A DNA stretch of 64,000 bases, taken from Hirudinaria manillensis (taxonomy: Eukaryota > Annelida > Clitellata > Hirudinida > Hirudinidae). The stretch spans positions 7,765,001 to 7,829,000 of the forward strand of contig CM067534.1 in assembly GCA_034509925.1 (NCBI GenBank), given 5' to 3'. This document shows, in pieces, positions 1-64,000 of the stretch (the first letter of the stretch is position 1; each line of letters starts with the position of its first letter). The notes beneath the pieces were generated by a model. It saw nothing but the letters and a program-made list of their open reading frames with translations. It did not search any database and was not told where the DNA came from. A program made the translations under genes and the position numbers.

Positions 1-3000
1 TTTACGTTTTCACGTGCCAAATTCCACCTACCCTCGGGCAATACTGACTGAGGTTCGTTAGGAGAAGTCGGACTGGCTGATGGCGATTGCTGTAAATTAT
101 TTGCTTTTTGTGCTGCTGCTGTTGTTATTGTTATTATTATTACTATTTTTGCTGTTATGTTGAAATATTAAAAATAAACTGAATAATAAATAAAGCGAAT
201 TATTCACAAAAGAGCGAACAAATTGAAAGTTATTTGATTCATTTACCTGATCCTACTTGTCAAACTATCTATCTATAAAATAATTTATCAAAATAATTAT
301 TTAAAACCTGTTATTTATTCAATCAAATATTCCCAAAATATTTCGTCAGAGTAACTGTTGATTCCATAAAATACTTCTACGATAAACTCGTATTCAAGAA
401 TTCAAAGATCAGATGGTCTCTCCGGGATGATGAAGTTCTTATGCGGTTCACTTTTAAATTCGAGTGCAGAATTTCTTGGAAGAAAACAAAAGATCACAAA
501 TCTTTTCCAGAAAAAAAAATTCTTTTTTTAAAATCCTCATTTCTTATTTGTCAAGAACCAATTTTTTTTTTGACGAAATTTTGGCCGAATAAAAAAAAAA
601 TCTCTTAAATATTTCAATAGCATAATTTATCATCTTGGATAATTACCTCATAAAGCATATCTTACATTTATAGCGGCCATCTCACCTCAAATTAACTTTC
701 ATCTCGAATGAATGAAAGGTTGCTAAGCCAATATCTCCTAAAGTTATTTTAAATATATAAAAAAAAAAGAATAAATAAAATAACAATAAAAACAATTCTA
801 AAGTGTCATCATAACTTATTTACAAGCAATTTGAACGTCCAGGTTCCAACAGAACAAGGGTGTAGCAAAACGCTCGCGTGTAGCAAAAGGAAACCGCATC
901 TGTTCACAACATCACCTGCCCGCTGACAGGTTTCCCTGGCCACAACCCGATGCCAAAAGCTTGGACAAACACGCCACCACCTTTTTTATACCGGACTGTT
1001 TGCCCGTAGACGAGATTAGATAAAAAAACGAAACGAAGCAAAGTCTACTTTATAAGGTTCAAAGTCTACTCTGGTGAGATTTTATCTCGCCACGAAAATG
1101 TAATCCGGCGATCTTGGGCTGAATTTAATCTTTCCTAGCAAAGTATTTATTACCAATTTGTTCCGTACGACGATGCAAACCCTAGAAAAATTCAATCCAC
1201 ACCATTCCTCCACCCACGACTACTTGGCAGAAACGTAATCCCTATATTTTAAAATGTCCTGCATAATAAACCATAATAAAAAGGACTCCTACATAATTGC
1301 TGGAATTGCCAGAATCGATTTTAGTTCTTTTTTTTTTGTGTTCGATCGGACGAGACTCGTTCTAAGCTAGACCGAAGGATCTAATTTGACTCAAAGGAGT
1401 TTCCTTCGCAATTTTTTCCCCCGACGTGTTGCAGAAATGGCCACAATCCGTTCAGAGCAAAATAGAAACTCGCGCCTTTTGAGAATTGAAACCGTCGTGG
1501 AAAATGGCATTCCAGCTACCGAGTTGCCAGGATTCATTAACGCCTACTTTGTCTCGTAAAAATAAAAAGTTATGGCCGTCGACAAAAGCTGTAGAGAATG
1601 GCGAAGTAGGCATTCGAGCTGCCACGGTTTTAAATATTCACGGAAGCATATGTTTCCAGCACGTTATGAGCTTTTAAAACAATTCTTTGTCTTTAATTTA
1701 TAATTCAAATTGCCTTTGAAAATGCATTTTCAAACCTGACAATTTCAATTATTTTTCTGAACCTCTCTCTTGGCACCGCAATGAAAAACAGCCTAACAAT
1801 GGAGGGACTTCTGCTGGTCTAGTACAAACAAATCACATAATAAAAGACTCACGTCCAACGATCTCTGAAGAAGCCACAAAAGTCTTTAATGGCGGCACGA
1901 AAACTCCTGAAAAACAAAACAAAGTTAAGACATCGATTTCCCACGACGCTCCGATGTATTAAAGATGAGAAACCAGAATACTTGACAGATTGAAGTCTCT
2001 GGACAAAGAGATTGAGATTCCTGTCAAATTGGTTTCGATTCTCAGCAAATGTTTTTTTCTGCTTTTACGGGTAAAAATAAAATTTAAACAAGCCAAAGAG
2101 TTATGGCGGTACGTGTCAGAATGACGATTATAGAAATTATAGATCACACCGACCATCCCTGTTTATAAAGATGTTGTTTACATTCGGTACCGCTAAACAA
2201 ATGACGTGATAATTATTTCTGCTAATGGCCTACATCTAATCCGCCAAACCCCGCTGCTAGGTTTAATTAATTTTGCAAGTTCAAAAGAAAAACAAAAATA
2301 AAACACCAATGGCGCCCATTGAAGCTTGTTTTAAACGTTCACCTCAACATCTTGACCCCATTATCGTCTCTCTCCATGTTTCCTGTTTGCCCTAAAACAA
2401 ACAACAAATAATCAGTAGCAAGCCTTCTTACGTGATTAATGAATATTCTGAATTTGTATAGTGTCTCTGAGATTCATTTAACCTTAGTTCTATAGCTTAG
2501 TTACTATTGAAGATGTGATGTGTCTCTCATGTACAACAGAAAAAAAAAACATTACAAATGCTTGACTTTACAATTTACAAAAGTAAACTTTACAATTGAG
2601 TCTTTACAAATACATTAGAAATGAATTGAGCTGGCATTTCTGGCTTCCTGTCTGTCCAAATATTTCCTAAGTTCACTTGTGGCTGTTCAAGCCCAGTTTT
2701 AATATCATGGCATACATGAAACAAAGATGTATTTAATGAGAGAAATCATGAAATACACACAAGCAGAGAAGTAATTGATGAAAGGTATGAACACTTCTAG
2801 GCCCGATGTAATTTACTAAATTTAATTTAGAATTTGCTAAACATTTGAGTGCAAGGCTGGCTCCCAAATACAAGTTGCGGTTTAGAGCAAACAAGAGACA
2901 AAATCTGCTGCAAGCAGAGAAATCAATGTACAGAGGAATGTTTAATCCAATATTCTTTCACCAATGTGCCTTTTGCACAGCACCAGTTCATAGGTTTGTC

Positions 3001-3983
3001 ACTCCTTCGTAGCCCAAAGCAACCCAAGTCTCGCTCCAATGGCTGTCAATAGTTCCGCCTGTCTTTGGTTAGAAAGAGCCCACCATTGAAAATGCTATGC
3101 GGTAACTATTTTTATTGGCGTCGTGATTAATACCATCGCAGCAAGAGCAATGGAGCTTTGAATGCAAGACATTATTCTCACTCGGCCACATAGAATCACG
3201 AAGTATCTACTAAAATAATTAGATAGCCTTTCTCTAAGTCTCTCTCTTTCGCCCAGTTGGATCGCCCAGCAAACTTTTTATCACAACCTCTTCGAACCAC
3301 CGAGATTTCGTTTCAAAAAACAGTAAGCGAATTTAATTTTTAAAGCAAAATTAATCGAAATAATTGAAATCGAATAAGCTAAGACTTAGGAATCTAAATT
3401 CGACCGATCCAAAAATTTCGGCGTAAACATAGAAAAGTAAATACTCAGCCTGACTCGTCTGCTAGCTTAAGTTGCGGAAAACAAATATTAGTTGAAAATA
3501 TTTTAGTTGAAATGTTAATTTAAGTTAGCAATTCATTTGATTTATGTTATTAAATTTCAAATTCAATTTTACATCACTAATATTTAACAATTGTTTCAGA
3601 TTTTTTTTATGGAAAGATGGTGTGGGACAGTTGGATATAATTTCGAACATCACCCTTTCGTTTGCAATAAGTAGAATTAGAAAAAGTTACATAGTGATAA
3701 GCAGACATTAAAACGGATATTTTTGCTTGTCTTCGCTCGCAATTTGGAACAGCCTAAAGCCACTCGGTTTGTAACTTCTTTAAGCATTTAAAATTATTAA
3801 ATATTATCAAATTATCTGTTTGTTTTTATTTGTTAAAAATAATTGTTTTACTATTAATTCATTGTATTATTTTTTAATGAAAAGTTATTCATTTACAATG
3901 AGTTTAACAATATCGAACGTCGTAAATGTTGACAGCGCCTTTAAAGATTTTTAATCTCATCCTGCTAAATTCTTCTGCTGGAA
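1..3983. other. Non-coding flank, no gene seen
   Basis: AT-rich sequence with homopolymer runs. The few ORFs (for example 1486-1677) are short, lack splice context and resemble no known family. I see no RNA gene. The last few hundred bases are presumably the promoter and 5' UTR of the mucin-like gene starting at 3984. Confidence 0.6.
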
Positions 3984-4921
3984 ATGAAGCCTAACTCAAA
4001 GTTAATGCTTGTCTGTATAGCTTTCTTGACGGTAAGACAATTATTTGCACGTCGCAATTGTTCAAAATAGTTCATCACATGAAAATGGACCATTTAGATA
4101 ATTTTGGCCTTTGCTTAATAATTTGATCATAGTTATAAAAAATATGGCATTTGCAAACATTACTTTTAAACAATCCTTTCTGATATTTCAGGTATTATCA
4201 ACAGTTGGTGAGTTCGAAGTTGCGATTATTAATTCTAATATATAGGTTTAAATGCTTATTAATTAATCAATAAAATTGAACGAGGGACATATTTAAATTT
4301 TTGTTTGTCTCTTAAAATGAATTGACTTCATTTCTCGATATATTAATGGACATCAGTGTCCCAAGTAAAAACATACAAATTTCAGGGGCCCAAAGGGTGA
4401 CCCCGCCTCGCTTACCAATCCCTGCTAACCCCACGGTAGCTGCGAATACGACCAGAACGAGTGCAACAGCAACAGCAACAGCAACGACGACAACAAGTAC
4501 AACAACAACCACGACCAGCACAACTACCACTTCGCCTACTACGACCACTACGACGTCAGCGGCGAAAACGACGAGTGCAGCATCTACAACAATCTCTAGA
4601 AAAATAACTCCCATCAATGTGGACAATTTACCACTTACTCCTCCTCCTGGTAATGTCGATAACCTTCCGCCGACGCCCGGAAACCAGGATCAGCTTCCCA
4701 CCACTCCGCCCGTTCCCGCCAACGAATTACCGACGACCCCTGGATCTTTACCAAGTACTCCAGGTGATAAATAAATGGTTTTTAAAAAATTTTATTGATT
4801 TATTTTTATTTTAATTTAATTAAGCGAAACACTTATTAGTCGTTGCGTAATTCCATTTTTTCTTGTCAATGCTTTGACATTTTGCTCTGGTAAATAATTT
4901 GCTAGAATAACGAGCCCTCTC

Positions 4922-4968
<47 letters not shown>

Positions 4969-7593
4969 AATTTGGAATATCTGATCAATTTTAAGAGATC
5001 AGACAATCAATAACAACACATTGTTTATTAAGATTAGCAAACGGGAAATATCAATGTATCATCATCATTAGCAACAGTAATATAGTCAACTGTTGACCGC
5101 AAATCCTGTGAAAATAGAGCTCGTTGTTTGCATTTTAAATAATTCTAAGTGGAAAAGAAAAAGTCCATTGCAAACACAAAATGTCGGTCACAAACACAAC
5201 GGATGCACATCTCAAACAAAGCCGGAAGGTTCACAGCGATTTAATTTCAAAAGCCAATTATTAATTTGCAATTTCTCTTTGTTATGGAAAATTTCAAATA
5301 TAATCACGTAAATTGAGCTTTGAGATTTATGTAAAATTTAGGAAGGCATAATGGAAATTTAAGAAAAAGTGTAAAATAATTATTAATAAATTTATCCGAA
5401 TTCATTAATTTCGCAGCTCGATCTTCGACGCAATCTCTGCCCTCAACCCCTGCTCTCAGCGGTCAGCCTACCCTGAGGACGACCCCAAATCCCCAGGTCC
5501 AGAATGCCACTCTCCCTCCGACAACTCCTTCAGTTTCGACTCAAACGACAACAACAACGATTACTGCCCCACCAACACCATCTCCGGCCAATGTTCTTCC
5601 AACTACTTCCAATGCAATCGGCCCGTCAGCTCCAGACACGCCCCCTGTTGCCAGTACTACCACTGGCTTTGGACCACCAACTAGCACCAGTACGACTACT
5701 AGCACTAGCACCAGTACCACGACAACAACAATCATTCCTCCTACGACGACCACAGTTTTAGTAATTCCTAACTTAAATACAACCACGGGTCCTCCCATCC
5801 CAACAACATCAGAACAAACAACAACAACAACAACAACCACAACAACGACCACGACAACGCCGTTCATTATAATTAGCACGCCACCTCCAACGACATCCTC
5901 AATCCAGCCCCCATCCATAACGCCCATAACAGGGGCTCCAACCTCGACCCTTTTCCTATTCACAACCACTGCTTCCGCCCTACCTCCAAATCAGATTGTG
6001 AACTCGGACGCCGTTAATGTCTTGCTCATGCTCTGCAACATGTACTATTCCGTTTCCCCTCCTGCGAACAGCGACAGTTACATCTTATATCTCCAGCAGC
6101 AAATGGTCAATCAGTTCGGACCGAACTTCGACCCCTACAGGATAGCCCAGATCACCTTGAATTCAAACCCAGACAATGGTTGGTGCTTTATCTCGTCAGA
6201 GCCTAAGAGTTGGTCACGAGTTATCATATAACCATCTATGATATACCAGCTCTGGTTTGATTTCAATTTGTCTATGACAAGGAGGCAGAAAATGGAATGT
6301 AATTACTCCGAGAAAAGGCAAAGCATTAGATATCAATAGACAATTCTGCTAGTCTGTTGCACGACAAAACAAAGGCTTGCGAAAATGAATTACAAAGAAT
6401 AAACTAATAAATAAATAATAATTATTATTAACTAATAATATTCACATTTCGTTACAGGGAGATTGGTCCTACAGTTCGTCATCAGACCAGGCCAGGGAAT
6501 CAGTAACTCTGAAGTTTTGAGAATCATAAGCCAAAGTAATTTTAAACTCGTCGATCAAAATGGCAATGTCTTTGACAAGAACTGCAACGATTACAAGCTT
6601 ATTCCTTGGAATGGTGAGTTGATGATGACGACGACGACGAAGAGGACGACGATAAGTCAATGCAATGAATACTTAATGATAACGTTAACTTGCATTATTA
6701 TGTCATCACATGTAACACATGTAAACATCTAAGATCCAGAAAACTGGTAGTTAAATGTAATTTTTGATGTTTATTGAAACTCCTCAATAAATGTCCCCAA
6801 GAATGTTTTAATTCCCCTCTCTCTCCATTTCAAAACACTCCTTCCATCTTTTCCACCAGACTACTGGCAATGCCCGGACCAGAGATGTGCCAACGACGGC
6901 CAGTGCAGGGTCAGTATATCGGGCCAGTACAGCTGCAAGTGCAAGAACATGTACATCGGCAAGTACTGCGAGACGAACCTCTGGCCGCTACTGGCCATAC
7001 CCGCCATCCTTTTCCTGCTCGGTCTCTTGACTCTCGTCCTCTGTTTATGGTGCTGCCGTAAACGTCGGCGACTGCAGACGACCTCTTACGTCAGTAAGAC
7101 GACGACTGTGGAGAAGAAGGACGTGGAAACCGGAGTGGTCAAGCCCGAGGAGAAGGCCAGACCACAGCCCATGCAGACTTTCTACGTTCCCAACAACAGA
7201 CCCCTGTCTCTCGGCTTTAGCGACTCCAGGTTCACCTCCGTCAATGCCATGACGAACCAAGCCACAGGTCCGAGAATGGGAGGAGTATACGGAGTCGTTC
7301 CAGGGGTGACTGCAATGGGAGTCGAAGATCCGGATCTCTACTACCAGAGCGTTGGACAGAAGATGGCCCTGGCCTTCAATGATTATACCTTTGCCCCCAA
7401 CGTCAGGGCAAGTACGGCCGGATCGGCCGTGTTCCAGGGGTCTTCGGCCTACAATACGGGCAGTTTGGGAACCGGCATAGTTAACGTGAACCCCACCTTC
7501 ACGAGCCACGACGACGAAGACGATGTGGCCAATGACGGGACGGGTTATTACCACGCGCTCGGACAGAAACTTGCCATAACCTTTGACCAGTAA
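3984..7593 (+). CDS. Mucin-like type I membrane protein with EGF domain
   Basis: Six exons: 3984-4031, 4192-4207, 4386-4763, 5417-6178, 6458-6613, 6860-7593. They join in one frame of 697 aa, and every intron after the first is phase 1. Residues 1-21 form a signal peptide (KLMLVCIAFLTVLST). Residues about 25-340 are Thr/Ser/Pro-rich, as in mucins, with long runs of Thr. Residues about 342-453 form a compact domain that may be SEA-like, although I see no GSVVV cleavage motif. One EGF domain follows with six cysteines (458, 463, 469, 479, 481, 490). Residues 496-519 form a transmembrane helix followed by RKRRR. The 178-residue cytoplasmic tail carries two related motifs, YYQSVGQKMALAFND and YYHALGQKLAITFDQ, the second ending the protein. 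It probably acts at the cell surface in adhesion or protection; the ligand is unknown. The SEA call is weak; signal peptide, EGF and TM are clear. Confidence 0.85.
4917..4967. repeat. (TC)n microsatellite
   Basis: About 50 bases of nearly pure TC dinucleotide repeat inside intron 3 (4764-5416) of the mucin-like gene. Confidence 0.95.
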
Positions 7594-7602
7594 GGATAGA
7601 AA

Positions 7603-8485
7603 GGTGAGTCAATTTTTCTTTTAAATTGTAACTTTTGATTGTAACTAAGATTTCTTATGGGAATCTAATTTGACCTACTTTAAACACTGGGATTACATTT
7701 ACAATTATAACTTTATAGTTACTATTATTATAATTTCGTTGACCCCTTTTCTGCACATCTGACCTCTAGTGAACATTCTCTCAAAGTAAAACTTAAAATC
7801 ATTGACTAAAATGTATCCTTATGTTTGTCCGAACGTTTACAATATTCTGAGACTTCTTGATCAAGTTTTCAATGGTTGGACCAATCTTGAAGTTTTCAAA
7901 TACTTATTAAATTATGAATTGCGATCATAATTATCATAATTATTCATAATATTATTTGAGGAAACAATGTCATGAATCTCTCGGAGAATTCGTATGATAA
8001 GAATTCTCACAAAGAATGTCAGAACGTATTTCAGCTTAATTTCTGCCTAAAACAAAATCTAAATTTTCAGACGTGACTTTACAATTAGAGCATTGTCATA
8101 GCCAGCGACATCATCGTCGTCGTCATCGTCAGTGTCGTGACTCCAAACTTAGCTTCTTTATTCTTCTTAAAGTCATCGTCATTAATGCCACAGTGAATAT
8201 GATTATTATTATTATCACCATTAAGATAGAACGTTTATTCACGGACTGAGGCACGATTCTAGTTAAAGAGAGCGCCGTACGTGTGGCGTGGCTCGCTGGT
8301 CTTCGGTAGGAACGCGAGGACAATCAGGGGCTCAACTCCGAGTGAGTTTGGCGAATCATTCAAGCGAGAAGTTATGCAAAGGCATTCGGATAGTTCTTGT
8401 TATGTCACATTGTGAGCTGCAACGATGGCGAAGAATGTCAGAAAGTTCACCGCACTTCGCGCCCAAATAAACGAACTAATAGAAC
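7603..8485 (+). other. 3' UTR of the mucin-like gene, probably with an intron
   Basis: A strong donor (AAAG|GTGAGT) lies ten bases after the stop codon, and a good acceptor (TTTTCAG) ends at about 8070. An AATAAA signal is at 8466-8471. This suggests a spliced 3' UTR ending near 8485, though no transcript evidence is available here. Confidence 0.5.
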
Positions 8486-10668
8486 TATGGATTAGGGCTC
8501 CTCTTCCTACACTACCCTACACTACCCTACCCTTCCCTACCCTACCCTACCCACCCCATTCCAGCTCCCCAAATTAGGGTTCTGGGTATTAGCAATTGGA
8601 TTCTCATTGAGGTCTCACTGATTTAAGGTCAATTTGAGGATATGTTTTTATTAATAACGATAAAGTAAAATTATTAATTACATTAAATTATAAATGACCT
8701 CTTACCTTTCAGAGTTAAATAAATGATTTTAATTAGCACTTTTTGGGGGCATGGATTTTATATTTTATGAATTTAAAAAAAAAATATTAGGTCACCCATT
8801 GAAAATTGAGTGTAAAAAAATCTATCTCCAAACCGTATTAATCATTTACTGTTACCATTTGATAATTCTTAAAAATCATTAAATATTTTATTTTTATTAT
8901 TATTTATTTATTTATTTATTTAGAGCTTTAAAAACATTGTTTTCTTTTAAATTTAGGTTTCAATTTTCTAACTTCCTCCATTCAAGCGCTATACAAGAGA
9001 CGCCTATTAATTCTTTCTCTCTCGAAACGCCCTATTTTCTGTCGTTTCAAAATCGAATCAGCGATGCGTGCCCGGCTAAATATTATTCAGTCGAATTATT
9101 TTAGACATATTTTTGAAGCCCTTTTGAGGTTAAAAAAAACTTATCGGCAGACGTAATCCGACCTTTCAGAAGTTATGTAATCGCAATAAATTTCTAATTA
9201 GTAACACAGTAAATAATCATAAATGGTTAACTAATTCATTAACTTCTTGTGGCGCATTTCTCGTGATATACCTTCTTGCCTAAGTTTAGTAGGTCTTCCT
9301 TTTGATAGGATCAATTGATTCCAACACTCCATTAGAAAAATCATAATTTCTTGAGAATTCTTACGATTAGCATGGCATTCAAGCCTTTTGACAGGAGATA
9401 AACTTTGGTCAGTCAGCTACCGACTGAGAAATATTTTAACATGAAATTTATTGTGGAAGAAGTAGATGTTTAAAACTAAATTTAAATTCTACAAATAACA
9501 TTAATTATTTTTTATGTTAATTTATCCAGATAAATCAATAAATAAAACAAAATTTCTTTCCAGGACTGCAAGGAGACTCTAAAGTTGACGTCCATCGAAG
9601 CCTTGATGTTACAAACTCTTTAAAAGATATGCAATTTTTAATAACAATTTAATTCTTTTTCTGGAATGTCTTTCTTATGTTTTTTTATAAATATTTTTTT
9701 ATGAATGATTGCAATGTCTCAATAATTCTCATTAATGTCTCGACTCATATCCTTTTCGTATTTCTAGGACTGTAAACTCAACATTAACTACCACCGGACA
9801 AATTCGTTCGCCGCATTTCTCTCTAAACTTCTTTTTCTGTCTTTGGTGATTATTAAAAAAAATTCTCGCGATGCAATTTCTTTAATCACTCATTTCCTGC
9901 AATCGTTGCAACTAAATCTTCTATTTTCTTCATTTTGACGTCCAGAAAAATGTCTCGAGATTGTTTTAATGATCTTTGTAAATAACGCACGAGCCTTGTT
10001 TTAACGGAATTCGAAAATTGATCGATCGCTGTACTTCGGACGTCTGATTTAGAAGATCTGATTGTGAGAATGAATTCATTAACGTAGATTTCAATTAATT
10101 AAGACACAATTTCGTCACAATTTCGAATTTCGCAAGAACAACTCAACAGCAAGCTGGATTAAAACGGATCTGGAATGTCCATCAGTCGTAGTTTCTTAGA
10201 TGGAATCGATATTTCACACGTGATAAAGGCTTCTCTAATACCTCGTGTATTGCCTCCTCTCGCTGATCATTTATTTATCGATGGAACTTTAAGTAGTGGT
10301 ATTGGTATTTTGTGGTTTTGCTGTGAAACAAATATAAGACAAACCAAAAAAGTGTTTTCTGTCTCGGAAACGAAATCCTTAAAATCAATTTCAAATTCAA
10401 CCCAAGTCGATCTGTCACACAATCTGTGGACAAATTTACATTATTGATACTATTTAAGTGGAGACCAAAGAGATCTTCCAGCAATCTTTCTAGAAGCGGC
10501 ATCGAGGAATTTGCAGAAATTAATCGATTTACGAACTCAAATTCAGGGTTGATATTTTTTTATAAAATTCTGATTCAATAAGTTTCGAAATAAGCATTAT
10601 TAATCGAATTAAGGAATCCACAAATGCATTTACGTCGCTCAATAACTACAGTGCTGCCTCATCGTGTA
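8486..10668. other. Intergenic, no gene seen
   Basis: AT-rich spacer between the mucin-like gene and the 3' end of PRORSD1. It holds a degenerate CTACC minisatellite near 8508-8560. ORFs at 10175-10502 overlap on both strands, lack splice context and look like chance. Confidence 0.6.
8508..8560. repeat. Degenerate CTACC minisatellite
   Basis: A run of CTACC/CTACA pentamers reading CCTACACTACCCTACCC. The unit is five bases, so it is not the animal telomere hexamer CCCTAA. Related CTACC-like words recur near 13600-13640. Confidence 0.7.
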
Positions 10669-11334
10669 TCAGTCTAAAACGACAGTCTGGGGATCGTGTC
10701 CAATTTGAGTGATGAGTTTTTTGAAATCTCGTCTGCTCATTCCGAGTGTTGCGGAGTTGGTCAGGGGATGGAAATAAATTCTTTCCTCCTCGTCTCCCTC
10801 CCATATTTTCGAATCGACGATGAACTTGACCTCGGACTTACGATCGTTGAGTAGAGCGAAAGGCGTAACACATCCCTGCTTCACGCCAAGCTTCTCGTAC
10901 AGTTGAGTCTCGTCTGCCAGTCTCAGTCCTCCAGAAATGGAAAGAAACTTGGAAATGATGTTCAGATTAACAGGGGCATCGTGTCTGGCGGATAGAAGCC
11001 AGAATCCTGTCTTCTTTTTATCTCTCAAGAAGAGATTCTTGCAGTGTACGCCGGGCAGATGTGAAACCAATGGCATCATTTGGTCGACTGTGAAGACCTA
11101 GTGTTTTAGCGAAATTTAATAAATTTATAAAACTTATATCGCTGTAGATTCTTGCATCCTTTGTAATTAAGTGAAAGTGTTAACTGAAACATTCCCCTTC
11201 CGTGAAAATGAGAGAGAGTGAGAGATCATATTTGGAGATGAAACAGATACCTCTTCATGTTCGTGCAAATCGTATTCAAAGCTTTGTTCCTTCAACATAT
11301 TTAAAAACTTAACGCCATCGTAGAAATGGCCCAT
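10669..11334 (-). CDS. PRORSD1: Prolyl-tRNA synthetase-associated domain protein
   Basis: Two exons, 11334-11251 and 11097-10669, joined in phase 0, give 170 aa, close to the vertebrate length of about 169. The protein is a single YbaK/ProX-type domain, the stand-alone relative of the editing domain of bacterial prolyl-tRNA synthetase; family members deacylate misacylated tRNA such as Ala-tRNA(Pro). Visible hallmarks are the N-terminal helix ending YDLHEHEE, the segment KNLFLRDKKKTGFWLLSA, and the C-terminal GLRLADETQLYEKLGVKQG followed by VTPFALLNDRKSEVKFIVDS, which includes the TPFAL signature of the family. The start is the only in-frame ATG before the first donor (GAAGAG|GTATCT). It is probably a soluble housekeeping enzyme. 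I am confident of the family; substrate specificity is inferred. Confidence 0.93.
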
Positions 11335-12059
11335 CTTGTTAATAACTCAACCAAACCGAGCCACGAGTACCGATAAAAAAATTGTTTTTAAAAGTAAACA
11401 AGTGGCGTGTTGCACTCTGCAGATTCGGGCCAAAAAGCCAAATTTCCATCAATTTCAATATTAATCATTGAGCATTTTAAAAGGTCCAAAAATCTAAAAT
11501 AAATTTGTTATGTTTTAAACCCGTAAAACTCTAAATTATTGCCATGGAAAATATTCCATCACAGATGTTGACCAGAGAAAATTTTCAAGCGACCCAGATA
11601 TTTCTCAAGCCATTTAAATTAATTCCTATTTTTAGGAAATAACAGACTAATTTTCGGAGTTAATCACTTTATTCAGACGTGCAAAATCCAGCAAATCACA
11701 GCAAGCAAACTAACAGAACATTCACAAAACAAAACAAACACCATGGATGGTCCCAAGCAAACCAAATCATTCCATTTCAAGTCATTTCTAAAGAAACGCA
11801 ACGGCACAAAGGCTGACAAACATTCCGACGCTCCTTAACACAGCCGGCCACGAAAAAAAAACTGAAAATTCCGACATCAACATCTTTGATCGTCGACGCT
11901 ACATTCCAAAATGTCAATCTCCAAAATATTAAATCGAGAAACAAAATCCGTTGCAAATTTCATCAAACGCATCCTCGCAGAATTCTAAACTCGAAACTCG
12001 CTCAAAAACAGCAAAACGAAACCCAAGCTTTCTCAAGTAGAGCTTTTCCGACGTAGCGA
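11335..12059. other. Intergenic and PUR-alpha 3' UTR
   Basis: Spacer between the PRORSD1 start and the PUR-alpha stop, both genes being on the minus strand. A minus-strand AATAAA at 11673-11668 is a plausible poly(A) signal for the PUR-alpha gene, about 390 bases after its stop. No gene seen. Confidence 0.55.
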
Positions 12060-14598
<2,539 letters not shown>

Positions 14599-15308
14599 AC
14601 AACTCCAAACAGCTCCAACCGATTCCGAACAACTCCAAACAACTCTCCACGCCCAACTTGAACCGACGCAAGCGCTCTCCGAACTCCAAATGATTGAAAA
14701 GGATTAACCCTCGCTCACCTTAACCAAGCTCAGCTGACCGGCTAGCATGCCAGAACCGCTCCCTGAAATGATTGACTCTGAAATTTTCATGTTTAATAAA
14801 AATTAAATTTTCCTAAAATAGGCAATAAGTACACTTATGCATAATATATATTCATTAGTTTATAATCCGAAAGCATGAATTCTGCTCATTGGCTTCGTTA
14901 TTTGCACTATTCCTATAGTTTTTAAGCGCGAAAAACGAAATTTTATTCACTGTGCACTCGAAAATCTTAGAATTTTCCACTGATTTTAGTGCAACTTCAT
15001 CAATAAACCAAGAGCAACTACAAGCCATTCTTATCCAGCTATTAATGACCGTTTAATAAAGATTTTGATAATGCAATCATAACATCAACAACAGCAACCC
15101 AGTGATGAAAGTAGTAAATTAAACTCATCTCTCCTCCTCCTCCTCCTCCTACTGCTCCTAAACTCATGGACGCGCACCAACTTCGTAACCATGGTTACGT
15201 GGGCCTTGGTAAAGCTTGGCTTGTGTAAAGTTACGGCCGTAAAGAGTGGTTGATTATCTCTGTTGTTTGTTTGTTTGTTTCTGGAGTCGGAAAGCTCAAA
15301 GGAAGGTA
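14599..15308. promoter_or_regulatory. Divergent promoter region, PUR-alpha / F-box-WD40
   Basis: Shared 5' region of two head-to-head genes. It contains a (CTC)n run at about 15130-15150 and a perfect 14-base palindrome GTAACCATGGTTAC at 15185-15198. On the minus strand, 14758-14715 has exon-like borders (TTTCAG ... GTGAGC) and could be a 5' non-coding exon of the PUR-alpha gene, but I cannot join it. Confidence 0.45.
15185..15198. promoter_or_regulatory. Palindrome resembling an RFX X-box
   Basis: GTAACCATGGTTAC is a perfect palindrome 110 bases before the start codon of the F-box/WD40 gene. It matches the X-box pattern (GTNRCC, spacer, RGYAAC) except at one position in the right half. Function is inferred from pattern only. 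Confidence 0.35.
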
Positions 15309-17063
15309 ATGTCGGTGAAACTGAAACACAGAAGATTAAAACCGTGGATTAACAACAACGTCAACGACGACAACAACTTGAAGGGCACTTTCGATGTTCG
15401 ACCAGCGTTATTCGTTCAGGCCTTCAATGATTGGAACGAAAAGGAGAGAAACGACTTTGCCAAGTGGCAGTTTCTGCGTCACATGTTGGCTGATTTCGAA
15501 AGCGACAAGAAGTTTCTCGCCAGTCTTCTCTCCATCTTGGATCCACTGCAGAGAAAGGATGCCGTCTATTACGAGGTCAAGACGTTCAAAGAGGAAACTC
15601 TGTACGGTCCCAGGATGGAAAGGCCATCTGTATACACGTTCGATGACTCAGAGAACGAACAGTTTCTTAAAGAATGGTATCGACACTTTGATGGGGAGAC
15701 GAAGCAAGCTCTGATTCTGAAGGTGCTCCAAAAAATCAACAGTCGACATCTACTGTGCCTCACGAAGATGATCAGGTGGAGGCTTTTCGAGCTGGAGGAG
15801 TTGGCCAGAGATGCCATTGTCGAGAAAGATGATCATGGTTGAAAAGTTTACATATTTATTTCATCTTTTCATTGATGACATCACTTTCTATTTACTACTA
15901 TGATATACAATTATAACATATTACACATATCATAATTGACAAAGATTTGCTGCAGTTCATAACTTTTAAGATGCAATTTCAATTCAAAGTCAAGGCAAAA
16001 CATGGACAAAAGAAGCTCAGAGCCAGCCAGCAACAAGTCTCTTTGGGTCAATTCCTGACTCTAGGGTTGCCTCAACCGACGAAATATTTTGCCAACTTTG
16101 TTGTCTTTTTGCCCTTAACAATCACGAAGAGAATTTTCAAGTATCTAGACCATGCCTCCATCTTTAACTGCCTGAAAGTCTCCAAAGGTTGGAAGTACCT
16201 GGCGCAGGAAGTCATCGACGAAAAGTGGACATCTGTCGGAAACGGGAGTAACGGACCTGTTAATGTGAGCTTGCTTCCTTTTGGTATCATCATCTATGCC
16301 ATCATGTTTGTCCAAACCATCATCATTATCATCATCATCATCATCATCGCCATGCTCATCATTTGTGTTTGTTTCAGAGTTCATCGGACGATGGTGAGAC
16401 AAAAGAAGAGAGCTGCCTCCACAGACCGTACAACATGACGCTTGTCATGAGCACGTCAGTGAGAACAATCATTACCATCACCATCTTCAACATTTAAGTT
16501 GTAATTAATTAAATCCATGATGATTATTTATTATTATTAATCTTTCATTGGCACTTATATTCATCTTAGGAATAACACAAAAGTTCATTCCTCATTCCGT
16601 CCATTCATTCTCTCACTCTTTCATTCATTCATTCATTCACTCACTCACTCACTTACTCACTCGTTGTTGCAGTGCAGATTCTAAAAGAGTAGTCGACTTC
16701 AGGGAGGATGTCGTGTCCTTCACGACCTCCGAAAGGAACTCAGTGACCCTCGTCCGGAAACCCTTCGAGTACGAAGCCGAGAGAAGCGTCGGAGGGGGGG
16801 AGTCGGGCGACGGGATAGGTCGAAGCCTGAAGTTGAGTCACGTCGGGAGCATCAAGTGCATCCTAACGTTTTGTTCAAAAGGAATTCTCATCAGTTCCAG
16901 CTATGATGCGACCATCAGGTGGAGTGCTAGGGTGAACTCAAGAATGGTCGAATATATTACTTATATTATTATTATTATTAATATATTATTATTATAATAT
17001 TATTATTATTAAGATATTATTATTATTATTATTATTAATATATTATTATTATTATTATTAATA

Positions 17064-17102
<39 letters not shown>

Positions 17103-17484
17103 GTATATATATATATATATATTCTCCATGTTGGTTCGTTCGTTTGTTTGTTTTAAAAAAAATATTTCCACGGTTATCTCTCGAACGTTTAATTTGCAAA
17201 TTAACTTAAAATGGTTTATTTTTTTTTTTGCAGAAAATGGTCTCTAAAAACGGGAAAATGCCTCAAAATTTACACCGGACACGGCGATGCCGTCTGTTGC
17301 CTCGGTAACCACGGAGACGTTCTGCTTTCCGGCTCCCAGGACAAAAGCTGCAGAGGTAATCGTGACAAGGAATGATTATTATAATTTATTTCATTAATTA
17401 ATTGCACCCCGTTGATTGGATGATGATCTCATTAATATTAATGACATAACTGAAGAAGTTCGAAAGCTTTTATTAAGCTGGAAA

Positions 17485-17522
<38 letters not shown>

Positions 17523-17746
17523 TATTATTATAAAGCAAAAAATTTTAATGAAATTCCAGTCTGGAGCATTGAGACGGGGAAATGCCACCAAACTTTTGTC
17601 CACGACAGTACGCTGACCGGAGTTTCTGTCCACAACGTTGACTTTTGTGTCACGTCGACAACTTCTGGAACGTTGAGGATTTACAACATATCATCTGGAA
17701 TTCTTATCAAGGTAACATCATTGCATTGTTTTTCCTGACTTTTAGC

Positions 17747-17796
<50 letters not shown>

Positions 17797-19157
17797 GTTA
17801 TTATTATTATTATTGTTATTATTAGTTTATTATTCAAATTAATTCAATTTGTAATTATAATGGTGAATCTTGTTCAATGTTTTAATTCATTGATTAAAGT
17901 AATTATGAAATATTTTTATGTAATTTTTTTCAAATTAACTTTTTAATTATTAAAATACTGTTGCACGGTTGATTCTCATAATTTGCAGAAGCTTCAATCA
18001 CACGACTCTGCCATAACGTGCCTCAAGACGAGCAGACGATACGTGGCGACCTCGTCTGCTGACTGTTCAGTCAAAGTTTGGACTTTCAAAACTGATGACA
18101 AGCAAACCAAGAAGTCATTGGTTGCTTCCTTGGAACACCCCAAGTTAGTCCAAATGATAGTGATGGTGATAATGATGATTGCCCCACTGGTAATGGTAAT
18201 GGTGATGATGATGATGATGATGTGTCATTAATAATAATAATAATAGTTAATTTATATAGCGCCATATGCATAGCATTGGAGGCGCAGGTAATAACTGAGA
18301 TGATGATGGTGATGTTAAATATTCACTTCAGTTAATAAAATAATATTTGTAGGAATATAATTAGAATTACTTAATGTTGAGAATGTCGCTTCAAAGCATA
18401 ATGAATATTGGCCAATCAGGGCAGTCCAGTGCATAGACCTGAAAAACAAAGAACTCGTAGCAGGATGTGATGACGGCAGGATCAGAATATGGAGTCTCCC
18501 TGGTGGCGTCTGCTCCAGGATCCTTTGGGGGAATCGCTATGGAGAACCGATACTACATCTCATTGTGGCATCCGATAGGCAATGATTTTTATGCTTATGT
18601 TTTGCTATTTTGCATTTAAAAAAGGACATTTATTAGTGCATTTTGGTGCAATTTTAAACTGAAAACAATTCTTAAACCAATAAAGATTTCATTTTCAATG
18701 CAGAGCTTCAAAGTGCTTTTTGAATCCTCTGCTCTGCATAATATTTAAATGACAAAATTATGTCATTCATTTTTTAAAAAAAATAATTTATCATTTAAAT
18801 AGCTAAAATAAAAAAGTTAATTAATTTATAAATAATATTTAATTTAAATTTCAAACCAGACTCCTAATCAACACCAACTCTAGCGTCATCCTTTACGAGT
18901 TCTCATCAGACAACAAAACTCCTCTGAAGAACCACGACCCAATCTTCAAAGAGGAACCAAAGTCTCGACCGAGATCCGAGCAGAAAGGAAAATCTAAATC
19001 CAAAAAAGCATCATCAGCTCCCCTGTCTCTGCCATTACCATCATCATCATCATCATCATCATCACCATCATCATTGCTTCCAGGATCTCATCAGCAAAAA
19101 AAGGCATCGTCTTCTGCTCCCGTGGTCAGAACTGTGACTCTCCACGATCAGCTATGA
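15309..19157 (+). CDS. F-box / WD40-repeat protein
   Basis: Nine exons: 15309-15837, 15945-16264, 16378-16454, 16673-16918, 17234-17355, 17560-17711, 17989-18143, 18420-18578, 18860-19157. They join to 685 aa with all phases agreeing. An all-helical N-terminus (1-175) is followed by an F-box at about 228-270 (FLPLTITKRIFKYLDHASIF, then SKGW). A WD40 propeller covers about 365-590, with repeats such as SSSYDATIRKWSLKTGKCLK, SGSQDKSCRVWSIETGKC and SSADCSVKVWTFKTDD. The tail is Lys/Ser-rich. F-box/WD40 proteins are substrate receptors of SCF ubiquitin ligases: the F-box binds Skp1 and the propeller binds the target. The domain order fits the FBXW10-like group, but I cannot assign an orthologue. 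Exon 8 ends AG|GCAATG, a GC donor, because no GT donor gives the required phase. AATAAA is at 19331-19336. The start has G at -3; an upstream in-frame ATG at 15246 is possible. Confidence 0.88.
16965..17110. repeat. (ATT)n microsatellite cluster, F-box/WD40 intron 4
   Basis: Interrupted ATT arrays ending in a short TA run. Two further ATT arrays lie in introns 5 (17484-17535) and 6 (17748-17830) of the same gene. Confidence 0.95.
18226..18292 (+). repeat. ATT-linked dispersed repeat, copy 1
   Basis: (AAT)n followed by TTTATATAGCGCC and, after about 17 bases, GGCGC. The GCGCC/GGCGC pair forms an inverted repeat. Related copies are at 56706-56770 and 62290-62340. It lies in intron 7 of the F-box/WD40 gene. 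Confidence 0.6.
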
Positions 19158-20083
19158 GTCATAAATGACTGAAACCTCTCAAAACCTGGACGTCGTGTCA
19201 CCTGTGACTTAAGCATTGTCATAGTCATCATTATTATCATCACTATCATAATCACTGTCCATGTTCCAAGGCTTTAGCAGACACCAAATGCTTTCCAGAA
19301 GCATATTGAATTTGTAACTTGAAACAATTGAATAAATTCATTTCTTATGATATTGTCAAAATAATACAAGCATCATGAACATGGGCGGTTCATTCGGTGT
19401 TTCGCTCGGTCGAAATCGCAACGGCTTCTCCGTTCAATAACTTTTCGTTCCTAAGGATTCCCGACAGGAAAAAGCAGGAAATCAAAAATGCCCTTTTTAT
19501 TGTTTCCGTGAGAAATGGAGTTAAAATAACAATCCACAGGATATTAAGTTGCAAAGAAGCCTCAACAATGCTCAGCACTAGGAAACATCAAAGATATTAT
19601 TCTATTTATGGCCATCTTTAGCTCCTAGGGACATTTGTGGATGGAATGGGTGTGGTGTGTGATAGTGCTGAAAGAAAAAGTCAGAGTCCTTGACCTCCAG
19701 TATTATATTATATTATATATACTATATTATACTATACTATATAAAATATAACGTGTATTATATTAATATATATATACTATATTATATTACTATATGCATG
19801 ATAATTCATAATTTTATGAGGTGACACAAGGTGCTACAAATTGAAAAGTGGAATGTCATACTACCCGAAACCCAGAAGTTATTGAAAATGAAAATAACAA
19901 GTAAGAAGGGTCATGATGATGCCAAGTGTAATCAAATCTTTCAGTGGACAAGGTGCGTGTGAAGGAATAAGAAGTTGGATGACTTCGAACAATTTCGTTT
20001 AAATAAATTAAGAACTAAGACAATGTCATCGAGAGCACAATTGCAAATTCCTAAGCAGACGTCGAGACGCTAGCGAGAACTTT
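19158..20083. other. Convergent intergenic region
   Basis: Between the 3' ends of the F-box/WD40 and LAP1-like genes. It holds the F-box/WD40 poly(A) signal, a TATATTA-rich low-complexity stretch at about 19700-19795, and short overlapping ORFs at 19390-19621 that look like chance. Confidence 0.6.
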
Positions 20084-21340
20084 CTAGCAGCCAATTTCGG
20101 CCAAAGTTTCGGGACTTTCTGCTCTGAGGAAGGCCACGGAGTTGGCGATTCTGCTCATCAGAGGTCGAAACTTGTCTTCGCCCATGACGGGCTCCCAGAG
20201 GGCGGCGAGTTTTTCCTCGACGAATTTGTCGTTCTCTTCCAAAAGTTCGTCTTCCGCCAGATGAAGGGTGAGGACGATGGCTACTCGCCTGTACGGGGCC
20301 TGTTCGTTGTCGCAGAACCGGTAAAACATCATGGCCGCCTCGGCCGCCAGGGACTCCAGGTGCTCGACCACGGCCACTTTCTTGCCCTCCTCAAAGCCCT
20401 TTTCGAGATCCCCGTCCAACCTCATTTTCACTCTGTCAGCTCTGACGTCCTGGTAAACCAGGCCATTGAAGTGAACGACATCGCTCTCCTTCTGATCAAA
20501 AAGTCTGGCGACTGTAGCTTCATACTTGCGCAGGAAACATCTGCCGCTCGCCGCAGCCTCCTTCGGGACGACCAATAGAATCACGGCAGGATCTCTGGGT
20601 TCGACTTCACTGATGATCGACATCGTAGCAGATCCAGTGATCGTCCAGAACCTCTGTGGCTGATTCTTAAAACTCTTCTGCAATTTCATCCAACTGATGG
20701 CAAACTTGGCCTCAGGGATACCATCCTGATGAGGACTTGGGTTTCTTCCCACCATCCAAATCATCAAACAAAAGATGATGATTGCTGTTATCACTCCACT
20801 AATGATACCTACAATGGATGAATATGAAGATGTGCTGCTCCCTTTCTTATGCTCAGTTTGTTCAATGTAATGTGAGCTGCAACGAACATTGTTCAAGTCG
20901 TTGTGATCTGGTGATGTCTTCTGGCAATCTCTAATTCCCCTTCTGGTGAGACTCGATCCTCTTGAACTACTTCCAGGCGAATTTAAAATTTCCACACGTT
21001 TATAGTATTCGTCGTATTCAAGTTTTATTGACTCTTGAGTTATTTGTTTTTCACCCTTGATTTCTGGAGAACGACCTCTGTCAAGATTTTTCCTTTGTTT
21101 CAACTTTGGTGATCCTTTTGGTGAAGTTTCACTAAGTGATTTCATAGGGCTCTGAAACTTACTTGGAGAAAGGATAGAACATTTGGAAACTTCATCGGGT
21201 GGCAATTCTTCACTTTCTGAATCAGTGAATTCTTCTTTTCCAATATCAAAATGATCATCGACCCCCTTATGGTCTCTAAAGCTTAAGCTGGTATCTTTTC
21301 CCTGTGGACGACTGGAAGGGGATAGAGACCTCTCAGACAT
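20084..21340 (-). CDS. TOR1AIP: LAP1/LULL1-like torsin-interacting membrane protein
   Basis: A single 418-aa frame. The start is the ATG at 21340, since codons upstream are non-ATG. Residues 1-174 are hydrophilic and Ser/Pro/Lys-rich, as expected for a nucleoplasmic or cytosolic domain. Residues 175-197 are one transmembrane helix (GIISGVITAIIIFCLMIWMV). The rest matches the luminal AAA-like domain of vertebrate LAP1: VILLVVPKEA, YRFCDNEQAPYRRVAIVLTL and a C-terminal ending in IGC. These proteins sit in the inner nuclear membrane or ER and activate torsin ATPases by supplying an arginine finger. The segment LMSRIANSV places an Arg (about residue 397) where human LAP1 has Arg563 (GLWSRISHLV), so activation is probably retained. 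It is divergently paired with the DUF3715 gene. No coding intron is needed, unlike its neighbours. Confidence 0.88.
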   Translation of the reverse strand: MSERSLSPSSRPQGKDTSLSFRDHKGVDDHFDIGKEEFTDSESEELPPDEVSKCSILSPSKFQSPMKSLSETSPKGSPKLKQRKNLDRGRSPEIKGEKQITQESIKLEYDEYYKRVEILNSPGSSSRGSSLTRRGIRDCQKTSPDHNDLNNVRCSSHYIEQTEHKKGSSTSSYSSIVGIISGVITAIIIFCLMIWMVGRNPSPHQDGIPEAKFAISWMKLQKSFKNQPQRFWTITGSATMSIISEVEPRDPAVILLVVPKEAAASGRCFLRKYEATVARLFDQKESDVVHFNGLVYQDVRADRVKMRLDGDLEKGFEEGKKVAVVEHLESLAAEAAMMFYRFCDNEQAPYRRVAIVLTLHLAEDELLEENDKFVEEKLAALWEPVMGEDKFRPLMSRIANSVAFLRAESPETLAEIGC

Positions 21341-21953
21341 TTTCAAGTCTACTATGGAGAAAAAAACAATGCATGTTAAATTTGTCCATGTTGAAAATAT
21401 AAATAGAGTTCAAACCTGTAATTTCAGAACTAAATTTTTCTCCTCCGTACCAACAATCACTCGGGGCGACAATCACGGCAAAACAAGCTTCTGCTTTCGA
21501 TTTATCCTTTTATAGGCGATACTATATTTTTAAAAGTAATACAATAATGTGTCACCATTCAGATAGTATCACATACTATTATTTTTACAATATGTTGTAT
21601 AATGTTTAATATTTATTTTAAAATTGATTAACTTTTTGCGCAAAGAAGCCTTTGGATATAATTAATCGGCAAATATGCGGCGTAAATGCACGCGTTAATT
21701 TACGACTTTTAATTTCTTTTGTAGTTTTATTAATATAAAGCGCGTTAATCGATTTCATTGTTAAGCCATGAAATAAGATTGTTGTTGAATTACATAAGAA
21801 CGCGGTCTGCTGGTTGCTAGTCGTTTTAGGATTCTTACAGGTGGCTTCGTGAAGTATTTGACACACTTGTGTAAATATTAAACCAACTCAGTCCATATCA
21901 AATTTGATTTATCCAGATCACTCAGGAGCAATGTCGCTCGTCTCGAAAGGTGA
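21341..21953. promoter_or_regulatory. Divergent promoter region, LAP1-like / DUF3715 gene
   Basis: AT-rich head-to-head 5' region. An ATG at 21931 opens only 14 codons and cannot be joined in phase to the downstream coding exon, so the true first exon of the DUF3715 gene is unresolved and may lie here. Confidence 0.45.
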
Positions 21954-24717
21954 TTGCAAAGTTTCGAATTAAGGCTTAGAACTGACGACATTTTAAAATT
22001 TTATCGAACAGAATTGTTTCAAGAAGTTCAACTGAAAGGCACTAAAGGAAAAGAAATAGCAGAAGCAATCACCAAATCATATTTAGACCCAAATTATGAT
22101 ACAAAATGGATGCCTGCCAAAATGTTCTTGATTCAGAATAAAAATCTTGAGCAGGCATTTCAGGGTAATTCCATTTCCTTTGCTTTGGGCATTAAATTGG
22201 TCCATCTCGTTTCTTAGGATTAATTTAGAGTCAACTGTAATTTTTGCTATGAATAAAATTGTACTTTTCAGAAACTCTCCAAGAAGAAAAGGTTTCCATA
22301 TGATGTCCAATTTTAATTAAATAAATGTTTTATTACGATCAGAGAAAATCAGAGAGTTCGAAAATTCTGGTTCGAAGGGCGGAGAGTTGGAGCCAAAGCT
22401 TGGATTTCTGATTGAGAATGACCTCGTCTCTCTCCTGGGCACATGTCAAACGGGACTAAGTGCAAAAGATTCTGAATATAACACCATTGGCTACAACTTT
22501 ATGGGAGTGTACCTCTGCAAGCACAGCGACATATGCCTCCAACATGCCATAGTTAAGTTCTCAGCATCAGATGTCATCAGAATGATCATCTTCAAGGTGG
22601 CGGACTCGTTATTTTCTTGCCATATTCAATTCAATTCCTCCAATATTTTAAGTGCCTTTTTTATCCAAGTCCTAGGATGTCAAGGAACTGCCGACGCACA
22701 TTAGCATAGACATGACCGAGCACGTTATTCGTGTATTACGTAGTTTTGTTTTGTTTGAGAATTGAAAATTACTTTGTTCCCACTTCACCATGTTTATGAA
22801 AAAAAAAATTGTGGATCACCTCATTCATCGTTTGTCCATTCATCCAGTATGTGACCGGCAAAACCACCACCGCCATCCCCAGGGTGGCCACCGTCGGAGA
22901 GTTCATCGAACCGACGCCTGGGTTCAACTCGCACGTGTCCGTCATACGACCTTCGTGCAAGGACTCTCTCCAGATGCAGTACGACAGGTCCCAGGTGCGT
23001 TTGACTTCCGCAAGCACGAGTTTTTGTTGAGCGAGATTTTTTTTTTAAATGTTTGACCAGAAATTATTTTATTTCTATGTAAAATTTTTTTCATCGACAT
23101 TTTTTATATTAATATACTATTGAAATGCTGTGGTTCATTTTATTATTTATCAGGCAACTATTAACATAATTTATGTTAATTATTCCCCACTAATCGACCA
23201 GGTGTACCTCTACGAGATCGACAAGTTCTTCCAGCCGGTAGCTCAGCCTCGGCACCTGGTGCCCCATGCGGTGGTCCTCTTCACGATCAACGGCGTCGCG
23301 CTTCCCCAGCTGGAGACAGAGTTTTCTGCCTTCAAGGCGACCGGATCGCCTTCCGTCGGTCTGCCGAGCACGGCCAACTCGAACCCGGAGGTCCTGTCGA
23401 ACCCGAAGCTGCAGCAGGCCATCGAGCAGATCAATGCCAAAGCACCGCCGGAGGTCCTGCTCCTCTCGAAAGGCTGCCGCTCTGCAAAGGCCGCCGCGGA
23501 GTCGGAGGCCTCGTCCATCTGCGTTCTCGGCTCGAAGGTGCCGACCTGCTCGAAGCCGGGCGTCGGCTCGAGCGGATCTTTACTGAACCGGAACGAGAGC
23601 TCCCAGCTGCAGAAGGTCATCGAAGAGTTGAATGCCAGGTACGAGATGGCCGAAGGGAGGGGGCTCGCGATGGCCGAGGAAAGCCTCCTGGCGAGTCAGG
23701 CGACCGCGTCCACGAGCGTCGCCACGATGATGGGCCTGGACGAGGTCCTGAGTGGCATGGCCAATAATTCCAGGACTGCTGCTCTCATTGGAAAGACTGG
23801 GAGGTTTGGTTGAGTTTAGAGTTGCTTTTTTTGTTCTTAAGTTAAGTTAAGTTGATCAATTGCTTGTTGAAGATAATGGCAAAGATAGTATCTAAGATAC
23901 TTAATTGCTCCTCTGTCAGTTGGGTGTTGATGAATAAGCACGGTTGGAGTCATTCGACCACATTGCAAATGATGCTAATCAACTGTTTGCCCTTTGGACA
24001 GTGATTTTGACTTTGATTTCAGCGAGGGTCAATTAACATCAACATTCTTGGTATTTATATAGGATAGGATAAGATGGAAAAGAATACAGAATTTTGAGAA
24101 TTTACTTATTAAATTATTTCATTGCCCAATTTGTTTCAACATTTCTGCCCCACTCGTGAAGGTTGGCCACGGGCCTCCAGCACTCCGGGTATTCGTCTTT
24201 GGACCTGCTATCTGCCGGCTCCGGCGGTCTGATCCACCTGACGAAATCCGAAATGTCTGCATTGGCCTCGCAGTCTCTCCTCGGCTCGTACTCCACGGTC
24301 GGCCTCCAACTCCAGGGCTCCAACCAGCTGGGCCTCCTCGGCGGAGACTCCACCCTCGCCGACCTCGCGGGTGCCGGCGTCGTCGATCTCTCCGGCAACG
24401 CCTACGCCCAGCTCCAGGGGGTCGCCCTGCCCACCGTCGCCGTGCCGACGTTTGTCGCGGGACTCGTGGACCCGATGGGATCGGCCATGCTGGCACAGAA
24501 CGGCGGCGCTCAGACTGCCTTTTACCAGCAGGAGTTCATCCCGGTCGAGTACCTCTCCTCCGTCGTGGCTGGTGCCGGCAAGGGCTCGGCACTCCAGGCA
24601 GCCTACTATCCTTTGCAGAGTGCTCCCTCTGGCTACGCCCTTCTCAATCAGGGTCTGAAGAGACCGCTGGCCGAAGCTGGAGCGTCATGCGTGGAAAAGA
24701 GGCAGAAGATTGCTTGA
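21954..24717 (+). CDS. Short DUF3715 protein, TASOR/TEX15-like (5' end unresolved)
   Basis: Six exons are seen: about 21954-22164, 22343-22596, 22676-22723, 22848-22994, 23202-23803, 24162-24717. They give at least 605 aa in one frame. The first part matches the pseudo-PARP DUF3715 domain of TASOR (HUSH silencing complex) and TEX15: a helix ending KMFLIQNKNLEQAF, then GFLIENDLVSLLGT, YNFMGVYLCKHSDICLQHAI, VIRMIIFK, TPGFNSHVSVIRPS and VYLYEIDKFFQPVAQPRHL followed by VPHAVVLFTI. In TASOR this domain is catalytically dead and needed for silencing. After it, this protein has only about 370 residues of Ala/Leu/Ser/Gly-rich sequence and a basic end (VEKRQKIA). It lacks the long remainder of vertebrate TASOR (over 1,600 aa). 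The last two exons are notably GC-rich. The family is likely; orthology and function are uncertain. Confidence 0.72.
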
Positions 24718-26268
24718 GGTTTTTTTGTCTTTTCGTTTTGTTTTTGTTCTTCGTTTTTTTTTCAGGGACAGGACCAAAGTTAGCGATCTGTTTTGCTCCG
24801 AAAAAATATCGAGCCCACCTACGAATTAGCTGTAAAGATCGGATCGGAACATTTTTTAAACTCTTCGTTCTTTGCCGATCATTCCTTAGAGACGTTCGCG
24901 CGTTTGTGTCGTTGCGTGTCCGTTACTCAGTTTTAGTCGTCTTTTGAATCTAGTTGCGGTGATTTGTGAGTCGCCTTTCTCTTGGATTGTTAGTTTGTTT
25001 TTTATTTTAAATTTAATTAAAGCATTGAATAATGTAGTATTGATGTCTTTTATTTTGCCATCTTTCTTCAATCCCTCCTAGTCAATCCCATCGTTTAAGT
25101 TTTGTTTTTTCCATTTTGTTTCATTTATTATGAACTATTTTACGACGACAGCCGTTTTGGTTTTTCAGCGGTTCGTTTGAAATCTAGAAGACATTCCACC
25201 AATCTTTTGATGATCACCTGTTTTGATCTGTTTTTCTAACTTAATTACTTTAATCTATTTGTTGTGTGTGTGTTCTTGTTGGCTCATTTGCATTGGTCAT
25301 CATCGTCATCATCATCATTCTCACATGAATACCAGTCATTCTTCGAACCGCTAGTGAGCGTTATTTAAGTGCATTTCATGGTTTATTATCAATTAATTAC
25401 AATTGCGTGCATTTCACTCTGTGGTTCTTCTTAAAATTGGTTTAGTTAGTTCATTTCTGAATGTTGCATCTAGGACGAGATGAGCAGAAATTATCACAGG
25501 TCGTTTGAAGCGCAAGAAGCAGGTAGTTACGTAGCGCAAAGTGATTTAAACCAGGAATGCGTTTCGTATGGCGATATTTGCTGCCATTAACAACTTACGG
25601 AAAATAATCTCGGGTGAGGTGGCGTCGCGACTTCAGGTGTAAATATTCGTAAGACCCCTTGGCGAGTGGAATTTGTGCAGAAGTCGAAATATTAATCGAG
25701 GTTTTAGGTGGGAATGCCCATGTCAACCTGGTTTATTCCATTAAAGTATTAAAAAAAACAACTTTATAAGACAAGAACACAAATATAAAGAAAAAATTTT
25801 ACATGGACAAAATTTAAAACTTTACCAAACAAATTTGAAACTAAAACCTCCTAAGAAAATTCTGGGCCACATCTGACGAACGCCTGACGCAATGCCTTCT
25901 GGAATCTTCCAGACACTTCTTTTGTTTAAACAATAAGGCTTCCAGAACAATGACATATTATTAAAAATCATAATTTTATAAATATGAAATGAAACATTAA
26001 CCATAATATAACAACTGCAAATACAAATAGATTGACCTACCTTTTTAAGTAATTACAAAATATAAATATAGAAATAATTATTTCTACAATTTGACAACAA
26101 TTTCATCATTTTAAAAATACTTAAAAAAAACTATATCAGCGGTTTCATAATCAGGCATGAGTATATAACCTTGACCGCCCCCGGTTTTCGTTACTACTGA
26201 ATCCGAACCGCGTGCTTTTTGTCTTTGAGATCTTTTGCGCTTTTACGAGTTTGACTTTATCTGCTACA
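24718..26268. other. Intergenic, DUF3715 3' UTR and mortalin-1 promoter
   Basis: Transitional from GC-rich to AT-rich. An ATTAAA-like signal lies near 25016. I looked for tandem inverted nGAAn heat-shock elements upstream of 26269 and see no convincing one, as expected for a mitochondrial HSP70. Confidence 0.55.
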
Positions 26269-29566
<3,298 letters not shown>

Positions 29567-30108
29567 AAGATTATTTCACGCTGACTGATTTGTGTTATTG
29601 TTATCCATCTTTTTTTTTATAGGAAATTACTGCACAATCTTCTGTCTTGGTTCAATAAACGCCTAAATTTATTTTGATTTGTTAGTTTGGTGTGGATTTG
29701 TGTAGGGGTTGACCTTGGCTTCGTTTGGGTGGCTCGGTCTGTTATGCATAATATAGTAAGTTAATTTAGAGGAATTATTAATTAGTGTAAATGTTGTTAA
29801 AGGTTTCTCATACCTATTACATTCGGGTGCTGGGAAAGGCCAGGTGGCTCAGCTTGCAACCAACATTGTCGTACAAATTGAGGTCTTATGGAGATAATAT
29901 AAGAACGTTTTTTTTGTGCCGATGTTAATCTAAAAAGACATCTTTGTCGAAATGCAACATTATTTATACATTAACTTTTGCACATAAATATTTCGGGATT
30001 GACCTTCTGATACTTCCGGACGTACTGCGTCGATGCGCGTGTTTTCCTCAGGCTTTGGCTGTGACTTTATTTTAGTGTTTCACATTTCAGATTTGAGTAA
30101 ATAGTTAC
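29567..30108. other. Spacer between mortalin copies 1 and 2
   Basis: Contains the copy 1 poly(A) signal and, presumably, the copy 2 promoter. No other feature seen. Confidence 0.6.
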
Positions 30109-34864
<4,756 letters not shown>

Positions 34865-35404
34865 CTTTAACATGATGCTACCAATTGATTCATAATAAAT
34901 TTATTGACTGTCTTATCACTGGCTTCTCAATGACTGTAAAGTTTGAGAAATAACGTACTTTTTTCGTTACGGTTCTCTGAAATCGCTTATTTTGTTAAAG
35001 TACTGAGTTTATTTGGCTGCCATTAAACCACGAGAGCACAGCCCTTTTTTTGTTTGATGAGGCGTCGTTAGAATGGTGGGGTGTGTACGTTTCTGGACCA
35101 CTTCGGTGAAGTCGGGATTTTTCCGATTGTCAAATCACAACAAAGCTTATGATTTTCGGTTTGAGAGTTGTGTGTTTTGCTACTCATTTTGTGAAGCGCT
35201 CCTAAGACTTTTACGTTAGGATTTGTGTTCCGTAAAGTAAATTTATGGCGAGCTGCAAAATTATTATATTCGTAGGCAAGGATTTTGTAGAGCCCCATCA
35301 TTAAGATCGAGTCGGCGATTTAAGCCGTGTTTTTAATTAAATGATTAACAATTAACGAAATTTATTGGGAGAACAAATGGGCTTGATCTTGTCCCTAATA
35401 TTAG
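34865..35404. other. Convergent spacer, mortalin-2 / unknown gene A
   Basis: Holds the poly(A) signal of mortalin copy 2 and, on the minus strand, AATAAA at 35366-35361, 39 bases after the stop of gene A. The tandem repeat unit that includes gene A begins at or before about 35285. Confidence 0.6.
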
Positions 35405-38400
35405 TTAACTATCCACATCACTGTCGTCGCTATCATCACCTAGACTATTTTCTATGCAAAACCCTCGACTAACCGCGCTGTTTTCCTCGTAAGCTGGGTA
35501 ATCGTCGAAGGTATTTATGCTATAGCCTTTGTTATTCACAGCAAAGTATAAATCTTCCTCTTCTGCCTAGAGAATATAAAATTTTATTTATTTTCGAGGA
35601 GTTCGAAGGACCGAAGATGTTAATATCATTAGTAATTATTAATGAATTGATATCGTATCTGCATTTTTATTAATTTGCAGATCAAACTCCACCTTTGTTA
35701 TCTTAACATTTTTTAAAACCTTTATGAAGTTTTCCAGGTGACATCCATGGTCATATGACAGGAACAGAAATGGACTGTGAAAGCATAGGTTTGCAAAAAA
35801 TTTAAATTAATATTTTGTAAAATTACACTTTTTTTGGTATTGATTTTGTTGTAATTTCTCACCATTTCTTAAACAAATATTGATACCACCATCGAGTTGT
35901 ACCTCTCAGTGATGGATCTCTTAAAATGTCAGTGAAGAATTTTTTGAATGGGGATGAATGTGGTCTGAACTCTTCTGTTATACATGTTGTGTCGAATACT
36001 TTTGACTGTAATTTTATAAATCATGAATGATTTAAAGTGTTGTTTATATTATCAGTCTATTTAACTAACCTCATATGCATCATCGTATATTAAATAGGCA
36101 GTGTGTAATGCATCCATTGTCTTTACGTATATGATAAAGTCTCTAAAATAAAACATCTTTGAAAGTGAGTGCTGAGGCTCATTGACTAAGAGAGTATTAG
36201 TAACTGGGAAATATTTTTCCATTAGTTTTTGAGTTTTTTTTCTGAATTGTAAATAGGCCGAGCATTTCTCTCCTATTGTTAAATAAGGTTGGTCACTGAA
36301 TGACTCATAAACTCTTTCCATCACCTCCAATTCTATTTTTGACAAAGTCGAGCTTGCCTTTTTTATGCAAAAAATCAACAAAGACATTAAAATTAATAAT
36401 AATGGTAATATTGTTATTATTATTATTACTGTTAATATTATTATTAATTAGTGGGTAATATTGTTCTTCCAAAATTAGAATTACTTTCAAGTGCCACTGC
36501 TAGTTCAGTTAAAAGACTTACATGTTGTATGAACGTAATGGAATTCAGAAATTGGTTGAAAATCCTTCTCAAAAGTGGCATGTTTTCATCTGTGTCTCCC
36601 TCTTCCGTGCACGTCTGGAGGATGTAGAAGAGGTCCCCGACTCTTTCGAGTCTCCTTTTTTCGGTGTACAGGAAAAAGTAAGACAAATTTTCAAAGTAAA
36701 ATGGAGTCTGGAGCTCGCCCATAACGGCGAGGCATTTCATTATGAAGCGAATGAATTTGACTGTACAATGTTCCTAGGAATAAATAATTTGGTCTCATTA
36801 ACTATTTGTGTTAAGTTCACGTGTTCATTTATAAGCACAATATATTATATGTTGTATTTATGTTTTGGGGATTTTACCGGCTTCAAAGGGTAGTAAGTTC
36901 TTATGTACTCCAACATTAGGGCAACTGGGCTACATTTATTAGTAGGTTTTAAGTTTGGAAATTCCATGTTAGCTAGGTCCAATTTATTTAAAACTGCTTT
37001 CACTGTTGGAAAGAATCAACATTTACAAACACGAAATTATAAATTGACTAATGAGTGTAATATTTGTTAAATATCACCAATAAATTTAATTATTTTATCA
37101 TAATTGTTTGTGTTAAGGATTATTACTTTGTTTGGAAAGCCATAAAATAACGTCATTTGTCCGTGCATCAGTGGAAGTAGAAATAGGTATTCTATTCATC
37201 CATATAAATTGTGGAGTGACTGTAATTATTAATTTAAAATTTAGTTTAAATTTTATTACTAAAAAATAGTTTTATTATTAATGATGAACAAAATATTTCA
37301 CTGGATTAACATATAATTTTGTGTTAGGATTGAAAGATTATGGGGTGATAATAACAATTATTGCAACATGTTATCATTACACTCCTGTTGATTTTTATCC
37401 TTATGATTAACATATTCTTTAACATATTAATTTAAATTAATCCATAATACCATCTAAGATCTTCTGCTCTATTTGCTCTTGAACCAACATTAAATGGTTG
37501 TCTAATGCTACCGAAAGGATCTTGATAGCAATCTCCATGTTCAAAAAATGGTGCATTCGGTAATGTATTAATAAATACACAACACTGGAAAAAGATTTTT
37601 TAAAATTATCTTATTAAGTAATACATTATAAAAGTAGCAGTGACCAAATTAAATCGAGTAGCTATAAGCAGAATAAATTGGTAAAATATTGCATTAAACA
37701 TACGTAATAATGTCTGTTTCCTCGAAAGCATTTATATCTCTGAATGTCTTTTCTGGTGAATTTTCAATCAGTTGTAGAAATGCCATGTCTACCATGCGGC
37801 TCAGACCACGTGCCTAGTTTGATATTTTCATTATTGTTATCATTGTTATTATTGTTAATATTTTGAAAATGTATTTTGCCGTTATTTACCGCATATATGT
37901 ATAAGTTGTAGTAACAATGAAAGCCATTCTCTATGAGGTAAGCAATTGTTTCTTCTGAACCAATTTCTAAACATATAAATTGATGAATGAGTTTTACTTA
38001 AAAATTGACTAATAACTAATAATTCATGGCTATTGGTAAATATGTCATGTGTACAAAATGTTCCACGTACTAGTTCCAGAAACATCTTTGCAATTCTCCT
38101 CGCGGTACCAGGTGTTGTCAACTTCAAAAAGCGATTCATTCTTTATTCTTGGTAAGAGGGAACTGAAATTATGTAAAGTTGCTAATAATTATTATTACAT
38201 ATTTATAATATTAATATTTCATAAGATATAAACCAATTATAAATCAAGATTAAATGTTACATTATTTTCCTGTTGAGATTTTAATAATATCTATTTTAAT
38301 CTATTAATTTAATCTATTTTAATAATATTTTTAATAATATCTACATTTAAAGTCGATAGTGTTTTTTACAACTATTATTATTTGTGCAAAATTAAATTGT

Positions 38401-38783
38401 TATTTTAAATATCAATGAAAACATTTCTTAATTATTAATGTACTGATGTACAAATACATGATGTTGAGTCAAACCTTAAATCTGTTGCACATTGTATAAA
38501 TCTCTGATGTGCTTCTTTCTGTAAAGGTTTGTAACCAACTATCCACAGCGTGCGATCCTATAGAATTTAATTAAAAATTTATGTAATTTCATTCAAAATC
38601 AATAAACGTTTTAATTCTTACTCTTCGTTTTGACCAATATTGTTTACTTATGTCATTCAACGTGTCAATTATGTCCTGAGGATCTGTGATCAATTGAAAG
38701 TGGTTAAGGATGTTTACTGGACCAATGCTTAGTTAAATGCCACACAATTTTACTAAAAACTCACTAGGTATGTTAGTCTCCAT
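35405..38783 (-). CDS. Unknown helical protein, tandem paralogue A
   Basis: Thirteen exons: 38783-38765, 38683-38622, 38557-38475, 38140-37998, 37966-37890, 37813-37704, 37584-37451, 37002-36878, 36773-36522, 36357-36070, 36005-35863, 35774-35693, 35566-35405. They join to 559 aa in one frame. I do not recognise the family. The protein looks all-helical (for example TVVYLLIHYRMHHFL, MLEYIRTYYPLKPEH, TPFYFENLSYFF, LRRIFNQFLNSITF), suggesting an alpha-solenoid or HEAT-like fold. It has Trp-Trp-Tyr (TRWWYQYLFKKC) near the end and a strongly acidic Ser/Asp tail (GDDSDDSDVDS), a likely casein kinase 2 target. There is no signal peptide or membrane helix. Its neighbour B has the same exon plan, and the tight agreement of 12 intron phases in both copies supports the model. 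The start is the ATG in a 19-base first exon conserved in both copies. Confidence 0.78.
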
Positions 38784-39453
38784 AGTCTTATTGAAATTCA
38801 TACACAATTAAACTCTTAATGATGGTTGATCTCCATTATGAATTCTAACTTGGAAACAGAAGATTTAAATAGATTGTGAATTTTGAAATTTTATTGCTGA
38901 TTGTTTTATGATTTTATATCTTCATATTTTAACTCAAACTCAATCATCATTACACATCTAAGGACATATGCATTTCTATAAGGATTGATATTGTATTGGG
39001 ACCCAGAGTTTTTACATGGTGCCCTTTATGTTTTCTGGGAATTTTATTGATCCCGGGTCAGAATTGGTGATGATCGACCTCCTGTCTTTTCCAAGTCCAT
39101 GGGCCAATGGGCCTTCGACAGAACTTTGATGGGGCACCATAGATTGTTTGGGCAGTGGAAAACATGAGTTAACCCTGAACAATGGAGAAGATGAGAGCAG
39201 CAATGTAAGAATGAAACAACTTATGTATTGACATTTATAATCAGGATTTCAGTTGTTTTAGTCCGTGATATGTGAATATAAACAAATATAAAACACAGCT
39301 AACAACAATAAATGTTCTTGAATTTTTCATGCTAAATAACATTTTATAGAACCCCATGGTGAAGATCAAGTTGACAGTTTAAAACATTGCATTTAATCAA
39401 TTAATGGCATTTATTGTGAGAAAAAATGGGCTTGATTTTATTACTGATATTGG
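38784..39453. other. Spacer between tandem genes A and B
   Basis: Contains the 5' flank of A (similar to the 5' flank of B at 43467-43700) and the 3' flank of B, with minus-strand AATAAA at 39415-39410. The stretch 38990-39210 is more GC-rich and shares short blocks with 43710-43930. The repeat-unit junction falls near 39341. Confidence 0.6.
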
Positions 39454-43466
<4,013 letters not shown>

Positions 43467-46155
43467 AATCTTATTGAAATTCGAACACATTTAGATTCTT
43501 AATGATGGTTGAACTCCAATATGAGTTCTAACTTGGAAATAGAAGATTTAAATAGAGTTTTAATTTTGGAATTTTATTATACATTGGTTTATGATTTTTT
43601 ATATTCATATTTTAAATGTATTGTCTGTAACTCAGTCCCATCCATCATAAGGACATATGCATTAGTCTATGGGTTCTACATTGCAGCTGCAAAAAACAGA
43701 TGGTTTTTGTGTGGGGAGCCAGAGGTTTAATGAGATCAGATCAGTTAATGACCTGGTCTTCCCTTGTGTATAACCTCACTGGCCCACTCCTTTCCCAAGC
43801 CAAAATCCATTGATCTGGGATAGATTGGTAGACCATCTCCAGCTTGCATGTTTCCCTTTTCGGTATGCTTGCGGGGAATTTTGTGCACCTCTGCCTGGTC
43901 GGAATTGGTAATGAAAGCGTCCGGCGACACCGATGTACCATACGTCGGTCGTGAGGTGTTTAGAGTGTGCCCGGAAGAGGTTGCTTCTAGATGCCGACCC
44001 GAGTCCGCTTCTAATCTGGATTTGCGCAATGCAGGCTCCCTCTCCCGCCCCAAGCCAATCGCGTTGCCCTCAACGGGCCTGCCGATGTCGTTGGTCCAGA
44101 AACATGGAACAGACTGGATCCTGCGGTGACGACAGCACCGCCCTGAAGACTTTTCCATTTAGGGAAAACCACCCACGCTCCCCTCAGTGGCTTTGAAGTT
44201 TACCTGGACATACGCCACTATAATCAACTGAATTATTATTATTATTACTATTACAGATAAGGAAAATTTTGGTTGTTTTAGTCTGTCGTGTAAATATAAA
44301 CAAATATAAAATACGTCTAATAATATTAAATATTTTTTATGCCTTTTGAATTTTCATGCTAGACAACATTTAGATATATTTTGTATTTAATTTCTTGGTG
44401 GAGTTCGTTCTCGTTTGTTTATTTACTTTTGTTATCACCCGGCAGGATCGATTATCCTTTGCAATGGCCTCAATGGAAAATGCTGCAGAATAATTCTTAG
44501 TGCTCGGGCAGCGTAGGGATTGGGATTTTACATGTCAGATGCCGATATTTATAACAGTCGGATTTGTTTGAGAATTTTTAAGGAGAATAACTGGATTTTT
44601 TTATGTTTTAAAATCATGAATTGATGTTTTCGGCACATTAATTTTATTTGTATGGTAGGAAGAATTTTACTTTGTTTACTTTTTCATATTATGGCCATGG
44701 GTTTTTCTTAAATGCTAATTTGATGGCCTGCAGTTCAAAAAGGTTACCCCATAGGAGCTGGAGCTTACAGAGTGGTGATCAAAGTTTTAAGAGGAATGTG
44801 TTTTTGAGTGCATCAAGAGTTGTACTATATGGGGGCTAGGGATTGTTCTTGTTTCATAATTAGGGCTATTTATTATACCAATGATTTTTGGATTTATACC
44901 TTTTTAGGTGTTGGATTAGGGCCCTGTCTGGTATGGTTGCAGGAATTTTGATGTTGGATTTTGTTTTAGACTGTCATGGATCCTTGGTGTAGGGATAGTG
45001 GCACCTTGGTAGGGTGCCTACAGACTTAGAGTACATCAAGTTCTTCAGGTTAGGTTTTGTTACTTGTTGGACCACATTGTATGAGAAAAGTGATTGCAAG
45101 ACCATTGCAAGATTTTAGTTTGTCATGAGACAGTCCTTGCTTTGTTGACTAAGAACATTGTTATGATTTAAGAGCTTTCTTTGTGGTTTCCCATAGTTTA
45201 CTGATAGAATTGGCCATTGTATGGTCAAGATTTTGGTCTGATTAAAGTTTTCATAAGTGGATTTTAATCTAAATGAGTATTCATCTCATTGTGTATTTGT
45301 CTGATGAATTGGAATTTAATAAATTTCTTTATTATAATATGTGTTTAAGACAGTTTGTGGAGAACCAAAGGACAACCTGAGAAAGTAATGGAGTGCTGTT
45401 TTCAAAATGTGAATTCAGTTACATTTTAATGTCAGATATTAGTGTTGATAAATATAAGTTGATAATTTGATGAGAGAATATTTGCATTCATAGGAATCAC
45501 TCACTGAACAAAACTGTCGTCTTTCACGTTGTTACCCAACGCTGCAACAATCATGGCCTAATAGTATCATGAGTTTTTATGAAGTTGATTTTTATTTTTT
45601 GGTTTTGTTGGACATTGTTGGTGAGAAACCCCCTTCGTGGCATTTTAGTTTGCGTACTTGGAGTCTGTATTTGTTGTTCAGAGCTCTTATTTGTTATGTG
45701 TATTTGTATTTTGATTGTTTACGAATTGTTTAATTTATTACTCGAATAAAAATATAGAGTGATTTATGAAATGTTTCGTTTCAGGTGTTAAATGTATTTA
45801 TTAAGTTAAAAATATTAAATTAAACGATGCGGGATTTGGAGCGATTGGAAAATAATTTCAAGCGGGGATAATGATTAAAATAATTTGAAAGTAAATAATT
45901 TATGCTTAATTGAAGTAAAATTCATCCGAGGCGTGCGTTGTGCTACGAACCTGCACTTAGCGAACTGTCGCGTACAGCTATTAAGTGCACTCCGGCTGGT
46001 ACATTGGGATGGTGTAGAACGATGGTTTAATTTACATAAATTTTGATTATTCTGCGGTGTGGGAGTGGATTGTTTTTTGTCATTTTCATTTGTAAGCCCG
46101 TATTTGGTTTCAAAATTAAGGTTCGAGTTCTTACTAACTATAAAAGTCGCTTAAA
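43467..46155. other. Intergenic, gene B 5' flank to mortalin-3
   Basis: Starts with the 5' flank of B, similar to that of A. Similarity to the A flank is interrupted by a GC-rich island at about 43730-44200 and resumes at about 44270-44370. The remainder to 46155 is T-rich on the plus strand with no supported gene. A 137-codon minus-strand frame (43745-44158) lies in the island but has no recognisable family. Confidence 0.55.
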
Positions 46156-49100
46156 ATGGATAAAATAGTTTGCCTTACAAATGCGTTCGATTCAAAATAT
46201 TATTGCTCTTATAAATACTGCAAGGAGGGATTTAAAACACTTCATGAAGTTAATTACCACGAATTTATCTACGGGCACAGTAAGTTTTGAAATATATTAA
46301 GTTAAATTATACTTCTGTAAAAATAAACTATTTATTATAATCGAACTATTTTATTAATAGGTTCTATTTTTAAACAATTCTGCATTACTTGTTTGACATT
46401 CTACAGGAGATGCTGAGCACGGAGAGTGGCTATGCCAACTTTGCGATGCAAAGAACGAAACTGCGAGATTTCTGACTAAGCTACAGGCTATGAACCACCT
46501 TCGCTTCACTCACAAGCTTGACACCAATGAAAAGATTTCATCCAAGAAGCCAAAATTCACGACACAAGATGTTGACGTGAGAGTCAAAGCCACTGGCATC
46601 GATTTCGGAAGGACTAATTCCAGTATTTCCATCATGAGGGGTAACGGCCCTACCATCATTGAAGTTGATGGTGAAAGAACAATCCCATCAGCTGTGGCAT
46701 TCGCAAAAGATGAGGTTCTTTTAGGTAAAGAGGCAAAAAGGCAGCTTCTTGAAAACTTCAAAAGTACGTTATGTGCAAGCAAGATGTTGATTGGCACAAA
46801 ATATGAGGATGCTGAAATGCATAAACTCAGGTTTGTGTTCATTTGTTCATGATACTAGGAGATTAATAGGAAAGAAATATGACGATGCTGAAGTTTTTCA
46901 GGATAAGTTAGCAATTAGGCTTTAGTTGTAGATCTTTACTAGGGTTAGGACTAATAATTTGGATGAGAATCCTGTGAATGGATTATGATTTTCAATCATC
47001 CTTTATGGAACTGATATGTTCTGAGCCACAAACTTGACATACAATCAAACATCCAAATTTCAGAAAGAATCTGTCTTATGCCATCGTGAAGGCATCAAAT
47101 GGAGATGCTTGGGTCCAAGCTCAAGGTGTGACATACTCCCCTGCCAAGATTGCTTCTTTGATTCTCAAAATGCTGAAGACATCAGCAGGTTTGTGAATAT
47201 CGTATTAATTTTAATATTATAATCTTACGATGCATTTCCTTAAATTTCTTTCTTGTTTTTTTTAATTCTAGAAGAAATCCTGCACCAACCAATAGAAAAA
47301 GCTCTAATTAGTGTTCCTGCATACTTCAATGGTCATCAGAAAGAGGTCACTTTGCATGCTTTGAATACCAAATGCAAGCAGTATCAAAAGATGCTTGTTG
47401 TTTTGTCAGGCCACCAAGAAAGCAGGTCAATATGCAGGTTTGAACGTCGTTGGAGTCATCGATGATCCCATTGCTGCAGCCCTATCTTATGGTCTCAACC
47501 TGGAGGATGGCATGTTAGTTAGATTGTTGTCGTGAACTTTTTTTGTGGCCTGAGAGTCTTAGAGGGTTTTATTGATTAATCTAACTTAATAAATAAAGTT
47601 TACAACTAAAGCTAAACGAATCTCATAAATAACTCTAAATTTGATTTAATTATTAACTCTTTTAATATCAATAAATTGGTGACTCCATTGATCATTTCAA
47701 TAGAGTTGCAGTCTGCGACTTTGGAACAGTTTTCGAAGTAACGATCCTGGATGTCAAAGATGGTCGCTTTAAGATCAGAGCAACAAGCAGTGACATTCAT
47801 CTCGGAGGAGAGAGCTTCGACGAAGCCCTGCTTGACTTTCTTGTTGACATGATCAAGAAGGAGGTTGAACCTTGACCTTTCTTAAAGGGTTTTTTCTTAA
47901 TGAATATTTTTGGTAATCACCTCAAATGGAATTAAATAGATTGTTTTTCACAGAACTTATTCTCTTATCTAGGCCAGTAGCCTAATAAAATCATGAGTTG
48001 TAGTTAATATTTTTAATCAAGGTGACCGTTGACTTTTATTGAAGAGTTATTTTCGTATGGATTCAGAATGAAATGCTTACAGTCAAAATTATTTTTCTTT
48101 TCTACTAGGCTACTAGTATTAGAATCATCGTTTTTTTTTTATTAATTTCTAAAATTTCAGCACGGAGTCGACGTCTCTAAAGATCCTGAAGCCATCTCGA
48201 GACTGAGGGAAGCCTCGGAGAAGGCCAAGATCGATCTCTCCGGAGCGGACTCTCACGACATGATGCTGCCGTTCCTCTTCATGGCCAACGGAAGCCCTGT
48301 GATCTTTCGCCATACCATTTCCAGGTCAGAATACGAGAGACTCGTCGATCCTCTCATCAAGAAAACCGTCTTCCTCTGCGAGAATTTGATCGGAGACATG
48401 GAGATCAGCGACATTCACAACATTCTCTTAGTTGGCGGGATGGCAAAGATGCCAAAGGTTGCTACCCTTTTTGGAAATTTGAAAAAATCGATTGAAAACA
48501 TGGTCATGTTCGTGGATGGTTATGTTGAACTCGTTGGGTAATTCTAATTGGATTATATTTCGTCGGTGCAGATCCAGCAAATGGTCAGATCAATCTTCGA
48601 TAGGGAGCCGAACCTCAGCGAAAATCCGGAGTTGTGCATAAGTTTGGGAGCGGCCATACAGGTTAGGCCGGATGTCATCTTTAATTAAATTAACTTTTAA
48701 TTCAAAAAACAACTGAATGAAATGATATAATTCTGTTACAGGCCAATATCTTGTTCAATTCGGTCGCAGATCCTGATTCACTTCATGTCGTACCCCTCTC
48801 TCTTGGCATCGCGACTTTCGGAGGAGTCTTCAAAAAGTGTATCAACAGGAATACCACTATTCCAAGCAGGGGAAGCCAGGTTGAACATTGTGTTTTTTTG
48901 ATTGCAATAGTTAATTTAAACAGATCCTTGCTTATGTCAACCAACTCGAATTCATTCCAGGTCTGTTCAACGGAATATGATGGTCAGACTAAGATCGTAC
49001 TAAAGTTGTACGAAGGCGAAAGAATGATGGCAGCTGACAACACATTCCTCAAGGACTTCCAGTTGGTCGGTATAAATGTCTTATTATAATTGGATACGTA

Positions 49101-50244
49101 ATATTTTAATACGTCGGGATATTCCTCATCTTCATTCATCATCAGATTGGAATTCCACCTGCTCCATGGGGTGTGCCGCAGATCGAAGTCACCTTTAACG
49201 TGGTTGCCGAAGGCGAAGCCAAGGTCACTGCACGAGATAAGGGGACTGGAAAGGAGTGGCAGAGTACGTTTGATTAACCTCTTATTACGAATGGAATGGT
49301 TTAATTAATATTCCTAATATTTGCATTCCAGCTTCGGTCAAATTCAGAAAGTCAAGTGACATCAATCAAAACCGGATACAAGACATCGTAAATGCCGCTG
49401 CACTACATGAGGAGGATGATGAAGCCAGGAAGGTAGGTCCACTTGATAATTAAACTATTTATTAATAATAATTGTTTCAATAATTATTTAAAATGGTTTG
49501 GCCAATTCATTTATATAAGGCATTAACTGGGAAGGTTTGCTTTCAATGATGCCTTGTCATTTAGGATCTCGTCGTTGAGGTGAAGACCGTGCTTTCCGAC
49601 ATAGATTCCGAGATGGAAAAATGCAAGGGCCTTTCTACAGAAGAGGTGAGCAAATTTGAAGTGTTTTTGTTCTGGATGTGTCGAGACTTGCTTTGATTTC
49701 TGTGATTTTAAAACTATTAAATGCTGATGTTGTTGAAATGATTTCGTGAATCGACTCAGAGCTTCATACACTGTTGCAGACCGACCGGTTGAAGGAAGAA
49801 ATCACGAGGATCGACGAGATGCTGAACGACGCATACGAAACTGCTGAAAACGTCAGGAATGCCACGGCAGACTTCCAAAAATCTACCTCCCTTCTAATTC
49901 AGTCAGCTCAGAAAAGGTATCTTCATGTCTTTGCATATGTAGGACGATGAGCTAATCAATGAACACAGTGTAGATTGTATGATAAACAGATAAATGACGG
50001 GCAAGACATTTCACGGGCATAAGTCTTATTGATCTCACGTAGATTTCCAGAGTCAGAAAATAGGGTTAGTTTAAGGGTCTGATTGGAACAGGTCCTCAAA
50101 GATCCCTGCTTATGGGCTGCTCAATTGGCTAAGGCCTGTCAATTGTCCAGCAATTGATTGGATGCATGACGTTTGCCTTGTGTTTTCAGATGGCTGCCTA
50201 GAAAGAAGTTGAAGGACCTGGGTAAGATAAGGGCCAGGAGATAA
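46156..50244 (+). CDS. Chimeric zinc-finger / degenerate HSP70 protein (mortalin copy 3)
   Basis: Fifteen exons: 46156-46279, 46407-46830, 47064-47188, 47272-47345, 47410-47513, 47704-47863, 48161-48457, 48572-48661, 48742-48879, 48961-49065, 49146-49263, 49332-49432, 49565-49645, 49780-49916, 50190-50244. They give 710 aa with every phase agreeing. The mitochondrial leader is gone. Residues 1-78 instead carry two C2H2-like fingers: C17, C22, H35, H41 and C51, C54, H72, H77. HSP70 homology begins at about residue 96. Key nucleotide contacts are altered: DLGTTNSC is DFGRTNSS (Thr to Arg at 110), NEPT is DDPI (267-270), and YDLGGGTFD is CDFGTVFE (288-295). The segment around the catalytic Lys (ASKMLIG) keeps that Lys. 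ATP hydrolysis is therefore unlikely. The substrate domain is diverged but complete. A one-base loss in exon 14 shifts the end into a basic tail ([17 protein letters not shown]). It may be a nuclear or DNA-binding derivative, or a recent unitary pseudogene; the intact frame favours a gene. Confidence 0.78.
46854..46912 (+). pseudogene. Relic of a mortalin exon 3 end in an intron of copy 3
   Basis: ACTAGGAGATTAATAGGAAA and the bases after it match the end of exon 3 of copy 2 (31098-31157), including the first intron bases GTTAGC. It sits 23 bases after the donor actually used (46830), which instead resembles copy 1. It encodes [15 protein letters not shown] but is skipped in the model. Confidence 0.75.
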
Positions 50245-50641
50245 AGCATCACCATGATGCTAATAACTGATCAAAACTAAATTTGGCAGCTTAATAGGTA
50301 ATTGGCCATTTACGCTTTTTTGTTGTTGAAATACTCTGAAACGCTTTTTGTTTCCAATGATGAGTCATTTATTTGTACTGCACAATGTTCGCGAGAGCCG
50401 GACGGTCGCAGCATTTGTTTTTGTGATTCCATTATCAAAAGTGCCGAGAATCTTTTTTGAGCGGACGTTTCTGATTTTTTAAACGCTCGGATCAAAAACA
50501 CTTAAATTTCTAATGGGTCTCTTGTTTTGAAATTACACATTACGAACGTCACAAACAATTGGTCAGAAAAATATCAATGCAGCCTGGAGGGAGGTGACTT
50601 TTCCAGAGTCTGGAGGATGCAAGTCGTTACTTGCCCTAGAC
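50245..50641. other. Convergent spacer, mortalin-3 / INTU
   Basis: Short region between two 3' ends. Minus-strand AATAAA at 50373-50368 fits INTU, about 270 bases after its stop. No clear plus-strand poly(A) signal for mortalin copy 3 was seen. Confidence 0.55.
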
Positions 50642-53600
50642 TCAGACGAGGCAGGTTCCGTGCATCAACTTGAAAGCCATTTCCACGGCATCTTGTCGGG
50701 CGGAATCATGGAAGCAGACGTAAAATTCCGAGTCGTTTTCGCGGCCGGTTTTCGTCTTCCTCCTGTCGGGTTTCGTTTGTTCGTGGGTTGAGTTTTGGAA
50801 AAAGGGATGAGAACAAAAAGAGAACTTGTAATTCTTAAAATACTTGGATTACGTTGCAGGGAATATATTTTACTAATTTGGGGAGGAAGACAATTATTGA
50901 CCAGACCAATTATTTACGTTTTGTCTGAGGGTTGGTCGTTAATTTATTATTTAATGTTCAAAATAACAGATTCAAACAATGATGCCTCCCTCTGTTTAAC
51001 CATCAAATTCAATTAGATGGTTCATAATCTTAAAATACGATAATACTCAATAATACAATACGATAATACTTACTAATAATATACAATAATACATAATAAT
51101 ACAATACCATAACACTTAATAATACAATACCATAATGCTTAATAATGCTATACGATAATACTTGATACGATCTAGAAGTTTGTTACTTTACTGACCCGAC
51201 CACCCAGTAATCCATCTGCTGTTCCGCATCTTCGGCAGAGCCTCTGAAGTTGAACCTGTTGCACCTGAAGAGGATGCCGTGCTCAAGGACTGCATCTCCG
51301 AACTGATTCTTTAAAGCAATTCGAATGAACAAACACGTGAGAACATATTTCAGGCGTTATTCAAAAGCCTGCGACAAACTGAGCTTAAAAAAAGCGTTTC
51401 TAGTGTTTCACGTAGTTTGTTATTAATTATTTTATTTATTTATTTATTAATTAGTTATAGTTAGTTTATTGGCAGAATAGCAGATCTCTATTCTTATAAT
51501 TGCTAATTGATGGTCAATATGCAATTGAATCCAGACCGGTGATAGAGCGAAGAATTCTTGAATGAGTAGGCAGCTTTCGTTGAACTTCTGCATGACCTCC
51601 GACTGGGTCAGAGATGCCTGGGACATGACCTGCTGTTGTGACGGTGCGACGATGATGCCTCTTGAGGCATCGACGAAAGCGTAGTTGAACACGGTGCTGT
51701 TGTTGCCGCTGTTGATCCTGTTCATTGAACAGTGCTTTGAAAGTATGGACGTTTAAATTGTTCCAGGTTGTAATGAATGCTTGTCTGGAAACACGGCCGC
51801 GTTTTTGAAAAGCCAGAGTAAAAATTAAAGCAGAGCTGATGGTTTTCAGCTGGAATAAAATAATTCCAGGGCCCTAATCCTAACTGGGCAAATTAAATTC
51901 AGCGCTTTCGAGACATTAACGATGATTAATGCATTAATCAATGAAATCATCATTTGATAATTACTTGACGTAGGGTGACCTGATGGAGGGCGGGGGTTGA
52001 GAATAAGATTTTAAAAAGTCAGAGATTTTGTTGAGCTGAAGTTTCTGAAAAAAAAACATCAGCAAATCATCATGCAATTAAATAAATAAATAAATAAATT
52101 TTAATTAAGCAGTCAAGAGAAGGACAGCTAGTTACCGTTGAAGAGGTTTTGTGAATGTTTTCCATGGATGACTGTCGAGTTGGAAAGTCATTTTGACTCC
52201 AGATGTCATCGATGTCTCTCTCGTCATCAAACTCCTCCTCTATGAATCTCTCGTTCTCCTCAAATTGGTTCCTCAAGTACAGATTGCTATCTGATAGAGT
52301 GAGAAATAATGTGAAACTAATCTGATCAAATCTTTATTTATTTTTTAAATTAAAAATTGTATATTTAAAAAAAACATTTGGGAAAAATATTGAATCAATA
52401 TTATTATATTGAATAACAACCCGAAAGTTGTCTGGACAAAGGGCCTCTTGAATTACTGAGGTCAGATTGAGACGAACCAATATTTTGACTCGAGGGGAGG
52501 ACAGCCTTCTGTTCATCTTTGTTCCTCTTGAAAAGCTTTTTAAATTTGTCTGTGATCTTCTCCACGACTTTTGACTTTGGTTTCGTCAGAAACCATTCGA
52601 CATTGGAAATACATGGCCTTCCATTCTTGATGATGCTGCATGGCAGTTGTGGTGTTTTTATGATTTTAAAACAGAGTAAATCAGCATTATGAGTTTGAAA
52701 AATGGCTTGAGAATTTTACATTTTGTAAGTTTTATTTTTATTTATTTAACAAGTCAGTAAATTAAAAGAGCAGGCTTCAACATAATATTTTAAGAATTTT
52801 ATTTCAATGCATTTTGACATTCACCAAATGAATTACAATCGTTCAGCAATTCCGCACTCGAGGCAACTTCAAAACAAAACAAAGTTTCAAGAAATTAAAA
52901 GAAATTCGACTCACAAATCATCCAACAATTCCATCAGGCCTGCAATGGCCATTTGAGCCAATGTGAACTTTAACCTGTTGAGGAGGAAGAGGTCAGCGTA
53001 AGGAACCTGCCCGACGAGGTCGGACGACCTTTCATCGCAGCTGAGAAGGACAACCAGTACAGAGTTGTCCTGAGCAAAAAAGAGCACCGAATACAGTCTT
53101 AGCCGATAACTTTTAACCAATTCAGTCAACTAATTAACAACTTATTAATAACCAATTTATTGACTTCATCTCCGACTACGGATGAACCTGCATATTCACC
53201 ACTGTTAATAATACCTACAATTATACCAACATTTTTGATCTCATTCACCAATGAAGGTCGCAACTCATCAGTCAGTTTCATCAACTAACCCAGCAAACCC
53301 TACACGGACCCATTTCTAGACCCTATCAACCAGACCTGCTCACTTACTCACTCACTTGCTCAACCACTCATCACCTTCCCAATTCTTATCTGAGCCCTTC
53401 CAACCCAACACTCCCTTTGGGTATTCATGACTAACACAGAAAAACTAAGACGCTAAGTCCGAAAAAAGCCAGATCCAGCAATGCCTAAACATTCACATCG
53501 GGAATGTGTCACCAAAACTATCAATCATTCGCCAATATCCAGTTACCACCAGCAAACCCCCATTTTGAACACTCATCCCAACCCCAACATTTACAGAGAC

Positions 53601-56600
53601 AATCAACTAATGCATGTTTTCAGTACCAAAACCAAAAAAACAAGACGGAGCAGAAAGCAAACAAGTAAAATTCCATTGGAAACAAAACAAACTGCCATCT
53701 CTGGAGATGAATCGACTCTTAAATTTAAAAAATAACATTTCATGCTTTTCGTGACAAAGGATGAGCAGCAAAGGTTCAGAAAGAAAAAAAAAAGGCGCTG
53801 AAATCAATCAAAATTCCAACGGTCTGCATTTTGAGAAAATCCATCGGTCAGTCTGAGAACAACTGCCATCGATAGAACGACGACTACGACGGCTTCACAA
53901 GAACGTCTTGACTCGACAAAGGACTGCATAGTACAGCTTGGTCAAGTCGGCCTTCGAGGTCTTGTCTATGCCTCTTTCGGCCGTCAGCTTATCGAAGAAG
54001 TCCTTGTCACCGGTCACGATCTCCTTCAGGTTCGTCAGAGTCGGCACCTCTCCGCTCTCGATGAAGTCGCCGAAGAGCTCCTTCAGTCTCTCGACGTGCT
54101 CGTCGTTCCAGGCCATTCTCCTCTTCTTTCCGTCCTTGGAGTCGAACGACCTGTTCTGAAGAGGAGACTTCTTTTCCTTTTTGCCCGACAGGTTCAGGGA
54201 GGAGCTGAAGACGGGCGAACCGTCCACGGAAAGTCCCGACGTGCCGTCGTCGTAATTTTCCCCGCCGTCTTCCGAGTCGCCGTCGAGATGGAAGTTGACG
54301 TACCTCCTCGGCCTGGCCGAGCGAACGTTCTCCTCGTCGCCTCGAGACTTGCCTCTCGTCACCATGGCGGTTCCTTCCTTCGAGGTCAAGTTCGATGACA
54401 CTTCTGCCGCCAACTCCTTCATGGTCTCGGACGTTATGGATCGACGCAAGTCGTCGTTCTTGAAGGCTTTCGAAAGGATGTCTCGCGACTCGGCAACGGC
54501 CATCTGCAGGCCCTCGGTGGTCGGGAAAACGAACGGACAGGCTGGATGCTGCCTGCCTAGCACTTCTCTGACTTTCAGATAGGCAGCAAAGAGGGGCACG
54601 AGCTCGCCTCCTACCACCAGCCTTACTGAAGTCTTGCCATCGGGAATGGCATAGTAGAACAGGCCGTCAGATTCGGTGCTGGTCAGCAGAGAAGACATGA
54701 CGAAGTTTTTCAAAACACGAGGATTGATGGCATTCTCGACGCTCATTCTCACGATCATGTGGTCCCTGAAAGTCGTGAAAGAAGTCATCCAATCCGTCTC
54801 TAAATTGCTGGTATCGGCCTTGTCCGCGAACTTTCTCATCTCATCTTCGAGATCCTTGACCTCGTCTGACTGGAGGTAGTCCAAATAGTATTGCGATATG
54901 GGCAGCTCAGACGATCTCTTTCTCTTTCTGCCCCGCTTTCTGATCCCTCTCTCCTCGGACAACTCATCACCAGCAAAAGAAACCCTCTTTTCCTGCTTGC
55001 AAGTTTTCTCCTCCTTCTCTGCCGCTTCCACGTAGATTGGAAGTGAACAATCGATCCAAGTCTTCAAACATCTGGCAGTATCTGGAAATCTCAGTGCCAG
55101 GAATTTGGAAAATTGATTAAATGTCTCCAGATTCGACAAAACTTGTGAGGGCCTCCTAAGCTTTTGATAACATTCTCCGAGCAACTTGTCGAAGTAAAAC
55201 TTAATGTCATTGTCATTTTCAAAATCCTTCACATTCTCAAATTTCATCTCCTTTAAAAGTTGTCTAATATGATTCACACTTTGATGAGGATTGCATCCTT
55301 TTGAACAACTGAATTCCATAAAACAGGAAAAATCAGAAAGCAACTCATCATCAATATCTCCTTGGCTTGGAATTGCAATATGCAAAGGACCCATACCATC
55401 TAACTCCATACTGTTTTCATTGCTAGTTTCATTGCTTTTACAAATCTTTCTCCAACCTAGAGATTTATGATTTAAGACACTGGATTTCACCTTCACAGAT
55501 TTCTTTACAGTTTCTGTTAATTGCTTTCCACTCAAGCCATGCTTTGAAGCAAGGTGATGATGCAGTGCCATGAAGCATCCTGCACAAATAGGGCACCGAC
55601 GCTTCTCCACGACATTTGAGGCAGTTGTGAGATGTTGATATTTCAAAAGAAAATGAAGAGAGTTCGACACTTTGTGATATTCCCGAACGTGTAGCGGCAA
55701 ATTCCGCACTTTCTCAGTGCACATAGGACATGGAAATAATATTCGCCTTGCTTTGATCATTTTATCGTCTAAAATAAAAATATCGACCACTTAAAAAAAC
55801 ATCCGAAGAAATAAAGTGTTCGAATCTGAACTAAAAAGTACGCTAACGAGTACTTCGATAGAAACGAAGGAATTTGTCAGACATATTCTCGTAAACCGAA
55901 ATATAAAATAATTTGAAAATCGTACAAAAATAAACAAAGACGCAGTACTAACTATTGTAGTGCGATTCTCCTCTAGAAATGTTATTATAAAACTCCTTAA
56001 ATTATACTCGTATCAGTGGACTTATATCTTCAAACCAGCCACTCAATAATAAACGACTACCAGCAAAGATTAAAAATAAAGCTGTTTTTTTATTGAGGTA
56101 ACAAAATTTTAAAATTATAATAAACAAATTTCTCCACTATAATACGCGATTTAACGGCAGATATAATAATAATAATAATAAAATGTAAACTAGTTTTAGC
56201 GGGCTGACAATAATAATCCACTTCCTCGTCGAATGCTCTCGAAGGTTGGTTAGTTCCATAGGTAGCGTCGACTAACTAGTTATGTTGGAAGCCAACAATT
56301 AACATGCTCCTTGCGGAGAGAATTTAAGTTGCATTTCGCCAGAATAAAGCTAATTATTGCCATAATAAGATAAAGGTAGAGATCGTAATAAACGCTAGCT
56401 GGAGTAATAACTTTGTTTTTGGTCACTTTTTATTAATGGAGAATGAGTGAAAATTTATTTTTGGATGTGGTGACCCGATGGAAAAAAATCCCTTCTGTTA
56501 ATGGGATCTTGTGGTTTGGCCACGGCGGCTTGCTAAAATTCAAATCAGACCAGATTCCCCTCAAATTGACTCAGGATTTTTTGAAGGATAAATTTTAAAT

Positions 56601-59600
56601 GTAATAAAGTATAATTTTGTCCCCTAATTATTAATTTTTCTCAGTGATGGGTGCACGAAGCTTTGGATTTTGGCAATGAAAGTTCATTTACGTTTTCTGA
56701 TGATTAATAATAATAATAATAATAATGTCATTTATGTAGCGCCGTGCGCTTGAGCTACAGGAGCGCTGAAATTACTTACTGGAAGTGATGTCAATGAGTC
56801 ATGGAGCACTGCTAGTATCATTTGTAAACAATTTGAAATGCAAAATTACACCAAAAGAAATTCCAATGAACAAGTCGTTACCGGATAATAAGTTGATAAC
56901 AGAATAGCAAAAATTGAAACTCACGGCAGAAAGAGCGAGAACAAAATGCCTGCTATTTGAGGTCTCAAATCGTCTGTAGATGTCAAAGTTTCCTTTGTCC
57001 ATGGAACATCCTTTGGGAAACTTGGACATACTGGACCTGTTCCTAAGGAAGATCTCAGCCCAGAAGTAGAGTTGACCCGTTTGCTCGCCACTGCTGCGAC
57101 TCAGAATGTCATTGTATTTCAAGATGACGTTGATGTCACGCACGTGTCTGTACGGAATGTGGGACGACACCAGATAACCCTGAACGACGGTCGTGATCAT
57201 GATGACGGTCGAGGCAAAGTAATCGCAGAAAAGTGATTTTTATATATTTTATGAGCGATATTTTATACGTTCCTTCTGACTCAAACCTTGTAATAGAACG
57301 AAGAGCCCAGGATGTCGAATATCTTCCTGCTTCCATAGTAATCCTCTGACTGAAAATAAGGCTGTGTTTAATTTAAATGATCATAATTATCATTTAATTT
57401 AATTATATTAAGTAGTGACATTAATTAGAGAGGTGATTTGATACATAATAAGCAGACGAAAGGCACAGTTGTGAAGTGGCTTACCATATTTCCGAACGCT
57501 TCTGCTTCTAAGCTGCTCAAATGGTCATCTATTTGCATCTATTTATGGAAGAAAGATTTCCTCATCTTTACAAATTGAAACGGTCGAAAAAGCAATAACT
57601 TAACTAATCAATTAGATTAACAAGATTAAACAGACGTTACTTGCACCAACCTTTAGGCTCTGATCGACAACGATGGATCTTGCACAGGCTGAAGAGTCTA
57701 CGAAATCCTCTCTGAACATGGACCGATGAAACTTGACGTTGAAGGAAATGTCATCGGCAGGGGAGAAAATGTTGCAGAAAACGTTGGAAAACAACTCATC
57801 CAGTCTCGGATGGTTCGACCGATCAGTGAAGGCGCTTGAAGATCAATCGTTAAACGAGTTTTTCAATCGATTGCACTTTGGAAACAATTATTTCCCAACA
57901 CGAGGGAATGCCATATAAGGTGTTTCAGAACTTAAAATGACATTTAAAAATACATGGCATGCTTCGTGCAGAAACTGTAAGTGATTTGATTTTAAGTAAC
58001 CATAGCTTTTGTTTTCAAGTAATCTTGATAATGTTGATAAATTATGCAACTATAATAAATAAAAATAGTAATAAATAAGTTGAACTAAAATAATAATAAT
58101 AATAATTTATTAAAATTTAAAACCTTTCAATGGAGGGAAATGAAAGCTCAATCAATCTTTTAATATCACTGGAATATTGTCTCAGTTGGCCCTCTGAAAA
58201 CCTAAAAGAAGATAATTTATTATTTATATTATATTATTCATTTAATTATAAATTTCATATAATAAGCAGTAGTTAATATTTTATGATTTATAAATTTTTT
58301 ATTTTTAATGCTTCACCTGCTCGAAGGAATAAAAATGAGTAAAAGGCCACCATCTGATGGCCAATGTGCTACCCGGATTCTTCTGTTTTTGTGTTCCAGT
58401 GTCGTGCTGCGATCAATGGCCCAATGTTATTTCAGATGTTTAATAGTATCAGTTATGTGATATCAAGGCACAAATGGTATCACTAATTAAGGCACTACCC
58501 AATAAAGCATTATGATATAATAATATTTGATAATGTTAATTTGAAATTAAATTTTTTTTTGTATTTGTGGTTTTTATTTATATTCACTTTGAGAACTGTT
58601 TTCATTTTCTTAAGATTTGCAGTTTCAATCAACAAATTCATCTAATTCGATGACTTTTCATTGAAATTAATAAAAAAATCAATTAAAAACCCATTCTAGA
58701 CGTTAAAAAAAGACTCGCCTCTCGACATGCGAATCGGTCAGGAAAGGAACGAGGGATTGTAAAGTGAGGAATGAACCTCGAAAGTCTATCAAGTTGTTGT
58801 CCGGAATGTTTGGATAGCAGTACAGCACGTCTTCCTGGAGCGACAAACGAAACCGAAAGTAAATCGGGCTCGGGGAATTATGGAATTATTGTGAAAAATA
58901 AATTTTAAATTAAGAAGATTTTTTAAAAAAATCTAGTCAGCATCTGTATTCGCCAATCATTAAATAATAATAATAATTAATTACTAATTATCACGGTTTT
59001 GTTTTATAACCTTGGCATCAAATTCTTGGAGATCCTTTGACCTGACATGATTTTTCAAGAAAAGGACGCAGTGAGGTCGATCTTCGAAGAACCTCAGATC
59101 GCGATCTGCCGAACTTCCAGAAAGGTCGGTCGCGACGGCCGGATACTCCGTGTCGTCCGCTTCCGAGGTCCTGACGGATCTTCTGGATTTCGTGGTCGAA
59201 TCGAACTGCAGGAGGACTTTTTGGAGTTTCACTTTCACAATCTAAATGCAATCGAATTGATGTCAACATGACTAATGGTGATGATATTTGAATTGTCAAT
59301 GGATAACTTGCCTTTTTCTTATCCTCAGCTTCCTTCACAACCTCATGGAAATTATTCGAATGTACTTCTCTGTCGTCAATGGCGACAATCCAATCACCTG
59401 GAAACATAAACGGAAGTGGATGGACACGTTTTATGCTGCTTGGCTTGCAGTTCAGACATCACATAACGTTATGCAACAATAACATTCAGCACCGATAGCA
59501 ACAAAATGTAATTCTTGGTGCAGAGAATTTAATTAATCATAACTCCCTAAGTCAACATAAGGTATTAAAATTTGAATTAGATTATGCAATTATAATGATA

Positions 59601-61490
59601 AATCTAAAAAAAAAACAGCATAAACCAAATAAGCAGTTTAAAATATCCATCTTAAGGCACCAACCCAGCTCCACGCCGGCTCTGTCTGCAGGACCCCTGG
59701 GCACCAGGCCCCAGACGTAGATGCCCTTCACGGCTTCCGGGTCCGCCTTCTTCTCGTGGTGTTCGGCAAACTGTGCCGGGACGATACCGAGTAACCTCTC
59801 GCAGTTCGTCAGGAGTCCTCCGAACCTGTCATGGAGTTTTAGGTCCTTGAAGTGCGGTGGTCCGAGCCTGGTGACCAGGTAGGCGTCGCCAGACTCAAAT
59901 TCGTCTCTGATGTCCATTCTCGGCCTCCTCGTCCTTCTCATCCTAGAGACCTTTTCTTTGATCACAAATCCTGGTTCGTCTAGTTCCTCTGCATCGTCAA
60001 CTCCTTCCTCCTCTTCCTTCTGTTTGGCTTCCTTTTCTCCAACTTTCGAGTCTTCAACGGTGTCACCACCCTCCTTCACCTCATCGAGGGCCCCTTCTCC
60101 CGGCTTCGGCTCTTCCTCGGACTTGGCAGCTTCCTCGACTTCTTTCTCATCGTCTTTCTTGAACATTTTATTGAAGCCAGAAAAGAATCCGGACTTTTCT
60201 TCCTTCTTTTCCTTAGCAGTCGAAACGTCTGGTTTGGGTGCCTTCTTTTCCTCTCCTTCGTCTTTCTTGAAGAGCTTCCCGAAGAAGCCCCCGTCGTTCT
60301 TCTCGGGTTCCTTCGTCGGGAGTTTCGATTCCTCTTCGTCGTTCACTCCCTTCTTCGCCTCGTCCTCTTTCGACGGTTCCTCCTCCTTCCCGAAAAGTTT
60401 GCCGAAAAATCCACCGCTTTTTTTCTCTGGCGTTTTGGCTTTCGTTTCTTTTGGTTTCGTTTCAGCTTCCGGAGGTTTTCCATCTGGCTCGGGCATGGGA
60501 TATAGGGAGTCATCTCTCTTGGCATCTTCCGTTAATTCCTTCTTTTCTGATCCTTCCTTCGATGGGTCGGGCTTGTCTTGGGGTTTGTCGAGTACGGCCT
60601 TCTGCTCGCTTTCTGGGGGAGAAGTTGGTCGGGCATCGTCTGTCGGTCGTTGGGGGATTTCATCTGCAACTTCCTTCGGAGCTTCCTCCGGCTTTGATGG
60701 CAATTCCTCTGGTTTCGCTGCCGGTTCTTCTTTCTTCGGTTCCTCGTCCGTCTTCCCGAAAAGTTTTTCGAAAAATCCTTTTTTCTTTTTCTCGTCCTTC
60801 TTTTCTTCTGCTTTGTTTTTTGGATCATCAGGGGTTTTAGAGTCCCCATCAGATGGGGGCAAGGGGTACCTCGAGTCTCCCGAAGGACCGGGTTGGTCAT
60901 CAGGTTTGGGTGCACCGTCTTTTATTGGGGGTGCAGGCTGGGGATCACTTGGGGGTGGCTGGGGTTCAGGCTCTTTTGGTTTTTCCGCAGGAGCAGTTTT
61001 GTCTTCTGGTGTTTTGAGTCCTTCATCAGCTGGTTTGGATTCTGGAACATCTGCTGGTTTGCTTTCCTGGGCACTTTTGGCATCTTTGTTTTTCTTGAAT
61101 TTGCTGAAGAATCCTTTCTCTTTGTCACCAGCGTTTGATGCTTTCTGGGCGTCGCTAGGTGGAGGAACGTCCTTCGGATCTTCTTTAGCACCTTTGTCTT
61201 TTTTGAAAATCTTGTCGAATGGAGATTTCTTATCCGCCGGAGACTTTGCATCGTCCTTGTTCAGCGTCTGTTCTTGTTTGGGGAGAGGTTTTGAAGAACT
61301 CGGTTGATTCGAGGGAGCTGGGGTGGGTTGACTCGGAGGAGGTGGGGGTGGTTGCTCCTTGGGGGGGTTAAGTTTATTATTTTTTTACCAATTTTCAATC
61401 TTACAAGTTAAGTTTAGAAAACTGTTAAGTAAATTAGAAACTCACTCTGCTTAAATCAAGCAATGTTTTCTTTGGCTTAGGGGCTGCCAT
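50642..61490 (-). CDS. INTU: Inturned planar cell polarity / ciliogenesis protein
   Basis: Eighteen exons: 61490-61446, 61357-59665, 59397-59312, 59241-59011, 58834-58719, 58406-58317, 58201-58124, 57834-57651, 57538-57485, 57349-57287, 57179-56925, 53069-52915, 52635-52421, 52290-52133, 52044-51980, 51717-51537, 51302-51196, 50762-50642. They join to 1298 aa (human INTU about 940). A Lys/Glu/Pro-rich extension of some 480 residues precedes the PDZ domain at about 555-620 (GIYVWGLVPRGPADRAGVEL, GDWIVAIDDREV). The longin-like modules match INTU: LYCYPNIPDNNLIDFRGSFL, RIRVAHWPSDGGLLLIFIP, DYYGSRKIFDILGSSFYYKG, YLVSSHIP, EHGILFRC, MDYWVVG and FYVCFHDSARQDAVEMAFKL. INTU works with FUZ and WDPCP in the CPLANE complex, which recruits IFT-A to the basal body and activates Rab23. 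Exons 3 and 5 end in GC donors (AAG|GCAAGT, AG|GCGAGT). Intron 11 (53070-56924) contains another gene. Confidence 0.93.
51030..51170. repeat. AATAC-rich minisatellite, INTU intron 17
   Basis: About six imperfect units of roughly 24 bases built from AATACAATACCATAA and AATACTTAATA words. Confidence 0.75.
53895..55760 (-). CDS. Zinc-finger protein with tyrosine-recombinase-like core, nested in INTU
   Basis: A single uninterrupted 621-aa frame inside INTU intron 11, on the same strand. The start is the ATG at 55760, just after an acceptor-like TTTTAG, so a 5' UTR intron is likely. Two fingers share the exact spacing C-x2-C-x9-H-x4-H (C11, C14, H24, H29 and C56, C59, H69, H74). A helical core follows (about 290-420). 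Its segment AINPRVLKNFVMSSLL...DGLFYYAIPDGKT...LVPLFAAYLKVREVL...CPFVFPTTEG has the pattern of the phage-integrase-like fold seen in many invertebrate zinc-finger proteins derived from mobile elements. The later His-x-x-Arg and Tyr of an active recombinase are not visible. A basic signal KRGRKRKR precedes it. The last 75 residues (RMAWNDEHVERLKELFGDFI) look SANT/Myb-like. It is probably a domesticated nuclear DNA-binding protein; the recombinase origin is inferred. Confidence 0.7.
   Translation of the reverse strand: MIKARRILFPCPMCTEKVRNLPLHVREYHKVSNSLHFLLKYQHLTTASNVVEKRRCPICAGCFMALHHHLASKHGLSGKQLTETVKKSVKVKSSVLNHKSLGWRKICKSNETSNENSMELDGMGPLHIAIPSQGDIDDELLSDFSCFMEFSCSKGCNPHQSVNHIRQLLKEMKFENVKDFENDNDIKFYFDKLLGECYQKLRRPSQVLSNLETFNQFSKFLALRFPDTARCLKTWIDCSLPIYVEAAEKEEKTCKQEKRVSFAGDELSEERGIRKRGRKRKRSSELPISQYYLDYLQSDEVKDLEDEMRKFADKADTSNLETDWMTSFTTFRDHMIVRMSVENAINPRVLKNFVMSSLLTSTESDGLFYYAIPDGKTSVRLVVGGELVPLFAAYLKVREVLGRQHPACPFVFPTTEGLQMAVAESRDILSKAFKNDDLRRSITSETMKELAAEVSSNLTSKEGTAMVTRGKSRGDEENVRSARPRRYVNFHLDGDSEDGGENYDDGTSGLSVDGSPVFSSSLNLSGKKEKKSPLQNRSFDSKDGKKRRMAWNDEHVERLKELFGDFIESGEVPTLTNLKEIVTGDKDFFDKLTAERGIDKTSKADLTKLYYAVLCRVKTFL
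56706..56770 (+). repeat. ATT-linked dispersed repeat, copy 2
   Basis: (AAT)n, then TTTATGTAGCGCC and, about 20 bases later, GAGCGCT, so AGCGC/GCGCT form an inverted pair. It lies in INTU intron 11, close to the acceptor-distal end. Related to the copies at 18226-18292 and 62290-62340. Confidence 0.6.
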
Positions 61491-61659
61491 GATGTCTTTT
61501 GTATCAAAACTCTCCAAAAAAATATAAAACTAAACACAAAACATTAATGATGAGCACATTCACATATAAAACTTCCGATAATCGTAAAATGTTTTAAATG
61601 TCATAAAGATTCAATCATTCAAAACGCGACTCATAAGTACACAAACCAATCACAGCGTC

Positions 61660-61674
61660 GTTGTTTACGGCAAC
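61660..61674 (-). promoter_or_regulatory. X-box-like RFX site upstream of INTU
   Basis: GTTGTTTACGGCAAC on the plus strand, about 170 bases upstream of the INTU start. The right half GGCAAC is a perfect RFX half-site and the left half GTTGTT fits with one weak base; the spacer is three bases. RFX factors drive ciliary genes in animals, which suits INTU. Confidence 0.5.
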
Positions 61675-62289
61675 AGATGTGTGAAAAGGTAAGTTAGAAT
61701 GGGTGCGTTTTTGTCTCCAGTTCTTAAATTATTTTCCAGGATGTTCTTTTTTTTTAATCAGAGCCACTTTTATACGACATAATAGATTTAAAAATAAAAA
61801 TATGCATAAAATATTCTCGAACAACGCCTCAACTCGGAGGTCTTAAGCAACAATCAAAATTCCTATTTCAGGATTAACCTAACTATACAAGTCCTCCTTT
61901 ATAGGGTTTCATAAAAAAAGTTTGATTTATAACAAAATTCGTTTTAAAACTCCAGAACAACAAGGGCCTTTTTATGCTTTTTACGAGGTAAATTAAATAA
62001 ATGAAAAAATGCATAACTCACGCCGGCACAGAAACAGCGGCTCATTCTGGATTCACCGTCATCTCTCAAAAAGACAGCTTACGATCAACTGAGAAAACGT
62101 TGTTAACTGAAAAACACGCAGCTTATTGTATTGTATTTTAGAGTTGCATTGTATTGTTTGTTCCGACGTGGACCCGGTTCGAATCCCAGCCTCAGTAAAA
62201 CATCAGTAGACTTCTTTTGTCTTATCTGATTGATCGTTCAATCATTCAAACGTTTTTTCTTTATAATTCTGTGCCAGAAATTGTACTAT

Positions 62290-62340
62290 CGCAAATGCCG
62301 TTCATTTATGTGGCGCCGTATTCGTACGCAGTCAGATGCG
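62290..62340 (+). repeat. ATT-linked dispersed repeat, copy 3 (diverged)
   Basis: TTCATTTATGTGGCGCCGTA followed after about 20 bases by GATGCGC. It lacks the ATT array but matches the core of the copies at 18226-18292 and 56706-56770. Confidence 0.45.
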
Positions 62341-62506
62341 CTTCCTGTTGCTCTCTTAAGTGCGCCCCTTTTCACTAGAGCACGTAAATTTCAGAAAATT
62401 AGTTTTTCCAGTCAAAGGATTTCGTTTAAAATAACTTTTATTTAATAAAAAAAATATTCACGATAAATTCAGAATAAGTCAAGTAATAATCATAATCATC
62501 ATCGTC

Positions 62507-62605
62507 CTACTCGTCGTCGTCGTCGTCGTCATCATCACGAGAGTTATACGACATTTCTTCGAAAGAAATGATTGAATAACAGCTGAGCATTTCGGCAATT
62601 TTTTC
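62507..62605 (-). CDS. Candidate 3' terminal exon of an unknown gene
   Basis: On the minus strand, an acceptor (TTCCAAG) opens 32 codons, EKIAEMLSCYSIISFEEMSY followed by NSR and a run of eight Asp, Glu and a stop. An AATAAA follows about 60 bases later (near 62440). This fits a last exon with an acidic tail. I could not find convincing upstream exons between 62606 and the window end, so the gene is unidentified and the call is tentative. Confidence 0.35.
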   Translation of the reverse strand, partial: EKIAEMLSCYSIISFEEMSYNSRDDDDDDDDE

Positions 62606-63561
62606 CTTGGAATTAAAAATAAAATCAAATAAATGAAATAAAATAAAAAATTGTATAAATTTCAATTGTAATTCCGCGAAAACGGAAATCGAAACTTAAA
62701 AAAAAATGTAAATCCTTGTCTCGTGAATGCTTTTTTTTATTTATTCTTTGGACTGAAGGGGAATTCCCATCTCCAGATGTGTTTCAATTTCGTTTTTTTA
62801 AGGTTTGTGTTTGGGGAAACTGTTGACCTTCGAATGTTGACCTTTAAATAAATGCCGACACACGACGTCCTGACGTCTGATTTGAGATAATTTGTTTAAC
62901 ATAACATTATAATAATGATTAATAAATTACTTGATAAGGCCGACGAAAAAATGTTAATGATATACATGTATTACTAGTAAACGATTCCTCATGTCTTAAT
63001 GTAAACTGCAATAACGAATGATTGAATGACGGCGATGATGATGATGATAGTGACGACGACGATGATGGTAGTGACGTCATAGCGACCCGACTGCGTGTGT
63101 GGTCCGATAAGTTAATTGAAACATCATTTGCCAAAAAAAATAATAATCCCTAGCTATTAATATTACTGAATAATAAATAACAGAAATTACAGAAATTACA
63201 CATGAAAATGAAGACGACGACGACGACGATGTTGCTTTCGTGGCCATGATAATGATGCTAAGAAATTAGATGGGGCAGGATAGATATTTGGAATCTGGCA
63301 AGATTCGTCGAGGCCTTTGGAGAAGCTAAATTATAAATTAACATACTAAACTCATGAATAATTGATTACTTAAGTCCATGCATATTTAATCATCGCCATT
63401 GTTATGCAAATGCAATAATTTATGCAAAATTAAATTTGATTCGTTACGTCGTGAGGTGAAAGTGGCAAACTTAATAAATTTAAAGAATCATTCAACCGAT
63501 AAATATCACATGCAAAACGATACACAAGATGTTTTTAGTATTTATTTATTTTTTCAATGTC

Positions 63562-63619
<58 letters not shown>

Positions 63620-63822
63620 TAATAATATTAGTTGCTTTAACAGGTCAGAGTTCAAGAGGTCAAAAGACCGGGAAAGTTATTGTTCAGTAGTTGTGACACC
63701 GGGGACATTGTGGAAATACAATCGGTAATTACAACAACAACAATAAAATAATAATAATAACAAATAATAATAATAATAATAAAAATAAAAACAATAATAA
63801 TAATAATAATAACAATAATAAC

Positions 63823-63853
<31 letters not shown>

Positions 63854-64000
63854 GTCATACTTTCAATGTTTTTGTTTAAAAACTCGGAGGCGTCTGATCG
63901 ACCGGATTTTTGGGCAAATGAAGTTGCAATTAATTTATTGGACCACACGCACACACGTACCAAGTCAGAGGTCATGCCGGTTAGAAGGATCATCATCATC
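62606..64000. other. AT-rich end of window, microsatellites
   Basis: Contains GAC/GAT-rich stretches (63027-63070, 63210-63230) and (AAT)n arrays at 63563-63613 and 63750-63853. Minus-strand frames here are mostly repeat translations. Upstream exons of the candidate at 62507 may be hidden here or beyond the window. Confidence 0.5.

Follow-up and report, generated by a model that had tools for sequence, protein, structure and literature searches.

A candidate chimera of two C2H2-like fingers and a mortalin-type HSP70 with an altered ATP site in Hirudinaria manillensis

How an HSP70 gene can have an altered ATP site and two C2H2-like fingers in place of its mitochondrial leader and still keep a long open frame is the question raised by a locus in Hirudinaria manillensis (GCA_034509925.1, CM067534.1, positions 7,765,001-7,829,000 of the forward strand; this whole 64,000-nt stretch is referred to as the window). 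The gene, located at 46156-50244 on the forward strand and termed the fusion gene, is modeled with 15 exons that join into 2133 nt, or 710 codons plus stop, with no internal stop and with GT-AG at 14/14 introns. In the product two C2H2-like fingers are followed by a mortalin-type HSP70 in the same frame, the arrangement proposed in a preliminary description of this DNA. The features referred to below are the following.

26269-29566, forward strand: mortalin copy 1 (663 aa), which served as outgroup
30109-34864, forward strand: mortalin copy 2 (667 aa), leader exons retained, the apparent parent of the HSP70 half, with one GC-AG intron (33069-33174)
40067-43597, reverse strand: orphan-family gene, head-to-head with the finger exons of the fusion gene
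46156-46279, forward strand: fusion gene exon 1, start codon and finger 1 (codons 46204-46278), ending in phase 1 with a GTAAGT donor
46407-46830, forward strand: exon 2, finger 2 (46433-46513), a linker of ~20 residues with KKPK (88-91) and the start of HSP70
47064-48879, forward strand: exons 3-9 (47064-47188, 47272-47345, 47410-47513, 47704-47863, 48161-48457, 48572-48661, 48742-48879), remaining nucleotide-binding domain, interdomain linker and first part of the substrate-binding domain
47864-48457, forward strand: intron 6 and exon 7, closer to copy 2 than elsewhere (intron 90% identical, exon dS 0.28)
48961-49916, forward strand: exons 10-14 (48961-49065, 49146-49263, 49332-49432, 49565-49645, 49780-49916), remaining substrate-binding domain and lid region
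50190-50244, forward strand: exon 15, basic tail of 18 residues (693-710), in a frame differing from that of the last exon of copy 2
C9:8.8469-8.8482 Mb: two-finger repeat gene (336 aa model) with the same two fingers, 1.04 Mb from the fusion gene

The finger ligands are found at the positions given in the preliminary description, with finger 1 (C17/C22/H35/H41) having the strict classical pattern C-X4-C-X12-H-X5-H with F and V in place and finger 2 (C51/C54/H72/H77) having only the loose pattern C-X2-C-X17-H-X4-H; the spacing of both is that of C2H2 ligands. The strict pattern occurs in 1/760 stop-to-stop stretches of the window, this being finger 1 itself, and two loose patterns occur in 0.011% of 100,000 shuffles of residues 1-95. 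A chance origin of the fingers is rejected on the basis of these shuffles and of the second gene carrying the same fingers. No Pfam finger family reaches threshold for the fusion gene, and finger 1 of the second gene matches zf-C2H2_4 at E 5.8 only, below the Pfam cut-off. The AlphaFold2 prediction for exon 1, a poor single-sequence model, has a pLDDT of 60 and contains strands with no helix.

The finger modules of the fusion gene and the 8.847 Mb gene are identical at 32/82 aligned pairs, with seven of the eight ligands sharing alignment columns and the remaining ligand displaced by a single residue, and the intron within the module has the same place and phase in both. At each locus the finger gene lies head-to-head with a member of the orphan gene family, and five segments of the orphan gene at 40067-43597 align in inverted orientation to C9:8853140-8855993, next to the 8.847 Mb finger gene. 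The two loci differ in what follows the fingers, which is eight full 26-residue repeats in the 8.847 Mb gene and HSP70 in the fusion gene. Scanning the genome for the pattern GEWxCxxC gives 15 matches compared with 4 in a backward control, and finger 1 lies upstream (1500-base scan) in only 2/15, the fusion gene and the 8.847 Mb gene; several of the remaining matches are, judging from their surroundings, presumably PHD-like or RanBP2-like fingers.

The HSP70 half shares descent with the mortalins and has the exon order of copy 2. Thirteen introns are common to the fusion gene and copy 2, and in 12 of the 13 the intron sequences are alignable, with an identity above shuffles (0.56-0.90; overall range 0.45-0.90). 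In the tree copy 2 and the fusion gene are sisters (support 0.889) within a clade of the three copies (support 1.0). DNA similarity to copy 2 begins at 46577 in exon 2, the copied part extends from exon 3 to the last exon of copy 2, and the first two exons of copy 2 and its leader are absent. The loss of the mitochondrial leader noted in the preliminary description is supported by the exon models, as copies 1 and 2 both have leader exons and the fusion gene has finger exons in their place. The same description had matching phases, and this stands for 12/13 shared introns, whereas the last is phase 2 in the fusion gene and phase 0 in copy 2; the shift means that the final exon is read in a frame other than that of copy 2, giving the new basic tail.

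To judge from the sequence, the HSP70 half is a 5'-truncated duplicate of the neighboring mortalin copy 2. The gene reads as a chimera of this duplicate and an orphan finger gene because the HSP70 half traces to copy 2 and the finger module and its orphan neighbor recur at a second locus. An alternative is that the locus holds two neighbors, with the finger exons ending elsewhere and HSP70 starting at an internal methionine, for which the next methionines, M70 and M118, would be available, the joining of fingers to HSP70 being a prediction from the sequence. However, finger 2 and the HSP70 start lie in one open exon and one frame, as the preliminary description had said, and an HSP70 copy without the first two exons and leader of copy 2 fits this alternative poorly, making it very unlikely.

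The reported replacements in the phosphate loops are all present, with GTTNS changed to GRTNS (T>R at residue 110), NEPT to DDPI (267-270) and LGGGTFD to F-GTVFE with one residue deleted after 290, and they fall in columns that are otherwise invariant in the family. In an alignment of 200 family members the usual residue occurs in 198/200 at the R110 column (two gaps) and in 200/200 at the D267, D268, I270 and GGGT columns. The interdomain linker VLLLD is replaced by PDSLH (477-481). In DnaK numbering the changes are T11R, R167G, N170D, E171D, T173I, the deletion at GGGT and VLLLD to PDSLH, and the J-domain docking residues R167, N170 and D393 become G264, D267 and H481; the equivalents of K70 and D194 are retained. 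In the parts of the sources drawn on, T11, D393 and the linker bear on the HSP70 cycle (PMC12406271), as does R167 (PMC7289447). The fold itself is probably retained, with a PF00012 match of 542 bits (cut-off 20.6) covering residues 104-687 and profile positions 2-594 of 599. The intact phosphate loops and catalytic residues and the hydrophobic linker and J-domain docking site of an ATP-driven chaperone are missing, and a retained protein that keeps the HSP70 fold and has lost the chaperone cycle is the most likely reading. The portion of PMC12406271 concerned with E171D indicates that this change alone need not stop the cycle, a point that counts against a broken cycle in the fusion gene.

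The preliminary description held the intact frame to be hard to reconcile with an old pseudogene, and the counts agree. There are 0 stops in 586 codons where 7-17 are expected under neutrality (Poisson P of 9e-4 to 4e-8), and simulated neutral evolution gives zero stops in 3/2500 runs at the lowest rate and 0/2500 at each of four higher rates; zero stops also arose in one small neutral run (n = 300, 0.9 changes per codon). Frameshifts number 0 in 593 codons versus 14.0 expected (P = 8e-7). Indels, counted in exons by eye from the gene models and alignments, are in-frame or shifting in a ratio of 6/0 in exons and 5/14 in introns (Fisher p = 0.0026), or 6/1 against 5/14 when the last-intron change is counted in (p = 0.021). 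The dN/dS comparison with copies 1 and 2 that had been proposed gives an omega on the fusion-gene branch of 0.44-0.61 over six data sets, with omega = 1 rejected in five of the six, modestly in three; without the block in which copies 1 and 2 converted one another the rejection is modest (2dlnL 5.3-6.2), and for exon 7 alone omega = 1 is not rejected (2dlnL 0.7).

The replacements are conservative, with a mean BLOSUM62 of +0.05 versus -0.40 to -0.71, altered hydrophobic residues staying hydrophobic in 71% versus 48-54% and changes to proline at 0.9% versus 5%. Their distribution is blind to family conservation, as 115/302 family-invariant columns (38%) and 114/284 other columns (40%) are replaced (p = 0.67), with a value for invariant columns of 0.50 observed and 0.51 in neutral simulation. 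The variable/invariant replacement ratio is 1.05 for the fusion gene compared with 3.2 for copy 1 and 2.13-2.19 for four other HSP70 stretches of the genome, three of these falling in a single region of near-identical paralogues. Statistically, protein-level selection has preserved the frame over most of its history, and constraint specific to HSP70 has been lost. An old unprocessed pseudogene left open by luck would fit this neutral-like spread and a terminal branch of 1.21 (0.02 for copy 2), but it is rejected by the survival of the frame, with neither the expected stops and frameshifts nor an omega of 1 found, and it leaves the conservative replacements unaccounted for; it is scarcely credible.

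A frame repaired through conversion by copy 2, instead of being held open by selection, was also considered. The 47864-48457 tract is probably a later conversion from copy 2, the range of intron identities allows smaller tracts, and conversion is seen between copies 1 and 2. However, among the 12 other exons measured, 11 have a dS (NG86) from copy 2 of 0.62-1.28 and exon 2 has 4.2, and 229/586 residues differ from copy 2. With one clear tract only, this explanation is rejected and carries hardly any probability.

A gene that was long functional and died too recently for its frame to break is an unlikely alternative. It would explain why replacements fall alike on conserved and variable columns, the last exon being read in a frame unlike that of copy 2, and the altered poly(A) signal, which is AATAAA at +30 in copy 2 and ACTAAA at +32 in the fusion gene, with no AATAAA or ATTAAA in the 1.5 kb downstream of its stop. 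The lowest neutral estimate predicts ~21 disabling changes (7.1 stops plus 14.0 frameshifts), and by our arithmetic a death within the last ~14% of the branch would leave none with a probability of at least 0.05. Omega and the conservative replacements still need explaining under recent death, which also concedes that the fusion was once functional.

An HSP70-like helper that has diverged but still works, such as an ATP-independent holdase or an Hsp110-style nucleotide-exchange partner, would agree with the nearly whole-length PF00012 match and the retained K70 and D194 equivalents. The replacement ratio of 1.05, set against 2.1-3.2 in control HSP70s, and the altered linker and T11 gamma-phosphate contact make it rather unlikely. 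As a separate observation, the ACTAAA change and the neutral-like spread of replacements count against describing the locus simply as a working gene.

The explanation we favor, and consider fairly probable, is a chimeric protein-coding gene whose frame is kept by selection, with a product outside the mitochondrion that uses the HSP70 fold as a binding or scaffold body dead in the ATP cycle. The opening exons of an orphan two-finger gene would have acquired, downstream of them, a 5'-truncated, leaderless copy 2 (from exon 3 onward) that shares the reading frame of finger 2, this order of events being the one suggested by the sequence. The frame would then have been held by protein-level selection as HSP70-specific constraint was lost. 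The product would most likely reside outside the mitochondrion, its HSP70 fold serving as a fixed body unable to run the ATP/J-protein cycle, and the fingers may direct it to a partner, either a nucleic acid or a protein. The lack of a leader, the basic tail and two K-K-x-K motifs are weak hints of a nuclear location. A more specific version, a zinc-finger-aimed, ATP-independent pseudo-chaperone that is extramitochondrial and probably nuclear, forming the main part of a protein that binds DNA, RNA or chromatin, is put forward tentatively as a possibility.

If this more specific version is true, the fusion gene would be an HSP70 derivative made by exon capture, with the parent, the finger-gene relative and the fusion point all readable in one genome. 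HSP70 is otherwise among the most conserved proteins, and here a duplicate has kept its frame and protein-like substitutions, lost the sign of HSP70-specific constraint and acquired a new N-terminal module. One gene would thus allow selection on foldability to be told apart from selection on chaperone function, and the birth of a pseudo-chaperone would be directly testable, copies 1 and 2 serving as internal controls.

Among 5546 protein database matches to the whole fusion protein, the alignments of the best 120 span 81-91% of its length, and no entry among these 120 carries a name indicating a fusion. A search with residues 1-95 gives 3 candidates, none at E<=10. The 120 mortalins listed are 66-73% identical to copy 2, and as no near relative is apparently in the database, the missing fusion relatives say little. 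Among the papers listed in literature searches none is on HSP70 fused to C2H2 fingers. Hsp110 and Grp170 are likewise non-canonical partners with an HSP70 fold, but Hsp110 binds ATP, and Hep1 is a zinc protein that partners mitochondrial Hsp70 but is encoded separately from it and has another kind of zinc fold. EXOV of Arabidopsis was reportedly born by partial duplication with a fast-evolving product, as in the fusion gene, where in contrast the absent 5' part is supplied by the zinc-finger exons of another gene. Compared with its parent mortalin (HSPA9), the fusion gene lacks the leader and has an altered ATP site and linker, two front fingers and a basic tail. Relocalized duplicates of mitochondrial proteins lose the N-terminal targeting signal after duplication (PMC2790464), and the fusion gene has lost this signal in the same way; fusion to zinc fingers is a feature of the fusion gene that the passages of that source do not mention.

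The genome around the window comprises 148 Mb in 23 contigs, and the window (C9:7765001-7829000, C9 being contig CM067534.1; bare coordinates are window positions) carries three mortalin-type HSP70 genes, all on the + strand. The features concerned, including the one other gene found to carry the finger module, are as follows.

26269-29566, + strand: mortalin copy 1, 663 aa, leader exons present
30109-34864, + strand: mortalin copy 2, 667 aa, leader exons present
36000-38917, - strand: orphan family member
40067-43597, - strand: orphan family member
46156-50244, + strand: copy 3, 15 exons, 710 codons, no internal stop
C9:8.8469-8.8482 Mb, - strand: second finger gene, 336-residue model, first exon inferred

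Copy 3 is a well-supported chimeric gene, with two C2H2-like fingers at the N terminus (C17/C22/H35/H41 and C51/C54/H72/H77) followed by HSP70. Exon 2 encodes both finger 2 and the beginning of the HSP70 domain in a single frame, as the preliminary description had it. Pfam places HSP70 at residues 104-687 (542 bits), and no finger family reaches threshold in that scan. The description of 15 exons joining into 710 codons with matching phases stands for the intact frame, with GT-AG at 14 of 14 introns, and fails at one of the 13 introns common to copies 2 and 3, which occupy identical places and agree in phase in 12. The copy 2 intron at 33069-33174 is GC-AG, with GT-AG at the same place in copy 3 and no intron there in copy 1. 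A TACTAAC motif just before an AG (46132-46150), immediately upstream of the copy 3 start codon, may mark a trans-splice site or the acceptor belonging to an untranslated first exon.

Intron identity between copies 3 and 2 is 0.56-0.90 in 12 of the 13, compared with 0.45-0.54 for shuffles (mean of 10); the last shared intron (0.45, shuffle mean 0.43) is hardly above. A tree with 200 family members joins copies 1-3 in one clade (support 1.0) with copies 2 and 3 as sisters (support 0.889), the branch lengths being 1.21 for copy 3 and 0.02 for copy 2. DNA similarity to copy 2 begins at 46577, within copy 2 exon 3, and BLASTN of 44001-52000 against the copy 2 region (E up to 1e-3) leaves the two leader exons of copy 2 unmatched, which on sequence grounds indicates that the HSP70 half is a 5'-truncated duplicate of copy 2 and agrees with the proposed loss of the mitochondrial leader, present in copies 1 and 2. 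A mortalin-like fragment at C9:1672189-1672455 (minus strand; 58% identity over 89 residues of copy 2, two TAG) is probably a pseudogene.

Residues 1-100 find one other place in the genome, C9:8847918-8848037 (minus strand), in the second finger gene, and the reverse search finds only these two genes. There a phase-1 intron separates finger 1 from finger 2, which is followed by eight full 26-residue repeats; the intron splits the same arginine codon in both genes, and the repeats are near-identical and form a coding minisatellite. Identity covers 32 of 82 aligned pairs. Seven of the eight ligands align with one another, for which the chance at this level of identity is 9e-4, and the eighth is off by one residue. 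Over 76 codons dN and dS are 0.55 and 3.7 (saturated) by NG86 and 0.51 and 1.34 by LWL85. Orphan family members, which have no Pfam match, sit head-to-head with the fingers at both loci, in the same orientation relative to them; 40067-43597 aligns with C9:8853140-8855993 in five inverted pieces (66-72% DNA identity). The family has at least 26 matches in the genome; C9 carries 15 of these, and several members stand in tandem arrays. In the simplest reading, a finger gene would originally have occupied the copy 3 site and a truncated mortalin would have taken over its 3' part, an inferred order of events. The mode of origin is of a known kind. The HSP70 and C2H2 finger pairing is new as far as protein-database and literature searches (the latter at listing level) reach; searches of the database, which seems to include no near relative of this animal, showed no relative with the fusion.

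Alignment to DnaK and 200 family members (DnaK numbering) confirms that phosphate-loop residues are replaced (T11>R, N170>D, E171>D and T173>I, with one residue of GGGT deleted). R167 is changed to G and the interdomain linker VLLLD to PDSLH; the D8, K70 and D194 equivalents are retained. An E171D mutant keeps ATP-stimulated release in a passage of PMC12406271, so E171>D by itself would not be fatal. R167 is described as important for J-domain function in a passage of PMC7289447. A normal ATP cycle would not be expected of the product.

Frame survival is stronger evidence of selection on copy 3 than omega, and the earlier judgement that the open frame is hard to explain for an old pseudogene is borne out. 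No stop occurs in 586 codons, where simulated neutral change predicts 7-17 (Poisson P(0) 9e-4 to 4e-8); in a re-check with 2500 runs per rate, zero stops occurred in 3 at the lowest rate and 0 at four higher, and one 300-run set also contained a zero-stop run. No frameshift occurs in 593 codons, where about 14 are expected (P(0) 8e-7) with half of the gaps assigned to copy 3. This estimate draws on eight of the 13 shared introns (numbers 2, 4, 5, 7 and 9-12), whose 888 aligned sites show 19 gap events, 14 not multiples of three. Just outside the counted codons, exon 14 has lost one base at its end, which shifts the last-exon frame; in copy 2's frame that exon would have a stop at its fourth codon; exon versus intron indels give Fisher p 0.0026 without this loss and 0.021 with it.

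Three-branch codon model: data set; omega copy 3; omega copy 2; 2dlnL for omega = 1 on copy 3
591 codons; 0.494; 0.042; 21.3
Without copy 1/copy 2 conversion block; 0.613; 0.034; 5.3
Without conversion block and exon 7; 0.578; 0.039; 6.2
Exon 7 alone; 0.541; 0.002; 0.7
NBD; 0.578; 0.021; 5.8
SBD and lid; 0.441; 0.249; 14.4

Across the six data sets copy 3 omega is 0.441-0.613 rather than near 1; the 2dlnL relied upon is 5.3-6.2, because the conversion block contained in the first and last sets distorts copies 1 and 2. The AGVLSG-to-KEQQ exons of those copies (28383-28896 and 33352-33871) are protein-identical with dS 0.06, their flanks having dS of about 1 and 2, and gene conversion between the two copies is indicated. 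Copy 3 may instead have died recently. On the contrary side, the 1.5 kb searched after the stop codon contains neither AATAAA nor ATTAAA, with ACTAAA about where copy 2 carries AATAAA, and the predicted structure of exon 1 is a poor model. Mean acceptor scores are 7.37 for copy 3 and 8.24 for copy 2 and mean donor scores 6.99 and 6.30, by a matrix built from copies 1 and 2 and hence tilted toward them.

The comparison with the family covers 586 columns of an alignment containing 200 (the cap) of the 211 proteins retrieved, each of 600-720 aa. Copies 3 and 2 differ at 115 of the 302 columns that are 98% or more invariant and at 114 of the remaining 284 (38% versus 40%, p 0.67), and therefore HSP70-specific constraint is gone; by this measure alone copy 3 looks neutral. 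Copies 1 and 2 differ at 18 of 302 invariant and 54 of 283 other columns (ratio 3.2), and four other HSP70 stretches of the same genome give variable/invariant ratios of 2.13-2.19, these being longest open frames (280-285 aa), three covering one region of near-identical paralogues. The replacements in copy 3 are not random compared with neutral simulation: mean BLOSUM62 is +0.05 (-0.40 to -0.71 simulated), 71% of changed hydrophobics remain hydrophobic (48-54%), 0.9% are to proline (5%), and 21.8% of new residues occur elsewhere in the family (14.5-16.3%). A foldable protein rather than a chaperone seems to be preserved, and the product is probably a pseudo-chaperone. Measured against introns rather than dS (JC 0.278 for both branches, better-aligning introns), copy 3 would show a higher relative amino-acid rate, so positive selection may have acted in episodes.

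The copy 3 tail is basic: of its last 19 residues 10 are K/R and one is D/E (5 and 7 in copy 2). K-K-x-K motifs number two in copy 3, one in copy 2 and none in copy 1. The product probably lies outside the mitochondrion, because the leader is absent, the finger module is alike in two genes, the tail is basic and two K-K-x-K are present. The analysis establishes the gene structure, the origins of the halves, the kept frame and the lost constraint. Copy 3 would be transcribed and its fingers would bind zinc, and they would aim the HSP70 fold, as a fixed binding body, at a partner.

Elsewhere in the window, a 631-aa open frame at 53895-55790 (minus strand) contains finger-like stretches of the CxxC...H type, with no Pfam family reaching cut-off, and a gene at 20084-21409 (minus strand) carries the C-terminal AAA+ activator domain of LAP1 (E 4.6e-25).
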